Of a stretch of 64,000 nt of DNA, positions 1-64,000 are shown piece by piece. Under the pieces are notes generated by a model, which was given only the letters and a program-made list of their open reading frames with translations, searched no databases and had not been told where the DNA came from. Numbering within the stretch: position 1 is the stretch's first letter; each line of letters begins with the position of its first letter. Source of the stretch: Nitrospirota bacterium (lineage in GTDB: Bacteria > Nitrospirota > Thermodesulfovibrionia > Thermodesulfovibrionales > Dissulfurispiraceae). The stretch spans positions 1-64,000 of the forward strand of contig SCQE01000021.1 of the NCBI GenBank assembly GCA_004321915.1, written 5' to 3'. A program made the position numbers and the translations under genes.

Positions 1-105
1 CAAGAAGACCATCGGAAAGCCGTGTGCGGGAAATCCGCACGCACGGTTTGAAAGGGGGACTTGGGAACGGAGCGGTTTAAACCGCCACCGCACCAGATTC
101 TACCA
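1..105 (+). mobile_element. Group II intron, 3' end only (domains V and VI)
   Basis: Positions 17-49 fold as the hallmark group II domain V: a lower helix (18-23 with 43-48), a two-base bulge at 41-42, and a GC-rich upper helix (24-29 with 35-40) closed by a GAAA-type loop. Domain VI follows, with a perfect palindromic stem around 72-85 and a terminal segment ending in ATTCTAC near 97-103. I infer the intron end at about 100-107. The catalytic upstream domains and the intron-encoded reverse transcriptase would lie before position 1, so this is a partial element. Its 3' end touches the start codon of brnT. The domain V call is firm; the exact 3' splice point is not. Confidence 0.8.
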
Positions 106-372
106 ATGACATTTGAGTGGGATGCAACGAAAAATAAGACAAACAAGGAAAAACACGGCATAAGCTTCGAAGAGGCAAAGAATTTATGGCTCGACGAAAA
201 CCGGATAGAGATCCGTCTCCCGTATCCGATAGAAAGCAGGCGTATTATACTCGGCAAGATCGACAACAAACTCTGGACCGCGGTTTACACCGTTAGGAAG
301 GGTTCTATAAGAATAATTTCTGTCAGGCGTGCAAGAAAAAAGGAGGCAGCGCTTTATGACAAAAAAAGCTAA
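106..372 (+). CDS. brnT: BrnT family type II toxin (ribonuclease)
   Basis: The 88-residue product has the BrnT start (M-T-F-E-W-D, then a KHGISFEEA motif near residue 20) and the family's usual 85-95 residue length. BrnT is a RelE-fold mRNA endonuclease neutralised by BrnA. I chose ATG 106 because BrnT proteins begin with this FEWD strand; the upstream in-frame TTG at 61 lies inside the group II intron. No Shine-Dalgarno sequence precedes ATG 106, because intron sequence occupies that place. Translation may therefore depend on the upstream exon being spliced on, or may be weak. The gene overlaps brnA by 17 nt, which is normal for the module. Confidence 0.85.
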   Translation: MTFEWDATKNKTNKEKHGISFEEAKNLWLDENRIEIRLPYPIESRRIILGKIDNKLWTAVYTVRKGSIRIISVRRARKKEAALYDKKS

Positions 373-613
373 AACTACCGCCGAATTCGACAAGCGTTTC
401 AACGCAGGCGAGGATATTCATGACCTTGCCGACATGTCGAAAGCAAAAGTTGTCCGTCATGGGAAGAAGGTTAGGATAACCCTTGATGTTTCCGAATCTC
501 TGGTCAATGAGATTGACGGAATCAGGCAGGCCATAGGGGTTGACAGAGGGGCGCTTATAAAGATATGGCTTCACGAAAGGGTGCGGCAGGAAAAGGCGGC
601 TAGCGCAGCGTAA
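356..613 (+). CDS. brnA: BrnA family antitoxin
   Basis: The 85-residue product combines a polar N-terminus (start M-T-K-K-A-K) with a C-terminal ribbon-helix-helix-like segment, ITLDVSESLVNEI followed by a helix rich in R and K. This is the DNA-binding and dimerisation part of BrnA antitoxins. ATG 356 is preceded by a good AAGGAGG at 339-345. A longer in-frame start at 329 is less likely because that site lacks its own ribosome binding site. The gene overlaps the 3' end of brnT, so the pair is translationally linked. BrnA normally binds BrnT and autorepresses the operon. I did not find a promoter, since the upstream DNA is intron. Confidence 0.82.
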   Translation: MTKKAKTTAEFDKRFNAGEDIHDLADMSKAKVVRHGKKVRITLDVSESLVNEIDGIRQAIGVDRGALIKIWLHERVRQEKAASAA

Positions 614-700
614 AAATTCCTTTACCGCCCTCGTTGCCAAGACTACGCTATCCACTTGTCCCTGCCGAAGGATTTCGACAGCATGGTTGCCCTAATGCGG

Positions 701-841
701 ATTCCCGCTGGAGCCTGTCTCCGAATGTAGTAATCGGGGGCGGGAATGACGGCCTCTTTATTTCGTCATGCCCGAAGTCCTCTGTCGGACATCCAGAAAA
801 CTAAGAACGCTGGATCCCCGGCTGCGCGGTGATCATGGCTG
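701..841. repeat. Dispersed intergenic palindromic repeats between brnA and ald
   Basis: The 269-nt gap between brnA and ald contains no gene. It holds two degenerate inverted-repeat units: one with ATTCCCGC at 701-708 facing GCGGGAAT at 740-747, and one of about 75 nt with ATCCAG at 790-795 facing CTGGAT at 810-815, flanked by TCGTCATGCCCG and TGATCATGGC. Units of the GTCATTCCCGC/CTGGATCCCCG type are common short dispersed repeats in Geobacter-like and Nitrospirota genomes. I see no second copy elsewhere in this window. Confidence 0.5.
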
Positions 842-882
842 CGGCGCTGGCGGAATATTTTCTGCTTTAACGCAAGCCGGTT

Positions 883-1986
883 CTATATCTCAGGGAAAGT
901 CTCCGAAAACAAAAACCCTGTCGACTCCGCAAGGGATTTGTTCGTGATGCGGCCCTGAAACGTATTCAACGCGCTTCTTATTTCCGTCGATCCCTTAATG
1001 GATTTCTCTATCCCCGAATCTGCGATAAGCTTTATATACGGCAACGTGGCATTGGTCAGGGCGAGGGTCGAAGTCCGGGGATATGCGCCCGGCATGTTTG
1101 CGACCATGTAATGAATAACTCCTTCGACCTCATAAATGGGGTCTTTATGCGTGGTAGGCCGGGACGTCTCGACGCATCCGCCTTGGTCCACCGATACGTC
1201 AACGATAACGGAACCTTTTTTCATCGTCCCTAAAATTTCTTTTGTGATAAGCACCGGTGTTCTGCCGCCGGTCACGAGCACCGCGCCAATAACAATATCG
1301 CTTTCTCTCGTCCCGCAACGAAGGTTCTCGTCGGTCAGCGGCAGGGTCTTCACCCTATCTGAAAAAACCCCGGCTAGCCTGTATAATCCGGGCCCCTTGC
1401 TGATCACCGTCGTATGCATGCCCAGACCGGCACAGACCCTCGCGGCATTCGTACCCACAACACCCGCACCGAGAATCAAGACCTTCGCCGGATCAACGCC
1501 TTCCACACCGGTGGGAAGCACTCCCGCGCCCCCATGGATCTTCTGCATATAAAAAGCGGCCATAAGCGGCGCCATCCTGCCGGCTATTTCGCTCATCGGC
1601 GCAAGCAGCGGCAGTGTGCACTCTTTCTCGAGAGTTTCATAAGCGAGCCCCGTTATTTTTTTATGCAGGAGAAAATCGATCAACCGCCGGTTAGGCGCGA
1701 GATGCAGATATGTAAAAAGCGCCTGACCGGCCCCGAAAAAAGAGTACTCTTCCGGAAGCGGCTCTTTTACCTTTACTATAAGCTCCGCTTTCTCGAACAA
1801 GGGTGCCTTATCCAAAACATCGGCGTCGGCGCTTAGATAGTCTTCGTCCGAAAAACCGCTGCCGATGCCTGCGCCTGTTTCGACAAGCACTGTATGGCCG
1901 TTTTTCCTGAGTTCGCAGGCCCCTGCGGGGGTCAGCGCGACCCGGTATTCCTCACACTTTATCTCCTTGGGAACACCGATTATCAT
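883..1986 (-). CDS. ald: Alanine dehydrogenase
   Basis: NAD-dependent oxidative deamination of L-alanine to pyruvate and ammonium, and the reverse. The 367-residue product has the family length. It starts with IGVPKEIK, carries the substrate-site lysine segment VKVKEP near residue 72, a YLHLA histidine near residue 96, and the Rossmann GAGVVG motif near residue 175. It overlaps serS by 4 nt (start ATG 1986 inside the serS stop region), so the two genes are probably co-transcribed with serS first. The start agrees with the family N-terminus. Confidence 0.95.
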
Positions 1987-3248
1987 TTTATTATTTCGGC
2001 ATTCATGTAAGACTGCAAAGCAGCCGGAATCAAAACCGTTCCGTCTTTCTGTTGATAATTTTCGAGGATTGCCACCAGCGTTCTGCCGATAGCAAGGCCC
2101 GAGCCGTTCAATGTATGCACGAACTCCGTGCCTTTCTTGCCTTCGCGTTTAAAGCGGATGCCTGCCCTGCGCGCCTGAAAGTCCTCGAAGTTCGAACACG
2201 AGGATATCTCGCGATAGCGCTGCTGTCCCGGCAGCCAGACCTCTATATCGTAAGTCTTGGCGGAAGAAAAGCCCATGTCTCCGGCGCAAAGCAGCACCGT
2301 GCGATAAGGGAGTCCGAGCCTTTGCAATATATCTTCCGCGGCAGAGGTCAAAGACTCGAGTTCATTGTAAGAATCTTCGGGCCTGACGAATTTAACGAGT
2401 TCGACTTTATTGAACTGATGCTGTCTTATCAACCCGCGCACATCCTTGCCGTGGGAGCCTGCCTCTCGCCTGAAACACGGGGTGTATGCCGTGTAATATA
2501 TAGGCAGCTGGTCTTCACGCAAAATTTCATTTCTGTGGATATTGGTCACAGGCACCTCGGCCGTAGGGATCAGGTAAAACTCCGGCTCGGCGGTCCTGAA
2601 CAGCTCTTCGGAGAACTTCGGCAGCTGTCCTGTTCCTGTCATGCTCTCTCTGTTTACAAGTATGGGCGGGAAAATCTCTTTGAACCCTTTTGCAGTATTC
2701 AGGTCGAGCATAAAGTTCATAAGCGCCCGCTCAAGCCTTGCGCCCATGCCCTTCATTACGGCAAAGCGCGCGCCTGTTATCTTCGCGCCTCTTTCGAAGT
2801 CGATAATGTCGAGTTTTTCGGCGATGTCCCAGTGATTGAGAGGCGTGAAATCAAACTCTCCCGGCGTTCCCCACCGTCTTACCTCGACATTGTCATTTTC
2901 ATCCTTGCCCTCCGGGACCGACCCGTGAGGGATATTCGGGATATTGAGAAGAAAGCCGCTTGCTTGTTCCTCCATCCCCCGCAGGGTCTCTTCTATATCC
3001 TTTATCCTGTCTGCAACGCCTTTCATTTCCGAGACGAGCAGGGCCGCATCCTGTCCCTGCCTTTTCAGCCTGCCGATCTCTTCGGATGCGACATTCCTTT
3101 TGTTCCTCAGGTCTTCGATCTCCTTCAGCAACCGAAGCCTGTCCCCTTCAAGCGCGGCAAACCCTGACAGGTCGGCCTCTGTGCCCCGTCTTTTTAAAGC
3201 GGTCTTGAGCACCTCGATATTTTCTCTTATAAAACGCGCGTCGAGCAT
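1983..3248 (-). CDS. serS: Seryl-tRNA synthetase
   Basis: Class II aminoacyl-tRNA synthetase charging tRNA-Ser (and tRNA-Sec, if that system is present). The 421-residue product has the N-terminal coiled-coil arm (about residues 25-105, rich in E, K and R) and the class II catalytic domain, with motif 2 around [20 protein letters not shown] and motif 3 around [18 protein letters not shown] chose ATG 3248 because it gives the conserved M-L-D-x-R-F-I-R-E-N start and has an AAAGGAG site 5-6 nt upstream; the longer frame to 3323 adds unrelated residues. It lies upstream of ald with a 4-nt overlap. SerRS also serylates tRNA-Sec in organisms that decode UGA as selenocysteine, which is relevant to the candidate at 45 kb. 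Confidence 0.96.
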
Positions 3249-3383
3249 TGCATCTCCTTTCCTTGAACAGGCAAACCGTTTGTATGGCTGATATAATAAT
3301 CGAACAAAAAAGACTAATTCCAACTATGCGGCAAACCGCTTCGCAAAACAAGAAGTCCGCTCTTTCCTGAGACCCGATATCCT

Positions 3384-5147
3384 TTATCTCCGGTCTCCGG
3401 AAATCATTTTATCGAGCCTTCGAAAATTGTCCGCCGCCACCGTAAAATTAGGATTAAGGCGGGCCGCTTCCTGAAATTCCCCGCGCGCTTCCTCGAAACG
3501 CCCCAAGGCTTCATAAGCCGCCCCTAAATTGTTATGGGCAACGGCAAAGGCCGGCAATGTTTTCAGGGCGGCCTTGAATTCGACAATCGCCTCCTCAAAT
3601 CTGCCCTGCTCATAATAAATCGCGCCCATATTGCTGTGTACCTCGACACAGTCGGGATCGATCTTAAGGATCTCCATGTATTCTTTCACCGCCTTGTCCG
3701 TCATATTCCTACCGTCGTAGTAATTGGCCAGATTAAAACGCGGCCTGATCTTGTTAGGGCTTTTTTCGAGCACATCGCGCCACAAGCTTTCTTCGTCCTG
3801 CCAGACAAGGTTTCTGGAGTAGGCGGCTGCGGACAATGTTGTAACGATGCAGATGAGCAGCGCAGAAAGTATTTCATCCGCATACTTTATTCCGCCTGCC
3901 CGGTCCTTTAAAAACTCGATGAAAGACATGACCGCAATAAAGAAACCTGTTGAAGCAAGATACAACCGGTGTTCGAAAATCAGATCGAGCAGCGGTATGA
4001 CGCTCGACTCCACGGACAGTGTCACGAAAAACCATAGTATGCCGAAGGCGGTCAGCCTCAGCCGCCTTATGCCTTCAATGTCCCTTTTTGTCGAAAGGAA
4101 AAATAAATACATCCCGGCGCCTGCCGTCAAAACAAGGAACAGGAACGATATATAAACCTCAGGGGTAAAAAAAGTTTTATACACCGGGTAATCATAATCC
4201 AAGTTCTGGTCCACCGGAACAAAAAGAAGCCTGATATACGTCACCATCACCCTGAACTGGGTAAACAGGTAGTCGCTCATTGTGTTTGCGCTTCCCGCAA
4301 CCGATTCGTTCATTCTTGCCAGTTCGACCGCAGCGCCCCCTGATTTTAAAAGCGTCAACGGGATTATGAGCATCGTCAGGAAATGAGGGACCAAACGGAC
4401 CAGTCTGCGCCTTGCATCCCCATCGAAAAACATGAATTCGCACGCGGCCGTCATCAAAGGAAGCGTAAACGCTATCTCTTTCGTCTTCATCGCAAGCGCT
4501 GCCGAAACAAAAGACAGAACGTATAAAAACCCTGTCCTTAATCCCGTTGCGGATTGCACGCCGCCGGGCGTATGCGCCGAAAGCCTCCATCGGACATACG
4601 ACACAAAAGACAACAGATAAAACAACGCGGCCAAGGACGTGAACCGCTGCGTTACAAAGGTCACGGCCCCGGTCTGCACGGGATGGCAAACAAACAAAAG
4701 AGAAACGAACAAGGCCGTTGTGCTGTTTTTGGCCGGACTTTCGCCCTCTGCCCGGAGCGGCCCCGTAAAATAAGGGGTCTGCAGAAGCGAAACGACGACA
4801 AGATAAACAAGTAACGCATTCGTCAGATGCACCAAGAGATTGAAGACATGATAGCCTGCCGGATCAAGCCCGCCGTAACGGTAGTTCAGCGCAAGCGTAA
4901 AATGGCCGACCACCCGTGTCCGGAACAGGTTTTTTATGTTTTCGTTCATCACGGCATTGCCGGCTTTCGCCGTATCGGCAAAATATTGAAAGTCCTTGAT
5001 AAGGGGATTGCTGTGAATATAAAGACGATCGTCAAACACGAACGGCGCCCGGAAGGTGTTGGAATAGACGATAGAGCCTATTATGACAATTATCGAAAAA
5101 TGGAAAAGCCTGTTCGAAAACAAGGCCGTCAGCCCGAATCTCTGCAT
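3384..5147 (-). CDS. TMTC-like membrane protein with C-terminal TPRs (putative GT-C glycosyltransferase)
   Basis: The 587-residue product has many hydrophobic helices over residues 1-450 and about three and a half tetratricopeptide repeats over residues 460-575 (NMGAIYYEQGRFEEAIVEFKAAL is one unit). An acidic motif F-V-F-D-D-R follows the first transmembrane helix. This architecture matches bacterial proteins related to eukaryotic TMTC O-mannosyltransferases, which use lipid-linked sugars on the outer face of the membrane. I chose ATG 5147 because it puts a membrane helix at the N-terminus and has a GGGGTG site upstream. Longer forms up to 5267 would overlap the divergent gene at 5191. The substrate is unknown; the glycosyltransferase role is inferred from fold only. 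Confidence 0.7.
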   Translation of the reverse strand: MQRFGLTALFSNRLFHFSIIVIIGSIVYSNTFRAPFVFDDRLYIHSNPLIKDFQYFADTAKAGNAVMNENIKNLFRTRVVGHFTLALNYRYGGLDPAGYHVFNLLVHLTNALLVYLVVVSLLQTPYFTGPLRAEGESPAKNSTTALFVSLLFVCHPVQTGAVTFVTQRFTSLAALFYLLSFVSYVRWRLSAHTPGGVQSATGLRTGFLYVLSFVSAALAMKTKEIAFTLPLMTAACEFMFFDGDARRRLVRLVPHFLTMLIIPLTLLKSGGAAVELARMNESVAGSANTMSDYLFTQFRVMVTYIRLLFVPVDQNLDYDYPVYKTFFTPEVYISFLFLVLTAGAGMYLFFLSTKRDIEGIRRLRLTAFGILWFFVTLSVESSVIPLLDLIFEHRLYLASTGFFIAVMSFIEFLKDRAGGIKYADEILSALLICIVTTLSAAAYSRNLVWQDEESLWRDVLEKSPNKIRPRFNLANYYDGRNMTDKAVKEYMEILKIDPDCVEVHSNMGAIYYEQGRFEEAIVEFKAALKTLPAFAVAHNNLGAAYEALGRFEEARGEFQEAARLNPNFTVAADNFRRLDKMISGDRR

Positions 5148-5190
5148 TTTTGAACACCCCGCATATATTGCTGATATAATAGAAGCAGAT

Positions 5191-6498
5191 ATGATTAATT
5201 TCAAGATTACCGGACCGGAAAGCAGTTCGATCATCATACAGAAGCCGTTAGGTAAGGCCCTGCCCATACAGCTCGGTGAGACCCTTGAGGCCTTGATCTC
5301 GGATATTCAGCCGTCAGGCGCAGTGACCCTGAACGTTAAAGGCAGTTATATTACGGCAAAGACCCAGCTTCAGCTCGAAAAAGACCTGACCGCCATGTTC
5401 AAGGTCATCGACACCCCGGTGTCTGGTAAAGAATTAAAACTCCAGTTTGTCGGATACAAGGAACAACCCGAGCAGACAAAACAAAAACCTGCGGACACGC
5501 CTTTAGGCAGGGCCATGGGAGACCTTTCCCAAGCGCTTGCCAAAGGCGGCGACAAAATCGCGCCGAAGACAATAGATAATGTTTTAAAATCCCTTCCGCA
5601 TGACAGTTCTGTTTTGCCGAAAGATGTCAAGCAGCAGCTTCAAACCCTGCTGCAGGAAAGCCTTAAATCCACCGGACAGAACATACAGACAAAGCTGTCC
5701 GGGTTTTTCAAAAACCAGGTCCCGGAAAGCGCTGCCCAACATCCCATGGTACAAAACCTGAAAACGGAACTTATGCTGAATATCGAGAAATTGTTTCCGC
5801 CGCAGATAAAAAACGCGCTTCAGGACACCGGGGTGGCGCTCGAAGCAAAACTGAAAGCGGTTGCGGACAAGCTTGCCGCCTCCGTTGAAAAAGATGCGAT
5901 TACAGGAAGAACGGACGGACAAAGACCTCCGGATTTTAGCGCTCCTATAAAAGGGGACCTTAAGGCAGGCCTGTTAAAACTGCAGGAACTCCTTACCGTG
6001 CAAGAAAAAGAAATAACGGCCAAACCATCCAAGTTGTCCGAACAAACACTCTCCGAAATCAAGGCCTCGTCAAAAACCGTGGAGGGGATACTGAAAGATA
6101 TCGAAACTTTTCAGGCGCTGTCCAAGGCCACCGATTCGTTTTATACTTTTTTGCCCCTCGACTGGAAAGGGCTTAGAGAGGGAGAGGTAGCGTTCAAAAA
6201 AGGGGAGGAAGGACAGAACGGAGCGCCTTTTTCGTGCAGGATAAACCTAGACCTCGAAGGCCACGGCAAGCTCAGCACACTGATACTCCTTCACCGGGGA
6301 GAGTTTTTTGTTTCGTTCAAAGCAGGCGATCCTGAATTCAAAAACGTTCTCGACAAAAACTCGGACGGATTAAAAAACGCCTTTAGAGAAAAGGGGCTCT
6401 ATCTAAAAGGCCTGACAGTGCTTGATTTCGGCGATGCTTCCTTCGGGCCGCTCGAAAACCTCGAAGGCTTCGACAAGCTCTTGAGCGTCAAAGCATAG
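5191..6498 (+). CDS. FliK-like protein (YlqG-type, flagellar hook-length control C-terminal domain)
   Basis: The 435-residue product has a long polar, K/Q/P-rich, low-complexity region and a globular C-terminus (about residues 340-435) with the pattern INLDLEGHGKLSTLILLHRG, then FVSFKAGDPEF and a helix ending in LTVLDFGDA. That is the beta-alpha pattern of the FliK C-terminal domain, which in flagella contacts FlhB and switches export specificity. It is followed 3 nt later by an FlhB C-terminal homologue, the same order as ylqG-ylqH in Bacillus. ATG 5191 is chosen because a TATAAT lies at 5175-5180, which leaves a very short leader. No other flagellar gene is in the window. Confidence 0.65.
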   Translation: MINFKITGPESSSIIIQKPLGKALPIQLGETLEALISDIQPSGAVTLNVKGSYITAKTQLQLEKDLTAMFKVIDTPVSGKELKLQFVGYKEQPEQTKQKPADTPLGRAMGDLSQALAKGGDKIAPKTIDNVLKSLPHDSSVLPKDVKQQLQTLLQESLKSTGQNIQTKLSGFFKNQVPESAAQHPMVQNLKTELMLNIEKLFPPQIKNALQDTGVALEAKLKAVADKLAASVEKDAITGRTDGQRPPDFSAPIKGDLKAGLLKLQELLTVQEKEITAKPSKLSEQTLSEIKASSKTVEGILKDIETFQALSKATDSFYTFLPLDWKGLREGEVAFKKGEEGQNGAPFSCRINLDLEGHGKLSTLILLHRGEFFVSFKAGDPEFKNVLDKNSDGLKNAFREKGLYLKGLTVLDFGDASFGPLENLEGFDKLLSVKA

Positions 6499-6501
6499 GC
6501 C

Positions 6502-6774
6502 GTGAACCCGAAACGACAAAAAGCGGCTGCGCTCAGATACAACCCTGCGGACGACAGTGCGCCTAAGGTTGTCGCCAAAGGAAGCGGTTTTATGGCCGAA
6601 AGGATCCTTGCAGTAGCTAAAGAGCATAACATCCAGCTCAAAGAAGACCCTCAGCTTATAGAAGTGCTGTCCGGGCTGGACATGTATCAGGAAATCCCCC
6701 CCGAACTGTACAAGGCTGTGGCCGAAATACTGGCATTCGTTTATAAAATGACAAAAAAAACGGCCGGCCCCTGA
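6502..6774 (+). CDS. FlhB C-terminal-domain homologue (FlhX/YlqH family)
   Basis: The 90-residue protein matches the cytoplasmic export-switch domain of FlhB/YscU: AAALRYNPADDSAPKVVAKGSG, then AERILAVAKEHNIQLKEDP and a final helix. The self-cleavage motif NPTH of true FlhB is here NPAD, so autocleavage is not expected. GTG 6502 starts directly after the FliK-like gene, so the two are probably co-translated. In FlhB this domain binds FliK, so a stand-alone FliK-like/FlhB-C pair suggests that interaction is preserved. Full-length FlhB with its membrane helices is absent here. The family is recognised with good confidence, but its role outside the flagellum is unknown. Confidence 0.8.
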   Translation: MNPKRQKAAALRYNPADDSAPKVVAKGSGFMAERILAVAKEHNIQLKEDPQLIEVLSGLDMYQEIPPELYKAVAEILAFVYKMTKKTAGP

Positions 6775-6781
6775 ATTTGTG

Positions 6782-6811
6782 TTGACCGGGTTTCAGGTTA
6801 AATACTAAAAT
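6782..6811 (+). promoter_or_regulatory. Putative sigma-70 promoter for the ferredoxin gene
   Basis: TTGACC at 6782-6787 and TAAAAT at 6806-6811 are separated by 18 nt. Transcription would start near 6818, downstream of the in-frame GTG 6812, which argues for ATG 6842 as the start of the next gene. Confidence 0.5.
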
Positions 6812-6841
6812 GTGCGGACAAAAAGGAGCGGCCATAAAAAA

Positions 6842-7069
6842 ATGCCGGCAGCAAAAAAACAGAGGGGCAAAATAATTATCGACAGGGAGTTATGCAAAGG
6901 CTGCAGATATTGCATTATCTCATGCCCTGAAAAGGCGCTGTCGACAGAGAAGGCCTTCAATGAGATAGGATACTTCCCCGCATTTTTTGAACACCCCGAG
7001 AGATGCACCGGCTGCGCCGTATGCGCCAAAATGTGCCCTGATATCGCGATAGAGGTCTGGCGGGAATAG
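6842..7069 (+). CDS. 2[4Fe-4S] ferredoxin
   Basis: This 75-residue protein has two complete four-cysteine cluster motifs, CKGCRYCIISCP near residue 18 and CTGCAVCAKMCP near residue 54. It is a low-potential electron carrier resembling the delta subunits of 2-oxoacid:ferredoxin oxidoreductases (KorD/VorD type). No alpha, beta or gamma subunit genes follow, so here it is an orphan. ATG 6842 has AAGGAG at 6823-6828, a slightly long spacing. An in-frame GTG at 6812 would add ten residues but lies before the predicted transcription start. The gene is convergent with the glcD-like gene, 10 nt away, so a link to that oxidase is not implied. Confidence 0.85.
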   Translation: MPAAKKQRGKIIIDRELCKGCRYCIISCPEKALSTEKAFNEIGYFPAFFEHPERCTGCAVCAKMCPDIAIEVWRE

Positions 7070-7079
7070 CAGTGGCAGG

Positions 7080-8438
7080 CTATGGAATTATCTTCCCGGG
7101 GTTCAGCAGCGCTTCAGGGTCGAACAGTTTCTTGACCCCGCGCATCAGTTGAAGCTCTTTCTCCTTGACTTCCATCCCTATGTAAGGCATTTTTACAAGG
7201 CCTATGCCGTGCTCTCCGGATATCGAGCCGCCGAGCCTGAGCGTTATATCGAAAACATCCCGTACGAGTTCAAGCCCTTTTTGGTATTCCTCTTTTTTTG
7301 TCTTGTCGATCATTATGTTCACATGGATATTGCCGTCGCCCGCATGCCCGAAGCAGACTATCTTTATTCCGCTGTCCTCTGAAAGTTTTCTGAACGAAAC
7401 GAGCGCCGGAGACAACTTGTCCCTCGGCACTACGATATCCTCGTTAAGTTTATTGGGCTTTATCCTGTAGAGGGCCGGGGACAAAACTCTCCTCGCCTCC
7501 CAAAGGCTTTCCCGGGCCGGATCGTCTTCCGCCATTACAGCCTCTCCGCCGAGGTTCCGGCAGATATCCACAACCCTTTCGGCCTCTTTTCTTATTGTGG
7601 CGGGATAACCGTCAAGCTCTACGAGCAGAACGGCCTCCGCTGCCGGCGGAAAGCCCGTAGGTTTGTATTTCTCTATCGCCTCTATCGCCGAACGGTCCAT
7701 AAACTCCATTGTGCGGGGGATGACCCTTGCGGTCGACATCTTTGCCGGAAAAGCGCCTGCGGATTCGATGTCCCGGAAAATCAGGAGCAGCGTTACGACA
7801 TCTTCCGGCAGGGGCAGTATCTTCAGCCGTATGCGGGTAAATAAGGCCAGCGTTCCCTCGGACCCGGTCAAGAGGTTCCGCAGATCGTAGCCTACGGTGC
7901 GCTTATGGGTCTTGCCTCCCGCGTTGATGACTGTTCCGTCCGCAAGAACGGCCTCTATTCCCATAACGTAATCCCTTGTCACGCCGTACTTTACGGCGCG
8001 AGGCCCCCCGGCATTTGTCGCCACATTCCCGCCGATCGTACATATATTAATACTTGCCGGATCGGGGGGATAAAAGTATCCCATATATTCGAGTTCCCGT
8101 TGCAGCCGGCCGTTGATTATGCCCGGCTCCACCACAACCGTCATATTTCTCGTGTCGATATCGATTATCTTCCGCATTTTTTCGAAACTCATTACTATTG
8201 TTTCTTTCCCGGCAGGAACGGACGCCCCCGCCATACCGCTGCCTGCGCCGCGCGGTACGATCGAAAAGCGATTGTCTTTCGCAAAGTCAAGCAGTCTCAA
8301 CACCTGCTCGGTGTTTCTGGGCCATGCAACCGCCTTAGGCTTGGCAGGTTCGGCTATGGACGAATCGTAGCTGTAAGAGATAATGTCTTCTACGGCTTCG
8401 GATATTTCGATGCCTTGAAGACTGTCAGGGGATTTCAT
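7080..8438 (-). CDS. glcD: FAD-linked oxidase, GlcD/D-lactate dehydrogenase family
   Basis: The 452-residue product has the two-domain vanillyl-alcohol-oxidase fold: a PCMH-type FAD-binding domain (about residues 38-215, with RGAGSGMAGASVP and TIGGNVATNAGGPRAVKYG) and a C-terminal cap and catalytic domain with GHAGDGNIHVNI and SGEHGIGLVKM. It ends in NPGKIIP, typical of GlcD and D-lactate dehydrogenases, which oxidise 2-hydroxyacids and pass electrons to an Fe-S partner or quinones. The usual partner GlcF/LldF is not adjacent, so the substrate cannot be fixed between glycolate, D-lactate and another 2-hydroxyacid. It is divergent from moaC. Confidence 0.88.
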   Translation of the reverse strand: MKSPDSLQGIEISEAVEDIISYSYDSSIAEPAKPKAVAWPRNTEQVLRLLDFAKDNRFSIVPRGAGSGMAGASVPAGKETIVMSFEKMRKIIDIDTRNMTVVVEPGIINGRLQRELEYMGYFYPPDPASINICTIGGNVATNAGGPRAVKYGVTRDYVMGIEAVLADGTVINAGGKTHKRTVGYDLRNLLTGSEGTLALFTRIRLKILPLPEDVVTLLLIFRDIESAGAFPAKMSTARVIPRTMEFMDRSAIEAIEKYKPTGFPPAAEAVLLVELDGYPATIRKEAERVVDICRNLGGEAVMAEDDPARESLWEARRVLSPALYRIKPNKLNEDIVVPRDKLSPALVSFRKLSEDSGIKIVCFGHAGDGNIHVNIMIDKTKKEEYQKGLELVRDVFDITLRLGGSISGEHGIGLVKMPYIGMEVKEKELQLMRGVKKLFDPEALLNPGKIIP

Positions 8439-8504
8439 ATCTGCGAAATTATACTAATTGTGCGTTTGTCGTGTAAATTCAAATCGGCGCCCGGTTGCCT
8501 GTCA

Positions 8505-8534
8505 TTGTTTTCAGGCAGGGCAGCGATGTAGAAT
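8505..8534 (+). promoter_or_regulatory. Putative sigma-70 promoter for moaC
   Basis: TTGTTT at 8505-8510 and TAGAAT at 8529-8534 are 18 nt apart in the divergent gap between glcD and moaC, giving a leader of about 25 nt with a GGGGG ribosome binding site before ATG 8565. Confidence 0.4.
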
Positions 8535-8564
8535 TAACAAGCAAAACAGCAGGGGGTAGCGCCG

Positions 8565-9047
8565 ATGAAGTTTTCACATACCGACGGACAAGGCAAGGCG
8601 AAAATGGTGGATGTATCGGACAAGGCCGTGACGGAACGCGAGGCTGTGGCCTCTGCCACGGTCCTGATGAAACCGGCCACGCTGAAACTCATCAAAGAGA
8701 ATAAAATCCAAAAGGGCGATGTGCTTGCGGTCGCAAAGATCGCGGGCATAATGGCGGCAAAGAAGACGGCCGGGCTGGTCCCTATGTGCCATCCGCTTAA
8801 TATTTCCCATGTCGCGCTCGACTTCGGACTGGACGAACGTAAAAGCGCGGTCGGCATAATTTCACGCGTCAAGATAAAAGACAGGACCGGGGTCGAAATG
8901 GAGGCGCTCACCGCCGCGTCCGTTGCCGCGCTCACTATCTACGACATGTGCAAAGCAGCGGACAAGGACATGGTGATCTCTGACATCATGCTGCTCGAAA
9001 AAAGAGGCGGAAAAAGCGGTGAGTTCAAAAGGAAAAAGAAGCGGTGA
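8565..9047 (+). CDS. moaC: Cyclic pyranopterin monophosphate synthase MoaC
   Basis: MoaC acts after MoaA in molybdenum cofactor synthesis, converting the cyclic GTP intermediate to cPMP. The 160-residue protein has the family length and its hallmark segments: [14 protein letters not shown] near residue 14, the active-site stretch [17 protein letters not shown] (conserved lysines and histidine), and [24 protein letters not shown] near residue 110. The start has a CAGGGGGT ribosome binding site. No other moa genes are adjacent. The presence of MoaC implies molybdenum or tungsten enzymes elsewhere in the genome. Confidence 0.96.
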
Positions 9048-9112
9048 TTGACATGAAGGGGCCCGCTGTTTAAACTATTGACTGCACCCTAGGGAGAGGG
9101 CGGAGAAAGCCG

Positions 9113-9709
9113 ATGCTTAAAATCAACACATACAATATCAAACGCAATGAAAACAGAATAGTATTTATACTCGTCTCCCTTATAGTTGCGATCCTTGCAA
9201 TAAACTTTTCCTCGCTCGCACAAAAACTTTCGTGGCTCAACTATTTTTTTATCGCCTTATGGATATATCTGCTCATTTTGCAACAGAAACTGAAAAAGAC
9301 GGCTTATGCGGAAGAATTGCGGCAATTCAAACTGAGCATGGAAAGCAACAAGAGGAAATATCAAAGGTATGCCGTGGGAAGAGGAGATAAAATAAGGGTC
9401 TTCTTTACCGTAGTCAAATACCTGTGGGTGTTCGAGCTCAAGAAAAAAAGATTCGCAAAAGTAATCGACATATCGGAAGGGGGCCTGCTCGTACAGACCG
9501 ACACAAAAGATATAGCTGAAGGGGACAAGGCTTCCGCGGTGACCATAGAGTTCCCCCAAGCAGGGACAGTAAAAGCGGACGCGCTTTTTGTAAGGGTCAC
9601 GTCCGACCGCTGCGCCCTCTCCTTTGTGAATCCCACAAACGCCTCAAGAAATATCATTAAAAAATATATACTCTTGAACAGCCTCGAACTTTCCGACGGA
9701 AAAGGATAG
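9113..9709 (+). CDS. Membrane-anchored PilZ domain protein
   Basis: The 198-residue protein has two N-terminal membrane helices (about residues 16-35 and 42-58), then a PilZ domain with the paired c-di-GMP motifs: K-R-K-Y-Q-R-Y near residue 83 (RxxxR type) and I-D-I-S-E-G-G near residue 120 (D/NxSxxG). PilZ domains bind c-di-GMP. It ends 3 nt before the TTG start of the sensor kinase, so the two and the receiver that follows probably form one signalling operon. The RxxxR part is imperfect (K-Y-Q-R-Y), so c-di-GMP binding is likely rather than certain. Confidence 0.8.
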   Translation: MLKINTYNIKRNENRIVFILVSLIVAILAINFSSLAQKLSWLNYFFIALWIYLLILQQKLKKTAYAEELRQFKLSMESNKRKYQRYAVGRGDKIRVFFTVVKYLWVFELKKKRFAKVIDISEGGLLVQTDTKDIAEGDKASAVTIEFPQAGTVKADALFVRVTSDRCALSFVNPTNASRNIIKKYILLNSLELSDGKG

Positions 9710-9712
9710 TTA

Positions 9713-12082
9713 TTGGGCCGGGCCGCAGACTTTTCCCATGCGCCTTTGAAAGCCTCCCTGCTTGATTTTTCTTTCTGCAAAAAAACCGGGCGACTCTCTC
9801 TCATCGTAATAATAGTATTATTTGCCTCCCTTTCCTCATCATGGGCAGAATCCGCAAGCAGGCAAAAGAAGGTTGCGGTCATTCATTGCGATTACGCCCC
9901 CATTTCTTTCTGGAACAAGAACACCGATAAGCCCGAAGGGTTTTTAATCGATATTACAAACGATATCGCCGGACGGGCAGGCTTGGATGTAAACTATATC
10001 TGCAAGCCCGGCTGGCCCGAAATCATAAAAGCGGTCGAGAGCGGCGAAGCGGACTTCGGGGCCCTGATGAAAAGCGCGGAGCGCGAAAAAATGCTGCTTT
10101 TCAGTTCCCCGATAGAAATATCCTACCTCTCTTTTTTCGCCCGTTCCCAAAGCGATATGGATGCCGAAAAAGCACCGGCTGGACATACGGTAGGCGTTGT
10201 CAGGGGAAGCATGTCTTTCGACCAGATGAAACACCGCAAAAACGTCCGCCTCCTGACATACAGCAGTTATCAGGACGGCATTTTCGCTCTTTTGGCAGGG
10301 GAGGTCAGCCTATTTGCAGGCGAAGAATCCATGATACTGAAAAGAGCGCGGGAAACAGGGCTGGAAAACCGGATCAAAAAGATCGGCAAGTCTTTTGCCG
10401 AAAAAGAGAGAAGCTTTATAATGCGAAAGGACGATATTCAGCTGCTTACCCTAATGAACAAGGCTTTGCAACGCTTCACAAGCAGCCCAGAATACCAGAG
10501 CATATACCTTAAATGGTACGGCAAGCCCGCGCCTTACTGGAGCGCCGAAAAGATAGTAAGTGTGGGCGGTCTTTTGTTGCTTACCATTGTTTGTATCATG
10601 GCGGTATGGAGATACAAATCGATTTCGAAGATAAATAAAACGCTCACTCAAAATATCGCCGAACGCAAACAGATGGAGTACGAGCTCATAAACAGCAAGG
10701 GCCATCTGGACAGGGCACAAAAGATAGCCCATGTGGGCAATTGGGAGTGGGACATCAAGACCAATAAGGTAAGCTGGTCGGACGAACTCTATCGAATTTA
10801 CGGATACGGGCCTTATGAGATAGCCCCGGATTACGATTTGATCGTCAAGGCCATGCATCCCAAGAGCAGAGAGGATTTTCTCGCCTCGATAGACGCCGCT
10901 CTAAAAAGGCGGAGCCCGTTTGAAATGGACTATATTTTTTACAGGAAAAGCGGTACGGAAGCGGTCCTGCACACGATAGGACAGGTTGTTTACGATGATA
11001 ACGGAAGCCCCGATCATATGTTCGGCATTGTCCAAGACATAACCGAACAAAAGGAAACCGAAAAGATCTTGATGGAATCGGAAGAAAAGTTCAGGACCAT
11101 CTTCAACAGGGCAAACGACGGGATCCTGATCGCGAAGATCGCAACAAAGAAATTTGTTGAAGCGAACAGCGTGATCTGCAATATGCTGGGCTATACAAAA
11201 GCCGAGATGCTGAGCTTAGGCGTGGATAACATACACCCTGTGCATCAACTGAATAATGTCCGGGAGGTTTTTGAAAAACAGGCGCGGGGAGAGTTGCGGG
11301 TCGCCGAAGACGTGCCTATACTGAGAAAAGACGGCACGGTATTCTACGCGGACATCAGCGCCGCGGTAATAACGCTTGGAGGAGAAAATCATGCGGTAGG
11401 TGTTCTCCGGGACATTACCGAACGGAAACAGCTCGAGGAACAGTTGAGAAATACTATCGCGGAGCGCGAGACCTTATTACGGGAGCTTTATCACCGGACA
11501 AAAAACAACATGAACACCATTTTGAGCCTCATCAACCTGCAGATTGCGCCCTTTCTTAACGATGAAAATTTCGTCCAGATGTTCAATGATATAAAAAGCA
11601 GAATTATGACTATGTCCCTAGTCCACGAAAGGCTTTACAAATCGAAAAATCTTTCGAACGTCAACCTGAAAGACTATATAGACGACCTGTCCAACACCTT
11701 GCTGATAAGTTATAAGAGGGAGAGTGAAAAGGTGTCGCTGTCTTTGGACATAGACGAAATAGTGCTCTCCATAGAAACGTTGACCCCCTGCGGCCTGATA
11801 ATAAATGAACTGATAACGAATTCCTTAAAATACGCCTTCGCGGACGGAAGGGACGGAGTGATCAGCATAAAAGGGCGGTCGTCCCCCGAAGGTGAAATCA
11901 GCATATCATACAGTGATAACGGCCCGGGGTTCCCCGAAGGGTTCGATTTTTCGGCTGCAGAAACCCTAGGATTGAGACTGATACGCGGATTAACAACGGG
12001 CCAACTGTGCGGCGCCTTAGAGATAACAACACAACCCGAAACCGTATTTGCCATAACCTTTCGAGAGCTTCATTATGAATAG
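9713..12082 (+). CDS. Sensor histidine kinase: periplasmic SBP3, two PAS, HisKA_2, HATPase
   Basis: The 789-residue product has a signal-like helix (about 26-45), a periplasmic solute-binding (SBP_bac_3) domain to about 275, a membrane helix (GGLLLLTIVCIMAVWRY, near 285), PAS domains at about 325-445 and 455-575, a HisKA_2 domain with ELYHRTKNNMNTILSLINLQ (phospho-accepting His594), and an HATPase with the N box ELITNSLKYAF and the G1 box DNGPGFPEGF. Sensors of this class typically bind a small molecule such as an amino acid in the periplasm. Start TTG 9713 has AAAGGA 5 nt upstream, directly after the PilZ gene; a later start before the signal sequence is possible. The receiver overlapping its end is the likely output partner. 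Confidence 0.9.
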   Translation: MGRAADFSHAPLKASLLDFSFCKKTGRLSLIVIIVLFASLSSSWAESASRQKKVAVIHCDYAPISFWNKNTDKPEGFLIDITNDIAGRAGLDVNYICKPGWPEIIKAVESGEADFGALMKSAEREKMLLFSSPIEISYLSFFARSQSDMDAEKAPAGHTVGVVRGSMSFDQMKHRKNVRLLTYSSYQDGIFALLAGEVSLFAGEESMILKRARETGLENRIKKIGKSFAEKERSFIMRKDDIQLLTLMNKALQRFTSSPEYQSIYLKWYGKPAPYWSAEKIVSVGGLLLLTIVCIMAVWRYKSISKINKTLTQNIAERKQMEYELINSKGHLDRAQKIAHVGNWEWDIKTNKVSWSDELYRIYGYGPYEIAPDYDLIVKAMHPKSREDFLASIDAALKRRSPFEMDYIFYRKSGTEAVLHTIGQVVYDDNGSPDHMFGIVQDITEQKETEKILMESEEKFRTIFNRANDGILIAKIATKKFVEANSVICNMLGYTKAEMLSLGVDNIHPVHQLNNVREVFEKQARGELRVAEDVPILRKDGTVFYADISAAVITLGGENHAVGVLRDITERKQLEEQLRNTIAERETLLRELYHRTKNNMNTILSLINLQIAPFLNDENFVQMFNDIKSRIMTMSLVHERLYKSKNLSNVNLKDYIDDLSNTLLISYKRESEKVSLSLDIDEIVLSIETLTPCGLIINELITNSLKYAFADGRDGVISIKGRSSPEGEISISYSDNGPGFPEGFDFSAAETLGLRLIRGLTTGQLCGALEITTQPETVFAITFRELHYE

Positions 12083-12470
12083 GGGATCCGATGTCGTTAA
12101 AAAGGTGAAAATTCTGGTAGTCGAAGACGACTATGTCCAGTTCATGTCTATGGAAATGGTGATGAAAATATGGGGCTATGAGGTGTTAGGTCCCGTATCG
12201 TCGAGCGAACAGGTCCTTGAAAGCGTAAGGCAAAACAGGCCGGACCTTGTGCTGATGGATGTTAACATTCAGGGCTGTATGGACGGGATCGATACTGCCA
12301 AAGAGATTTTGGACAAATATAAGATCCCGGTAATGCTTATCACAGGTTATGCCCTTTCGGAGCTGCATCATAGGTTGCAATCGGTGAAGGCAGCCGGTTT
12401 CCTGATGAAACCATATGACCCTCAAACATTGAGGTCCGCTATAGAAGCCCTTATGAACAGCCCGGTTTGA
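12075..12470 (+). CDS. Single-domain response regulator (CheY-like receiver)
   Basis: The 131-residue protein is a lone receiver domain: acidic pocket VEDD near residues 16-19, phospho-acceptor Asp62 in LVLMDVNI, switch Thr in LITGYA, and the invariant lysine in MKPYD. It has no DNA-binding or enzymatic output domain. The start overlaps the kinase gene by 8 nt, so it is almost certainly the partner of that HisKA_2 kinase. Receivers paired with this kinase type often act through protein contacts or a phosphorelay. The output target is not in the window. Confidence 0.9.
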   Translation: MNRGSDVVKKVKILVVEDDYVQFMSMEMVMKIWGYEVLGPVSSSEQVLESVRQNRPDLVLMDVNIQGCMDGIDTAKEILDKYKIPVMLITGYALSELHHRLQSVKAAGFLMKPYDPQTLRSAIEALMNSPV

Positions 12471-12485
12471 TCCGGGAATTATGCG

Positions 12486-12995
12486 TTATTTATACCTTGT
12501 TACCGTAAAGCGGTGAATTTCAATATCGTTGTCATAGGGATTGATCCCGGCCTTCATCTTGGTGATTCTGAGCTGATCTTCCACTGTGTCAACCCCTTCA
12601 AGGTCCGGTAAAAGCAACCCTCTCTGACAGCCTTTGGATACTATTATTCCGTATTTCTTAGGATCGAGGTCTCCGGGACCGCCCACCTTCTCAGGAAAAG
12701 AGAGTACGTCTACGGAATAGGTTATAGCGTCCAGCTCCTCCGCCCCGACAGGACCAAACCGCGGGTCTTCGGTAGCTGCGGCAACCGCATTTCTGACGAT
12801 CTCTTCATGAATATTTTCTGTGGCCGGCAGAAAAGTCCCGATACAACCGCGTAACTGCCCTGCTTTTTTCAGGGACACAAAAACACCGGCCTGCCGCTTC
12901 ATGTCTTCGGGAAGTCCCTCCGGCTGCGGCAGCTTCTTTTTATGTTTTACGAATTCGGCGATTGCCGTTTTTGCAAGGACAACTAGAGGGTGCAT
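12486..12995 (-). CDS. AMMECR1 domain protein
   Basis: The 169-residue product has the AMMECR1 signature LRGCIGTF near residue 51, preceded by GVFVSLKK, and later VDVLSFPE and GRGLLLP-like [13 protein letters not shown]. This is the A component of the AmmeMemoRadiSam system in many bacteria and archaea. The Memo and radical-SAM partners are not adjacent here. The biochemical function is not established. I chose ATG 12995 because the upstream gene stops at 12997 and this places the two in a TAATATG junction; an ATG at 13019 would give eight more residues and a 23-nt overlap. No clear ribosome binding site precedes either. Confidence 0.85.
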
Positions 12996-12996
12996 A

Positions 12997-13974
12997 TTAA
13001 TGCTGTCTCTGCATCGCATAATCGGCCATTAAAAGGAGGTCGCTTTTTTGTTTTGATACGGGGAAAACAGCCAGCTCTTTCTTGGCCTCGTCAACAAGCT
13101 CCTGTGCGATACAAAGAGATTCGCCTATGGCATTGTATTTTTCAAATAGTTCGATAATCCTCTGCAATTTCTTGCCGCCTTTCTTCTGCTCTTTGATGAT
13201 GTCCTTTATCTCCTGCACCTCGGATTTAGAGGCATTCTTAAGCAAACGGATCATCGGCATGGTTATCTTGCCTTCTTCGAGGTCCTTACCCAATCTCTTG
13301 CCCAGATTCTTCTGCTGCGCCACATAATCGAGTATATCGTCCGCAAGCTGAAAAGCAATGCCTATCTTCATTCCGTATGCCGCGAGCGCATTTTCCCTTT
13401 TCGGGCCGGCCCCGCCGAGTATGGCGCCTATTCTGCAAGCTGCCGAAATCAGCACGCCGGTCTTGGCGGAAATAATCTCATAGTACTCGTCGGTCGTTAT
13501 GTCGGGGTCTCCGATTTTGCTCAGTTGCAGTATCTCCCCTTCGGTCATCTTAGTGGTGGCCTCGGAGAGCGCTTCCATTATCCGCTGGTTTTTCTGGAGT
13601 ACCGCCAGTTTAAGGGCATTGGAGTAAAGAAAATCTCCAACAAGTATCACCACCTGATTGCCCCATAAAGCATTGGCGGCAGGCTTGCCCCTTCTGGTGT
13701 CGGCGCCGTCTATCACATCGTCATGGAGAAGAGAGGCGGTGTGTATCGCTTCGATTATTGCTGCGAGAAGGTTTTTCTTGTCGCCTTTGTATCCGCAAAG
13801 CCCGGCGCTCAAAAGGAGAAATAGAGGCCTGAGCCTTTTGCCCCCGCTGCCCGCGATATGCCGCCCGATCATAGGCAGCAGAAAGACATTGCTCTTAAAG
13901 ATCCCGGCAAGCCTCTCCTCAGTTTTCCTAAGTTCTACCGCATAAGTTTTAAAAATGTCTTCGCAGTTCATCAA
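12997..13974 (-). CDS. Polyprenyl diphosphate synthase (IspB/HepT type)
   Basis: Trans-isoprenyl chain elongation from IPP to a long-chain allylic diphosphate, probably the side chain of menaquinone. The 325-residue protein has both aspartate-rich motifs: [15 protein letters not shown] near residue 83 (first DDxxD) and QLADDILDY near residue 213. GGKRLRPLF near residue 44 is the IPP-binding segment. Chain length cannot be read with certainty. The start overlaps mtnA's end by 4 nt, so mtnA, this gene and the AMMECR1 gene form a tight operon in that order. Confidence 0.92.
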
Positions 13975-15032
13975 GGTCTCAGCCTGAACGTTTCTAGGTC
14001 TATGTCCTTTTTTGCAAGATTTTTAATGTCGCGCGGCCTGTAAGCGCCTTTTTCAGTAAAGAGCGCAGTCACATATTTTGCCGGTGTAACATCGAAGGCT
14101 AAGTTTATTACATTCACGCCTTCAGGCGCAACTCTGTGCCCCCACACGGTCGTGACCTCTTCCGGGTCCCTCTCCTCTATGGGTATCTTGTCACCAGAGT
14201 TCATCTTGAAATCTATGCTGCTCAGCGGGGCTGCCACATAAAAAGGGATTTTGTGCTCCCTGCAAAGGACTGCGACCGTATAAGTGCCTATCTTATTGGC
14301 AACATCCCCGTTCCGTGTGGTCCTGTCGGTGCCCACTATCGCCAAATCTATCCTGCCTTTTTTCATTATCGCCCCGGCCATGTTGTCCGTGATAAGCGTT
14401 ACCGGGACCCCGGCCTGCATCAGCTCCCATGAGGTAAGGCGTGCGCCCTGCAATACAGGCCTCGTCTCATCTGCGATGACCTGTATACGCTTGCCCTGTT
14501 CAACCGCAACCAGCATAGGCGCCGTGGCGGTCCCGTACCCTCCGGTTGCAAGACTGCCTGCATTGCAGTGGGTCAGTATCGTGTCGCCGTCCTTAATAAA
14601 CTGCGCCCCCCATCTGCCTATCGCTTTGTTTATTTCTATATCTTCTTCGAGTACCTTTATGCCTTCGGCAATAAGCATTGCCTTAAGTTCATCAACCGTT
14701 TTTCCTTTATTGTCGGATAACAGTTTTGTTATTCGCTCAACCGCCCATTTGATATTGACCGCGGTAGGTCGGGTGGCAAGCATATCATCCATTACTTGCT
14801 GTAGCTTGGTTTTAAAAGCTTTATAGTTCGACGCCGTTATCTCCTGAGCTCCGAGAGCTATGCCCATTGCAGCGGCTATGCCTATTGCCGGCGCGCCGCG
14901 TATCCGGAGTTTTTTAATGCCTTCGGCCACCTTCAGATAGTCGCCGCACTCTATATAGTTGACCTCAAGGGGAAGTCTGCTCTGGTCGAGCATTACCACC
15001 TTGCCGTTTTTCCACTCTATTGTTTTGACCAT
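13971..15032 (-). CDS. mtnA: S-methyl-5-thioribose-1-phosphate isomerase
   Basis: Methionine salvage: isomerises methylthioribose-1-phosphate to methylthioribulose-1-phosphate. The 353-residue product shows RIRGAPAIGIAAAMG near residue 50, the catalytic cysteine in THCNAGSLATGGYGTA near residue 157, and the catalytic aspartate in GTDRTTRNGDVANKIGTY near residue 240. ATG 15032 is chosen because it gives the conserved start M-V-K-T-I-E-W and has GGGAGGA upstream; the open frame to 15233 adds unrelated residues. The rest of the salvage pathway is not nearby. In many anaerobes MtnA feeds a truncated salvage shunt or degrades 5-deoxyadenosine by-products. Confidence 0.95.
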   Translation of the reverse strand: MVKTIEWKNGKVVMLDQSRLPLEVNYIECGDYLKVAEGIKKLRIRGAPAIGIAAAMGIALGAQEITASNYKAFKTKLQQVMDDMLATRPTAVNIKWAVERITKLLSDNKGKTVDELKAMLIAEGIKVLEEDIEINKAIGRWGAQFIKDGDTILTHCNAGSLATGGYGTATAPMLVAVEQGKRIQVIADETRPVLQGARLTSWELMQAGVPVTLITDNMAGAIMKKGRIDLAIVGTDRTTRNGDVANKIGTYTVAVLCREHKIPFYVAAPLSSIDFKMNSGDKIPIEERDPEEVTTVWGHRVAPEGVNVINLAFDVTPAKYVTALFTEKGAYRPRDIKNLAKKDIDLETFRLRP

Positions 15033-15155
15033 TAATCCTCCCGAGATATTAAGCCGTAAAACGTTAGTTGTTATATTAACATGACTGCCGATAACACGGC
15101 TAATACCACCGATGCATAAGGCCGGGCAGGATTTTCGATTTTCTATCGTATGCGC

Positions 15156-15186
15156 TTGACAAGAGCATGAAAATCTGGTGTAAAAT
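15156..15186 (+). promoter_or_regulatory. Putative sigma-70 promoter for the small PilZ gene
   Basis: A perfect TTGACA at 15156-15161 precedes TGTAAAAT, giving either TGTAAA after 17 nt or TAAAAT (15181-15186) after 19 nt. The leader to ATG 15239 would be about 45 nt and contains a CAGGGGAGAG ribosome binding site. Confidence 0.6.
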
Positions 15187-15238
15187 CCATGTAAATTTTT
15201 TGTAAACCAAAACATTTCAGCAGGGGAGAGCAATAATT

Positions 15239-15532
15239 ATGCATAAAAGCGTTTCTGAGTTGAGAAGAGAAGAGAGGTTCCCGTTCGCAAAAAAGATCGA
15301 ATTCAATCTGAAGTATTGCGGAAACCACGACCGGCTGAAGGGTATTTCCGTAAACATCAGCAGTTCAGGCCTGTGCCTCTATGTTTTTAACCCCATTAAA
15401 GAAGGAGAGATCATCAATATCAACAGCGACCTTCCGACCTCGTGCAAGACAGCTATGGTCCGTTGGGTAAAAAATATCGAAACCGACTTTTATATGATCG
15501 GGGTCCATTGCTCGGGCGCCTGCAACGCATAA
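15239..15532 (+). CDS. Small stand-alone PilZ domain protein
   Basis: The 97-residue protein is a minimal PilZ domain: RREERFPF near residue 9 (RxxxR motif) and V-N-I-S-S-S-G-L near residue 37 (NxSxxG), followed by beta strands ending in FYMIGVHCSG. Both c-di-GMP contact motifs are present, so ligand binding is likely. ATG 15239 has a GGGGAGAG site about 8 nt upstream and a strong promoter at 15156. It stands alone, 54 nt before the GH57 gene in the same direction. Its target is unknown. Confidence 0.85.
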   Translation: MHKSVSELRREERFPFAKKIEFNLKYCGNHDRLKGISVNISSSGLCLYVFNPIKEGEIININSDLPTSCKTAMVRWVKNIETDFYMIGVHCSGACNA

Positions 15533-15586
15533 TTCTTTTGTCTCTCAATCCCGGGATTTCTTAAGACCCGTTCGGCGCAGCATCGA

Positions 15587-17185
15587 ATGAACGGCTCTCT
15601 TATACTGCTTCTCCATGCCCATCTGCCTTTTGTAAAACACCCTGAGTACGAATATTCTCTAGAAGAAAACTGGCTTTTTGAAGCTGTCCGGGAAAGCTAT
15701 GTGCCTATGATCGAAATGTTGGACAGGCTTGCCGACAAGGGCATGTCCCCTCATATCGCCATGACAATAAGCCCGACCCTTTCGGAAATGCTTAACGACA
15801 CCCTGCTGAGGGAGAGATTCATCCGTTCAACCGAAAACCTGATCGAGCTGTCATGTTCCGAAATCAACAGGCTCCGCAATACGCCTTTTGAACAGGTCGC
15901 AAGGTTTTACAACAGGAGGCTGAAGAAAATACTCGGGCTTTATACAGGCCCTTACAAGCAGGACATAATAAATGCCCTTTGCAGACTGCAGTCCGAAGGG
16001 GTCGTAGAAATCATGACCACATGCGCAACTCACGCGTTCTTGCCGGCTTTCGAACATTTCCCCGAACTGGCCGAAACCCAGATAGCCGTGGGAATAATGA
16101 GCTATAAAAGGAATTTCGGCAGACAGCCGTCCGGATTCTGGCTTCCCGAATGCGGCTATTACACTGGGCTGGATGCCTTGCTTAAGAAGGTGAATATCCG
16201 ATATTTTTTCCTCGAATCCCACGGCCTGACAAAAGGCATTCCCAAACCCCGGTTCGGTGTTTCCATGCCGGTGGTCCTGCCTTCAGGGCTTATCGCATTC
16301 GGCAGGGATTCCAAGCCCGCAAAACAGGTGTGGTGCGCCGAAACAGGATATCCGGGAGACGACGACTATAGGGATTTCTATCGGGACGTCGGCTTTGACC
16401 TTCCGGTCGACTACATTTCAGGACACACAAAGATAAATATCCCGACTTTTACAGGGCTGAAATATCACCGCATAACCGGCAGGACTCCGGACAAGGCTGT
16501 TTATGACAGGGGCCTTGCCCTTAAGAAAGCAAAGAAACACGCCGCCCATTTTGTCAAAAGCAGGAAAAACGATCTGCGCAAAATAGGCGACGAATGCAAA
16601 CCTCTTACGCTGTCGGCCTTCGATGCGGAGCTCTTCGGACATTGGTGGTTCGAGGGCGTAGAGTGGCTCGGCCATGTTCTGGAAACCGCTTCGAAAAGGG
16701 GCTTGGGCATTGAAACTCCGCAGTCATACCTAAGGAAAATAGAAGACCAAGACTTGGATGTCCTCGAACCCGCCCCTTCAAGCTGGGGGGCCGGCGGGTA
16801 CAATGAGTTCTGGATCAGCGGCAAGAACCGGCATTACCACAGAGAGCTGCACGCAATGGCGGGAAAGATGAAAATACTTGCGGAACTTAACGCAAGGACC
16901 GGTCCGAAAAACGGGAAAAAGGGGGCGCTTTGCAAAAGAACCATAAATCAGGCTTTGCGGGAAATGCTGCTTGCCCAGTCGAGCGATTGGCTTTTTCTGA
17001 TCGAGAATCAGCGCGGAGAAGGGTATGCAGAGGCGCGCCTGAAAAAACATATCCAAACCTTCGATAAGCTTTTCAGTATGGCTGGTTCAGGGGAGATCGA
17101 CACAGAAACGCTCGAAGAGACGGAAAAAAGAGATTCCCTTTTTAAATGGGCTACGATTGAAAACTGCTATAAACGTTCGGCGTAA
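15587..17185 (+). CDS. Glycoside hydrolase family 57, 1,4-alpha-glucan branching enzyme type
   Basis: The 532-residue protein has the GH57 barrel starting LILLLHAHLPFVKHPE, the catalytic nucleophile in GFWLPECGY (Glu188), the acid/base in SAFDAELFGHWW (Asp346), and SSWGAGGYNEFW in the C-terminal helical domain. Length and motifs match bacterial branching enzymes, which create alpha-1,6 links in glycogen. It has no signal peptide, so it acts in the cytoplasm. It fits with the alpha-glucan phosphorylase at 23-25 kb, though they are not adjacent. An amylase or 4-alpha-glucanotransferase activity is the alternative within GH57. Its last 19 nt overlap the convergent LysR gene. Confidence 0.88.
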   Translation: MNGSLILLLHAHLPFVKHPEYEYSLEENWLFEAVRESYVPMIEMLDRLADKGMSPHIAMTISPTLSEMLNDTLLRERFIRSTENLIELSCSEINRLRNTPFEQVARFYNRRLKKILGLYTGPYKQDIINALCRLQSEGVVEIMTTCATHAFLPAFEHFPELAETQIAVGIMSYKRNFGRQPSGFWLPECGYYTGLDALLKKVNIRYFFLESHGLTKGIPKPRFGVSMPVVLPSGLIAFGRDSKPAKQVWCAETGYPGDDDYRDFYRDVGFDLPVDYISGHTKINIPTFTGLKYHRITGRTPDKAVYDRGLALKKAKKHAAHFVKSRKNDLRKIGDECKPLTLSAFDAELFGHWWFEGVEWLGHVLETASKRGLGIETPQSYLRKIEDQDLDVLEPAPSSWGAGGYNEFWISGKNRHYHRELHAMAGKMKILAELNARTGPKNGKKGALCKRTINQALREMLLAQSSDWLFLIENQRGEGYAEARLKKHIQTFDKLFSMAGSGEIDTETLEETEKRDSLFKWATIENCYKRSA

Positions 17186-18078
17186 GGGTAGGCCCTTACG
17201 AATGACAGAAACTCGTCTGCGGCATGCGGCAATACTGTGTTTTTCGGCATTATAATCGAGAAATGACGGGTCATTTTCTCCTCTTTGAAAGTTATCATCC
17301 TAAGCGTGCCGTATTTGATCTCTTTTTTGGCGGCCCACCTCGAAACGATAGAAACACCGCTGCCTCCCTCCACAGCTTCCTTTATCGATTCTGTGCTGCC
17401 CAATACGAGCGCTATGCTCATATCCGACGGGGTGATACCGTGTCCCGCCAGATATTTTTCGATCATCTGCCGGGTCCCGGAACCTTCCTCCCTGATTATA
17501 AAAGGTTCCTTCATAAGGTCGAGTATTGAAATCATCTTCTTCTTGGCCCAAGGATGCGCTGTCGGCACGATAAGCGCAAGTTCGTCAGCGATAAACGGCT
17601 CCACCTTGATCTTCTGCCTTGCTATTTCTCCCTCTACAAGCCCCATATCGATAATGCCCGAGTTGATCAATTCGAGGACTTTTTGGGTGTTTTTGATAAA
17701 AACGTTAATCCTTATCTTCGGATGGTTTTTCTTGAAGTCTATGATCAGAGAAGGAAGAATATAGTTGCCTATAGTAGTGCTTGCGCCGATAGTGATGCTG
17801 CCTTTTATAAGACCTGTTATCTTGCCTATCTCCTTGCCCAGCTCGGCGTAAAGCGCAAGTATATCTTTTGCGTACCTGTAAAGGATTTCACCGGCCGGGG
17901 TAAGATTGATGGTTGTGCTTGCACGATCGAACAGCTTGGTCTCGTATAGCTCCTCTAAGGCCTGTATCTGGAGACTTACAGCCGGCTGGGTCAAATGAAT
18001 AATCTCGGATGTCTTCGAAAAACTCCTTGTTTCCGCAACGGTGCAGAAAACCTTGAGTTTATGATCTTCCAATCCCAT
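17167..18078 (-). CDS. LysR family transcriptional regulator
   Basis: The 303-residue protein has the LysR N-terminal winged helix (LKVFCTVAETRSFSKTSEII, then LTQPAVSLQIQALEE) and a periplasmic-binding-protein-like effector domain from about residue 88 (ITIGASTTIGNYILP). The effector half resembles CysB/CbbR-like sensors of small anions, but the ligand cannot be named. I chose ATG 18078 (M-G-L-E-D-H); an ATG two codons upstream (18084) is equally possible, and the longer form to 18114 adds a non-conserved hydrophobic stretch. Two direct repeats upstream may be its own binding site. Confidence 0.9.
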   Translation of the reverse strand: MGLEDHKLKVFCTVAETRSFSKTSEIIHLTQPAVSLQIQALEELYETKLFDRASTTINLTPAGEILYRYAKDILALYAELGKEIGKITGLIKGSITIGASTTIGNYILPSLIIDFKKNHPKIRINVFIKNTQKVLELINSGIIDMGLVEGEIARQKIKVEPFIADELALIVPTAHPWAKKKMISILDLMKEPFIIREEGSGTRQMIEKYLAGHGITPSDMSIALVLGSTESIKEAVEGGSGVSIVSRWAAKKEIKYGTLRMITFKEEKMTRHFSIIMPKNTVLPHAADEFLSFVRAYPYAERL

Positions 18079-18104
18079 GGTCATAACTATAACATAAATA
18101 AATA

Positions 18105-18135
18105 TTATACTCAAGCAAACATTATCTTATACTCA
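18105..18135. promoter_or_regulatory. Direct repeat upstream of the LysR gene
   Basis: TTATACTCA occurs at 18105-18113 and again at 18127-18135. The starts are 22 bp apart, two helical turns, in AT-rich DNA 27-57 nt before the LysR start. LysR proteins often bind paired half sites on one DNA face near their own promoters, so this is a candidate autoregulatory site. It is an inference only. Confidence 0.35.
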
Positions 18136-18137
18136 TT

Positions 18138-18167
18138 GAAACGGCAGACTAAACGGTCTGCCGTTTC
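18138..18167 (-). terminator. Strong hairpin after the Fe-S-type protein gene
   Basis: A perfect 12-bp inverted repeat (18138-18149 with 18156-18167, loop of six) lies 10 nt beyond the stop of the gene at 18177-18614. There is no clean U tract on that strand, so it may be a factor-assisted terminator or an RNA-stabilising hairpin. Confidence 0.6.
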
Positions 18168-18176
18168 AACCGGCCT

Positions 18177-18614
18177 TTACGCAATCTGCTTCTCGCTCAA
18201 AATATCTCCTTTAATGCTTATAACTATTTCCGTAAAAGGTATGTTCTTGCCGGACCTTTTAATCGCCTCTCTGAGAACAGCCGTCATTCCGCCGCAGCAC
18301 GGCACCTCCATCCTGAGACAGGTGACTTTTTGAACGGTGCCGTTGCCGAATATCTCCGTGAACTTCTCGACATAAGAAGTTGCATCGTCAAGCTTGGGAC
18401 AGCCGATAAGCACTTTTTTGTTCTTTAAAAAACGGTCGTGAAAATTCAACGCAGAAAAGGCGGTGCAATCGGCGGCGACCAAAAGGTCCGCGTTCTCAAG
18501 AAAAGGGATGACCGTACCCATAAGCTTGATCTGGATCGGCCAGTGGGTCAGTCTGTAGTCCGATAAATTTTCCGGCGCTGCCGGTTTGATAGGTGCGCAT
18601 GATGGACATTCCAT
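18177..18614 (-). CDS. Ferredoxin-associated C-terminal domain protein lacking its 4Fe-4S part
   Basis: The 145-residue protein matches the C-terminal domain of larger ferredoxin-like proteins: LTHWPIQIKLM, ADLLVAADCTAF, VLIGCPKLDD and LRMEVPCCGGM. In the usual family members this domain follows two 4Fe-4S motifs. Here only MECPSC remains at the start, so the cluster domain is missing. AGGAGG 6-7 nt before ATG 18614 shows this is the intended start rather than a truncated reading frame. Such proteins are often encoded near hybrid-cluster (Hcp) proteins. A Crp/Fnr-type palindrome about 110 nt upstream suggests redox or nitrosative control. Confidence 0.75.
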   Translation of the reverse strand: MECPSCAPIKPAAPENLSDYRLTHWPIQIKLMGTVIPFLENADLLVAADCTAFSALNFHDRFLKNKKVLIGCPKLDDATSYVEKFTEIFGNGTVQKVTCLRMEVPCCGGMTAVLREAIKRSGKNIPFTEIVISIKGDILSEKQIA

Positions 18615-18723
18615 AATTAAACCTCCTGTTTGTTCCGTTTCCGGAACCGTGGGCTGACAGCCCCGAATTCTTCCTGAAACCTTCAGGCCATGTTTTATGG
18701 TACAACATGCCCGGCATATATTT

Positions 18724-18741
18724 TTATGACATGCGTCATAA
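18724..18741 (-). promoter_or_regulatory. Crp/Fnr-type palindromic operator
   Basis: TTATGAC-ATGC-GTCATAA is a perfect 7-4-7 inverted repeat with the TGAC-N4-GTCA core used by Crp/Fnr-superfamily regulators. For the gene starting at 18614 a start point near 18690 would put its centre close to -42, the class II activator position. The -10 (TACCAT-like, about 18697-18702) is weak, which fits an activated promoter. The binding protein is unknown; HcpR- or Dnr-like regulators are candidates. Confidence 0.5.
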
Positions 18742-18761
18742 ACAAGAGATGACCGGTGAGA

Positions 18762-18862
18762 GGGATGAATTCCTTCCGTTCAGGGCTGCGTTTGGAAAGT
18801 TCTAAATGCTCATTCGCTACAGCCGTGCAACTCGGCCTTCGGCCTCAAACACTCACGGCTGT
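18762..18862. repeat. Intergenic scar: 24-bp repeat copy plus an inverted repeat
   Basis: The gap between the Crp-type site and ileS has no gene. Positions 18762-18785 match 59584-59607 at 22 of 24 bases. Then 18819-18827 and 18854-18862 form a 9-bp perfect inverted repeat around an inner GGCC-TTC-GGCC hairpin. This looks like dispersed-repeat or transposon debris. Confidence 0.45.
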
Positions 18863-18968
18863 TTAACGCTGCACTTCGCAAAGAACTTTTACCCAACCTC
18901 CGCATTCACTACAGAAACTTGTCCCTCTCGCTGAAACACTGATATCATTGTTATTCGGTTTTAATTTC

Positions 18969-18998
18969 TTGACTTTAAAAACTCATAAGTGGTAATTT
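18969..18998 (+). promoter_or_regulatory. Putative sigma-70 promoter of ileS
   Basis: TTGACT at 18969-18974 and TAATTT at 18993-18998 are 18 nt apart. The expected transcription start (about 19004-19006) coincides with ATG 19006, which has no Shine-Dalgarno sequence, so the ileS message may be leaderless. Confidence 0.45.
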
Positions 18999-19005
18999 TT
19001 TGTTT

Positions 19006-21798
19006 ATGCCTACGGACTACAAAGATACGCTTAACCTTCCACAGACAGGCTTTCCGATGAAGGCCAACCTGAACCAGAAAGAGCCGGAGACGCTGAAATT
19101 CTGGGAGGACAAGGGCGTTTATCAAAAGCTTCAGGAAAAAAATAAAGGACAGGCAAGCTATATCCTTCACGACGGCCCGCCCTACGCAAACGGTAACATC
19201 CATATAGGCCACGCCCTCAACAAGATACTGAAAGATATGATCGTAAAATTCAAGTCTATGCAGGGGTTTTACTCTCCTTATGTGCCGGGATGGGACTGCC
19301 ACGGACTTCCTATCGAGCTTCAGGTGGACAAAAATCTGGGCGACAAAAAAGAGAGCGTCGGCATTTCCCGGAAAAGACAGTTATGCAGGGAGTATGCAGA
19401 AAAATTTGTGTCCATACAACGCGAGGAGTTCAAGCGGCTCGGCGTCTTCGGAGACTGGGACAGGCCGTACCTTACAATGTCCTATGCCTATGAAGCGTCA
19501 ATAGTAAGAGAGTTCTTCGTCTTTGTTAAAGCCGGGTCGGTATATAAAGGAAAGAAGCCTGTCCATTGGTGCCCTTCGTGCGTGACCGCGCTCGCAGAAG
19601 CAGAGGTCGAATATGCTGACAAGGAATCGCCCTCGGTATTTGTAAAATTCAGCGTAAACGACGACGATACCGCAAAATATCTGCCCAATGTTTCAAACAA
19701 GAAAGTTTTTATAGTTATATGGACCACAACGCCATGGACGCTGCCTGCAAACCTTGCGCTCGCAGTCAACCCTGACCTCGTATATGTTGCGGTCGAGGAA
19801 GAGGCAGGCACATTAATAGTGGCTGAAGACAACCTCGACAACCTCAAAGACAAACTCGGGATTAAAGGCAGAGTGGTCGCAAAATTCAAGGGCGCATCTA
19901 TCGAGGGAATGCGCGCAAGACATCCCTTCATAGAGAGGGATTCAAAGGTAATACTCGGAGATTTCGTAGCCGTAGGCGAAGGAAGCGGCATAGTCCATAT
20001 CGCTCCGGGACACGGAGAGGACGACTATGAAGCAGGGCTTAAATACGGCCTCGACATATACGCCCCTGTCGACGACAGGGGCAAGTTTACTAAAGCCGTG
20101 CCTCAATTCGAAGGCCGGTTCGTTTTCAAAGCGAACGATGCGATAATCGAAACCCTGAAAGAAAGAGACGCCCTGCTCGGAACAGAGAAGATAAAACATT
20201 CTTATCCTCACTGCTGGCGCTGCAAAAAACCTGTAATATTCCGGGCTACTGCCCAGTGGTTCATCTCTATGGAAAAAAACGGGCTCAGAAATAAATGTAT
20301 CGGGGAAATAGACAAGACACAATGGGTCCCATCTTGGGGCAGGGACAGAATACACAACATGGTGGCAGGAAGGCCCGACTGGTGCATCTCGCGCCAGCGC
20401 TCATGGGGCGTGCCTATCACGCTCATCACCTGCGACGATTGCGGAGCTTATGTAAACGATTCCGCTCTCTTTGACAGAATAATCGCATTGACCGAAAAGC
20501 ACGGCGCAGACATATGGTTTGAGACAGGGCTGAAAGAACTCCTCGGCGATGGATTCAAATGCCCGGCCTGCGGCGGGTCATCGCTGAAAAAAGAGATGGA
20601 TATCCTCGACGTGTGGTTCGATTCAGGCGTTAGCCATGCGGCGGTTGTCGAACTGGACGAGCGCCTGACATGGCCCGCAGATATGTACTTGGAGGGAAGC
20701 GACCAGCACCGCGGCTGGTTCCAGAGCTCACTGCTGGCCTCCACAGGCACAAGGGGGACAGCGCCTTACAAGACCGTACTGACACACGGCTTTACGGTTG
20801 ACGGGCAGGGCAAAAAAATGTCTAAATCCCTCGGCAATGTAATAGCGCCTCAGGAAATCATAAAGGCAAACGGCGCCGAAATAATAAGGCTCTGGGTCTC
20901 GGCCGAAGACTACCGCGACGACATAAGACTTTCCAAGGAGATCATCAGCAGGCTTACCGAAGCCTACCGCAAGATACGTAATACAGGAAGGTTCCTGCTC
21001 GGAACGCTGCATGACTTCGACGGCAAAGATTACAGCAAAAATCTTCTTGAGATTGACCTGTGGGCTTTGTCCCGGCTGCACGGGCTGATAAAGCGCGTGA
21101 CTGCTGCTTATGAACGCTTTGATTTTCACGAGGCCTTTCACTCCATCTACAACTTCTGCATTGTAGACATGAGCTCCTTTTACCTCGACATTCTGAAAGA
21201 CCGGATTTACACCTTCAAAAGCGATTCGATCGAGAGACGGGCGGCCCAATGGGTACTCCATAACATACTTCTCGACATGACAAAGCTCACGGCCCCGATA
21301 ATCTCATTCACCGCCGAAGAGATATGGGGATACATCCCGGCGTTCAGTGGAAAACCCGAAAGCATATTCCTCTCCGAATTCCCGAAGGCGCTCGATGCCT
21401 TTATCAGGCCTGACCTCGAAGAGAAATGGGACAAGCTGATAAAGATAAGGAACGAGGCCAACAAGGCCCTTGAAATAAAACGGAAAGAAAAATTCATCGG
21501 CAACGCGCTCGAAGCGAAGCTCTCTTTTTATGCTGCCGAACCTGAATTTTCATTGCTCGAAGACAATAAAGACTTCCTGCCTGCGCTTTTTATAGTTTCG
21601 GAGATAGGGCTGAACAGGTTCTCGGGCAAAGTCCAAGATGCGCATGAAGGTGAAGGAATAAAAGACCTCTTTATCAAGGTCGAAAAAGCCTCCGGTAATA
21701 AATGCGAGCGTTGTTGGAATTGGAGTAACACTGTAGGTGAATTCTCCGACCATCCGAACATCTGTTCGCGGTGTCATGCAGCAATCGCAAACTCCTGA
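19006..21798 (+). CDS. ileS: Isoleucyl-tRNA synthetase
   Basis: Class I aminoacyl-tRNA synthetase of 930 residues, the bacterial length. It has the HIGH motif in NIHIGHALNK near residue 65, the editing domain with TTTPWTLPANLAL near residue 240, KMSKS in GKKMSKSLGN near residue 605, and the C-terminal zinc ribbon CERCW with CSRCH. ATG 19006 gives the usual start before DYKDTLNLPQTGFPMKANL; TTG 19000 is an alternative. There is no ribosome binding site and the predicted promoter ends just before the start. I saw no T-box leader. lspA overlaps its stop, the common ileS-lspA arrangement. Confidence 0.97.
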   Translation: MPTDYKDTLNLPQTGFPMKANLNQKEPETLKFWEDKGVYQKLQEKNKGQASYILHDGPPYANGNIHIGHALNKILKDMIVKFKSMQGFYSPYVPGWDCHGLPIELQVDKNLGDKKESVGISRKRQLCREYAEKFVSIQREEFKRLGVFGDWDRPYLTMSYAYEASIVREFFVFVKAGSVYKGKKPVHWCPSCVTALAEAEVEYADKESPSVFVKFSVNDDDTAKYLPNVSNKKVFIVIWTTTPWTLPANLALAVNPDLVYVAVEEEAGTLIVAEDNLDNLKDKLGIKGRVVAKFKGASIEGMRARHPFIERDSKVILGDFVAVGEGSGIVHIAPGHGEDDYEAGLKYGLDIYAPVDDRGKFTKAVPQFEGRFVFKANDAIIETLKERDALLGTEKIKHSYPHCWRCKKPVIFRATAQWFISMEKNGLRNKCIGEIDKTQWVPSWGRDRIHNMVAGRPDWCISRQRSWGVPITLITCDDCGAYVNDSALFDRIIALTEKHGADIWFETGLKELLGDGFKCPACGGSSLKKEMDILDVWFDSGVSHAAVVELDERLTWPADMYLEGSDQHRGWFQSSLLASTGTRGTAPYKTVLTHGFTVDGQGKKMSKSLGNVIAPQEIIKANGAEIIRLWVSAEDYRDDIRLSKEIISRLTEAYRKIRNTGRFLLGTLHDFDGKDYSKNLLEIDLWALSRLHGLIKRVTAAYERFDFHEAFHSIYNFCIVDMSSFYLDILKDRIYTFKSDSIERRAAQWVLHNILLDMTKLTAPIISFTAEEIWGYIPAFSGKPESIFLSEFPKALDAFIRPDLEEKWDKLIKIRNEANKALEIKRKEKFIGNALEAKLSFYAAEPEFSLLEDNKDFLPALFIVSEIGLNRFSGKVQDAHEGEGIKDLFIKVEKASGNKCERCWNWSNTVGEFSDHPNICSRCHAAIANS

Positions 21799-22280
21799 TG
21801 GAGAGAATTAACAGAAGTTTCATTTCTAAAAACTCACCGTGGTTCTTCATTATAATGGCTGCGGTCGTATTTGTCCTTGATCAAATTACAAAACATCTTA
21901 TAAAAACAAATGTGACCCCTTTCGATGTAATCAGAGTGCTGCCTTTTTTTAATATTGTTTATGCCGAGAATGTCGGTTCGGCTTTCGGTATGTTCAAGAG
22001 TCTGGGTAATGCTTTCTTCGTTTCAATCGCAAGCCTTGCGGCAGTTGTGATCACCGTAATGATATGGCGCGATAAAGAAAACAGGTTGGAACTTTCACTT
22101 ATACTCGGCGGGGCCGCCGGCAATCTCGCAGACAGAATCATCTACGGGTATGTTATCGATTTCCTCGATGTCCACGTTGCAGGACATCACTGGCCCGCCT
22201 TCAATGTGGCTGATTCGGCGCTTAGCGTGGGGACGACGCTGATGATCGTTAAAATGCTCCTGCCGAAGCCAAAAACTTAG
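21798..22280 (+). CDS. lspA: Lipoprotein signal peptidase (signal peptidase II)
   Basis: Integral membrane aspartic protease that cleaves signal peptides of diacylated prolipoproteins. The 160-residue protein has four membrane helices and both catalytic aspartates, in AGNLADRIIYGYVIDF and FNVADSAL. The ATG at 21798 overlaps the ileS stop (TGATG), so translation is coupled. The longer frame to 21771 is rejected for that reason. Substrates visible in this window are the lipoproteins at 52.4 and 60.3 kb. Confidence 0.95.
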   Translation: MERINRSFISKNSPWFFIIMAAVVFVLDQITKHLIKTNVTPFDVIRVLPFFNIVYAENVGSAFGMFKSLGNAFFVSIASLAAVVITVMIWRDKENRLELSLILGGAAGNLADRIIYGYVIDFLDVHVAGHHWPAFNVADSALSVGTTLMIVKMLLPKPKT

Positions 22281-22297
22281 CAAACTAATCACCGGTT

Positions 22298-23365
22298 TCA
22301 GTCTTTTTGTGTGTCCGAAGAGGAGCCGTCGAGGTCCACGATCTTTTTGCCTTTGATATAATCCTTGGTCTTATAGCTCGTTATGCTCAGCATCTTTTTG
22401 ATTATGTCGTTCATCCTGACGCATTGCTCCTTGATCATATCCATTTCGTCCTGAGTCATAGGCTTCCCGTCCTGCGCCTTTTTTTCCGTAAGCGAAATAA
22501 CGCCCTGCACTACGGTCATGGGCTGCCTGAGTTCGTGGGCTGTTGCCCCGGACAGCTCCACAATCGCAGACAGCTTTTCCTGCTCTATATTCTTGGATAT
22601 TTCGGAACTCAACCTTCGCGCGAGGTAATAAACTATTGTCGAAAGCAGAATGCTGCTTAGAAGCCCTATGGCTGTCATAGATATTATGCTCCTTCGTATC
22701 TTCATGGCCTGTATGGCGTCCGAATTTTCCATAGGTATTGTTATGTTTATCGCGCCTCTTATGTCGCCGTGGCCATATCCTTCGGACGCATGGCATTTAA
22801 AGCAGGGATCGTCTATCTGTATGGGTGCAATATATTTAAAAAGTCTTGCGCCGTGATATCCCCTGAAAACGGTCATCGCCTCTTTGGCCCTGCCTGTTTC
22901 AAGGTCCGTCAGCGCCTTCCTTTCCCATTCGTCAGGGAAGTTCGAAGGGTTTATCGGGCGCAGGCTGACAACACGAAATTTGTAACCGTGGTGTTTGTTT
23001 GCTATTTCGGACATTTCACGCGTCATATAAGCCGGGTTTATCTTTGTGAACCTCTTGCCGTCGGCAGTGACTATCTCTCTGTGCGGGTCGTCCAAAAAAG
23101 GATTGGGCGGGGTATTCTCCGTGACCTGAACGTAAACTCCGCCGTGCTGCGAGTTCCATATTCTCGTCACCATTATCTGTTCAAAAAACGCCCTAGCAAC
23201 GTCGCGCAGGTCCGCAATCTGGTTTTCATCTATGTTTTTGCGCTCCCAAGCAATCAAAGAAACAACGAAAAGGGCCATGATAAGAAGCAGCGGCGCCAGA
23301 AACATTATCGTAAGACGCAGGGGGTTCGATTCTTTTTCGAAACTTTTTTTGGCGCTTTTTATCAT
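22298..23365 (-). CDS. Heme-type sensor (DUF3365/Tll0287-like) with HisKA but no ATPase domain
   Basis: The 355-residue protein has a membrane helix (about 19-39), a periplasmic DUF3365 domain with a heme-binding CFKCH motif near residue 190, a second membrane helix (about 228-250), and a dimerisation/phospho-acceptor HisKA segment, VELSGATAHELRQPMTVVQG (His near residue 279). It then ends after about 75 residues with no N, G1 or G2 boxes, so the HATPase domain is absent. The downstream DNA is the convergent lspA, so this is not a simple frameshift. It may be phosphorylated in trans or act as a non-catalytic redox sensor. Confidence 0.8.
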   Translation of the reverse strand: MIKSAKKSFEKESNPLRLTIMFLAPLLLIMALFVVSLIAWERKNIDENQIADLRDVARAFFEQIMVTRIWNSQHGGVYVQVTENTPPNPFLDDPHREIVTADGKRFTKINPAYMTREMSEIANKHHGYKFRVVSLRPINPSNFPDEWERKALTDLETGRAKEAMTVFRGYHGARLFKYIAPIQIDDPCFKCHASEGYGHGDIRGAINITIPMENSDAIQAMKIRRSIISMTAIGLLSSILLSTIVYYLARRLSSEISKNIEQEKLSAIVELSGATAHELRQPMTVVQGVISLTEKKAQDGKPMTQDEMDMIKEQCVRMNDIIKKMLSITSYKTKDYIKGKKIVDLDGSSSDTQKD

Positions 23366-23395
23366 GTCTGTCGAAGCGGTTCCTGCGATCGGCTC

Positions 23396-25102
23396 TCAGC
23401 GTATGTACGCTTCGGTAACATACCTTCTCATCATTCTGTGCGTATTGAAATAGTAGGCGTTTTTGCCTATGGCGTTTTGCATGATCCTTACCCATAGGTG
23501 CTTATCGCTGTAAAAGCTCGGGATGATCACATGTTCCAGCTTGTGATACAGGTCGTCGGCGTCTTTTGAGGGATCGGCGTTAACGTCGGGCGAAGGGCCT
23601 ATGGCCCAGCCGGTGTAGCCTTCTATGTGTCCCTCTATCCACCACCCGTCGAGGACGCTGAAGTTCGGAACGCCGTTGTGCGTGGCCTTCATCCCGCTTG
23701 TGCCCGAGGCTTCGAGCGGTCTTAGGGGCGTATTAAGCCAGAGATCGACGCCCGAAACGAGCTTTAAGGCGAGTTCCATATTATAGTTCTTCAAAAACAC
23801 GACCTTCAGTCTGTCTTTCAGCCTGTCCTTGTATTCGAATATTTTTTGTATCAGCATCTTGCCGTTTTCGTCACGGGGATGCGCTTTGCCGGCATAGATT
23901 ATCTGGAGCCTGCCCTCGCCCATACGCGCGAGCTTTTCCGGGTCTGTAAAAAGCAGATCGGCGCGTTTATATGCAGTGGCCCTGCGGGCGAACCCTATGG
24001 TAAAGGTATCGTAATTCATGTCTGTTTGGGCTTCGCGGTTTACATGGTCGATTAAAATTCTTTTTGCCTCCATGTGCGCGGCCCAGAGCTCGTCGTCGGG
24101 TATGCGGCCCACCCGCACGAATATTTCGGGCTCGTTCGCCCATCCGGGCAGATATTTGTCGAAAAGCCTTTTCATGCTGTCGCAGGTCCAGCTGAAGGAA
24201 TGCACGCCGTTTGTGATCGCATTGATGTGATAGCCGGGGAACATGCCTTGCGAAACCTCGCCGTGCTTTTTTGCGACCCCGTTTACATAGTTGCTCAAGT
24301 TTAGTGCCAAGAGTGTAAGGTTAAGATTGTCTTTTCCGCCCAACTCCTTCATAAGAGCGATGGGCACCATATTGCAGAGAACCCTCTCTACTATGTCGTA
24401 ACTGAATTTATCGTGTCCGGCCGCGACCGGCGTGTGCGTTGTAAAGACACACAGGCCCCTTACCTTGTCCGTGTCCCAGACGAGTTTCTCGTCCCAAACC
24501 TCTTCGATGTCTCTTTTGTACCTGAGCAGCAGTTCAAGGGTCAAAAGACTTGAATGCCCTTCGTTCATGTGGTATTTTTTTATCTCGAAACCGAGCCTTT
24601 CGAGCATCCTTACCCCGCCTATGCCGAGCACTATCTCCTGCTTCAGCCTGTAAACCTGATCGCCTCCGTACAGGTGATAGGCGATGCCCCTGTCCTGCTC
24701 TTCGTTTTCCGGCAGGTCTGTGTCGAGAAAGAGCACCGGCATTCTGCCTCCGGTCGCGCTCTCGATGACGTAAAGCCATGCGGCAACCGCAACCTCCCTG
24801 TTTTCGATGCAGACAGAAACCCGCTCTTTGATCGGGATCATAAACTTCAACGGGTCCAGCTCGTCCGGCAGTTCGGTCTGTCTTCCGTAAATATCGAGCT
24901 CCTGCTTGAAGTAGCCTTTTTTAGTCAGCAAAGTCAGCGCGACCATCGGGAGCTTCAGGTCTGTTGCGGATTTTACGGTGTCGCCCGCAAGCACACCGAG
25001 GCCTCCGCTGTATGTCGGCATATCGCTCCTTATGCCGATCTCCATAGAAAAATAAGCTATCTTAGGCTCTGTTATGAAATCGTCCGTCGAGTATTGCGCC
25101 AC
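23396..25102 (-). CDS. glgP: Alpha-glucan (glycogen/maltodextrin) phosphorylase, short GT35 type
   Basis: Phosphorolysis of alpha-1,4-glucans to glucose-1-phosphate. The 568-residue protein is the short form found in archaea and many bacteria. It shows IAYFSMEIGI at the start, YSGGLGVLAGD near residue 32, KYHMNEGHSSLL near residue 183, GFARRATAYKR near residue 375, and the pyridoxal-phosphate site EASGTSGMKATHNGVPNFSVLDGWW near residue 470. It lacks the N-terminal regulatory helices of long forms. It starts directly after mqnD (1-nt gap) and is probably co-transcribed with it. It complements the GH57 branching enzyme in glycogen turnover. Confidence 0.94.
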   Translation of the reverse strand: MAQYSTDDFITEPKIAYFSMEIGIRSDMPTYSGGLGVLAGDTVKSATDLKLPMVALTLLTKKGYFKQELDIYGRQTELPDELDPLKFMIPIKERVSVCIENREVAVAAWLYVIESATGGRMPVLFLDTDLPENEEQDRGIAYHLYGGDQVYRLKQEIVLGIGGVRMLERLGFEIKKYHMNEGHSSLLTLELLLRYKRDIEEVWDEKLVWDTDKVRGLCVFTTHTPVAAGHDKFSYDIVERVLCNMVPIALMKELGGKDNLNLTLLALNLSNYVNGVAKKHGEVSQGMFPGYHINAITNGVHSFSWTCDSMKRLFDKYLPGWANEPEIFVRVGRIPDDELWAAHMEAKRILIDHVNREAQTDMNYDTFTIGFARRATAYKRADLLFTDPEKLARMGEGRLQIIYAGKAHPRDENGKMLIQKIFEYKDRLKDRLKVVFLKNYNMELALKLVSGVDLWLNTPLRPLEASGTSGMKATHNGVPNFSVLDGWWIEGHIEGYTGWAIGPSPDVNADPSKDADDLYHKLEHVIIPSFYSDKHLWVRIMQNAIGKNAYYFNTHRMMRRYVTEAYIR

Positions 25103-25103
25103 G

Positions 25104-25916
25104 CTAAATTCCTCCGCATTCTGAAGTCATCTTCAGCAACATTTCAAGGGCCGCTTCGCCCTCATGGGCGATAGTGATGGTGTAAGGGTTAACATAAAGG
25201 CCGATGTGTTCCATTATCACTTTTTCGGAAAGCTCCTGAGCATTCTGCTTGATATAAGGCATGGCCTCTTCCTTATGCAGAAAGGAATAGTTTACACTTG
25301 CCCTGATAAGGTTTTCAATAGCGGCGACAGCGGCGGACCCCAGAGTTTTTTTTGCCGCGATCCCGCCGAGAGGGATCGGAAGCCCTGTTTTCTTTTCCCA
25401 CCAGACGCCGAGGTCCGCCAATTGCCTCAATCCGTATTCGGGATATGTAAAACGCCCCTCGTGTATGATAAGCCCTGCGTCGACTTCCCCCCGGGAGACG
25501 GCAGCCATTATGAGATTGAAAGGCATGATGATAAAATTCCCTGCCCCGGCCCCAAAGTTTTCGGAAAGGCAGAGTTTAAGCAATAGCGCGGCTGTGGTAT
25601 ATCTTCCGGGCACCGCTATCTTACTGTCCTTAAGGTCGGCCAAGGCCATATCTTTCTTTGTCACGATCAGCGGCCCGCACCCCCTGCCTAAGGCGGCCCC
25701 GGCCTTCAGAAAAACATAGTCATTCCGCAGATGATAGTAAGCATGGCACGAGACCTTTGAGACATCCAGTTCCCGCCTGAGCGCAAGGCTGTTCAGCGTC
25801 TCGACATCTTCGACCGTCAGCTCGAAGTCGAACCCCGACAAATCGATTTTTTTGTTCGCGATAGCGTAGAAAATAAACGTGTCGTTCGGGCATGGAGAAA
25901 AGCCTAGGGTGGTCAT
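25104..25916 (-). CDS. mqnD: 1,4-dihydroxy-6-naphthoate synthase (menaquinone, futalosine pathway)
   Basis: The 270-residue protein begins [15 protein letters not shown], the MqnD hallmark, and has [38 protein letters not shown] and PLGGIAAKK, all characteristic. MqnD converts cyclic dehypoxanthine futalosine to 1,4-dihydroxy-6-naphthoate. Its presence means menaquinone is made by the futalosine route and not by MenABCDE. The other mqn genes are not in this window. The start is ATG 25916, followed 1 nt after the stop by glgP. Confidence 0.95.
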
Positions 25917-25974
25917 GTTTGCAATTTTAGCACTAACGGTTTATATTTACCAATCACGGCTTAAGGAGGCACAA

Positions 25975-26898
25975 ATGAGCGCTTATCAAAACATATTGGA
26001 CCTTATCGGCAACACGCCTTTGGTCAGGATCAACCGGATGGCATCGGCAGGCAGCGCCGAGATATGGGCCAAACTCGAAGGCGCCAACCCCGGGGCGTCG
26101 GTCAAGGACAGGATAGGGCTTTCGATGATAGAGGCCGCTGAAAAGGCCGGACTGCTTGAGCCGGGAGCGACGATTGTCGAACCCACAAGCGGCAATACCG
26201 GCATAGGGCTTGCGATGGTCGCGGCCGTAAAGGGTTACAAGCTTATACTGACGATGTCCGAAACCATGTCGATAGAAAGACGTCAGGTGTTTCAAGCCTT
26301 TGGAGCGGAACTTGTGCTTACTCCGGGCGAAAAAGGCATGAAAGGCGCTATCGAAAAAGCCGAAGAGATGAAAAGGGAAAACCCCGGATTTTTCATGCCG
26401 CAGCAGTTCAAAAATCCGGCCAACCCCGAAATCCACAGGAAGACGACCGCTCAGGAAATAATCAGGGATTTGGGCTGCGTGCCGGACGCCTTTGTTTCTG
26501 GCGTAGGCACCGGAGGTACGATGACCGGCGCGGGCGAGGTCTTGCGCGATAAAAAACCGGACATATTGATCGTTGCCGTAGAACCGGCAGGTTCGCCGGT
26601 ACTCTCGGGCGGACAGGCGGGCAAACACAAGCTGGCAGGACTCGGGGCCGGTTTTGTCCCCGACATACTTAATACAAAGATCTACGACGAGATCATAAAA
26701 GTCACCGACGAGGACGCGGCCGAAACAACGAGACAGCTTGCAGCTAAAGAAGGAATACTTGCCGGAATTTCCTCAGGCGCCGCAATGTGGGGGGCCTTGA
26801 AAACAGCCGAAAAGCTCGGCAGCGGCAAGAAACTTGTTGTGGTGCTTCCGGACAGGGGCGAGCGCTATCTGAGCACAGGCCTTTTTGCAAGGCCCTGA
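25975..26898 (+). CDS. cysK: Cysteine synthase A (O-acetylserine sulfhydrylase)
   Basis: PLP enzyme joining sulfide to O-acetylserine. The 307-residue protein has the family length and motifs: [10 protein letters not shown], the PLP lysine in [11 protein letters not shown] near residue 44, the substrate loop TSGNTG near residue 71, and the phosphate cup GTGGTMTG near residue 178. The ATG at 25975 has a strong AAGGAGG and a conserved family start, so the longer frame to 25879 is rejected. It is divergent from mqnD. Confidence 0.96.
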
Positions 26899-26912
26899 GA
26901 GCGGACCGGCTT

Positions 26913-26942
26913 TTGAAATAAACACCGCTGTGCTGTTAAACT
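26913..26942 (+). promoter_or_regulatory. Putative sigma-70 promoter of the Sel1-tmk-holB operon
   Basis: TTGAAA at 26913-26918 and TAAACT at 26937-26942 are separated by 18 nt, 25 nt before ATG 26967, just after cysK. This is the only promoter-like site before the long forward run of genes that follows. Confidence 0.4.
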
Positions 26943-26966
26943 AAGGGCAATTGTTCAGGCGGGGTT

Positions 26967-28331
26967 ATGCGTTCCGGAAAAAAAAACTTCAATATAAAAC
27001 TGCGTATTTTTTTGTTCGTTGTTGCCGCTTTGTGGCTGCAGGCCCCGTTGTGTTCCAAGGTTGCGGCCTCCGAAATAGACACGCTCATTAAAGCTGCTGA
27101 ATCCGGGGACGCAAACGCGCAGGAAACTCTCGGAGAGATGTACCACAAGGGAATAGGGATGCCTGCTATTTACGGGGAGGCCTTTAAGTGGTATCTGAAG
27201 GCCGCCCAAAACGGGAACCTGCTCGCGCATTATTTCCTGAGCGAACTTTACGAGAAGGGGCAGGGGGTACCCAAGGACTACTCGGCTGCGGAGTCGTGGC
27301 AGTTAAAAGGCGGCGAACTGATGACCCCTCTCGCAGACCTTTATATGCAGTCGAAGTTCAGACGCGAAGAAACGCCCCCCCCACAGGTTGCCGAAGCTAT
27401 AAAAAAATACAAGGACCTCTCGGAAAAGGGCAGCGAAATCGCGCAGATCATACTCGGCGATTTTTACCGCTCCGCAAAAGAACCTGCCGAGGCCGAAAAA
27501 TACTACCGCAAGGCCGTAGAAAAAAATAACACGTTGGCGCAGATAAAACTCGGAAAGCTTTTATATTTCGGGGACAGCGGCGCGATAAAAGACCTGAACG
27601 GGGCGCTCGGCTGGTTCAGCAAAGCAGCGGAACAAGGCAACGAGATGGCGCAGGTCATCCTCGGAGATATTTATATTAAAGGGCTGGGGCCTTCCGATGC
27701 CTTGAAATGGTACGCGAAGGCCGCGGAACAGGGCAATACTGTCGCGTATCTCAGGCTGGGTTATCTCTATGCGGACGGAGACGGCGTAAAGAAGGATTAT
27801 CAGGAAGCGCTCAACTGGTTTCAAAAAGCGGCCTCGCAGGGTAATGCTCAGGGGATTGTCCGCATAGGCGACATGTACAGAAAAGGCGAGGGCGTAAAAA
27901 GGGATGTGGATGAGGCGATGAAATGGTATGTGACCGCGGCGGAAAAGGGCGACATAAAGACCCAGTTTTATCTGGGCACTTTATATATGCAGGGTCTGGT
28001 CGTCAAGAAGAATGCGGCCGAGGCGATGAGATGGTACAAGATGGCTGCCGACAAGGGCGACATGAAAAGCATAGTGCATATAGGCAATCTCTATCGTGAC
28101 GGCGAAGGTGTCAAGCACGACATGGCCGAGGCCCTGAAGTGGTACAGAACGGCTGCTGACAAAGGGGATGTAGACACCCAATACTATCTCGGACACATAC
28201 ATCTTTACGGCACCGGCGTCGGCAGAAACTATCCCGAGGCGGAGAAGTGGTTCAAAAAGGCTGCGGCCAACGGCAGCGATGCAGCCCGGAAAAGGCTCTA
28301 CGAGATGGAGCAGCAAGGTCTTCTGAATTGA
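26967..28331 (+). CDS. Exported Sel1-repeat (TPR-like) protein
   Basis: The 454-residue protein has a signal peptide (LRIFLFVVAALWLQ, cleavage after about residue 36) and about eleven Sel1 repeats of 35-36 residues, for example AQVILGDIYIKGLG and AYLRLGYLYADGDGVKKDY. Sel1 solenoids are scaffolds for protein complexes in the periplasm or envelope. It is followed by tmk, whose TTG start overlaps the stop (TTGA). Function here is unknown; the spacing of the repeats is regular, so the gene looks intact. Confidence 0.85.
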   Translation: MRSGKKNFNIKLRIFLFVVAALWLQAPLCSKVAASEIDTLIKAAESGDANAQETLGEMYHKGIGMPAIYGEAFKWYLKAAQNGNLLAHYFLSELYEKGQGVPKDYSAAESWQLKGGELMTPLADLYMQSKFRREETPPPQVAEAIKKYKDLSEKGSEIAQIILGDFYRSAKEPAEAEKYYRKAVEKNNTLAQIKLGKLLYFGDSGAIKDLNGALGWFSKAAEQGNEMAQVILGDIYIKGLGPSDALKWYAKAAEQGNTVAYLRLGYLYADGDGVKKDYQEALNWFQKAASQGNAQGIVRIGDMYRKGEGVKRDVDEAMKWYVTAAEKGDIKTQFYLGTLYMQGLVVKKNAAEAMRWYKMAADKGDMKSIVHIGNLYRDGEGVKHDMAEALKWYRTAADKGDVDTQYYLGHIHLYGTGVGRNYPEAEKWFKKAAANGSDAARKRLYEMEQQGLLN

Positions 28332-28972
28332 GCGGTAAAGACAAGACGTATAACGGCATATTTATCTCTTTCGAGGGGATAGACGGTTGCGGCAAGACCA
28401 CGCAAAGCAGGGCGCTTCAGGAATATTTCAGGTCCAAAGGCCGCGAGGCCGTACTTACGCTCGAACCGGGCGGGACATTGATAGGCACAAGAATAAGAGA
28501 GGTGCTGCTTCAGCCGGAGCATAAAGAGATGTCGCCGGTAACGGAGCTGCTTCTCTATAATGCGGCCCGGGCCCAGCATATCGCCGAAAAAATACTGCCT
28601 GAACTTAAAAAAGGGACCGTAGTTATTACGGACCGTTTCACAGACTCGACAACCGCTTATCAGGGATACGGCAGGGGCATGGACCTCTCTCTGATAAATT
28701 CCATAAACGACATTGCCACGAACGGGATAAAACCGGACCTGACCATTCTGCTGGATTTGGACCCTGAAGCCGGGCTCGGAAGGAATAAGAGCGTAAATAA
28801 GGTTGACCGCTTCGAACTCGAGGCCCTAGCCTTTCACCAAAAAGTACGCAAGGGCTTTCTCGAAATAGCAGGCATGGAACGCGAAAGGTTCGAGCTTATC
28901 GATGCGTCCCTGCCTGTCGGGGAAGTGAGCAAAAAAATAGCGGGCATGGTCAATAACCGTTATGGCGTTTAA
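28328..28972 (+). CDS. tmk: Thymidylate kinase
   Basis: Phosphorylates dTMP to dTDP. The 214-residue protein has the P-loop FEGIDGCGKTTQ near residue 14, LEPGGT (acceptor site), the DRF motif in VITDRFTDSTTAYQG near residue 101, and a LID region. The start is TTG 28328, which overlaps the stop of the Sel1 gene and gives the usual length; the longer frame to 28247 would lie inside that gene. The order tmk-holB-ricT-metG resembles the tmk-holB-yaaT region of Firmicutes. Confidence 0.94.
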   Translation: MSGKDKTYNGIFISFEGIDGCGKTTQSRALQEYFRSKGREAVLTLEPGGTLIGTRIREVLLQPEHKEMSPVTELLLYNAARAQHIAEKILPELKKGTVVITDRFTDSTTAYQGYGRGMDLSLINSINDIATNGIKPDLTILLDLDPEAGLGRNKSVNKVDRFELEALAFHQKVRKGFLEIAGMERERFELIDASLPVGEVSKKIAGMVNNRYGV

Positions 28973-29984
28973 GGACATAGCAGGCCAGAAGCAGGCGTTA
29001 AGCATTCTTCAGGGGACGATAAGAAAAAAACGCACGCCTTCCGCTTTTTTGTTTTCGGGGGACCTCGGAATAGGCAAATGTCTTGCTGCCGTGAATTATG
29101 CAAAAACCCTGAACTGTCTGGGGCCGCAAGGTCCGGATTGTTGCGACAAATGCTCGTCCTGCGGAAAGATAGCAACAGGCAATCACCCCGACGTTCTGGT
29201 GGTCTCGCTCGAAAATGTCGAAAAAACGCTTTCGCTCAAGCCGAAAGAGAGCAAGGACGGCAACAGGTACGAGTATCCGATAGAGGCGATAAGAAAAATC
29301 GAAGAGTTCCTTTATCTGAAATCCTACGAAGGCGGATATAAAGTCGTCATAATCGACGATGCCGACGCGATGAATTTAAACACGGCCAATGCCTTTCTGA
29401 AAACGCTCGAAGAGCCCCCTCCGGGCAGTCTTATAATACTCGTCACATCCGAGGCAGGCGCTCTTCCCGATACTATAAGGTCCCGTTGCACGAATGTGGT
29501 ATTCAGGCCGCTGCCTCTTGCCGAGTGCAAAAAACTTACCGAGGGAAGGGCCGGCGATTCGCCGGAGTTGGCGATGAACCTTGCTGGAGGCAGGCCGGGG
29601 TTCTGCGTTTCAAGGGATTTTCCACGGGAGAAGGAAAGGTTTCTCTCGAGTCTTCAGGACATATTTTCAGGTTCCGCGTCAAAGGACGCGTGGAAAGACA
29701 AGGCGGAAATCAGGCAGTGGCTTGAACTGGCCTCGGTCTTCATCCGCGATATCGTAATAGCTAAACTGCCCGGACACGGACAACATTCGCTGCTCGGAGA
29801 CTTGGGCGGATTAAGGACGCCAAACAACAGGCCTTTTGCAGAGGCGATAAAAAAAGTCGACATCGAACGGTTGCTCGAAACCCATCGGCTTCTCGAAAGA
29901 TTTAAAGGGGTGCTTGATTTTAACCCCAACAAATCAATATCATGGAATTACGTGTCAAGCCTTATGAAAGGCTGTCTCGACTGA
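28962..29984 (+). CDS. holB: DNA polymerase III delta-prime subunit
   Basis: AAA+ clamp-loader subunit of 340 residues. It has DIAGQKQA, a P-loop region SGDLGIGKCLAA near residue 32, zinc ligands (CLGPQGPDCCDKCSSC near residue 50), a Walker B-like VVIIDDADAMN, and the SRC sensor motif IRSRCTNVVF. The P-loop lacks the usual Thr or Ser after the lysine (Cys instead), consistent with delta-prime subunits that do not hydrolyse ATP. It overlaps tmk by 11 nt. Confidence 0.92.
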   Translation: MAFKDIAGQKQALSILQGTIRKKRTPSAFLFSGDLGIGKCLAAVNYAKTLNCLGPQGPDCCDKCSSCGKIATGNHPDVLVVSLENVEKTLSLKPKESKDGNRYEYPIEAIRKIEEFLYLKSYEGGYKVVIIDDADAMNLNTANAFLKTLEEPPPGSLIILVTSEAGALPDTIRSRCTNVVFRPLPLAECKKLTEGRAGDSPELAMNLAGGRPGFCVSRDFPREKERFLSSLQDIFSGSASKDAWKDKAEIRQWLELASVFIRDIVIAKLPGHGQHSLLGDLGGLRTPNNRPFAEAIKKVDIERLLETHRLLERFKGVLDFNPNKSISWNYVSSLMKGCLD

Positions 29985-30022
29985 TTCACCAAATTCAAAA
30001 ATCCCCCGGGGGTATCTTATAA

Positions 30023-30985
30023 ATGCCGGAAATCGTAGGAATAAAATTCAAGCAGTGCGGGAAGGCTTACGACTTTGAAGCCAACGAGTTGGACCTGAAG
30101 ATCGGCGACAGCGTTATCGTCGAGTCCGACTTCGGCATAAGCGTAGGCAGGGTGGTAACGGAAAAAAAAGGCGTCGAACCGTCGGACCGGCAGTTCAAGA
30201 AAGTGATACGACATATGAACGATACCGATAAAAAGTCGAAAGAGGAGAATGCCAAGATCGAAAAAGAGGCCCGCGATTATTGCAGGGAGCGCATTATGGC
30301 GCGCGGCCTTCCGATGAAGCTGGTCGGCGCCGAATCCACTCTGGACAGAAAGAGGATAGTTTTTTATTTTACGGCCGACGGCAGAATAGATTTCAGGGAG
30401 CTCGTAAAAGACCTTGCCGCGAAATTCAAAACAAGGATCGAGATGCGCCAGATCGGGGTGCGGGATGAGGCCCGTTTCATAGGCGGCATAGGCATTTGCG
30501 GCAGGACCCTCTGCTGCAGCACTTTCCTATCTTCGTTCGAGCCTGTTTCGATAAAGATGGCCAAGAAACAGGAGCTTACCTTGAATGTGGGAAAACTGTC
30601 CGGCCAGTGCGGCAGGCTGATGTGCTGTCTGCGTTACGAATACGAGGGCAGGCTTGAAGGGATCACAGCGGACGAAGAGCTTCCGGCGGAGCTTGAAGAG
30701 AAAGCCAAAAGCGAACCCGAAGGCATGATATCTCAGGTGCTTTCGAAGATAAAAGAGAACGGGGATGAAAATCGGCCGCAACAGGACAGCAAAGCACAGA
30801 CCTCCGCCGCCCGCGTGCCGAACAAAGACAACCGCCATAGGGGCCGTAGAGATGTCCGGGAGCAACAAAAACCGGATATGAAAACCGCACAACCGGAAAA
30901 CCAGCCCCAAGCTGAAGGCGAGCAGCCGAAGCAGGAAAAGCGCCACGACCGCCGTCCAAGGAGAAGAAGACGGCCCAACAAATGA
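30023..30985 (+). CDS. ricT: RicT/YaaT (PSP1 domain) protein
   Basis: The 320-residue protein is a PSP1-domain member: VGIKFKQCGKAYDF, then GIGICGRTLCCSTFLSSFEPVSIKMAK and SGQCGRLMCCLRYEYE. The paired cysteines bind an Fe-S cluster in the Bacillus RicAFT complex, which affects RNase Y-dependent mRNA processing. In Gram-negatives the role is less clear. The C-terminal third (from about residue 235) is a low-complexity tail rich in Q, E, K and R, ending in an Arg-rich stretch. metG overlaps the stop by 4 nt. Confidence 0.92.
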   Translation: MPEIVGIKFKQCGKAYDFEANELDLKIGDSVIVESDFGISVGRVVTEKKGVEPSDRQFKKVIRHMNDTDKKSKEENAKIEKEARDYCRERIMARGLPMKLVGAESTLDRKRIVFYFTADGRIDFRELVKDLAAKFKTRIEMRQIGVRDEARFIGGIGICGRTLCCSTFLSSFEPVSIKMAKKQELTLNVGKLSGQCGRLMCCLRYEYEGRLEGITADEELPAELEEKAKSEPEGMISQVLSKIKENGDENRPQQDSKAQTSAARVPNKDNRHRGRRDVREQQKPDMKTAQPENQPQAEGEQPKQEKRHDRRPRRRRRPNK

Positions 30986-32928
30986 GCTCGATACCGGAAA
31001 AATTTTATGTGACCACCCCGATTTACTATGTGAACGACATACCGCACATAGGTCACGCATACACGACAATCGCCGCCGACATACTGGCCCGCTACAACCG
31101 GATGAACGGCAACGATGTCTTCTTTCTTACAGGCACCGACGAACACGGACAAAAGGTCGAGAAGGCCGCGAAAGACCGGGGCATGACGCCGAAAGGGCAT
31201 TCGGACCTGATGGTCAAAAACTTCAATGAGCTTTGGGTAAAACTCAACATAAGCAATGACGCGTTTATCAGGACGACCGACGTCGAACATAAAAAAATAG
31301 TTCAGGAAATAATGTCCGGCCTATGGCGGGCCGGAGAGATAGAGAAGCGCTCATACACGGGGATGTACTGCACTCCCTGCGAAAGGTTCTGGACCGAAAA
31401 AGACCTTGCGGAAGGCAACTGCCCGGATTGCGGCAGGCCTGTCGAGAGGATAGAAGAGAACAACTACTTTTTCCTGATGTCAAAATATCAGGACAGGCTT
31501 ATAAAACATATCGAACAAAACCCCCGTTTTATTCTGCCCGGGACCAGACGCAACGAAGTGCTCGGCTTTTTAAAAAACAATCAGCTCGGAGACCTTTGCA
31601 TATCACGGCCTGCAGCCAGACTGGCGTGGGGCATACCTCTGCCGTTCGATGAAAACTACACCACTTATGTTTGGTTCGACGCGCTCGTGAATTACTATTC
31701 CGCTACGAAATATCTTGCGCCTGAAAAAAATAAAACCGGCTTCTGGCCCGCACAGCATCACATAATAGGCAAGGACATCCTTACGACGCATTCCGTATAC
31801 TGGTCGACAATGCTGATGGCGCTCGGCATGCCCCTGCCGGAAAATATCTTCGCTCACGGGTGGTGGACGGTGCGCGGCAAGAAGATGTCGAAATCGCTCG
31901 GCAATGTAACTGCGCCGGGAGAGCTGGTGGACCGTTTCGGGGCCGATGCCTTCAGGTTTTTTCTGTTCAGAGAGATACCCTTCGGCCTTGACGGAGATTT
32001 TTCCGAAGAGGCCCTGATAAAAAGGACCAATACGGACCTTGCCAATGATTTCGGCAACCTTGCCGGCAGGGTCTTAACGATGGCGGAAAAATATTTCGGC
32101 GGGGCACTCCCTGAACCTGCCGGTGAAGAAAATGAAATGAGACTCCTGTCAGAAGAAATCTCCGCCGGATTTGACCGCTCGCTCAAGCGGCTCGATTTTC
32201 ACGGGGCACTCGATGAGGTTTGGCGGCTTGTTTCTTACACGAACAAATATGTGGATTCTTCCGCGCCTTGGACGCTCGCAAAAGATCCGGCGTTGGAGGG
32301 AAGGCTGCGCACCGTAATATATTCGGCGGTAGAGGCGGTCAGGATTATTACGCTTTATCTTCATCCGTTTATACCCGAAGCAACCGCCAAATTATGGCGA
32401 CAGTTAGGATTTGAACAGGACATCCGGTCGTTCGGGACACGTACCGCCTGCGGATGGGGACTGCTTAAACCGGGAGTAAAGGTGCAAAAAGGGGAGGCAC
32501 TGTTTCCTCGTGTTGAAACCGGGGACCCGGCGGTCAAACAGGAAAAACAGAAAAACAAAGAAGCCAAAAAGGAGAAGCAACATATGACCGAACAAAATAT
32601 GATCGACCTTATAGGGATAGAGGATTTTGCAAAGGTGCAGCTTAAGGTCGGGCTGGTGCTCAGCGCCGAAAAGGTGGAGAAATCCGAAAAGCTCATAAAA
32701 CTGAAGGTGGACACGGGTGAAGAGAGGCAGATAGTCGCCGGCATAGGGAAATCGTACACCCCCGAATATCTGGTCGGCAAAAAGATCGTCGTGGTCGCAA
32801 ACCTTAAACCCGCAAAGCTGATGGGAATAGAATCTCACGGTATGTTGTTGGCCGCTACCGATGCGGACGGCGTTTGCTCCATATTGGCCCTAGACAAAGA
32901 TGTTCAGCAAGGTTCCCGCGTAAAATAG
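30982..32928 (+). CDS. metG: Methionyl-tRNA synthetase with C-terminal tRNA-binding domain
   Basis: Class I synthetase of 648 residues: PIYYVNDIPHIGHAYT near residue 13 (HIGH), zinc-knuckle cysteines CTPC and CPDC near residues 130-150, KMSKS in GKKMSKSLGN near residue 300, an anticodon-binding helical domain, and a C-terminal Trbp111-type domain (DFAKVQLKVGLVLSAEKV to GVCSILALDKD) joined by a lysine-rich linker around residue 520-535. The Trbp111 domain mediates dimerisation and tRNA binding. Start ATG 30982 overlaps ricT by 4 nt. Confidence 0.96.
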   Translation: MSSIPEKFYVTTPIYYVNDIPHIGHAYTTIAADILARYNRMNGNDVFFLTGTDEHGQKVEKAAKDRGMTPKGHSDLMVKNFNELWVKLNISNDAFIRTTDVEHKKIVQEIMSGLWRAGEIEKRSYTGMYCTPCERFWTEKDLAEGNCPDCGRPVERIEENNYFFLMSKYQDRLIKHIEQNPRFILPGTRRNEVLGFLKNNQLGDLCISRPAARLAWGIPLPFDENYTTYVWFDALVNYYSATKYLAPEKNKTGFWPAQHHIIGKDILTTHSVYWSTMLMALGMPLPENIFAHGWWTVRGKKMSKSLGNVTAPGELVDRFGADAFRFFLFREIPFGLDGDFSEEALIKRTNTDLANDFGNLAGRVLTMAEKYFGGALPEPAGEENEMRLLSEEISAGFDRSLKRLDFHGALDEVWRLVSYTNKYVDSSAPWTLAKDPALEGRLRTVIYSAVEAVRIITLYLHPFIPEATAKLWRQLGFEQDIRSFGTRTACGWGLLKPGVKVQKGEALFPRVETGDPAVKQEKQKNKEAKKEKQHMTEQNMIDLIGIEDFAKVQLKVGLVLSAEKVEKSEKLIKLKVDTGEERQIVAGIGKSYTPEYLVGKKIVVVANLKPAKLMGIESHGMLLAATDADGVCSILALDKDVQQGSRVK

Positions 32929-32932
32929 CCCG

Positions 32933-33616
32933 ATGGCCGGCCGTAAAGTTAAAGACTGGCCTGAAAGCGAAAGACCTCGTGAAAGGCTGATAAACAACGG
33001 CCCCGAAGTTTTGTCCGACGCCCAACTTCTGGCGATCATCCTGAGGACCGGCAGCGGCAGGACGAATGTGATGGAGCTTTCGATATCGCTGCTCGAAAAA
33101 TTCAGATCGCTTAAGAATATCGACACGGCCTCTGTTCCGGAATTGTCGGAAACGGACGGGCTAGGCATAGCCAAGATAGCGCAGCTTAAAGCCGCCTTCG
33201 AGCTCGGCAAAAGGATGATGGCCGACTCCAAAGAGGATAAACCCTTGTTAAACTCGAGCGGCGCGGTTTATTCGTGCTTGGGCCCGGGTTTGAGGCATAT
33301 CAAGAAGGAAAAATTCATATGCCTCATGCTCGATGCAAAGAACAGACTGCTCAGGGAACACCTTGTGTCTGAGGGTACGCTCACGAATTCGATGATGCAT
33401 CCTAGGGAGGCATTCAAGGAGGCGATCAAAGAATCCGCAGCGTCGGTCATATTTGTCCATAATCATCCGAGCGGAGACCCCACGCCGAGCAAGGAAGACA
33501 TTGCGGTGACCGAACGCCTGAAAAACACCGGAAATATCGTCGGCATAACCGTGCTGGACCACGTGATCATCGGCGACGGAAAATACGTGAGCCTGAAGGA
33601 ACAGGGGTTGCTCTGA
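32933..33616 (+). CDS. radC: RadC/JAB domain DNA-repair-associated protein
   Basis: The 227-residue protein starts with WPESERPRERL and GPEVLSDAQLLAIILRTG (helix-hairpin-helix part) and ends with the JAMM metal motif HNHPSGDPTPSKED near residue 176. RadC proteins carry a metalloprotease-like fold, but no repair activity has been proven. The start lies 4 nt after metG. It closes the Sel1-tmk-holB-ricT-metG-radC run; the next gene is over 100 nt away. Confidence 0.93.
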   Translation: MAGRKVKDWPESERPRERLINNGPEVLSDAQLLAIILRTGSGRTNVMELSISLLEKFRSLKNIDTASVPELSETDGLGIAKIAQLKAAFELGKRMMADSKEDKPLLNSSGAVYSCLGPGLRHIKKEKFICLMLDAKNRLLREHLVSEGTLTNSMMHPREAFKEAIKESAASVIFVHNHPSGDPTPSKEDIAVTERLKNTGNIVGITVLDHVIIGDGKYVSLKEQGLL

Positions 33617-33730
33617 TGCGTTCCGGGCTGGCCGGCCGGTCTGATATGCAGTTTATGTTTTGTGATAAAATGATGCGATCAAAAAAGGCCGGACAAGGTC
33701 TTGGCAATATATATTACGGAGGAGCAAAGC

Positions 33731-34321
33731 ATGATTAAAAGAGCACTTATCAGCGTATCGGACAAAAGCGGTGTTGTGGAATTCGCAAGAGAGCTTTCGT
33801 CGATGGGCGTTGAAATACTTTCGACGGGTGGAACAGCTAAGGCGCTTCGGGAGGCGGGCGTTGCGGTAACCGAGGTTTCGGATTACACAGGCTTTCCTGA
33901 AATGATGGACGGCAGGCTCAAGACGCTCCACCCGAAGATCCACGGCGGACTGCTTTCGAGAAGAAGCAATCCCAAAGACATGGAAGATATTAAGAAACAC
34001 GGCATAAATACAATAGATGTGGTGGTTGTCAATCTCTATCCGTTTGAGCAGACCATAGCAAAGCCAAATGTGACTTTCGAAGAGGCCATCGAAAATATCG
34101 ATATAGGCGGGCCGGCCATGCTAAGGGCCGCATCGAAGAATTTTCAGGATGTAGCTGTGATAGTGGAGCCCGGCGACTATTCGCCTGTGGTTCAGGAACT
34201 CAAGAATTCGGGCGGCGAAATTAGCAGGGCGACAAAGCTTAGACTTGCCCAAAAAGTTTTCGCCCATACAGGGCGATACGATTCGCTTATTGCCGGATAT
34301 CTCGCAAAGGCGATCGGGTAG
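33731..34321 (+). CDS. purH: IMP cyclohydrolase, stand-alone PurH N-terminal domain
   Basis: The 196-residue protein covers only the methylglyoxal-synthase-like IMP cyclohydrolase half of Pur[17 protein letters not shown] at the start, STGGTAKAL, the [11 protein letters not shown] loop near residue 65, and [16 protein letters not shown] near residue 127. The AICAR transformylase domain (about 330 residues) is missing; a clean stop at 34321 is followed 12 nt later by purD. So inosine ring closure is encoded here and the formyl transfer must be elsewhere. ATG 33731 has GGAGG upstream. A TGATAAAAT extended -10-like site lies at 33663-33671. Confidence 0.9.
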
Positions 34322-34333
34322 AAAGGAGCTGTT

Positions 34334-35605
34334 ATGAAAGTACTGGTGGTTGGAAGCGGTGGAAGAGAACATGCGATAGTCTGGAAACTCTCGCAGTCAA
34401 GGCATGTGGATAAAATTTATTGCACGCCCGGGAACGCCGGAATAGCGGATATTGCGGAGTGCATATCGGTGGACACCGCCGACTTCAAGGGGCTTATAGA
34501 TTTTGTGAAATACGATTGGATAGATCTTACCTTTGTCGGCCCTGAAGAGCCGCTTTCGAGAGGCATCGTTGACGCTTTCGAAAAAGAGGGCAGAAAGATA
34601 GTAGGCCCGACAAAAGATGCCGCGCAACTCGAATCGAGCAAGGTCTTTTCAAAGGATTTTATGAGGCGCTATAAGATCCCGACCGCGGAATACAAGGTCT
34701 TCACATCCTATCCTCAGGCCGAAGACTATGTCCGGATGAAAGGCGCCCCGCTGGTCATAAAGGCCGACGGGCTTGCCGCAGGCAAAGGGGTCATCGTCGC
34801 GTCAACCGTTGACGAAGCTATAAAGGCCATAAGGCTGATAATGAAAGACAGGGCCTTTGGCGACGCCGGGGACCGCATTGTAGTAGAAGAATGCCTTCAG
34901 GGGGAGGAAGCGTCTTTTATGGCCTTTACCGACGGGATAACAATCGTGCCTATGGTAAGCTCTCAGGACCACAAGCGGGTTTATGATGAAGATAAAGGAC
35001 CTAACACCGGCGGGATGGGCGCTTACAGCCCCGCCCCTATCGTGACAAAGGAACTTGAAGAGTTGGTGATGGAGAAGGTCATGCGGCCTACGATTTTGGG
35101 CATGAAGACCGAAGGCATAGTTTTTAAAGGGATACTTTACGCGGGACTGATGATAAAGGACGGCGTGCCTAATGTGCTCGAATTCAACTGCAGGCTCGGG
35201 GACCCGGAGACCCAGCCTGTTTTGATGCGGCTCGAAACGGATTTTTACGAGATATGCGATGCCATAGCCTGCCAAAAACTTTCTGACATTAATATTTCAT
35301 GGAAGGATGAGGCAGCGGTTTGCGTAGTACTCGCTTCGGGCGGATATCCGGGCAAATACGATAAAGGCAAGATCATTTCCGGGCTCGACGATGCCGCAAA
35401 GACGGCCGACTCCTATGTCTTTCATGCAGGGACCGCTTTTGACAACGGAAAGGTCGTAACGAATGGGGGCCGCGTGCTCGGCGTGACCGCAACAGGCGCG
35501 GACATTTCTGCGGCCAAGGCCCAAGCTTACGAGGCCCTGAACAAAATAAGTTTCGAGGGAATGCATTACAGAAAAGATATTGCTGACAGGGCAATCCAGA
35601 GGTGA
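34334..35605 (+). CDS. purD: Phosphoribosylamine-glycine ligase
   Basis: ATP-grasp enzyme that makes GAR in purine synthesis. The 423-residue protein has MKVLVVGSGGREHAI, FVGPEEPLSRGIVD, the ATP-grasp segments APLVIKADGLAAGKGV and TGGMGAYSPAP, and the metal-site motif EFNCRLGDPETQ. AAAGGAG stands just before ATG 34334. It is 12 nt after the purH fragment and overlaps the DUF89 gene by 4 nt (GTGA), so the three form an operon. Confidence 0.96.
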   Translation: MKVLVVGSGGREHAIVWKLSQSRHVDKIYCTPGNAGIADIAECISVDTADFKGLIDFVKYDWIDLTFVGPEEPLSRGIVDAFEKEGRKIVGPTKDAAQLESSKVFSKDFMRRYKIPTAEYKVFTSYPQAEDYVRMKGAPLVIKADGLAAGKGVIVASTVDEAIKAIRLIMKDRAFGDAGDRIVVEECLQGEEASFMAFTDGITIVPMVSSQDHKRVYDEDKGPNTGGMGAYSPAPIVTKELEELVMEKVMRPTILGMKTEGIVFKGILYAGLMIKDGVPNVLEFNCRLGDPETQPVLMRLETDFYEICDAIACQKLSDINISWKDEAAVCVVLASGGYPGKYDKGKIISGLDDAAKTADSYVFHAGTAFDNGKVVTNGGRVLGVTATGADISAAKAQAYEALNKISFEGMHYRKDIADRAIQR

Positions 35606-36465
35606 ATGTACACATCGACTGCTTCCCCTGCTTTTTAAAGCAGACCCTTATTGCAGCTAGGCTCGGAACGGACGATCTTCAGCTGCAGGAGAGGATAATA
35701 AAGGGCGTTCTAGACGAGATAGGGGCCACCGACATGGGGCGTCCCCCCGCTTATTCGACCACTTTCCTGCATAGAAAGATCAGGAGCATTCTGGGGAAAG
35801 ACCCTTTTAAAGAGAACAAATCCGAATACAACCGTAAAGCGCTCGACCTCTATCCCGCATTGAAAGAAATGGTGCGGGACGCCAAAGACCCCCTCTGGAC
35901 CGCTTCGAGGCTTGCGATAGCTGGAAATATCATAGACTTCGGCATATACAGTTCGGTTGATATCGAAGGCGCTGTGCAGCGGGCGCTCGAAACGCCTCTT
36001 GCGGTCGATGATTACGCTGAATTGCGCGGATCTCTCGACGATTGCGATGAGGTCCTCTATCTGCTCGACAATGCGGGGGAGATAGTCTTCGACCGGATAC
36101 TCATAGAGCAGCTGAGGGCTTTAGGCATAAAAGTCAGGGCGGTGGCAAAGGGCATGCCTGTGCTTAACGATGCGACCCTTTATGACGCCGAAGAGATTGG
36201 TCTTACCGGGGTTTGCGAAGTGATAGACAACGGCTCCGACTGCATAGGCACCATTCTGGACATGACGCCGGAGCGTTTCAGGAAAGAGTTCGAAAATGCG
36301 CGGATTATTATAAGCAAGGGTCAGGGGAATTTCGAGACCCTCTATACCACCGGAGGGCCTGCTTCAAACAGCGGAAAAATATTCTTTCTCCTTCAGTCGA
36401 AATGCGAAGTGGTATCGAGAGAGCTTGGCCATGAGAAAGGGGCCATGCTGCTTATGGCCGGCTGA
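35602..36465 (+). CDS. DUF89/ARMT1-like damage-control phosphatase
   Basis: The 287-residue protein matches the bacterial and archaeal DUF89 family: HIDCFPCFLKQTL at the start, YLLDNAGEIVFDRILIEQL near residue 153, KGMPVLNDAT, and IISKGQGNFETLY near residue 233. The aspartate in LLDNAGE and the asparagines are metal and catalytic residues in characterised members, which hydrolyse damaged or surplus phosphometabolites. Placement next to purD suggests a role in cleaning up nucleotide intermediates, but this is inference. GTG 35602 overlaps the purD stop. Confidence 0.85.
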   Translation: MNVHIDCFPCFLKQTLIAARLGTDDLQLQERIIKGVLDEIGATDMGRPPAYSTTFLHRKIRSILGKDPFKENKSEYNRKALDLYPALKEMVRDAKDPLWTASRLAIAGNIIDFGIYSSVDIEGAVQRALETPLAVDDYAELRGSLDDCDEVLYLLDNAGEIVFDRILIEQLRALGIKVRAVAKGMPVLNDATLYDAEEIGLTGVCEVIDNGSDCIGTILDMTPERFRKEFENARIIISKGQGNFETLYTTGGPASNSGKIFFLLQSKCEVVSRELGHEKGAMLLMAG

Positions 36466-36535
36466 TTTTTTTGTTTTCAAGCGGAAGAATATTCCTTAAA
36501 ACTCAAAGGCATGCTGTGCTTTCCCTTGACAACAC

Positions 36536-36565
36536 CTCTATGTAGCTGCTAAACTGTCAAATCCT
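36536..36565 (+). promoter_or_regulatory. Sigma-70 promoter of rpsU
   Basis: TTGACA at 36536-36541, an 18-nt spacer and TAAACT at 36560-36565, preceded by TG at 36557-36558 (extended -10). It lies 26 nt before the S21 gene and is one of the best promoters in the window. Confidence 0.65.
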
Positions 36566-36590
36566 ATAAAGAGAGGGGTGATGAACAGGT

Positions 36591-36797
36591 ATGCCCTCCG
36601 TTAAAGTAAAAGATTCAGAGTCATTCGAGTCGGCCCTCAAGCACTTCAAAAAGCAGTGCGAGAGAGAAGGCATTTTGTCCGAGATAAAGAAAAGGGAGCA
36701 TTACGACAAGCCCAGCATTAAGAAGAAAAAGAAGATTATTGCTGCGCGTAAGAAAGCCGTTAAAAGATCCAGACCCGCACCGAGACCATCGAGATAA
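36591..36797 (+). CDS. rpsU: Ribosomal protein S21
   Basis: Small 30S subunit protein of 68 residues, with [22 protein letters not shown] and a basic C-terminus ([16 protein letters not shown]). ATG 36591 follows GGGGTGATG. It heads the macromolecular-synthesis cluster that continues with yqeY, a NIF3-like gene, dnaG and rpoD, recalling the rpsU-dnaG-rpoD operon of enterobacteria. A terminator directly after it would reduce transcription into the downstream genes. Confidence 0.95.
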
Positions 36798-36799
36798 GG

Positions 36800-36836
36800 A
36801 AAACCGGCCTCTAAAAGGCCGGTTTTTATTTTTTTA
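36800..36836 (+). terminator. Rho-independent terminator after rpsU
   Basis: The inverted repeat ACCGGCCT ... AGGCCGGT (about 36802-36822) is followed by TTTTATTTTTTT. The position between rpsU and yqeY suggests partial termination, so S21 is expressed above the rest of the cluster. Confidence 0.85.
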
Positions 36837-36846
36837 ATAAACACCC

Positions 36847-37302
36847 ATGGAAGATATCTTTCAAAAAATAGACGGGGACCTAAAAGAGGCGATGAAAGCC
36901 AGGGCTGAAGTCAGGCTTTCGGCCCTAAGAATGCTCAAAACCGCTCTAAAGAACAGGTCGATCGAAAAGATGGGCCGGCTTTCCGACGATGAGGTCATCG
37001 GGGTGCTTTCTTCTCTCGTTAAGCAACGAAGGGAATCGATCGAGCAGTTTTCTGCCGCAGGAAGAACTGAGCTTGCCGACAAGGAAAAACAGGAGATCGA
37101 AGTTTTACAGGCTTATCTTCCCAAGCAACTTTCTGCGGAGGAGATCGACGAAATAATAAAATCGGCCATTGCGGAATGCGCTGCCGCATCGCCGGCAGAT
37201 ATGGGCAAAGTAATGAAAATTGTCGCCCCGAAGACAAAGGGCATGGCTGACGGCAAAGCGGTCAACCAGAGAGTTAAAGAGCTTCTTGCGCCCTCTTCTT
37301 AA
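36847..37302 (+). CDS. yqeY: GatB/YqeY domain protein
   Basis: The 151-residue protein matches YqeY, with ALRMLKTALKNRSIEK near residue 27, VLSSLVKQRRESIEQF and LQAYLPKQLSAEEIDEII near residue 86. This is the helical tail domain of GatB as a free protein, thought to act on tRNA, but its function is not settled. It often sits between rpsU and dnaG, as here. The start is ATG 36847, just after the rpsU terminator. Confidence 0.93.
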   Translation: MEDIFQKIDGDLKEAMKARAEVRLSALRMLKTALKNRSIEKMGRLSDDEVIGVLSSLVKQRRESIEQFSAAGRTELADKEKQEIEVLQAYLPKQLSAEEIDEIIKSAIAECAAASPADMGKVMKIVAPKTKGMADGKAVNQRVKELLAPSS

Positions 37303-37344
37303 ATCTTTTAACTATTTCCTAAAACAAATTGTGAGGTAACCGGA

Positions 37345-38301
37345 ATGAAACTTTCAGAATTTTACGGAAAGGCGTTGTCGGCTGCGATCGAAAATGACCC
37401 GCGCGGAAGAGAGTTTGTCGAGCAGGAACTCGTCAGAAGGAAAAAGGATTTTGACAAGCTGACGGCAGAGGAAAAAGAGGATTTCGACCGCGAAAGCCTT
37501 GAAAACCCTTATGCTGACTCCAAGATGCTTTACGGGAGCGGCGATGAAGAGATAAAAAGGGTGCTGGTCGGCATCGATATCGACGTGTCCGAACTTTTAC
37601 TTGCCGAGGGCCTTAGGGCCAAAGGTCTGGGAGTCGATCTCGTGCTTGCGCACCATCCCGAAGGCCGGGCCTATGCAAACCTTTATAATGTGATGAATAT
37701 GCAGGCGGACATACTGCATCGTTTCGGAGTGCCGATAAATACGGCAGAGGCCCTTATGGAATCTCGCGTGAAAGAGGTCGAAAGAAAGCTTATGCCTGCA
37801 AACCATTCCAAGACCGTGGATGCGGCCAAGCTGTTGAACATACCGCTAATGTGCCTTCACACTATGGCGGACAATATGGTGGCGACATTTCTTCAGCAGG
37901 GCTTCGAGGACAAAAAACCCTACACTTTAGATGACGTAATATCGATGCTCAACGAAATTCCCGAATATAAAGTCGCAAAGAAAGAGAGTTTCGGGCCGCG
38001 TATCCTTATCGGATCAAAGAACAGAAAGGCCGGAAAGGTATTCGTAGATATGACCGGAGGCACCGAAGGTTCGAAAGAAATTTTTTCAAGCCTTTCCTTA
38101 AGCGGAATAAATACTATTGTCGGAATGCACCTTAGCGAAGATCATCGTAAAGAGGCAGAAAAGAACAACCTCAATGTGGTGATCGCCGGACATATAGCGA
38201 GCGATAATTTAGGCCTGAACCTTCTCTTCGATGCTATCTCTAAAGGCGATGACATCGAATTCCTCGAATGTTCGGGTTTCAGAAGGGTCAGCAGAAAATA
38301 G
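37345..38301 (+). CDS. NIF3-like (dinuclear-metal) protein
   Basis: The 318-residue protein has VLVGIDIDVSE near residue 74, DLVLAHHPEGRAYANL near residue 98 and a C-terminal VVIAGHIASDNLGLNLL segment near residue 279. These match the histidine and aspartate metal ligands of the NIF3/YbgI fold, though the rest is divergent and there is an extra helical N-terminus with DPRGREFVEQEL. NIF3 proteins bind two metals; the activity is uncertain. It lies between yqeY and dnaG in the same direction, with gaps of 42 and 15 nt. A divergent subgroup of NIF3 is the best call. Confidence 0.65.
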   Translation: MKLSEFYGKALSAAIENDPRGREFVEQELVRRKKDFDKLTAEEKEDFDRESLENPYADSKMLYGSGDEEIKRVLVGIDIDVSELLLAEGLRAKGLGVDLVLAHHPEGRAYANLYNVMNMQADILHRFGVPINTAEALMESRVKEVERKLMPANHSKTVDAAKLLNIPLMCLHTMADNMVATFLQQGFEDKKPYTLDDVISMLNEIPEYKVAKKESFGPRILIGSKNRKAGKVFVDMTGGTEGSKEIFSSLSLSGINTIVGMHLSEDHRKEAEKNNLNVVIAGHIASDNLGLNLLFDAISKGDDIEFLECSGFRRVSRK

Positions 38302-38316
38302 CCGGACTCACGCACC

Positions 38317-40047
38317 GTGAAGTCGGACAACCTAGTTGAAGACATAAAGGCAAGGCTCGATATCGTCGAGCTTATATCCGAACATGTCGAACTGAAACGT
38401 TCAGGCAGCAACTTCAAAGGGCTTTGCCCTTTTCATGCCGAAAAAACCCCGTCGTTCATGGTAAGCCCTGCAAAGCAGATATTTCATTGCTTTGGATGCA
38501 ATAAAGGCGGCGACATATTCGGTTTCACCATGGGTTATGAAAATATGGACTTTTCCGAGACCCTTTCTTTTCTTGCAGGTAAGGCAGGCCTCAATATCGA
38601 TGAATACAAGGGGACAAAAACCGGCAAAGGCATAAAAGAAAGCGTGCTGGCCGCACAGGTTGAGGCATTGAAATTTTTCAAACAAAATCTTTCGGCGTCC
38701 AAACAGGCAAAAAAATATCTTGCCGACAGGGGCATTTCAGAGGAAACCGCCGAGACATTTTCTCTCGGCCGCAGTACTTCCGAAAGGGACGCGCTTTACA
38801 GGAAGCTCAAGGACAAAGGGCTGCCGGATGAACATATCAGGGCATCGGGACTCGTAAACTTTGGGGAAAAAGGCCCTTACGATTTTTTCCGCGACCGCTT
38901 GATGTTTCCCATATTCGATCTGCAGGGCAAGCCGATAGCATTCGGAGGCAGGACGTTTTCGTCGTCCAAAGATATACCCAAATATATAAATTCTCCGGAC
39001 AGTCCGGTGTTCAGGAAAGGCGAGACCTGCTTTGCGCTCGACAAGGCGAAGTCGGCCGTCACCAATAAAAAATATTCCGTGATAGTCGAAGGATACTTGG
39101 ATGCGATAATGTGCCATCAACACGGGATTGCGAATGTTATAGCGCCGCTCGGCACGGCGCTTACGGCAGGGCAGGTGAGAAGGCTTAAACGTTTTGCGGA
39201 AAAGACGGTGCTTGTGTTCGACGGAGATTCCGCAGGCATTTCGGCCACAAAGAGGGCCTTGGCTGTGGTATTCGGCGAAGGGTTGCAGGCCAAGGTGCTG
39301 ATCCTGCCGCAAGGCGAAGACCCGGACTCGTATATAAAAACCAACGGCGAGGAAAAATTCAGGAAACTTATGGCCGGGGCGCTTTCGCCGGTAAGCTTTT
39401 TGCTGAAATTTTCAGGCGGCAACAGGCTCGATGCGGTCAGGCTCGCCATACAGGCCATTGCCGCATGCGCAGATTCCTTGCAGCGCGATGAACTGGTCAG
39501 GGAACTGGCCGAACGCTCGGGGGTGGGCGAACTTACATTAAGAGAAGAGTTGAAAACAACCGTTCAGAAAGCTTTTAAGCAAGACGGCCGTTCACGCAAA
39601 AGCGAGACGCATATCATGGAGGAGCATATCAATAAAGAGGAGCTTTTGCTTTTGAACGTCATGCTTACGATGCCCGAAAAAGCTTGTGTTATACTACAAG
39701 GCATAGAAAGCGGGTTTATCGAGAACGCTGTTATACGGTCCATATTCGACAAGGTTTCAAAGCTGACGGACCGGAATTTGAATCTGACGGACACGCTTCT
39801 TGCCGGGTGCAGCGATGCCGAGCGCGTGCTGATAACCAAGCATTCTATCGCCTCTGAAGGCGAAATGGAACATGCCGACACTGTAATAGAGGACTGTATT
39901 TTGAAGATAAAGCTTCGCGGGCTAGAAAAAAAGATAAAGGAAGCTGAGCAGAAGGCCAATGAAACCGGCGATTTAAGGGATCTCGGCCTGTTGTTTTCCG
40001 AAAAAAACGAACTGGACCGCAGGCGGATACTCAGAGACCGGGGATAA
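38317..40047 (+). CDS. dnaG: DNA primase
   Basis: Synthesises RNA primers at the fork. The 576-residue protein has the zinc-binding domain (CPFH near residue 37, CFGCNKGG near residue 58), the RNA polymerase core with YINSPDSPVFRKGE, and the TOPRIM motifs VIVEGYLDAIMCHQHG near residue 250 and VLVFDGDSAGI near residue 300. The C-terminal helicase-binding domain is shorter and divergent. The start is GTG 38317, giving the conserved VEDIKARLDIVELI. It is followed by rpoD. Confidence 0.96.
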   Translation: MKSDNLVEDIKARLDIVELISEHVELKRSGSNFKGLCPFHAEKTPSFMVSPAKQIFHCFGCNKGGDIFGFTMGYENMDFSETLSFLAGKAGLNIDEYKGTKTGKGIKESVLAAQVEALKFFKQNLSASKQAKKYLADRGISEETAETFSLGRSTSERDALYRKLKDKGLPDEHIRASGLVNFGEKGPYDFFRDRLMFPIFDLQGKPIAFGGRTFSSSKDIPKYINSPDSPVFRKGETCFALDKAKSAVTNKKYSVIVEGYLDAIMCHQHGIANVIAPLGTALTAGQVRRLKRFAEKTVLVFDGDSAGISATKRALAVVFGEGLQAKVLILPQGEDPDSYIKTNGEEKFRKLMAGALSPVSFLLKFSGGNRLDAVRLAIQAIAACADSLQRDELVRELAERSGVGELTLREELKTTVQKAFKQDGRSRKSETHIMEEHINKEELLLLNVMLTMPEKACVILQGIESGFIENAVIRSIFDKVSKLTDRNLNLTDTLLAGCSDAERVLITKHSIASEGEMEHADTVIEDCILKIKLRGLEKKIKEAEQKANETGDLRDLGLLFSEKNELDRRRILRDRG

Positions 40048-40074
40048 GTCATTTAATCCGATAGAGGAGGAAGC

Positions 40075-41601
40075 TTGGACAATAATTTTAAATATTTTAA
40101 AGACGACATCTCTGATAGCGACACCGCCCCCGATATTAACGGAATTGACGATACGGATATCGAAGATTTACCCGGGCCGGTCGAACCGCAGGACCCTAAA
40201 GAAACAATAGATATGGAGTACGACCCTTTGCGTTCGTACCTTAAAGGCATAAGTTCGTTCCCGCTGCTTACGAGGGAAGGCGAGGTGCTTATAGCCAAGG
40301 AGATAGAGGCAAAAAAGCTCAGCATCGCAGAGACCCTTTTTGTAATACCTTTTGTCCTCGAAAAACTTGTAAAGATCGGCAAGCTGATCGGCAAGGGTGA
40401 GGCCCCCCTGATCGACCTTATTCAGGAAGGCGATGACTTGTCGGAAGACGACCTCCTCGAAGAGCAGAGGCGTTTTGCAACGATAACTGTAAAGATTTCC
40501 AAGCTGTATCTGACAAGGAAAAAACTGTTGAAGGACGGGGGGTTCTGCAGCGGAGCAAAACGCACCAAGGCCTCGTATGATATCAAACCAAGCAATCAAC
40601 TCGAAAAAAATAAACACCGGATAGTGGAACAGGTAAAATCGCTCGACCTGAAGGATGATGTGGTCAGGGCCTTTTTGGAGGAGTTGAAGAACCTTAACCG
40701 GAGGCTGATGCATCTCCATGACGGTCTTCGCAGGGCGTCGAAGGTCAACAGCAGAAGCGCGGAATGCAGACGCGCCAGAAATGAGATGAAGGAGATCGAA
40801 CTTTTAGTAGGGCTGAACTGGGCTGAGATAAAAAAGATAATAAAAGAGCTCGATAAAATTACGGTCGAGCTGGACAACACCAAATGCAAACTTGTAGAGG
40901 CAAACCTGAGGCTCGTTATCAGTATCGCCAAAAGATATATAGGTAAAGGACTTGGCCTCGGAGACCTGATTCAAGAGGGCAATATAGGTCTCATGAAGGC
41001 CGTGGACAAATTCGAATATCAGAGAGGATACAAGTTCAGCACCTATGCTACATGGTGGATAAGGCAGGCGATCAGCCGCTCGATTGCGGACCAGTCGAGG
41101 ACCATAAGGATTCCCGTGCATATGATCGAGAATATAAACAAAATAGGCAAGATCACGAAAGAATATGTTCAGGAGTTCGGTAAAGAGCCCGGGGCTGACG
41201 AGGTGGCCAAGCGTTCCAAGATAGCGCTCGACAAGGTCAGAAATATCCTCAAGCTTTCCAAGGAGCCGATTTCGATCGAGATGCCCATAGGCGATGAAGA
41301 GGATACTGCGCTAAAAGACTTTATCGAGGACAAATCGAACCTTTCCCCTCTCGAAGAGGTCATTCAGGGGGACCTCAAAAAACATTTATATAAGGCCCTC
41401 CGTACCCTTTCTCCCAAAGAGCAGCTTGTTTTAAGAAAACGTTTCGGGATCGGTGAAGACGGACCGCATACCCTTGAAGAGGTGGGACAGGAGTTCGATG
41501 TCACGCGAGAACGCATAAGGCAGATAGAGGTGAAGGCCATAAGAAAGCTGAAGCACCCCTCGAGGTCGAAGTGGTTAAGGGACTTTTTGGGCAAGCCTTG
41601 A
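40075..41601 (+). CDS. rpoD: Primary sigma factor RpoD
   Basis: Housekeeping sigma-70 of 508 residues. Region 1.2 is [16 protein letters not shown] near residue 55, followed by a non-conserved insert (about 110-250). Region 2 has [18 protein letters not shown] and [20 protein letters not shown] (-10 recognition), region 3 is [16 protein letters not shown], and region 4.2 is [20 protein letters not shown] (-35 recognition). It lacks the long acidic region 1.1 of E. coli RpoD. The start is TTG 40075, supported by GAGGAGGAAGC directly upstream. Its consensus fits the TTGACA/TATAAT-type sites noted here. Confidence 0.96.
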
Positions 41602-41680
41602 CTAAACTTCAAGTTCGACGCTAAAATATTTAACTTTGGTGAGTTTCTGTTTTTCTTCGGAATTTCAGCTTTTACGCCGA

Positions 41681-41756
41681 GGGCCCATAGCTCAGTTGGT
41701 AGAGCTACCGGCTCATAACCGGTTGGTCCCAGGTTCGAGTCCTGGTGGGCCCACCA
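41681..41756 (+). tRNA. tRNA-Met (CAU anticodon)
   Basis: A full cloverleaf with encoded CCA end: acceptor GGGCCCA (41681-41687) with TGGGCCC (41746-41752), D arm GCTC/GAGC, anticodon stem ACCGG/CCGGT with CAT at 41714-41716, variable loop, T arm with GGTTCGAGTCC. CAU marks elongator methionine tRNA, or an isoleucine tRNA if the C is lysidine-modified. The sequence fits an elongator Met type better, but the distinction cannot be made without identity-element analysis. It follows rpoD by 79 nt. Confidence 0.92.
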
Positions 41757-41816
41757 GATTCAATGGACTTACATCTTTCATGCCGCATGAAGCGGCATGC
41801 CTCGGAGAGCCGACAA

Positions 41817-42557
41817 TTGAATGACGAACTGAAGACCTTGATCGAACTGCAGCAATTCGATTCCCGTATCCTAGCCTTGAAGATCAGGATCGATACTGCC
41901 CCCTCTCAGTTTTCGGCTGACGAGGCCTCTTTTAAGGAGGCCAATGCAGCGCTCGAAAAAGCGAAGCAGAATCAGCTTTCGGTAGAGAAGAAGAAGAAAG
42001 AGAAAGAAACCGAGATAGAGGATATCAAAGAAAAGATCAAAAAACTCAAGACAAGAAGCGCCGATATAAAAAACAATAAAGAGTACCAAGCACACCTGAA
42101 AGAGATAGAGAAGAACGAAAAAGACATCAAAGCCGCGGAAGACTTGATCCTGTCGCTGATGGAAAAACTGGACGAGTCTCAAAAAGCGGTGCTTTCCGAA
42201 AACACAAGGATCAACGCGGAAAAGCTCAAGCTCGATGCCGCAAAAGCGGAACTCGAAAAAGAGATCGAGCAGTACAGGGTGGAGCTGGAGGGCTTGAAGA
42301 AAGAAAGGCCCGGAATAGTTTCTAAAATCAGCAAAGACACATATAATTTTTATATGTCGATTCTCAGGGATAAGCGGGGCTTGGCGGTTGTGAAGGCGAG
42401 CAACGAGATTTGCTGTGGATGCAACCTTCATATACCTCCGCAGATGTTCGTGGAACTTAAAACGAGCGACGAAATATTGCAATGTCAGGAATGCAGGCGG
42501 ATCCTTTATTACGAACACCCCTCACCAGAACCGGCAGGAGGGGCCAAGCAGCAATGA
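41817..42557 (+). CDS. Coiled-coil protein with C4 zinc ribbon (CT398-like)
   Basis: The 246-residue protein is a long coiled coil (about residues 10-185, rich in K and E) ending in a four-cysteine zinc ribbon (CCGCNLHIPP with CQECRR). This family is conserved in many bacteria and is of unclear function; members have been linked to flagellar and sigma-54-related partners in Chlamydia. I chose TTG 41817 because GGAGAG lies 7 nt before it and the protein then begins at the conserved NDELKTLIELQ; in-frame ATGs at 41745 and 41787 lie at or just beyond the tRNA. The stop overlaps the start of the epimerase gene (ATGA). Confidence 0.82.
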   Translation: MNDELKTLIELQQFDSRILALKIRIDTAPSQFSADEASFKEANAALEKAKQNQLSVEKKKKEKETEIEDIKEKIKKLKTRSADIKNNKEYQAHLKEIEKNEKDIKAAEDLILSLMEKLDESQKAVLSENTRINAEKLKLDAAKAELEKEIEQYRVELEGLKKERPGIVSKISKDTYNFYMSILRDKRGLAVVKASNEICCGCNLHIPPQMFVELKTSDEILQCQECRRILYYEHPSPEPAGGAKQQ

Positions 42558-43525
42558 AAACGATAATACTGACAGGGGCCGCAGGCTTTATAGGCTGGAA
42601 CACCGGACTGAAACTTCTTGCCGACGGAGTGAGGGTAATAGGCATAGACAACCTGAACGACTACTATGATGTCCGGCTTAAATACCACAGGCTGGAAGAT
42701 TTAAAGAAACATTCCAATTTCAAATTTTATCACACCGATATAGAAAACCTTCAGGCCTTGGAGATAATCTTTCAGGACAACAAAATAGACGCTGTTATAA
42801 ACCTCGCGGCAAGGGCCGGAGTGCGTTACAGCCTCGTAAACCCTCATGTTTATTTAAGCACGAACACTCTCGGCACTTTGAACCTGCTTGAAGCCATGAA
42901 GAGATACGGAACAAAAAAGATGGTGTTGGCCTCGACCTCTTCGTTGTATGCGGGCCAGAAAATGCCTTTTACCGAAAGCCTGCCGGTCAATACCCCGATA
43001 TCGCCTTATGCGGCTTCCAAGAAAGCGGCCGAGGCCATGGCGCATTCATACCATTATTTATTTGGTTTGGATATAAGTGTTGTTCGCTACTTTACGGTTT
43101 ACGGACCTGCGGGAAGACCTGATATGAGCATCTTCAGGTTCATAAAATGGATTGACGAAGGCACGCCTATCGAGCTCTTCGGAGACGGTTCTCAGAGCAG
43201 AGATTTTACATACATCGAAGATATCGCCGCAGGCTCGATCAAAGCGTTAAAAGAGGTCGGCTACGAGATAATCAATATAGGCGGCGGTCAGAAGCCGGAA
43301 TCGCTCAATTATGTTATAAAAAAGATCGAAGATTTCTTGGGCAAAAAGGCGGTAATAGAGAACAAGCCTTTTCATAAGGCCGATATGATGGAGACTTCCG
43401 CCGATATAAGCAAGGCAAGAAGGTTGCTCGAATGGGAGCCTAAGACGGGCCTCGACGAAGGGCTGGATAAAACCCTCCAATGGTATGTCTCCAACCGCGA
43501 CTGGCTTAAGGACATCAAGCTGTAA
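42554..43525 (+). CDS. NAD-dependent sugar-nucleotide epimerase (UDP-glucuronate 4-epimerase-like)
   Basis: Short-chain dehydrogenase fold: NAD-binding GAAGFIGWN near residue 8, D-N-L-N-D-Y-Y near residue 35 typical of UDP-glucuronate epimerases, the catalytic S-T-S-S-L-Y and Y-A-A-S-K-K near residues 128-155, and FTVYGPAGRPDM. The 323-residue length fits. It would make a sugar nucleotide such as UDP-galacturonate for surface polysaccharide or LPS. The start ATG 42554 overlaps the zinc-ribbon gene; rsmA follows 0 nt later. Exact substrate is inferred from the D-N-L-N-D-Y-Y motif. Confidence 0.85.
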   Translation: MKTIILTGAAGFIGWNTGLKLLADGVRVIGIDNLNDYYDVRLKYHRLEDLKKHSNFKFYHTDIENLQALEIIFQDNKIDAVINLAARAGVRYSLVNPHVYLSTNTLGTLNLLEAMKRYGTKKMVLASTSSLYAGQKMPFTESLPVNTPISPYAASKKAAEAMAHSYHYLFGLDISVVRYFTVYGPAGRPDMSIFRFIKWIDEGTPIELFGDGSQSRDFTYIEDIAAGSIKALKEVGYEIINIGGGQKPESLNYVIKKIEDFLGKKAVIENKPFHKADMMETSADISKARRLLEWEPKTGLDEGLDKTLQWYVSNRDWLKDIKL

Positions 43526-44287
43526 TTGGCTAAAAAGCATTTAGGACAGAACTTCCTTTTCGATCCCTCAATTCTCGGCAGAATAATCGAAGCGTCCGGT
43601 CTGACCTCGGACGATTTGGTGGTTGAAATCGGTCCGGGCCACGGCAGGCTTACGAAAATGCTGGCTGCGACCGCGCGACAGGTAATTGCCGTAGAGATCG
43701 ACAGGGACCTTCACAAAATCCTCTCCTCGGAACTTAAAGATTTCGGCAACATCGAGCTGATAGAAGGCGATGTGCTTGAATACCCCTTCGAGATGCTCCC
43801 AAGATTCAAAACTGTAGCGAATATCCCTTACTACATCACCACCCCGATAATCTTCAGGCTGCTCGAAACAGCTGCAAACCTCGAATCCATGACACTTACG
43901 ATACAGAAAGAGGTGGCGGAGAGGATCGTTGCGAAACCCTGCACAAAAGAATACGGCGTGCTGTCTCTCGCCGTCCAGTATTACGGCGAACCCGAAATCA
44001 AGTTTCTGATACCGAAGGGCGCGTTCAAACCTACGCCTAAGGTTGATTCTGCGGTGCTGCATGTAAGAAAGCTGGCTGTTCCGAGAGTGGCGGCAAAAGA
44101 CAAAAAGTTTTTTTTCAAAGTTGTAAGAACGGCTTTTTCGCAGAGAAGAAAGACCCTTTCGAATGCCTTAAAACCATTGCAGAAAGAGAATCTCTTAGCA
44201 GTACTCGAAGCCTTGGGAATTGACGCTAAAAGGCGTCCTGAAACGCTCTCTATCGAAGAATTCGCGGCGATCGCGAATGAGTTGTAA
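43526..44287 (+). CDS. rsmA: 16S rRNA dimethyladenosine transferase
   Basis: SAM-dependent methyltransferase that dimethylates two adjacent adenines near the 3' end of 16S rRNA. The 253-residue protein has KKHLGQNFLFD, the SAM site VVEIGPGHGRLT near residue 34, the target-binding NIPYYITTPI near residue 96, and KPTPKVDSAV near residue 173. TTG 43526 begins directly after the stop codon of the epimerase gene. The protein is of normal length. Confidence 0.95.
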   Translation: MAKKHLGQNFLFDPSILGRIIEASGLTSDDLVVEIGPGHGRLTKMLAATARQVIAVEIDRDLHKILSSELKDFGNIELIEGDVLEYPFEMLPRFKTVANIPYYITTPIIFRLLETAANLESMTLTIQKEVAERIVAKPCTKEYGVLSLAVQYYGEPEIKFLIPKGAFKPTPKVDSAVLHVRKLAVPRVAAKDKKFFFKVVRTAFSQRRKTLSNALKPLQKENLLAVLEALGIDAKRRPETLSIEEFAAIANEL

Positions 44288-44322
44288 AAGGGCAACGGTT
44301 GACCCTATTTCCCCCGGAAACG

Positions 44323-44613
44323 TTATTTGAGCCGGATCACAAAACGCGTTATGTCTTTGTCAGTGCTCTCTTCGTATACAACAGGCAGTTCTTCGAGTTT
44401 TATTGCGGATATTATGAGATGTTTGTTTTCCATTTCTATGACCAAGGTCAATTTTTCGCCCTGTTGAAGGCTTGCGACCTCGTCCTTTACCAGCGAAGTC
44501 GCGCTGGTCGCACATAATCCCCCTCCGCGCATGTTGACCTCTCTGTCTGCGGCATAAGAGAACGCGGCGGCGGCAAGGATAAGGACCAGTATGGATATAA
44601 AAATCTTTGCCAT
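44323..44613 (-). CDS. Exported TusA-like small protein without the CPxP motif
   Basis: The 96-residue protein has a signal peptide (FISILVLILAAAAFSYA) and a mature part of about 75 residues with the TusA/SirA pattern: a strand VNMRGGGLC, a helix VKDEVASLQQGEKL, LTLVIE, and a last strand TRFVIRLK. The catalytic C-P-x-P of TusA is replaced by L-C-A-T-S-A-T, so sulfur transfer by the usual route is unlikely, but one cysteine remains. It lies downstream of the candidate selenocysteine cytochrome, separated by a terminator, and may be expressed with it. There is no strong ribosome binding site. The TusA-like call rests on pattern, not on an alignment. Confidence 0.55.
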   Translation of the reverse strand: MAKIFISILVLILAAAAFSYAADREVNMRGGGLCATSATSLVKDEVASLQQGEKLTLVIEMENKHLIISAIKLEELPVVYEESTDKDITRFVIRLK

Positions 44614-44623
44614 TGAAATATTA

Positions 44624-44656
44624 AAATGAGGGGCGCTTGATACGCGCCCCTCATTT
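44624..44656 (-). terminator. Terminator/attenuator after the multiheme cytochrome gene
   Basis: A 13-bp perfect inverted repeat (44624-44636 with 44644-44656) begins 9 nt after the cytochrome stop. On the minus strand it is followed by TTTTAATATTTC. It sits before the TusA-like gene, so read-through could link both. Confidence 0.75.
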
Positions 44657-44664
44657 GTCTTGTT

Positions 44665-45942
44665 CTACTTAACTGTAACCTTCTTGGTCTCTCCGTACAA
44701 GAGATACTGGTCTTTGTCGACCTTGCCTTTCTTGTGGTCTCCGCCAGCAGGCATATACCAGAGGTTTACGGTTACATCCATTTCTTTTGCTTTTATGTCC
44801 CTGCTTTTCTTGCCGTCTTTTTCTACATCTTCATACGGGAACTTGATCTCGAAGGTCTCTACAACCTTCTTGCCCGGCTGAAGACTTGTGTCGGCAAGCA
44901 TTCCGGACTTTCTGAACGGTCCGTAAGCCATTTTGTCCCCCCTGCCTTTTGCAGGAGACTGGGGCATATAAATCTTCGAGGTGGTGAATACTTCTTTACC
45001 GTCTTTGGTTTTAGCGGTCACATCCAGGACCAGCCTATTCGGGGACGGTCAGCCATCGGGTATTCTGTGGCCTGCGTTGTTCAACATTTTAACGGTTACC
45101 TTGGCCGTAGGCTGAGAATCTCCGGGCTTCGGCAGGAAATAGTATCCGGTAGCATCCACGCTTACGGTCACCGCTTTCTTTGCCTGTTCAGGATCTCTGT
45201 ATCCCGGCATAAAATGGCCTTTTGTCATATGGCATTCCTGACAGGTCTTGTTGCCTCCGGACGGCACATAGGCATGCAGATAACTGCCGTAAAGGGTTGC
45301 GCACTGTGTCGGCTCGGTCAAATCGAAATTCGGACCAAGGCCGTGGCACTGACCGCAGAGTATAGACTCTTTCATAATAGGGCTCTTTTTAAGCGATTTG
45401 AACTTTGCATCGGCGTGTGCGCCCTCTTTATTGCCGTAAATAACTCCGGCTTCGGGCTCGCCGTCGGTCCATTTGTGTATAAGGGCCTTATGATTATGGC
45501 AAGTCAAACAGTTGATCCCGAGTTTTTTGAGTTTTGCCTTGGCCGCGTCATCGCCTGCAGCGCCGTCAATAGCAGCCTTTGCGATTTCCTGAGCTACAGC
45601 GTCAGTAGCGTCTTTAATCTGAGGCAAGTGGCATTTAAGGCAGGACAGCATATGCTCCACCTTAATGTCTTTTACTTCTTTCGCTCCGGACTTTGTCCAT
45701 TCTTTCAATATGCCGTCTTTGACTGCACTGGCTATTGTGGCCATGGTCCTCGGCGAGCCGACAAGAGAACTTGCATGGTAGGATTTTTCCCACTCCTCAT
45801 AGATCTTTGTATGGCACCCCTTGCAAGAGGAAACATCGTACATCTTTGCGAGTTCATCAATGCTCTTTGCCTTTTCCGCAGCAACGGCGGTAAGCGGCAA
45901 TGCAATGAAAAGCAAAACAGCCATAAGTCTCAACAATCTCAT
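44665..45942 (-). CDS. Exported pentaheme cytochrome c with an in-frame UGA (candidate selenoprotein)
   Basis: Read with UGA codon 298 (45049-45051) as selenocysteine, the product is 425 residues. It has a signal peptide (LRLMAVLLFIALPLTAVAA) and five CxxCH hemes at Cys40, 101, 145, 196 and 234, the first in a cytochrome c554-like context (SCKGCH ... W-E-K-S-Y-H-A). Then comes a beta-rich C-terminal domain. The UGA falls in NAGHRIPDG-UGA-PSPNRLVLDV, and the remaining 127 codons stay open in the same frame and read as a conserved-looking beta domain ending in TKKVTVK. Neighbouring genes use TGA as a normal stop. ATG 45942 has AGGGGG upstream. The alternative is a nonsense mutation or sequencing error. 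Confidence 0.75.
45025..45051 (-). promoter_or_regulatory. SECIS-like hairpin at the in-frame UGA
   Basis: On the mRNA, 45050-45043 can pair with 45035-45028 (seven of eight pairs, loop of seven). Alternatively UAGG (45037-45034) pairs with CCUG (45028-45025) around a CUGGU loop lying about 16-20 nt after the UGA. The second form has the short stem and G/U-containing loop expected for a bacterial SECIS. Support is by eye only. Confidence 0.45.
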
Positions 45943-46156
45943 AAAACCCCCTTTTTTTTGGTATAGATAAATCCCTCGAAACAGCTCCATTAATATCTCC
46001 CTATACCCATCACCCCCTTTTCAGGCCCACTCTGTATTTTTACCGCCGGGAAAACCGGACCCGCAGCGTATCCTGACTGCTGCGGTCCCTGTGTTCGCTT
46101 CGGTAAATTTTTTTCCAGTTTCAAAAATATTTAAATTTTATCACTGAATGAGTCAA
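45943..46156 (-). promoter_or_regulatory. Promoter and long structured leader of the multiheme cytochrome
   Basis: A sigma-70-like TTGACT (46156-46151) and TAAATA (46133-46128) are 17 nt apart on the minus strand. That leaves a leader of about 180 nt before ATG 45942. The leader contains a strong hairpin, with GGACC-GCAGC pairing GCTGC-G-GGTCC (one bulged base), at about 46050-46085, then CCGG-TTTTC-CCGG. It resembles a regulatory leader, but I do not recognise a known riboswitch class. Confidence 0.4.
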
Positions 46157-46300
46157 ACAGCAATTTTCAGAAAGTCCCTGCCCCTTTCGGGGCAGGGCAG
46201 TTAGCGGGGAGAAACAATCCTCGTACGATGCTATGCCTTCGCCGGCATAAAAAGCTGTCAGCTTCCATGCAGACGATGCGCATATGTACATACAAGAACT
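46157..46300. other. Gene-free structured interval
   Basis: This stretch has no coding potential I can support. It holds two hairpins: CCCTGCCCC/GGGGCAGGG around a short TTTC-type loop at about 46176-46197, and TATGCC/GGCATA at about 46231-46249. They lie between the end of the small membrane protein gene and the cytochrome promoter and may serve as its terminator. Confidence 0.4.
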
Positions 46301-46591
46301 TTAAATAAGCTTTGGGGGTTTTTCATCCGATTTCCAAGGTATTGAAGGAATCCGGATGTGCGTGTTTTCTGAAAGACGTCCGATGGAGAATAATGCAAAC
46401 ATAAGAAAAAGCAAAGGGATAACGAAGCTGAGCCCGTCGACGGTCCCTGATATGTGTTTACCGCAAATGTCGAGGGTGGCTATCGACGCAGATGAAGTTT
46501 CATTATAGACCGGAGTCAAATGGTTTATGAATACAAGACATGGGACAAGACAAAAGAGGGTTATCAAAGCGAATAGTCTTATTTGTTGCAT
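46301..46591 (-). CDS. Small membrane protein, function unknown
   Basis: The 96-residue frame encodes two hydrophobic helices, LITLFCLVPCLVFINHLTPV near residue 10 and GLSFVIPLLFLMFALFSIG near residue 54, with a short loop holding TLDICGKH and a polar C-terminus. This is a plausible small inner-membrane protein, but I recognise no family. The start ATG 46591 has only a weak ribosome binding site. It lies about 30 nt below a conserved 33-bp element that also precedes the monoheme cytochrome gene, which argues that the frame is real and co-regulated. Confidence 0.55.
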   Translation of the reverse strand: MQQIRLFALITLFCLVPCLVFINHLTPVYNETSSASIATLDICGKHISGTVDGLSFVIPLLFLMFALFSIGRLSENTHIRIPSIPWKSDEKPPKLI

Positions 46592-46621
46592 GTCTTTAAG
46601 CTAACAGAATCATAAGCCGAT

Positions 46622-46654
46622 GTCAACTTGAAGTTCAAAGTTTAGACGGCTTAC
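46622..46654 (-). promoter_or_regulatory. Conserved 33-bp promoter element, copy 1
   Basis: This stretch matches 56116-56148 at 28 of 33 bases without gaps. On the minus strand it contains the small palindrome TTGAA-C-TTCAA followed by a TTGACA -35 hexamer. It lies upstream of the small membrane protein gene and downstream of tpsA. See copy 2. Confidence 0.55.
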
Positions 46655-46681
46655 ACTAACAAGCGCCTGCGCCGGTTACTG

Positions 46682-49600
46682 CTATTTCAACCAATCCCCT
46701 GCCTTTGCCCCGGACATGCTCTCGGCATTTTGAAACCCTGTCTTCCTGTAGTATTGAAGGCGCGCATTTGCATTCCTGATCGCCTCGTTCTGCCTTACGC
46801 GTTCCCGGGCCATATTATACTTGACGTTGAGCTTCTCCAGCACTGAGCGGGGAACGCCGTTCCATCTGCCGACGTCCATATATTCCTTGACTGCGGCCTT
46901 CGTGCTTGCAAGCACCTGCTCCGGGGTTAAATATTTGAATATCTCCGCTCCCTCCGGTTCTTTATACTCGGCAGGCTTGGCGTCGAAAAAATGTTCCTTA
47001 TTCCACTGTTCACGCCCCGTTCTTATAGCTTCACTTTTTCCTTCATCTTCTATTTTAGCCAAGTCTTTCTTCGCATCCTCCAGCTCCTCCCCAATGTTGT
47101 CCCGATACGGATTAAAATTCAGTCCGAATGCAAGCGTAAACGGTATTTCCAGAGCTGTCCCGCCAGACCCTGACAGTATAGATTTTTTCGTTATAGTACC
47201 ATACCTTGAACCGGAATTTTGTGATAATAAATTGCTCACAACTTCCTGAGCTTCCTGTCTGCTCTTTTCCCAGTTTTCGTATTGCTGTGCAGGGCTCAGA
47301 GTTGTTGTCCCGCCTGTAGTTCCACCGGTCGATCCGCTGCCGGATCCTCCGCCTGATGTCGAGGGTGCCGGTGCAGGAGCAGGCGCAGGCGCTGGACTGC
47401 CTCCCGGCGTTGTGTTTGTGATGGTCGCTGTTCCTGTGGCGGTCACGGTCGTGCCGGGGAGGCTTGGGGTCGTGCCTGCGGCTGCGTTTGCAGAGATGGT
47501 GACATTATTGCCGCTTATTAAATTGTTCGCGCCGTTCGTCTGTGTAAGTATCCCTTTTTCGCCGTTTCCGCCCGATGCGCTGATTGATATATTGCCTGAG
47601 GCGCTGGTTATGTTTGACGGGTCTATGTATATGCCGTAGTTGCTTATGCCGCTGCCTGCGCCCGTGCCGGTTATGTTGATATTGCCGCTTGTTGACGATA
47701 CGGTTGCAGCCACAATGTTGACGCCGGTATTGCTGTTGGTCCCGTTTCCTCCCGTGCCGTTCAGAGTGACCGACGCGGTCCCGGTCGCTGTTACTGAAGC
47801 CCCGCTCGGGTTCCAGCCGGACGAAATATATATGCCATTGTTGCCCCCGCCCGTGCCGCCGCCTGTGCCTGTGATGGATATTGCGCCGTCAACGGACGTC
47901 ACCTTTGTGCCTGCGGTGGACAGGTCTAAAACATAAACGCCGTAGTTGAGGTCTGTCCCGCTTCCGCCGGTTCCGTTCAGGGTGACTGTGGCAGTTCCGG
48001 TGGATCTTATCGTCGCGCCGCTGTACATATATATGCCGTAATTGCCGGAGTTCGTCCCGTTTCCCCCGCCTGTGCCTGTAACCGAAATCGCGCCGCTTGC
48101 CGACGATATTTTGGTGGTGCTGTTCTGCAGGTAGACGCCGTAGTTGTTGTAGCTGTTCCCCCCGCCCGTGCCGTTTAAGGCAATGGCGCCGGTTGTCGTC
48201 TGGATAGTGGTTCCGCTATATGCAAAAATGCCGTGAGAGTTTGACACCCCTGCCGAGCCTGTGCCGCGCAGACTGATGTTGCCTGAGCCCGCGTTAAGCG
48301 ACGCGCCGCTGAGAACGATGCCGTAAATGTCATTGAGGAGTTGATTTGTGCCCGATCCCATTGCCGCCGTTGTTGCCGGATTTGCTCCGCCGCCGAACGT
48401 GATGTTCCCGCCGTTGGTCAGGATGCTTGCGCCTGATTTCATCTGGATATTCCCCGCGCCGCTCGCGTCGCTGTCCGCGTCAAAGACCACATTGAGCCTG
48501 TTGCTTGTTGAGGAGATGGAAACACCATTGTTGACGATGATGTTGTTGTGCGCCTGAAGGGTCAGGGTTGCGTCCGTACCGGCGCTCTTGGTTATAAGGG
48601 TTGCCACGGTGAGGTTCCCGGCCTGCGCGCCGCCGCCGGCTGTCGCAATGGTCACGTCAGTGCCTGAATCAAGGCTGGCGTTGTATGCGGTCGCGTCAGC
48701 TATTGTCAGGTCTGTCGGGTCGACAAGCCACTGCCCTCCCTTGCCGAAGGGCGCTGCTGCGGTAACAACAGGGTTGTTCATAATTACCTCGTGCGCCGAG
48801 GTCTCGATAAACCCGCCGTCGCCTCCGTTGGGCGCGCTTGCATCGAGCGTGCCGCCCACCTTAATGGCGTTGTTTTCCATTCCGCCGAGGAGCCTTATCA
48901 CCCCGTTTTGCTTGCTTACAGTCTTTGCCTCGATAATGCCTGTATTGTTTATTACGGTCTTTAAGACATCGCCTGCGACTTTTGCGCTCAGGACGACCTG
49001 ACCGCCGTCCGCAGTGATCCTGCCGCTGTTTTCTATGCCGAGCGCCTCTTTAGCGGTTTCTTTGTTGATTACGAGATTGACGAGTCCGTTGTTTGCAAAG
49101 GTGAGCGTTATGTCGTCTCCCGCTGCCATATTCACGTTGCCGCCGTTTGCAGTTATATTCCCGGAATTGCTTATGTTTGAAGACACGAATACCACGTATC
49201 CTCCGTCATTTGCGTTTATGCTTCCGTAGTTGCTGATTGCTGAAAGCTGACTGCTGACAGCCTTGAAATTATATTTGCCGGCCAGAAAGTCATTGTTGGT
49301 GATGTTGAGCGTCGAACCGAGAAAACTGCCCACGTTTATTCTGGCATTTGGCCCTATCAGGAGGCCATTGGGGTTTATGACCCAGACCCGCCCGTTTGCG
49401 GAGAGCTGGCCGAAGATGCGCGACGGGTCTCGCCCTACGACCCTGTTCAGCGATATGGAGTTGCTGTTGGGCTGGAAGTATCTGACCGCCTCATTAGCGC
49501 CTATGCCGTATCCCTGCCAGTTGATGACCGCCTTGTCGGTTGTCTGGTTGATGTGCATGGTGTTTGAATTCGGCTTGGTTATAGTGGAGCCGCCGGACAC

Positions 49601-49711
49601 GACAACGCCGTCTTGGGGCAGGGCATGGGCTGTCACGGCAGGCATAAGGCATCCCGCGATAAAGGCGATGAACGTGGCGGCAAATTTAACGGTCGTTTTT
49701 GTGGTATTCAT
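46682..49711 (-). CDS. TpsA exoprotein with filamentous hemagglutinin N-terminal (TPS) domain
   Basis: The 1009-residue protein is a two-partner-secretion substrate. It has a signal peptide (about 1-33), a TPS domain starting LPQDGVVVSGGS with the hallmark NPNGLLIGPNARINVG near residue 110, then a beta-helix-forming region. From about residue 460 to 765 there are repeats rich in G, T, S and N (GTGGGNGTNSGNYGIYM-type, roughly 45-55 residues each). A proline-alanine/Gly-Ser linker follows (PAPAPAPAPA then GSGSGSTGG), and a helical C-terminus of about 200 residues rich in K and E. The ATG 49711 has GGAGGTG six nt upstream. tpsB precedes it by 16 nt. The C-terminal part has no recognised toxin domain, so an adhesin role is likelier. 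Confidence 0.9.
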   Translation of the reverse strand: MNTTKTTVKFAATFIAFIAGCLMPAVTAHALPQDGVVVSGGSTITKPNSNTMHINQTTDKAVINWQGYGIGANEAVRYFQPNSNSISLNRVVGRDPSRIFGQLSANGRVWVINPNGLLIGPNARINVGSFLGSTLNITNNDFLAGKYNFKAVSSQLSAISNYGSINANDGGYVVFVSSNISNSGNITANGGNVNMAAGDDITLTFANNGLVNLVINKETAKEALGIENSGRITADGGQVVLSAKVAGDVLKTVINNTGIIEAKTVSKQNGVIRLLGGMENNAIKVGGTLDASAPNGGDGGFIETSAHEVIMNNPVVTAAAPFGKGGQWLVDPTDLTIADATAYNASLDSGTDVTIATAGGGAQAGNLTVATLITKSAGTDATLTLQAHNNIIVNNGVSISSTSNRLNVVFDADSDASGAGNIQMKSGASILTNGGNITFGGGANPATTAAMGSGTNQLLNDIYGIVLSGASLNAGSGNISLRGTGSAGVSNSHGIFAYSGTTIQTTTGAIALNGTGGGNSYNNYGVYLQNSTTKISSASGAISVTGTGGGNGTNSGNYGIYMYSGATIRSTGTATVTLNGTGGSGTDLNYGVYVLDLSTAGTKVTSVDGAISITGTGGGTGGGNNGIYISSGWNPSGASVTATGTASVTLNGTGGNGTNSNTGVNIVAATVSSTSGNINITGTGAGSGISNYGIYIDPSNITSASGNISISASGGNGEKGILTQTNGANNLISGNNVTISANAAAGTTPSLPGTTVTATGTATITNTTPGGSPAPAPAPAPAPSTSGGGSGSGSTGGTTGGTTTLSPAQQYENWEKSRQEAQEVVSNLLSQNSGSRYGTITKKSILSGSGGTALEIPFTLAFGLNFNPYRDNIGEELEDAKKDLAKIEDEGKSEAIRTGREQWNKEHFFDAKPAEYKEPEGAEIFKYLTPEQVLASTKAAVKEYMDVGRWNGVPRSVLEKLNVKYNMARERVRQNEAIRNANARLQYYRKTGFQNAESMSGAKAGDWLK

Positions 49712-49727
49712 AAAGTACACCTCCCTT

Positions 49728-51437
49728 TTAAAACGTCATGACAGCCTGCACATAAGTCTGGGACCTGTTCGTTTTATACGCATCGCCCAACCTCGGCACC
49801 GCATAGTCAATGCTGACTGTAAGGTTTTTCCCGTAGGACAGCCGCAGCCCTGCGCCGATGCCCGTCAGATAGTCGTCTTTTGCCTCTCCCGGCTGGAGGT
49901 CGTTTTTGTAAACTCCGCCGTTGTCCGCAAACAGGACTGTCTTCAGAGCGTCTCCGAGTTTTTGGCCGAATACGGTTGTCTCCGGCGCAAGGGGAGAGAA
50001 CTGGAACTCTGCTGTTGCATTGTAGCCGCTGTCTCCGCTGTATACCGATGATTTGTGCCCTCTCACGCTTCCTGCTCCGCCTATGCTGAACTGTTCGGCT
50101 GAAAACAGCGCGTCTTTCGACCACTGTCCCGAAGCTTTTAAGGTGAGCCGGCTGTATTGCGATATCTTTTGTATTCTGGCTATGTCGATTGTGGCTTTGC
50201 CGAACCAGTTGCTTGAATGCAGACGGCTGAGGTTGCTGTCGTCCCTTCTGCTTCCGTCGAGAACGCTCCCTAATCCCTGATACCATGCAATGCCTATCGT
50301 GCTTGTTCCTGAAAGGCTGTCTGTCACATCATAGTTCAGGCCTATGCTTGCGTCCCTTATCTTGTCCCTGCTCCTTATGGAGTCAAGCATATAGTCTTTG
50401 ATGTCTTTGTAGTCTAGGCCGAACCTTAAGCTCAGGTTTTTTTCAGAAGCGCGTATTAATTGATGGGCTATATAGAGCCCTCCTGTATTGGCTCTGCCCT
50501 TTATATCGAGGGGCGTAAGGTCTCCGCCTGCGCGATAGATGCTGTTGGCATAGTAGGCCCCTGCCTTTGCGCCGTTGTAATCGATAGGCGCCGAGTATTC
50601 GATCCTGCCGTAGGAGGATTTGTTCAGCTTTATCCGGTCAAGGCCGGTTGTCAGGTTGAATTTTACAGCGTCTCCCTCCGTTATTGTGTTGCCTTTGTCC
50701 ATTGCGAGACTCATCCTGTTTTTGCTCAGGTTTTTCGAGCCGAAGTTGTCATAAGATATGCTGCCCGATATCGGGTAGCTGTCTTGGGCGGTTATTATCA
50801 CATCGGTTGTCCCGGCGTCCGCCCCTGCCTTGAGGGACGCGCCGACGTTGAGCGAAGAATAATCGTTCAGGAGCAGCAGTCCTCTTTCAAGCGTATATTC
50901 ATTTAATGAAGGCTCCTGTTTTATTTTTTCGATATGGCCCAGAATGAATCTATCGGTATAGTTTTTGTTGCCGGTCACGGTAATCGCCCCTGTCCTAGCT
51001 TCAACGACCTGTATAATTATGGTCCCTTCTTTTACGTCCTGTGGCGGTATATAGGCATAGGCGGCAAGCCAGCCTCTTTGGTGGTATGCGGCCGTTATTT
51101 CATTCGCCGCTTTGTTTATTTCCGCAAGGGTAAGTTCTTTGTTTTGATATTTGGCGGTGATCGCTTCAAGGGTTTCTTGGCTTACGAGGACCGCACCCTG
51201 AATTTTGAAGGTCTTGACCGTGATTTTTATGTCAGACGGTTTGGGAGCAGGTTCTTTCGGCTTTTCTTTTTCCTGTTTTTCTATGACCGGAGGTTTTTGA
51301 ATATCCTGTTTCTTCGGAAGTATGTCCTTTTTCTCAAACTGCTTCAGCACTTCGCCGCTGGGTTCCTGTGAATGGCAGACAGCAGCAAAAAGCGCAATAA
51401 GCGCCGTAAGAACCGTTATGGCCCGAAATATTTTCAA
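49728..51437 (-). CDS. TpsB outer-membrane transporter (ShlB/FhaC type)
   Basis: The 569-residue protein has a signal peptide (ITVLTALIALFAAVCHS), a proline/lysine-rich linker (about 25-70), a POTRA-type domain (FKIQGAVLVSQETLEAITAKY, then GWLAAYAYIPPQDVKEGTI), and a 16-strand barrel with the conserved VRGHKSSVYSGDSGY lid motif and a terminal phenylalanine. It secretes the TpsA encoded just downstream. The start is TTG 51437 with GAGGGG nine nt upstream. A palindromic site and a divergent LuxR gene lie before it, which suggests the pair is controlled by that regulator. Confidence 0.92.
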   Translation of the reverse strand: MKIFRAITVLTALIALFAAVCHSQEPSGEVLKQFEKKDILPKKQDIQKPPVIEKQEKEKPKEPAPKPSDIKITVKTFKIQGAVLVSQETLEAITAKYQNKELTLAEINKAANEITAAYHQRGWLAAYAYIPPQDVKEGTIIIQVVEARTGAITVTGNKNYTDRFILGHIEKIKQEPSLNEYTLERGLLLLNDYSSLNVGASLKAGADAGTTDVIITAQDSYPISGSISYDNFGSKNLSKNRMSLAMDKGNTITEGDAVKFNLTTGLDRIKLNKSSYGRIEYSAPIDYNGAKAGAYYANSIYRAGGDLTPLDIKGRANTGGLYIAHQLIRASEKNLSLRFGLDYKDIKDYMLDSIRSRDKIRDASIGLNYDVTDSLSGTSTIGIAWYQGLGSVLDGSRRDDSNLSRLHSSNWFGKATIDIARIQKISQYSRLTLKASGQWSKDALFSAEQFSIGGAGSVRGHKSSVYSGDSGYNATAEFQFSPLAPETTVFGQKLGDALKTVLFADNGGVYKNDLQPGEAKDDYLTGIGAGLRLSYGKNLTVSIDYAVPRLGDAYKTNRSQTYVQAVMTF

Positions 51438-51495
51438 TGTGTTGTTCCCCTCAGTGTCCCGTGTTGATATTACCCCGCTGAAAGTTCTAAAATCG

Positions 51496-51513
51496 ATACC
51501 ACTTAGGTGGTAT
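51496..51513. promoter_or_regulatory. LuxR-type palindromic operator between tpsB and luxR
   Basis: ATACCAC-TTAG-GTGGTAT is a perfect 7-4-7 inverted repeat. For tpsB a TAATAT -10 lies at 51472-51467 (minus strand), so a start near 51460 would place the palindrome centre at about -44, the position of an activator replacing the -35. It also lies 49 nt before the LuxR start, so autoregulation is possible. Confidence 0.6.
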
Positions 51514-51561
51514 GCGCTATTCTGGAGCCTAGGGCCGGCTTTGTAGATAGGGGGGAATGCT

Positions 51562-52425
51562 ATGCATCTTGGAAGCAGTGATATGACAGCGCTGCTTGAG
51601 GCAATAAGAAGATTTTATACGTATACGGACGTAAACCTGTTTCCGTTTCAAATCCAATCCGAGCTCGTCAAGCTTATTTCATGCGATTTGAGCACCTACA
51701 ATGAAATAAAACCGTTAGAGCAGAAGGCATCGAATATTACTATTCCATACGCTGTTCCTGAAGAACAGATGTCTGTTTTCCGGCGCAGCATGCACGAACA
51801 CCCGTATATAAACCTTTTAAATCCGGCGCTGCCGCATCCGTTTAAGGACGATATCAGGGAAAAGGCGCGTAAAAGACACCCGGGGTACATCGGTTCTCCG
51901 GAAGGCAGGGCTGTGATGATATCCGATGTGCTTACTCAAAAACAGTTCCACAGGCTAGTGCTTTACAATGAATTTTACAGGGGGCATGAAATAGAATACC
52001 AACTGCTTGTCAACCTTGCCAACCAGCCCTCTTTTGTGGCCGGATTAACATTTAACCGCAGCCGGAGGGACTTTTCAGAAAGGGACAGGCTGATGTTAAA
52101 CCTTCTGTGCCCGCATATACTTCAGGCATTTAGGAATGCGCGTTTGCTCTCAAAGATCAAGTTTGATACTTCAAGCCTTGAGCCGGAGCCGGGCGGATTG
52201 ACAAGCCTCGGGCTCACTTCAAGGGAGGCCGAAGTGCTGGGGTGGGTGGCCTACGGCAAGACAAACGCTGACATAGCTGTGATATGCGGCATGTCCGTGG
52301 AAACCGTCAAGAAACATCTATACAGGATATATTCAAAGCTTGGGGTTGAGAACCGCGTTGCCGCAGCCATGTGTGCGATGAATGTTCTTAAACGGCAAGC
52401 GCCGCCGGAAACGAGTGCTTTGTAA
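51562..52425 (+). CDS. LuxR family transcriptional regulator
   Basis: The 287-residue protein has a C-terminal GerE/LuxR helix-turn-helix (LGLTSREAEVLGWVAYGKTN, then VETVKKHLYRIYSKLGVENR) and an N-terminal sensor of about 200 residues that looks GAF-like rather than acyl-homoserine-lactone binding (it lacks the WxxYxxxxY pattern). ATG 51562 has GGGGGA upstream. It is divergent from tpsB-tpsA, with a palindrome between them, and so is probably their regulator. The signal is unknown. Confidence 0.85.
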   Translation: MHLGSSDMTALLEAIRRFYTYTDVNLFPFQIQSELVKLISCDLSTYNEIKPLEQKASNITIPYAVPEEQMSVFRRSMHEHPYINLLNPALPHPFKDDIREKARKRHPGYIGSPEGRAVMISDVLTQKQFHRLVLYNEFYRGHEIEYQLLVNLANQPSFVAGLTFNRSRRDFSERDRLMLNLLCPHILQAFRNARLLSKIKFDTSSLEPEPGGLTSLGLTSREAEVLGWVAYGKTNADIAVICGMSVETVKKHLYRIYSKLGVENRVAAAMCAMNVLKRQAPPETSAL

Positions 52426-52427
52426 AG

Positions 52428-52862
52428 CTAAGACTTAGACGGGTTGAGGTAGGTCGAATAAACCGCTTTGCGCTCCACACTGAAATTGCCGTTGTTTAAA
52501 ACCCCCTTTATTCTTATGGGATGGCAGCTTCCGACACCGGTCGGGATTTCGGATGCAGGGAAGCTCTCATTGCAGGTTTTACACCTGATGGAATTTTCCT
52601 CAAAGCTGAAACCTAGGCCTGATGCGAAACATTTTCTGCAGCGGTTGAGGTAGGCCCCCGGCTGTCCGTCGATTTTTATAACAAAGAGTTCTATTTTTTT
52701 ATTGCCCGCATTAATTTCGTAAAACCGCGGAATTTTTTCGGAGAGTTGTTCGACATTTATAACGATGCTTTGATCATTGTCCGGGACTTTTGTAAAGCTG
52801 TTGCCGCCGCGTTCGGAACAGGCACCGAACATAAGTACAAGCAGAATGATAAAAGCCTTCAC
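52428..52862 (-). CDS. DUF2318 lipoprotein (metal/Fe-S-type)
   Basis: The 144-residue protein has a lipobox (LMFGAC, Cys15) and the DUF2318 pattern: FYEINAGNKKIELFVIK, RCRKCF and RCKTC motifs, and a GVGSCHPI segment. The cysteines and histidine likely bind iron or another metal at the outer face of the membrane. In Campylobacter (Cj1660) such a gene stands with P19/Ftr1 and ABC genes for periplasmic iron handling. Here it closes the permease-ATPase-DUF2318 operon, with a 4-nt overlap (ATGA) with the ATPase. Confidence 0.85.
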   Translation of the reverse strand: MKAFIILLVLMFGACSERGGNSFTKVPDNDQSIVINVEQLSEKIPRFYEINAGNKKIELFVIKIDGQPGAYLNRCRKCFASGLGFSFEENSIRCKTCNESFPASEIPTGVGSCHPIRIKGVLNNGNFSVERKAVYSTYLNPSKS

Positions 52863-53536
52863 AGCTCTTTGATAATTCCGTTGGTCATCCTGAACCGTCT
52901 GCCTGCGCGGTTCGCCAGATCTATATTATGCGTGACCATGACAAAGGTCATGTTTTCTTCTTTGTTCATGGAGTTGAATAGCTCCATCATCTCGGCCTCT
53001 GTTTCTTCGTCAAGGTCTCCTGTAGGCTCGTCCGCAAGTATGATTTCAGGGTTATTGATGAAAGCGCGGGCTATTGCGACCCGGCGCTGCTGTCCGCCCG
53101 AGAGTTGTGATGGAAAGGCCTTAAGCTTGTCGGCCAGCCCGACCCTTTTCAGAAGATCGACCGCTCTATCCGTATCATCGGCGGTCACTGCCCCGTCTTT
53201 GAACAGGAGCGGAACAAGTATATTCTCTTTGATCGTCAACATTTGGAGCAGACTCGAAAACTGAAACATAAACCCGATTTTTTTACATCGATGCTCCGAC
53301 AGCCTGTCGGCGGTGAAAGAACAAATATCCACGTCGTCATGCATGATCGCGCCTGAAGTCGGTCTTGCAATTCCGCCGAGCATGGAAAGCAGTGTGGTTT
53401 TGCCTGATCCGGAATGGCCGACAATAGAAACGAATTCGCCCCGCTCGATGTCGAGCGACAGGTCCTTAACGGCATCTATCCGCTGGTCTTCTATAAAATA
53501 TGTTTTTGTGACCGACTCGAACTTTATAAGCGGCAA
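52859..53536 (-). CDS. ABC transporter ATP-binding protein (MacB/LolD type)
   Basis: The 225-residue ATPase has Walker A GHSGSGKTT near residue 39, Q-loop FMFQFSSLL, signature LSGGQQRR near residue 140, Walker B IILADEPTGDLD and the H-loop MVTHN. I chose TTG 53536 because AGGA lies six nt before it and it starts just after the permease stop at 53539. Upstream in-frame codons to 53614 lie inside the permease. It works with the FtsX-like permease next to it, using ATP for mechanical transmission or extrusion at the inner membrane. Confidence 0.9.
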   Translation of the reverse strand: MPLIKFESVTKTYFIEDQRIDAVKDLSLDIERGEFVSIVGHSGSGKTTLLSMLGGIARPTSGAIMHDDVDICSFTADRLSEHRCKKIGFMFQFSSLLQMLTIKENILVPLLFKDGAVTADDTDRAVDLLKRVGLADKLKAFPSQLSGGQQRRVAIARAFINNPEIILADEPTGDLDEETEAEMMELFNSMNKEENMTFVMVTHNIDLANRAGRRFRMTNGIIKEL

Positions 53537-53538
53537 TT

Positions 53539-54732
53539 TCAATCCTCTTTTATAACTGTCAACGGTTCCATTTTTTTTAGTCTCCGAAGCGGGAAAAGCG
53601 CTCCTGAGACGCATATGCCTGTGCCGGCGCAGAGACCTACAACCGAAATCATCCCTCGCTGGGCAATATTAAGATCGGTGCTCAGGTTTTTAAGTATTGT
53701 GAACCCTTTTGCAAGCAAGATGGAAAAGGCTGTGCCTGCCGCGACCCCGACGATGCTTCCAACAGCTCCGATTATAACGACCTCTGTGAGAAAAAGTTTT
53801 GTTATATGCGATTCTTTTGCGCCCAAGGCCCTCATAATGCCGACCTCTTTGGCGCGCTCGTTGGCTATGGCCGAAAATACTGACCAAGCCAAAAATGTCG
53901 AAAGCACGCATGCTATCGTTACTGTTATTAGAAAAATGCGGTTTATATCTTTCAATGCGCTTATCATTCCCTTGCCTATGTCTTTTCTTGCGATGGTGTC
54001 GACTTCCACAATCGAGTCTTCAATTTTGCCTGCTACCTTATAGGGGTCATAACCGCTTTTGACCCTAGCGAAGATTACCGAGATCCGGTCGGGTTTTATT
54101 TCGGCCTGCCCTGATTTAATAATATCGGACATATTTTCATCGCTGACGAATATAGCGGTGTCAAGACCCGTTCCTGTCTTATCGATAACGCCCAGCATTT
54201 TAAAAACATTGCCGAAGAGCACACTGTCGACCTCCATCAGGCCCACATCTATATTGAAGGCCGATTCACTGCCTACGACGGCCTCGCCTTTTTTGAGCTT
54301 ACGGTTAAGTTTTTCTTTTAACCATGGAGTAATTACGAAATCCGTGTCCTGATCGAAAGCCACAATGACAGCATCCGGAACATCGCAGCATTTGCCGGTA
54401 AGGGTGACGAGGTAGGTTTGGTGTGTTAAAACGTCTATGCCTTTGATCTCTTTTACCCTATCTATAATGCTTTTATCCATGAAAAACGATTTGGACTTGC
54501 TTTCGAGAAGCACATCCTCTGCAGCGCCTCTTGATCCCGCAGGCACGATAAGGATATCGGCGCCCAGCCGCTCGGTCGCTTTATTTATACTCGCATTTAC
54601 GCGGCTAACAAAAGAAACCGAGAAAACGGTCACAGCTACTAGAAGCGCAATGGAAAGCGAGAGTATCGCCGTTCTCAGAGGTTTTCTTCTAAGGTTTTTA
54701 AAGGCAAAAAGCGAAAGAGAAAAATAAGCCAC
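53539..54732 (-). CDS. FtsX/MacB-type ABC permease
   Basis: The 397-residue protein has an N-terminal membrane helix (LRTAILSLSIALLVAVTVFSVSF), a large periplasmic MacB_PCD domain (about 45-260), and three C-terminal helices (about 275-375) as in FtsX/MacB permeases. GTG 54732 has GAGG upstream. The order permease, ATPase, DUF2318 matches the Campylobacter Cj1661-1663/1660 gene set, except that only one permease is present and P19, Ftr1 and the thioredoxins are missing. A 34-bp palindrome separates it from the cytochrome gene upstream. Confidence 0.88.
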   Translation of the reverse strand: MAYFSLSLFAFKNLRRKPLRTAILSLSIALLVAVTVFSVSFVSRVNASINKATERLGADILIVPAGSRGAAEDVLLESKSKSFFMDKSIIDRVKEIKGIDVLTHQTYLVTLTGKCCDVPDAVIVAFDQDTDFVITPWLKEKLNRKLKKGEAVVGSESAFNIDVGLMEVDSVLFGNVFKMLGVIDKTGTGLDTAIFVSDENMSDIIKSGQAEIKPDRISVIFARVKSGYDPYKVAGKIEDSIVEVDTIARKDIGKGMISALKDINRIFLITVTIACVLSTFLAWSVFSAIANERAKEVGIMRALGAKESHITKLFLTEVVIIGAVGSIVGVAAGTAFSILLAKGFTILKNLSTDLNIAQRGMISVVGLCAGTGICVSGALFPLRRLKKMEPLTVIKED

Positions 54733-54774
54733 AAGACCTCGTGATTTTTAGTTATAGCTTGTCCTGCTAAGATA

Positions 54775-54808
54775 CTGAGGCAGAAAGGCGTACGCCTTTC
54801 TGCCTCAG
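54775..54808 (-). terminator. Perfect 34-bp palindrome between cytochrome and ABC operon
   Basis: The 34 bases are exactly self-complementary (CTGAGGCAGAAAGGCG and its reverse complement with no real loop). It lies 22 nt after the cytochrome stop and 43 nt before the permease start on the minus strand, without a strong U tract. It is probably an intrinsic terminator or a processing hairpin that limits read-through. Confidence 0.7.
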
Positions 54809-54829
54809 CGAAAAACAAGGGATCAAAAA

Positions 54830-55963
54830 CTATTTTTTAGCGTAAACGGAGTCAATACCGCAAAGTACGGCGCTCTTGTCTCCCAGTCCCATGCCTTTGT
54901 GGCATCCAAGACATACGGAAACCTGATTGCCGAATACCTTTTTGCCTTCTACGTCGTACATCTGGACTGTGCCGTCGGTAATGGTTTTGCCCGCAATTGC
55001 CTTACCGTCAGCATCGCAGCCGTCGGTCGCCTGCCTTACGGTCATTACGACATATTTGTTGTCAGGGGTTGCCTGCGCATCGTGTACTTGACCGTCAACC
55101 ATTTTCTCGTCAACCATTTTAAGTGTTTTTGCATCGAGGACCCAAATACGGTCGCCGACAGACTGGAATATGACCTTGTTGTCATTTGAGAAATAGCCCC
55201 TGAATGTGATGGTCTTTCCTGCTACGCCTGTGTGGCTCGCCTTGGTTATGACCTTCCACTCGCCCTTTTCGAGCGCCGGCAGGTCAACCAATACGAAATC
55301 TATCTTTCCTGTGCCCTTGCCATCTTTGGTCTCGTTGATTGCAAGCAGGAATGTTTTGTGATCGTTGGAGTTTACGCCGTGCAGGAACTGGTAAGTGCCG
55401 GCCTTAAAACCGATATCGCTTATGAACATGCGTTTTTTATGGTCAAGATTCTTCTTGTCGAATACATCTACAAATCCTTCAACACCCATAAATATCGGCA
55501 TATAGGTATCTTTGCCCTGACCTGAAGCGCAGTATAACGGAGGCTTTTTGCCGGGAGCTTTAGGATCCGGATCAAGTGCTACGTCTTTGATAACATTTCC
55601 TGTCTTAAGGTCGCTCTTTCCAACGTGCATTTTGCCTTTAGGGTCGAGGATATAAGTCGACCAGAACATTACATTTGAGTCATTTGAATCTATTCTGGCG
55701 TCGTGTGTCGGATGGGTCTTCTTGTCGCCTATTGTGATTCTGTCGAGGTTTTTGACCTTAATCGGGTCTTTTTCATTGTTCGGATCGATAGTTACATCAA
55801 CCTTTGCGAAATGTCCGCCCATGCCTGCTACATAGAGTGTGGAGTTATAGGTTTTTTTTGCTGCCGTGGCCATATCCGTGCCTGTTGAAACTACAGAAAG
55901 AACGAGATAACTTAGAAAAGCTATTGCTATGATTCCCGATACCAGAAAAATCTTTTTCTTCAT
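54830..55963 (-). CDS. Exported monoheme cytochrome with beta-propeller-like repeats
   Basis: The 377-residue protein has a signal anchor (FLVSGIIAIAFLSYLVLSVVS) and repeated strands typical of a YVTN/cytochrome d1-like propeller (TLYVAGMGGHFAKVDV, RIWVLDAKTLKMVDEK, HDAQATPDNKYVVMTV). Near the C-terminus is a single heme site, VCLGCHKGMGLGD (CxxCH near residue 355). Histidines such as HPTHDARID may be metal or heme ligands. I recognise no exact family. ATG 55963 has GGGGAGGAG upstream. It is first in the DUF2318/ABC cluster, and its product may be the redox partner of those proteins. Confidence 0.75.
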   Translation of the reverse strand: MKKKIFLVSGIIAIAFLSYLVLSVVSTGTDMATAAKKTYNSTLYVAGMGGHFAKVDVTIDPNNEKDPIKVKNLDRITIGDKKTHPTHDARIDSNDSNVMFWSTYILDPKGKMHVGKSDLKTGNVIKDVALDPDPKAPGKKPPLYCASGQGKDTYMPIFMGVEGFVDVFDKKNLDHKKRMFISDIGFKAGTYQFLHGVNSNDHKTFLLAINETKDGKGTGKIDFVLVDLPALEKGEWKVITKASHTGVAGKTITFRGYFSNDNKVIFQSVGDRIWVLDAKTLKMVDEKMVDGQVHDAQATPDNKYVVMTVRQATDGCDADGKAIAGKTITDGTVQMYDVEGKKVFGNQVSVCLGCHKGMGLGDKSAVLCGIDSVYAKK

Positions 55964-56115
55964 CTTTACTCCTCCCCGCATTTTTTATTTTTTTTATAGT
56001 TGCTGCATGCTGCTATGCGCATAAAACAAAATCTATTATATAACCACCCCCTTTTTGTAGTTGCGATGGAATACCTTTAAGATGTTAAGACAAATTAACA
56101 TACTGCCAAGGCAAA

Positions 56116-56148
56116 GTCAACTTGAATTTCAAAATTTAGAAGACTTAT
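56116..56148 (-). promoter_or_regulatory. Conserved 33-bp promoter element, copy 2
   Basis: This stretch is 28/33 identical to 46622-46654. On the minus strand it shows TTGAA-A-TTCAA then TTGACT, with TAATTT 17 nt further as -10. It lies about 155 nt before the monoheme cytochrome start, so that gene would have a leader of about 120 nt. Confidence 0.55.
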
Positions 56149-56223
56149 GCTGTCCTGACTAAGCTGTGTAACCGGCTTCAAGATATGGTAATATGAAAAT
56201 ATTTACGGAAGGCAAAAACCAAA

Positions 56224-57609
56224 ATGATCGATGATTTGCTGCTCGAAAAACTGATAAAGCAGGCCCTTAAACGAGGAGGCGACTATGCGGACGTCTTTGT
56301 CGAGCGGAGGGTTACGAGCGCTGTGCAACTCGAAGACGACCGGGTCGAAAAAGTCACCGGCGGCTCCGATTCGGGCATAGGCATAAGACTTATCTATAAC
56401 GGTAAAACCGCCTATGCTTATAGTAACGACTTCTCCGAAGGGCTGCTTTTTGAGCTGGCCTCTACCGTGAGCAAAATAGCCTCGGCAGGCGCTTCGCCCG
56501 TGCCCGTCAACCTCAAAAGGATGCGGCCTGAAAAAAAAATGATCATAGCCTTGCCTCCTTCGGAGGTGCCGTTGCATGCAAAAGTGGACATGGTAATGCG
56601 CGGCAACAGCGTTGCGAGGAAAAGCGACGGCAGGATCGTTCAGGCCACGGTCATATACAGGGACTTGCTGCAACAGGTAAAAATCCTGACATCCGAGGGG
56701 ACCCTTTGTGAGGATGAGCGTGTATATACATTGGGTGTTGTTCAGGTTGTTGCCGCCTCGGACGGGGTCATTCAAACAGGATACGAACCTGTCGGCGGAC
56801 ATGCAGGATTTGAGATTTTTAATGGAGGAGTTATAGAGGGGCTTGCCGAAAAAGCGGTAAAAAGGGCGACCATGATGCTGAAAGCCGAACGCGCGCCGGC
56901 CGGCAGAATGCCGGTTGTAATCTCGTCCGAGGCCGGAGGCACAATGGTACACGAGGCTGTCGGCCACGGGCTTGAAGCTGATCTTGTGCAACAAGGGCTT
57001 TCGGTATATTCAGACAAGAAGGGACAGGAAATTGCCTCCGGTATCGTTACGGTTATAGACGATGCCACAATTCCGAACAAAAGAGGTTCGTTTCTTTTTG
57101 ACGATGAAGGCGTGCCGTCGCAACAGACGGTGCTTGTGGATAAGGGCATACTGACAAGCTATATGTACGATAAAAGGACATCTATGAAGGACGGGGTTTT
57201 ATCGACAGGCAACGGCAGAAGGGAGTCATACGAAAATAAACCGATTCCTAGAATGACCAATACTTTCATAGCCTCCGGCGAGGCATCCCCTGACGAGGTT
57301 TTGCACTCTGTGCATAAAGGTCTCTTTGTGAAGAAAATGGGCGGGGGACAGGTCAACACAGTTACGGGGGACTTTGTATTCGATGTGCAGGAAGGCTATC
57401 TCATAGAAAATGGCGCAACAGTGAAACCTGTCCGGGGAGCTACGCTGATCGGTAACGGGCCCGAAATCCTTAAGTCAATAGATATGGTCGCATCTGATAT
57501 GGGCTTTTCTATAGGGACCTGCGGCAAAGACGGACAGGGGGTCCCTGTTTCCGATGCTATGCCGACCTTGCGGATCCCTGAAATGGTGGTTGGAGGCGAA
57601 ATAAAATAA
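56224..57609 (+). CDS. tldD: TldD family metalloprotease
   Basis: The 461-residue protein has the TldD/PmbA zinc motif HEAVGHGLEAD at His243, preceded by SSEAGGTMV, and SFLFDDEGVPSQQTVLVDKG and GRRESYENKPIPRMTN. TldD with TldE (PmbA) trims peptides such as microcin precursors or unfolded peptides. The partner tldE is not in this window. The start is ATG 56224, after a weak GGAAGG. It precedes lpxC by 131 nt, with a sigma-54-type site in the gap. Confidence 0.93.
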   Translation: MIDDLLLEKLIKQALKRGGDYADVFVERRVTSAVQLEDDRVEKVTGGSDSGIGIRLIYNGKTAYAYSNDFSEGLLFELASTVSKIASAGASPVPVNLKRMRPEKKMIIALPPSEVPLHAKVDMVMRGNSVARKSDGRIVQATVIYRDLLQQVKILTSEGTLCEDERVYTLGVVQVVAASDGVIQTGYEPVGGHAGFEIFNGGVIEGLAEKAVKRATMMLKAERAPAGRMPVVISSEAGGTMVHEAVGHGLEADLVQQGLSVYSDKKGQEIASGIVTVIDDATIPNKRGSFLFDDEGVPSQQTVLVDKGILTSYMYDKRTSMKDGVLSTGNGRRESYENKPIPRMTNTFIASGEASPDEVLHSVHKGLFVKKMGGGQVNTVTGDFVFDVQEGYLIENGATVKPVRGATLIGNGPEILKSIDMVASDMGFSIGTCGKDGQGVPVSDAMPTLRIPEMVVGGEIK

Positions 57610-57706
57610 CGGCTGACTGTAAAAACTTTGTTGCAAAAAAAACACAGAATCGATTTTCCACAACAATCCTGCTTTTGTAACTCATTGTTTTTTAGCAATC
57701 TTATTC

Positions 57707-57723
57707 TTGGCATGCTATTTGCA
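57707..57723 (+). promoter_or_regulatory. Sigma-54 (RpoN) promoter upstream of lpxC
   Basis: TTGGCATGCTATTTGCA matches the -24/-12 consensus YTGGCAYG-N4-TTGCW with the exact 10-nt spacing between GG (57709-57710) and GC (57721-57722). Transcription would start near 57733, only about 8 nt before ATG 57741. No enhancer-binding site was identified. Confidence 0.6.
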
Positions 57724-57740
57724 AGCTTGTAATCTGCATT

Positions 57741-58628
57741 ATGAGATTGCAACGTACAATAAAAAAAGAGGTCACATTCAGCGGAATAGGTTTGCACACC
57801 GGCAAGCAAGCTGCGGTCAGGATTAAACCCGCTGCCCGCGATACCGGAATTGTATTTTACAGAACAGACAAAGGCGCCTTGATCAGGGCAAACATGGAGT
57901 CTGTAATAGATACCGCCTTCGCAACCACCATCGGCGTTAACGGCATAAAAATTAAGACGATAGAGCATATGCTGGCTGCAGCAGCCGGCCTAGGTATCGA
58001 CAACCTTTTTATAGAGGTCGAAGGGCCGGAGATACCTGTGCTTGACGGCAGCGCAATCGAGCTTACAGGCATCCTTCTTGAAGCCGGGATAGCAAAACAG
58101 GGCAAGAAAATGCCTTACATAAAAATATTGAAGCCTATAGTTTATGAAGACGCCCATTCGAGGGCCGTTGCAATACCTTTTGACGGCAGGCGCTTCTCTT
58201 ACTATATAAATTTCAGTCACCATATTCTCGGACAGCAGGAAATTACATTGGATATGGACGAAACTAATTTCGTAAAAGAGATAGCTCCTGCAAGGACATT
58301 CGGGTTCCTAAAGGATGTTGAGATGTTGAGGGCCAACGGGCTTGCCAAAGGCGGCTCGCTGGACAATGCAATAATAGTTGGGGAAAACGGTGTGATCAAT
58401 AAGTCGGGGCTTAGGTTCAAAGATGAGTTTGTAAGGCATAAACTGCTTGATTCTATTGGAGATTTGTCTTTAATAGGCTATCCGATACAGGGCCATATAA
58501 TGCTCGAAAAATCAGGGCATACCGCCAATCTGAACTTTTTGAAAAAGCTTATCGCCTCCTTCGACTCTTACACTCTGGTTTCAGAAGAAGTTGACCATTC
58601 AAGCCTGAAAGTTTTACACTACAACTAA
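57741..58628 (+). CDS. lpxC: UDP-3-O-acyl-N-acetylglucosamine deacetylase
   Basis: First committed step of lipid A synthesis, zinc-dependent. The 295-residue protein shows FSGIGLHTGK near residue 13, the zinc ligand in KTIEHMLAA near residue 74, the second site in FVRHKLLDSIGDL near residue 232, and the catalytic histidine near residue 258 in GHIMLEKSGHTANL. ATG 57741 fits the family start; there is no ribosome binding site, in keeping with a very short leader. The possible sigma-54 promoter is unusual for an essential envelope gene. Confidence 0.96.
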   Translation: MRLQRTIKKEVTFSGIGLHTGKQAAVRIKPAARDTGIVFYRTDKGALIRANMESVIDTAFATTIGVNGIKIKTIEHMLAAAAGLGIDNLFIEVEGPEIPVLDGSAIELTGILLEAGIAKQGKKMPYIKILKPIVYEDAHSRAVAIPFDGRRFSYYINFSHHILGQQEITLDMDETNFVKEIAPARTFGFLKDVEMLRANGLAKGGSLDNAIIVGENGVINKSGLRFKDEFVRHKLLDSIGDLSLIGYPIQGHIMLEKSGHTANLNFLKKLIASFDSYTLVSEEVDHSSLKVLHYN

Positions 58629-58638
58629 GGTAAAAAAG

Positions 58639-58714
58639 AGGGAATACCCAACTTTCCAGTTTCATCAGTGTAACGTTTTCCAAACCATTTTGGTAAAGTT
58701 TTTGGGTATTCCCT
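58639..58714. terminator. Bidirectional terminator between lpxC and the H1-like gene
   Basis: A 13-bp perfect inverted repeat (58639-58651 with 58702-58714) encloses a further imperfect stem (CTTTCC with GGTAAAG). The far side on the plus strand is AATTTTTC and on the minus strand CTTTTTTACC. It suits both lpxC and the convergent 24-codon gene. A MITE-like origin is possible. Confidence 0.7.
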
Positions 58715-58741
58715 AATTTTTCTCTGCTTCTGAAAGCTTAC

Positions 58742-58816
58742 TTATTTCTTCTTCGCTGCTTTCTTTGCCGGAGCCTTCGCTGCCTTCTTTGCCGGAGCCT
58801 TTTTTGCTGTTGCCAT
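58742..58816 (-). CDS. 24-residue histone-H1-like Lys/Ala peptide
   Basis: A 24-codon frame (ATG 58816, stop TAA) encodes a peptide built from two repeats of KKAPAKKAAK-type sequence, ending in KKK. The strong AAGGGGGTGA six nt upstream makes translation likely. Such Lys/Ala/Pro peptides resemble the tail of eukaryotic histone H1 and bacterial H1-like DNA compaction proteins, which are usually longer. It follows the winged-helix gene by 60 nt on the same strand, so they may be co-transcribed. Confidence 0.65.
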   Translation of the reverse strand: MATAKKAPAKKAAKAPAKKAAKKK

Positions 58817-58876
58817 TCTTGTTCACCCCCTTTCGATTCCTGCAAACCTCTTGATGCGCGTGCAGGAGCGTGTTAA

Positions 58877-59422
58877 TTAAGCCCTTCCCATAAGCGTGAT
58901 CCTTTTTTCCGCAAGGATCCGCTTAAGATTGGAGTCCTTAAGCTTTTTGGGTTTGTAGTCGTCCTCGTCTATTACCATGCAGTTCATTCTTTTCCCGAAT
59001 TTTTTCTCGATGTCCTGAAGCCCCATGAGAAAGGCCGGGGTCGAAGGGCCTACCACCACGAGGTCCACCGTATGGGTGTTTTCCCCTTCGGCGTATGGGC
59101 CGTAAATGAACGCGATCTTTATGCCGTTCGCCCTGAGCAGGCTTTTAAGCGCGCCGGGCAGGCCGAGAGATTTGGCTATGAGGTCTTTGAGTTCAACGAA
59201 GAGGGGGGAGTTTTTGTCTGCCTGAAAATATTTTAGGTTGGCCACCTTCTCGCTCGAAATGATCCCCATGCCTTCGAGTTTGTCCAGCTCTCTTTTTACT
59301 CCTGAGGGGTTTTTGCGGAGAAGGGTTGCGATTTCCCTGACGTAGAATTTTTCGTCGGGACTGTTAAGAAGCAGAGATAACACATCCGCTCTTATGGCTG
59401 ATGAGAACAAGCTCTTAAGCAC
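58877..59422 (-). CDS. Winged-helix regulator fused to a nucleotidyltransferase-like domain
   Basis: The 181-residue protein begins with a winged-helix domain (FYVREIATLLRKNPSGVKRELDKLEGMGII) and ends with a nucleotidyltransferase-like domain (IKIAFIYGPYAEGENTHTVDLVVVG), where a GS-x10-D-x-D motif of active MNT/KNTase domains is degenerate (GPYAEG, VDLVVVG). It may be an inactive NTase used as a regulator, as in other wHTH-NTase fusions. GTG 59422 has GAGGAG upstream and a near-perfect sigma-70 promoter. Partners other than the H1-like gene are not evident. Confidence 0.8.
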   Translation of the reverse strand: MLKSLFSSAIRADVLSLLLNSPDEKFYVREIATLLRKNPSGVKRELDKLEGMGIISSEKVANLKYFQADKNSPLFVELKDLIAKSLGLPGALKSLLRANGIKIAFIYGPYAEGENTHTVDLVVVGPSTPAFLMGLQDIEKKFGKRMNCMVIDEDDYKPKKLKDSNLKRILAEKRITLMGRA

Positions 59423-59442
59423 TGTAACTCCTCATACGAAAT

Positions 59443-59471
59443 ATTTTATACGAACTTTTTAGATTTGTCAA
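59443..59471 (-). promoter_or_regulatory. Strong sigma-70 promoter for the wHTH-NTase gene
   Basis: On the minus strand TTGACA (59471-59466), a 17-nt spacer and TAAAAT (59448-59443) form an almost consensus promoter. The leader would be about 14 nt. Confidence 0.75.
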
Positions 59472-59489
59472 CAGAAAAATTACATTTTA

Positions 59490-59539
59490 AAACGATAGTT
59501 GTTTTTTTGTGAACATTCTCATTAGAACAACAATCGTTT
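59490..59539. repeat. 14-bp inverted repeat upstream of the wHTH-NTase promoter
   Basis: AAACGATAGTTGTT (59490-59503) faces AACAACAATCGTTT (59526-59539), 13 of 14 pairs, 22-nt loop. It could be the operator of the wHTH protein or an IS terminus; it lies at the edge of the transposon scar. Confidence 0.45.
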
Positions 59540-59603
59540 AATAATTAAGAACAATCATTTCAATTTGCGGGAGGGCTGCGACGGGGATAAATTCCTTCCG
59601 TTC

Positions 59604-59777
59604 AAGGATGTGCCATAGTATGCCATTGAGTATATCGCGTGAGTTTCTTGGTGGTCGTCCACGACCATTGGGTTTGCATCGTGAGGCTGGTATTAGTGGC
59701 TCGACGCGCAGCCACTGTTCGTTTGCTCCTCTCTGGTTATTTCCAGAAAGATTGCAGAATTTGCTGAGGTGGGTCAA
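59604..59777 (-). mobile_element. IS5-family transposase N-terminal remnant
   Basis: The minus-strand frame has NEQWLRVEPLIP, GRPPRNSRDILNGILWHIL, the usual N-terminal domain of IS5-type transposases. It breaks after that segment at the 24-bp repeat at 59584-59607. No DDE residues remain, so it is not functional. Confidence 0.7.
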
Positions 59778-59830
59778 TTTTCGGTGCCGATTACACCCCT
59801 ATGTGGGTCATTATTGCACGCCGATTAACA
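59768..59830. mobile_element. IS21-like terminal repeats (remnant)
   Basis: Two similar 28-nt units, GTGGGTCA-...-GCCGATTACA (59768-59795) and GTGGGTCA-...-GCCGATTAACA (59802-59830), are 34 nt apart. Paired direct repeats of this GGGTCA...GTGCCGATTA form are typical of IS21 family ends. No transposase accompanies them. The insertion junction lies at the truncated toxin. Confidence 0.5.
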
Positions 59831-59911
59831 AATGTAAAGAAGACGCAGGATACGCCGGAACAGGAATTAAGAATTGCACGCAAAAGAATGAAGGAGGTAC
59901 AAAATGGCTGA
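59828..59911 (+). pseudogene. HigB/RelE-type toxin, 3' fragment
   Basis: The last 27 codons of a plus-strand frame read VKKTQDTPEQELRIARKRM and stop at 59911, overlapping the XRE gene start. This is the conserved C-terminal helix of HigB-type toxins (FVKKTQKTP...). The body of the toxin gene is missing, cut away by the IS21-like end. It shows that the antitoxin below is an orphan. Confidence 0.65.
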
Positions 59912-60224
59912 ATTAAAATATCGACCGGTTACACATGATCATGATGCGTTTCTCAATAAAGCCATGAGGCGCAAGGGGTTCAAGAAAGAGTATCTGGATC
60001 TTGGAGAGGAGTATACTCTTGTTCGTCAAATGCTTGCTGCCCGGTTACAGTCAGGCCTTACGCAGGAAGCGGTTGCCGAACGGATGGGAACTACAAAGAG
60101 TGCCGTTTCACGTCTTGAAGCAGCAGGCAAGCATGCACCATCTCTCACTACTCTGAAAAAATATGCCAAAGCAGTAGGATGCAATTTAGAAATTAAACAG
60201 TTGACGGCAGCAATAAAGGGCTAA
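59904..60224 (+). CDS. XRE-family antitoxin (HigA-like), orphaned
   Basis: The 106-residue protein has a C-terminal XRE helix-turn-helix, ARLQSGLTQEAVAERMGTTK then SAVSRLEAAG, and an N-terminal part typical of HigA partners (MRRKGFKKEY). ATG 59904 has GGAGGT upstream and overlaps the toxin remnant, the usual HigB-HigA order. With the toxin truncated it may still act as a repressor or decoy. It is likely a decaying module. Confidence 0.85.
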   Translation: MAELKYRPVTHDHDAFLNKAMRRKGFKKEYLDLGEEYTLVRQMLAARLQSGLTQEAVAERMGTTKSAVSRLEAAGKHAPSLTTLKKYAKAVGCNLEIKQLTAAIKG

Positions 60225-60271
60225 GCTTTCTCTGCTTATTGTATCCGACCGGATACTGGAATCTTTGGGTC

Positions 60272-60628
60272 TCAACAGGCCATAAGGTTTATATCATATC
60301 CGTATACCTGAAAAGAAAGCCTCAAATCTCTACGCTGCTCAGAACTCATGCCCGCATAGAGCTTTTTCACCTTCTCTCTCGACTGGGATTGCGTGCAGTT
60401 GTATTTGTAAAGGTCGTCTTTTAGGTTTTGAGAAAGCTTAGTGCCGTCAAGAATCTTTTTTAAGTCTCCGGATTCGCAGATCATATTGTAGAGTTCTTTC
60501 TTGCCGCTTCCGAAAAAATAGCTCTTGCCGTCTTTTGTAACCATAAAGGTGTCGGAGCAACCGGCAATAATCAGGCATAATGTGCCGACGGCTAAAATCA
60601 TACATAGCCACATTCTCGTCCGCTTCAT
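60272..60628 (-). CDS. Small lipoprotein, function unknown
   Basis: The 118-residue protein has a lipobox, LCLIIAGC (Cys near residue 24), then a polar domain including DGKSYFFGSGKKELYNMICESGD and two further cysteines. I recognise no family with certainty. ATG 60628 has TTGGAGG upstream. It overlaps the end of the TlpA-like gene by 4 nt, so the two are co-transcribed. Confidence 0.75.
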   Translation of the reverse strand: MKRTRMWLCMILAVGTLCLIIAGCSDTFMVTKDGKSYFFGSGKKELYNMICESGDLKKILDGTKLSQNLKDDLYKYNCTQSQSREKVKKLYAGMSSEQRRDLRLSFQVYGYDINLMAC

Positions 60629-61125
60629 TTTTTGCCTCCAATAATCCTTGAAATCTTCTCCCTCATTGTGCCTGAGTCCCACTCTGTTTCTCCCATAAAT
60701 TTCTCTATTATGAGGCCGTTTTTGTCTATAAGAAATGTCACAGGCAAACCGAAAACACCATATTCGTCGAAAGAAACCTCTCTATTTTTATCCACCAGCA
60801 CAGAAAATGACAGGTTTGCTTTTGTCGCAAAAGCTTTAACGGCTTTTTCGGATTTATCGGTAGAGACGGAGATTACGACAAGGCCTCTATCCCTGAATGA
60901 ATTATAAAGATTGTTCAGCGAGGGCATTTCCGCACGGCAGGAACTGCACCATGTCGCCCAGAAATTAAGAATTACAACTTTCCCCTTAAATGCAGAAAGA
61001 CTGACTTTATTGCCGTTTATGTCAGGCAGGGTAAAATCGGCTGCTTTTTCAGCAGCAAGCGCGTGCGAGAAGCAGACGCTGAAGAACAATAAAGCAATGA
61101 TTATAGAAAAACAGCGCATAGTCAT
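60625..61125 (-). CDS. TlpA/ResA-type thioredoxin-fold protein
   Basis: The 166-residue exported protein has a signal peptide (IIIALLFFSVCFSHALA), then FTLPDINGNKVSLSAFKGKVVILNFWATWCSSC with a WCSSC active site near residue 63 and GVFGLPVTFLIDKNG (cis-proline). It belongs to the TlpA/ResA group that reduces disulfides for cytochrome c maturation or oxidative repair. ATG 61125 has GAGGTG upstream. Its neighbour downstream is the small lipoprotein. Confidence 0.9.
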   Translation of the reverse strand: MTMRCFSIIIALLFFSVCFSHALAAEKAADFTLPDINGNKVSLSAFKGKVVILNFWATWCSSCRAEMPSLNNLYNSFRDRGLVVISVSTDKSEKAVKAFATKANLSFSVLVDKNREVSFDEYGVFGLPVTFLIDKNGLIIEKFMGETEWDSGTMREKISRIIGGKK

Positions 61126-61154
61126 GCACACACCTCTATAGTCGTTAAAAACTG

Positions 61155-61290
61155 TTAAAACATAACATCGAGCGTCAGGTAGAGGTTGTCCGCACTCTGT
61201 ACCGGCCGGAGCAGTGAGTTCGAGTTTGTGGTAAGCTCGCTGCCTGTATACTCAAAAAGGAGGGCTATAAAAAATTTCCTGATACGTATA
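61155..61290 (-). pseudogene. 3' remnant of an outer-membrane barrel gene
   Basis: On the minus strand 43 codons read IRKFFIALLFEYTGSEL ... SADNLYLTLDVMF and a stop; the final aromatic residue after alternating hydrophobic positions is the outer-membrane barrel sorting signal. There is no start codon, only a stop upstream. It is probably a truncated porin-like gene. Confidence 0.4.
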
Positions 61291-61449
61291 AGACACCTCC
61301 TGTTGAATTTTATTGCTTAAATGATAATGCAATACAATCAATGAAATCAATAGTCTATTAATTGCGAAACTATATCTACGCATGTCTGGCAGGCAAGAAC
61401 TTCTTTATAAGTCCGTAATTTCGGCACTTTTCATTGACCTTACGTTTAA

Positions 61450-61471
61450 AATATCACCGTTTAGTGATATT
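61450..61471. promoter_or_regulatory. Palindromic operator-like site downstream of msrAB
   Basis: AATATCAC-CGTTTA-GTGATATT is a perfect 8-6-8 inverted repeat in the gene-free gap at 61291-61532. It may be an operator for the genes below 61125 on the minus strand (TlpA and lipoprotein), about 330 nt away, or a remnant. No other gene lies in the gap. Confidence 0.35.
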
Positions 61472-61532
61472 CCCCGAGGCAAGCGGGCTGTCCGACAATG
61501 AGCTATGATGGCAACTACAATCGAAGTAAAGC

Positions 61533-62624
61533 TTACTTTTCGAACAGCTTCTTGTATTCCCCGTACCCCTCTTTTTCGAGGTTTCCTTTCGGTATAAAGC
61601 GCAGCGAGGCGGAATTGATGCAGTAGCGGAGGCCTGTGGGCCCGGGCCCGTCGTTGAACAGGTGTCCAAGATGAGAGTCGCCGTGTTTGCTTTTTACTTC
61701 GGTCCGGTTCATCCCATAGCTTTTGTCCTCTTTTTGAACGATGTTGGCCGGGTCTATAGGTTTCATAAAGCTCGGCCAGCCTGTGCCTGAATCGAATTTG
61801 TCGGTAGAGCTGAAGAGCGGTTCTCCTGATACTATGTCAACGTATATCCCCTCTCGCTTATTGTTCCAGTATTCATTGTCAAAAGGATTTTCTGTGGCGC
61901 ATTCCTGTGTAACTTTATATTGTGTAGATGTCAGTTTTTTCTTTACTTCGTCTTTTTGCGGTTTGGCGTATTTCTTTTTTACAGGTTGCTTGCTTTTTGG
62001 TCCGGTTTGGTCGCCCCATTTCTTTTTCAGATAGCTTTCTCTGCCCGACCCTGAACTGTAAGCCTTGTACCTTAGCCGGTTCTTCTCGTAGTATTTCTGG
62101 TGATACTCCTCGGCCTTGTAAAATGTTGCGGCGGGAACGATTCCTGTTACTATAGGTTTTTCGAACAACCCGGATTGATTAAGTTTTTCCTTTGCTGCTG
62201 CTGCGGCTTTTTTCTGACCGTCATTCCGATAAAAGATCGCGGTCCTGTATTGCGTACCCGCATCGCTGAACTGCCTGTTCGGGGTCGTCGGGTCTATGTT
62301 TTGCCAGAATACATCGAGCAGTTCGTCATAAGTTATGACCGAGGGATCGAAGATTATTTCTATCGCCTCCGCATGGCCTGAAATCCCCGACGAGACCTCT
62401 TCGTAGGTAGGGTTTTTTGTTGTGCCGCCGGTATACCCCACGGCTGTCGATACGACCCCCTTGACCTTATCGAACGCATACTGCATACACCAGAAGCAGC
62501 CGCCCGCAAATACTGCTGTTTCGGTCTTTTTAGCCGGAGAATTGTTTCTGTTCATTTCAGCAGCCTCCGTTATGCCGGCAAGGCATATCAGCGTTATCAA
62601 GGTCAATGCTGCAAACCGTCTCAT
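61533..62624 (-). CDS. msrAB: Exported MsrA-MsrB fusion (methionine sulfoxide reductase)
   Basis: The 363-residue protein has a signal peptide ([18 protein letters not shown]), an MsrA domain with GGCFWCM (catalytic Cys43) and GYTGG, a lysine-rich linker (about 200-230), and an MsrB domain with GTGWPSF and [16 protein letters not shown] (catalytic Cys335). The CxxC zinc pairs of many MsrB proteins are absent. It would repair both S- and R-methionine sulfoxide in periplasmic proteins. I chose ATG 62624; a GTG at 62642 is possible. There is no clear ribosome binding site. Confidence 0.92.
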
Positions 62625-62847
62625 TCTGATTAAATCTAGCACAAACCGGGTAAAAACCGAAACAACGCCTGCTGTTTCCCGGGACCTGAAAAATGTTATT
62701 ATTGCTCAACAAATCACCGCCGGGGGACCATGTCGCAGCTTGTGATTATGGCATTTGTTCAGGGAGAGTCCGTGTCTTGCGGGTGCAGCATTTTTCATAC
62801 GGCGAACTCAAGGAACAGCGGAATACCCGATAGTCCGGGGGAGAGAT

Positions 62848-64000
62848 ATGACGGCATATCCAGCTAAAGAAAACGGAAAAAATTCTTGCAAGTGGCGTTT
62901 TTTCAGGGCAGGAGGCTTTGATCAGGTCTGCATCGAGACAGGGGCCGATATGCTGGCCCTCGGACATTTGGACCAAAAACTATGGGTTTCTCTAAGCTGT
63001 CCTGTTAAAGATCTCGAATTCGATCCTAAAACGCTTTCGTTGATAGACAGTGACGGCGACGGCCATATCAGGGCGCCCGAAATCATAAACGCCGTAACTT
63101 GGGCGGCTTCCGTGCTGAAAAACCCCGAGACCCTTATAAACGGGGTAAGGGGGGTGCCGCTTTCGGCAATACGGGATGATATCGAAGACGGTAGGCAATT
63201 ACTTGCATCCGCCCGGGAGATTTTGAAGAACTTGGGCAAGCCTGAAGCGAAAGTAATAAGCGTCGAGGATACGGCAGAGGAAGCTCTTATATTTGCCGGC
63301 ACAAAGTTTAACGGCGACGGGGTCATAACGCCCGATGCTTCGGATGATGAAGGCGTAAGGGCGGTAATAGGCGAGATAATAACTTGCCTTGGGGCTGAAC
63401 CCGACAGGAGCGGGGCGGGCGGGGTATCCAAGGAGAAGGTGGATGCGTTTTTTTCTGAATTGGATTTATATGACGGATGGCGTTCAAAAGCGGAAAAGGA
63501 CCCTTCAATACTGGTTTTAGGCGAAGCCACGGAAAAGGCTGCCGCTTCTGTTAAGGCGCTCAAAGCGAAGGCCGAAGACTACTTCACGCGTTGCAGGCTT
63601 GCGGCCTACGACGGTCGTTTTGAGGACTCTCTTTTTACCGCCGAGGCGGACCGTCAGAATCTGGCTTCAAAGGAAATATCTACAGAAACAGAGTCTGTTT
63701 TGGCCCTTCCTTTGGCCGCTCCAAGCAAAGACAGGCCGCTTCCTCTTAAAGAAGGCCTGAATCCCGCATGGACGGGGACGGTCGAGAAATTCAGGGCGGA
63801 TGCGGTGTTGCAGATTTTAGGCGATAAAAGCTCTCTCTCTTTTGCGGAATGGCAGGAGTTGTTATCGAAGTTTTCGGCCTATTTTGTATGGATTTCGGAA
63901 AAGCCTGCAACTTTTGTGGAGCAACTCGGCATTGCAAGGACAAGAGAGATTTTGTCCGGCGGATACAGGGAAACGATTGGTGCGCTTATAACAAAGGACA
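62848..64000 (+). CDS. Large EF-hand-like protein, 5' part (runs off the window)
   Basis: The frame from ATG 62848 stays open to the window end (384 codons plus one base), with GGGGGAGA upstream. It reads K-W-R-F-F-R-A-G-G-F-D-Q-V, then an EF-hand-like loop DSDGDGHIRAPEI near residue 69 and a second, KFNGDGVITPD, near residue 155. Further on are SAIRDDIEDGRQLLASAREIL and a long helical stretch. It resembles conserved hypothetical bacterial proteins of about 1000 residues with such Ca-binding loops. No signal peptide is evident. The function is unknown. Confidence 0.75.
   Translation, partial: MTAYPAKENGKNSCKWRFFRAGGFDQVCIETGADMLALGHLDQKLWVSLSCPVKDLEFDPKTLSLIDSDGDGHIRAPEIINAVTWAASVLKNPETLINGVRGVPLSAIRDDIEDGRQLLASAREILKNLGKPEAKVISVEDTAEEALIFAGTKFNGDGVITPDASDDEGVRAVIGEIITCLGAEPDRSGAGGVSKEKVDAFFSELDLYDGWRSKAEKDPSILVLGEATEKAAASVKALKAKAEDYFTRCRLAAYDGRFEDSLFTAEADRQNLASKEISTETESVLALPLAAPSKDRPLPLKEGLNPAWTGTVEKFRADAVLQILGDKSSLSFAEWQELLSKFSAYFVWISEKPATFVEQLGIARTREILSGGYRETIGALITKD

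Follow-up and report, generated by a model that had tools for sequence, protein, structure and literature searches.

A 24-codon open reading frame (ORF), encoding MATAKKAPAKKAAKAPAKKAAKKK and closed by a TAA stop, is a real, conserved gene for a small lysine-rich polycation, kept behind a single regulator gene across the phylum Nitrospirota and varying freely in length among relatives. It occupies positions 58742..58816 of the window (the whole 64,000-nucleotide stretch of DNA analyzed here), with its ATG at 58816. It is thus encoded on the minus strand, a point that was left out of the initial annotation, and it has orthologues in relatives. Eleven of the 24 residues of the peptide are lysine, and the repeats for which the ORF was originally singled out are present: a tandem duplication at 58751..58798 (minus strand) consists of two 24-nucleotide units, 58751-58774 and 58775-58798, which form a direct repeat, are identical at 23 of 24 positions and encode KAPAKKAA twice. 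The strong ribosome binding site described with them can also be confirmed, as GAAAGGGGGTGA at 58823..58834 (minus strand), 6 nucleotides ahead of the ATG. However, this motif alone does not prove a gene, because the exact AAAGGRGGTGA occurs twice in the window and forms with at most one mismatch occur four times, versus 2.07 expected by chance. When ORFs were selected for at least 30% lysine and at least 85% lysine, alanine, proline and threonine combined, one was found in the 64-kb window and none in 40 first-order Markov copies.

The gene is flanked by inverted repeats on both sides. Upstream, a predicted hairpin (TCCTGCA...TGCAGGA; 58838..58867, minus strand) is placed between the stop codon of the regulator and the ribosome binding site, and possibly serves as an mRNA-stabilizing or processing element; in the window's family (f1) many of the spacers between regulator and ORF fold into a hairpin just 5' of the ribosome binding site, with differing sequences. 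Downstream, an inverted repeat (58632..58721) that has T runs on both strands separates the tiny ORF from the convergent lpxC gene (57741..58628, plus strand), a neighbor that served as a synteny marker and lies outside the unit. The arms of this repeat (58632-58651 and 58702-58721) are 20 nucleotides each, 90% complementary and 50 nucleotides apart; its fold has a z score of -2.16, with 6 of 200 shuffles folding equally well, and it is not among the calls of a simple terminator scan that allowed loops of 3-8 nucleotides. The terminator previously proposed beyond the stop is present as an inverted repeat with T runs, which is probably a bidirectional terminator for both convergent genes. Across relatives, a perfect inverted repeat of at least 8 bp lies within 110 nucleotides past the last ORF at 131 of 157 loci (raw count). 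A role as a leader peptide was considered and ruled out, since in the window the same strand holds nothing after the tiny ORF before the convergent lpxC.

Loss of the frame or of the ribosome binding site in relatives, which had been named at the outset as grounds for rejecting the gene, was looked for, and both are kept. In the only other genome of the genus examined, the 24-mer is identical and none of the 75 nucleotides of the ORF differs, while the regulator gene ahead of it is 90% identical in DNA and the sequence 3' of the ORF 98% identical. A protein search with the 24-mer reached 3 of 31 family genomes at E<=1, because so short and low-complexity a query scores poorly; DNA comparison and synteny reveal the rest. 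As the synteny anchor we used the upstream 181-residue regulator gene, which has a match at E<=1e-5 in 128 of 176 genomes of the order; the remaining 48 have no such match, and the system is hence not universal. The order sample comprised 124 anchor loci, in 123 of which the anchor was located by script. A lysine/alanine-rich ORF follows the anchor at all 117 order loci with at least 400 nucleotides of downstream sequence, and the count is likewise 117/117 under the stricter filter applied outside the order. Among the 6 order loci with less than 400 nucleotides downstream, G144 has the ORF and G142 ends inside the anchor; in G031, G036, G037 and G054 the lysine-rich ORF runs off the contig end. 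As for the other four of the 128 anchor genomes, the ORF is present behind the anchor in G173, G087 and G106 have paralogous anchors only and served as controls, and G166, at a contig edge, was not included. The regulator locus of G161 fell below the script threshold; an exact-pattern search finds the ORF beside its partial regulator.

The same arrangement extends beyond the order. In a phylum sample of 395 genomes, the order included, the anchor was detected at E<=1e-12 in 153, of which 50 are outside the order (three of these, G196, G222 and G393, were left out), and the ORF was found at 46 of 47 loci there (39/40 and 7/7). The exception, G230, has a contig that ends 542 nucleotides past the anchor, in a stretch largely filled by a HEPN-like gene. 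As a negative control, we considered nine paralogous regulators with 28-41% identity, eight of them with at least 725 nucleotides downstream and one (G139) with only 363; none is followed by a lysine-rich ORF within the sequence examined, versus 3 of 3 additional orthologous anchors. A search for an exact DNA pattern of the gene gave a concordant picture in the order: all 62 positive genomes have a regulator match, and none of the 48 match-negative genomes is positive. The pattern match adjoins the anchor in 60 of these 62 genomes and lies on another contig in G096 and G097; in these two genomes, tiny H1-like start patterns away from the regulator (G096:C50:6305 and G097:C35:167921) occur besides the ORF at the regulator. 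Of 21 exact-pattern loci with an anchor match, 20 are labelled Nitrospirae, Nitrospirales, Nitrospira, Nitrospiraceae or Thermodesulfovibrionales, and one "uncultured bacterium".

The substitution pattern is that of a translated gene. Since counting synonymous changes among identical peptides would be circular, we discarded that count and used sister pairs instead: in the first ORF of 17 chosen pairs there are 43 synonymous versus 8 nonsynonymous codon differences, whereas 26% synonymous would be expected from random change (p=2e-18). The 17 pairs were chosen from 26 tried, with only the first ORF taken where two stood in tandem. Pairs were left out where the first ORFs were of unequal length (G011/G012, G016/G017, G152/G153) or where a genome was reused or a close pair repeated (G007/G010, G131/G132, G131/G133, G159/G160, G162/G163); a further omitted pair, G060/G062 (both of 57 residues, with internal indels), runs counter to the trend, with 16 synonymous and 22 nonsynonymous differences in its ungapped part. 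Four-fold sites differ at 26 of 206 positions in the ORF versus 225 of 663 in the regulator gene (p=8e-10), indicating that expression-linked codon choice or an RNA constraint acts too. Together, synteny, the retained frame, the ribosome binding site and the mainly synonymous substitution strongly support the earlier proposal of a real translated gene.

We recorded the anatomy of the genes in a set of 178 ORFs, 123 from the order and 55 from the first 40 loci outside it. Their lengths range from 13 (MAAKKKAAKKKKK) to 160 residues, with 139 having at most 30 residues and 71 at most 20. The families differ in this respect: the lengths are 13-15 residues in f11, 18-23 in f9, 21-33 in the window's family (the 33 of G017 reflecting an upstream ATG picked by the script), 27-39 in f12 (apart from one ORF of 107), 37-90 in f7 and 75-160 in f5; two or three lysine-rich ORFs stand in tandem at 17 loci. 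In f11 (L167-L181), genes of 13-15 codons (MAAKKKAAKKKKK and alike) are found in 15 of 15 loci, and those with the same peptide are nearly invariant in DNA. Over the 178 ORFs we counted 2609 lysines, 1876 alanines, 676 threonines, 254 prolines, 38 arginines and 6 acidic residues, the order-wide composition being 43% lysine, 35% alanine, 13% threonine and 5% proline. The 10-nucleotide AAGG[A/G/T]GGTGA precedes 141 of the 178, a shorter listed form 31 and none of the listed forms 6; the start as scripted is ATG in 171, and the second residue is alanine in 164. Some of the scripted starts are poor, as in G017 and in G059, where the script took a GTG rather than the TTG after it, which has an ideal ribosome binding site. 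Thus, charge, the near-absence of acidic residues, a mostly alanine second position and strong translation signals are constant, whereas length, repeat order and copy number are free, which points to a polyelectrolyte rather than to a fold or a specific interface. The peptide of the window is, as had been remarked, much shorter than known H1-like proteins; yet with 13-160 residues encoded at the same locus, it marks the lower extreme of a single length series and is no isolated case.

The regulator gene (58877..59422, minus strand), which probably forms one operon with the tiny ORF, encodes an ArsR-like winged helix and a degenerate nucleotidyltransferase-like domain. In Pfam, the ArsR-type winged helix (PF01022) is matched at 4e-5 (23.8 bits, the cut-off being 22), and the nucleotidyltransferase match is sub-threshold only. 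The PADLOC model PDC-M05A (PDLC04368), which gives no curated cut-off, matches residues 3-180 at E=1.2e-36. An AlphaFold model of the protein has a mean pLDDT of 88.8 and a pTM of 0.60; in Foldseek searches with it, ArsR-type repressors are the best matches, two of them at E<0.001, followed by weaker ones to chains of HEPN-MNT complexes (8xeh_E at 2.7e-3, 6m6w_F and 6m6u_A; E 2.7e-3 to 4.5e-3). When PDB sequences were searched with the aligned regulators, no match was found up to E=0.01. The canonical nucleotidyltransferase motif consists of Gly-Ser followed by an Asp-x-Asp pair (GS...DxD). In 44 aligned regulators, residue 109 is proline in 40 and serine in one, and residue 118 is aspartate in none (threonine in 26), with aspartate at residue 120 in 33; judging from these residues, the domain looks inactive.

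In the distant families f18, f23, f25, f26 and f31, a HEPN-like gene lies between the regulator and the tiny ORFs; in L229, L230 and L232-L249, one to three tiny polylysine ORFs lie past this gene, and some of the peptides end in cysteine. One HEPN-like protein was scanned from each of f18, f23, f25 and f26; all four match PDC-M05B, and three score above the Pfam HEPN cut-off. The HEPN RNase motif Rx4-6H was tallied in 20 loci, with G197 set aside because it had been read in the wrong frame. Among the remaining 19, four f25 proteins (G179, G188, G230, G234) have R-x4-H (RSRDTH or RGRDPH), a possible RNase motif, at a shared place, so that the HEPN domain cannot be called inactive; two f26 proteins (G180, G198) have the motif near the C-terminus, and 13 are without it. 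In the window, the tiny ORF is the only gene on the same strand between the regulator and lpxC, and there is no M05B HEPN gene. The Nitrospirota operon hence resembles a HEPN/nucleotidyltransferase module fixed at one place, without its HEPN gene in the window, and this gene may have been lost in the order rather than never having been there.

A candidate promoter for the operon, of the sigma-70 type (TTGACA-17-TAAAAT, 11/12), lies just upstream of the regulator at 59443..59471 (minus strand), and TTGACA-N15..19-TAnnnT was found upstream of 106 of 158 anchors, including 27 of 27 in the window's family. At the same promoter, inverted AACGATNGTTGTT half-sites (59491..59538) form a candidate autoregulatory operator. 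The two halves are the only exact copies of AACGATNGTTGTT in the genome; with one mismatch there are 10 genomic sites versus 9 for the reversed control, so that near-matches carry no signal. The wider motif AACnnWYGTT occurs upstream of 68 of 158 anchors (23 of 27 in the window's family), as compared to 87 of 3160 mononucleotide shuffles; it is in none of the examined upstream regions of several families. From these motifs it can reasonably be inferred that the regulator autoregulates the operon via AACnnTCGTT-type sites. Upstream of the operon, an ORF at 59538-59777 reads like a fragment of an IS-type transposase, and this is where the congener ceases to align.

In comparison with known systems, the closest likeness in composition is to the H1-like proteins, namely Hc1 and Hc2 of Chlamydia, the Burkholderia-type NF038053, AlgP and the C-terminal domain of HupB. 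They share with the tiny peptides a lysine/alanine/proline composition, KAPAKK-, PAKK- or KAAK-type motifs, a presumed charge-based binding to DNA and a repeat-driven variation in length, which is also described for Hc2. In contrast to these proteins, the peptides are of at most 30 residues in 139 of 178 cases, are all tail without a second domain, stay behind one regulator gene phylum-wide and reach the cut-off of no H1-like model. Searches of Pfam and NCBIfam with the 24-mer gave no family up to E=1, and a 27-residue relative scored 11.9 bits against the cut-off of 80 for NF038053. The label "H1-like" in the initial annotation is accordingly apt for composition and motif, but is not borne out by the family models. 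Protamines and polyamines are small polycations as well, and condense DNA while lacking a fold; from these the tiny peptide differs in using lysine instead of arginine and in being a gene-encoded bacterial peptide. As regards motif function, the tail through which HupB binds DNA is reported to be built of PAKK/KAAK motifs (PMC5676037), and in vitro DNA binding is reported for KPAA peptides from AlgP (PMC9239181).

The operon as a whole is most like PDC-M05, which combines the M05A nucleotidyltransferase with an M05B HEPN protein: the regulator matches M05A, and the HEPN-like neighbors of four distant families match M05B. It differs in the absence of M05B from the window, in the degenerate motif and in the extra gene for a tiny polycation; the main text of the account of PDC-M05 contains neither "lysine" nor "histone" (PMC12988326). 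A likeness to the HEPN/MNT toxin-antitoxin system MntA-HepT is seen in the weak Foldseek matches, which rank below several ArsR-type repressors; unlike MntA-HepT, the regulator has a winged-helix fusion, Gly-Pro in place of Gly-Ser and, in 44 of 44 sequences, no first aspartate of the Asp-x-Asp pair. Neither tiny H1-like genes in Nitrospirota, nor this operon, nor free-standing H1-like peptides as small as these were the subject of any paper returned by our literature searches. A lysine-rich protein resembling an H1 tail is of a known kind; what appears new is its small size, its place in a fixed operon and its spread across the phylum.

Similar tiny genes are also encountered elsewhere. The window's own genome contains, at G000:C82 (L262 927-1127), a 66-residue H1-like gene (MATAKKAAPKKAAAKKPAAKK...) with AAAGGAG ahead of it, and other genomes of the family have DNA matches of a similar kind away from the anchor. 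An exact-pattern scan of genome contigs yielded 46 stretches, two of which (L075, L078) contain no such ORF under the filter. In Verrucomicrobia records (L066, L072, L074, L077, L086), tiny ORFs rich in lysine, alanine and proline are situated beside a gene read as mutS, and in Acidobacteria records (L082, L092, L107) beside transporter-like genes, these names being a reading of the sequence. The genes have 17-45 residues and strong ribosome binding sites, and within each group they share a recurrent context; several are followed by hairpin-like sequence, and other records contain single cases. The non-Nitrospirota stretches, of at most 8 kb, have no regulator match.

We favor, with some reserve, a DNA-directed function, in which the product of this regulator-led operon would be an unfolded polycation that neutralizes and condenses DNA. 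The tiny gene would make an abundant, unfolded peptide equivalent to a free-standing fragment of a histone H1-type tail, which would bind nucleic acid by charge and help to neutralize and condense the nucleoid. With eleven lysines in 24 residues, the peptide far exceeds the charge that small cations need to condense DNA. The regulator, as the first gene of the operon, would probably repress its own strong promoter and thereby set the dose of the peptide, which would be encoded by the last gene. The intercistronic hairpin, the near-ideal ribosome binding site and the strong 3' hairpin would in turn allow the second cistron to be expressed far above the first.

This preference for DNA has to be weighed against other partners of the same peptide. 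RNA, ribosomes or polyphosphate would be equally good targets for such a charge, as the same logic applies to them, and a polycation directed to one of these rather than to chromosomal DNA is a less probable but serious alternative. In favor of RNA, the operon in its distant form includes a gene for a HEPN-like protein, and a review ascribes RNase activity to most members of the HEPN superfamily (PMC3710099); in favor of polyphosphate, the H1-like AlgP is reported to act on polyphosphate granules (PMC9239181), and both therefore remain live rivals. On the other hand, the peptide has no motif specific for RNA or ribosomes, and KAPAKK-type motifs are, in the reports at hand, best documented for DNA-binding tails (PMC9239181, PMC5676037). 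A more specific proposal is that the peptide is a partner of the regulator, and distantly also of the HEPN-like protein; within a domesticated PDC-M05-type module it would serve as ligand, as inhibitor or as a signal of dosage. This accords with the strict linkage to the regulator orthologue, with the coincidence of pattern and regulator match (62/62 positive genomes versus 0/48 match-negative ones) and with the matches to PDC-M05A (1.2e-36) and PDC-M05B (4/4 scanned neighbors). Nevertheless, we regard it as unlikely: the Verrucomicrobia and Acidobacteria genes are in stretches of up to 8 kb without a regulator match, G096 and G097 have the pattern on a non-regulator contig and the window's genome a 66-residue H1-like gene elsewhere, the range of 13-160 residues argues against a specific interface, and the nucleotidyltransferase motif is degenerate.

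Two further explanations dispense with the peptide as the principal product. The conserved element could be mainly an RNA, i.e., a small RNA, a stability element or the bidirectional terminator, with the ORF secondary to it; the low four-fold divergence of the ORF relative to the regulator gene, the hairpins flanking it on both sides, and its lack of any nucleotide difference between the two congeners next to 98% identity 3' of it are all compatible with this. Yet the frame, the start, the ribosome binding site and the lysine/alanine content persist over 13-160 codons and the changes are mainly synonymous, which makes such an element improbable; a structured RNA of a known family is ruled out by an Rfam search of 58000-60000, which gave no match up to E=1. 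That the ORF is spurious, arising by chance in low-complexity sequence, could be argued from its shortness, its low complexity, its lack of a family model and the mere 3 of 31 family genomes reached by the 24-mer at E<=1. Synteny, the 0/40 Markov copies, the 43:8 substitutions, the ribosome binding site and the 0/9 paralogues rule this out, leaving it with a vanishingly small probability.

A wider reading, somewhat less likely than not, is that several phyla encode free-standing "micro-H1" polycations of 13-30 residues, acting as gene-encoded, dose-regulated counter-ions of the nucleoid and sized between polyamines and H1 tails. In Nitrospirota, a HEPN/nucleotidyltransferase-type module would have become a housekeeping regulator with these peptides as its conserved product, and the 13-residue gene would rank among the shortest conserved protein-coding genes. 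Being short and low in complexity, conserved and probably strongly translated genes of 13-30 codons can escape notice across a whole phylum. The operon also ties a regulator of a candidate-defense type (PDC-M05A) to a chromosomal location that is kept in place across the phylum. Finally, the natural series of 13-160 residues at one syntenic place poses the question of how little suffices to organize a nucleoid.
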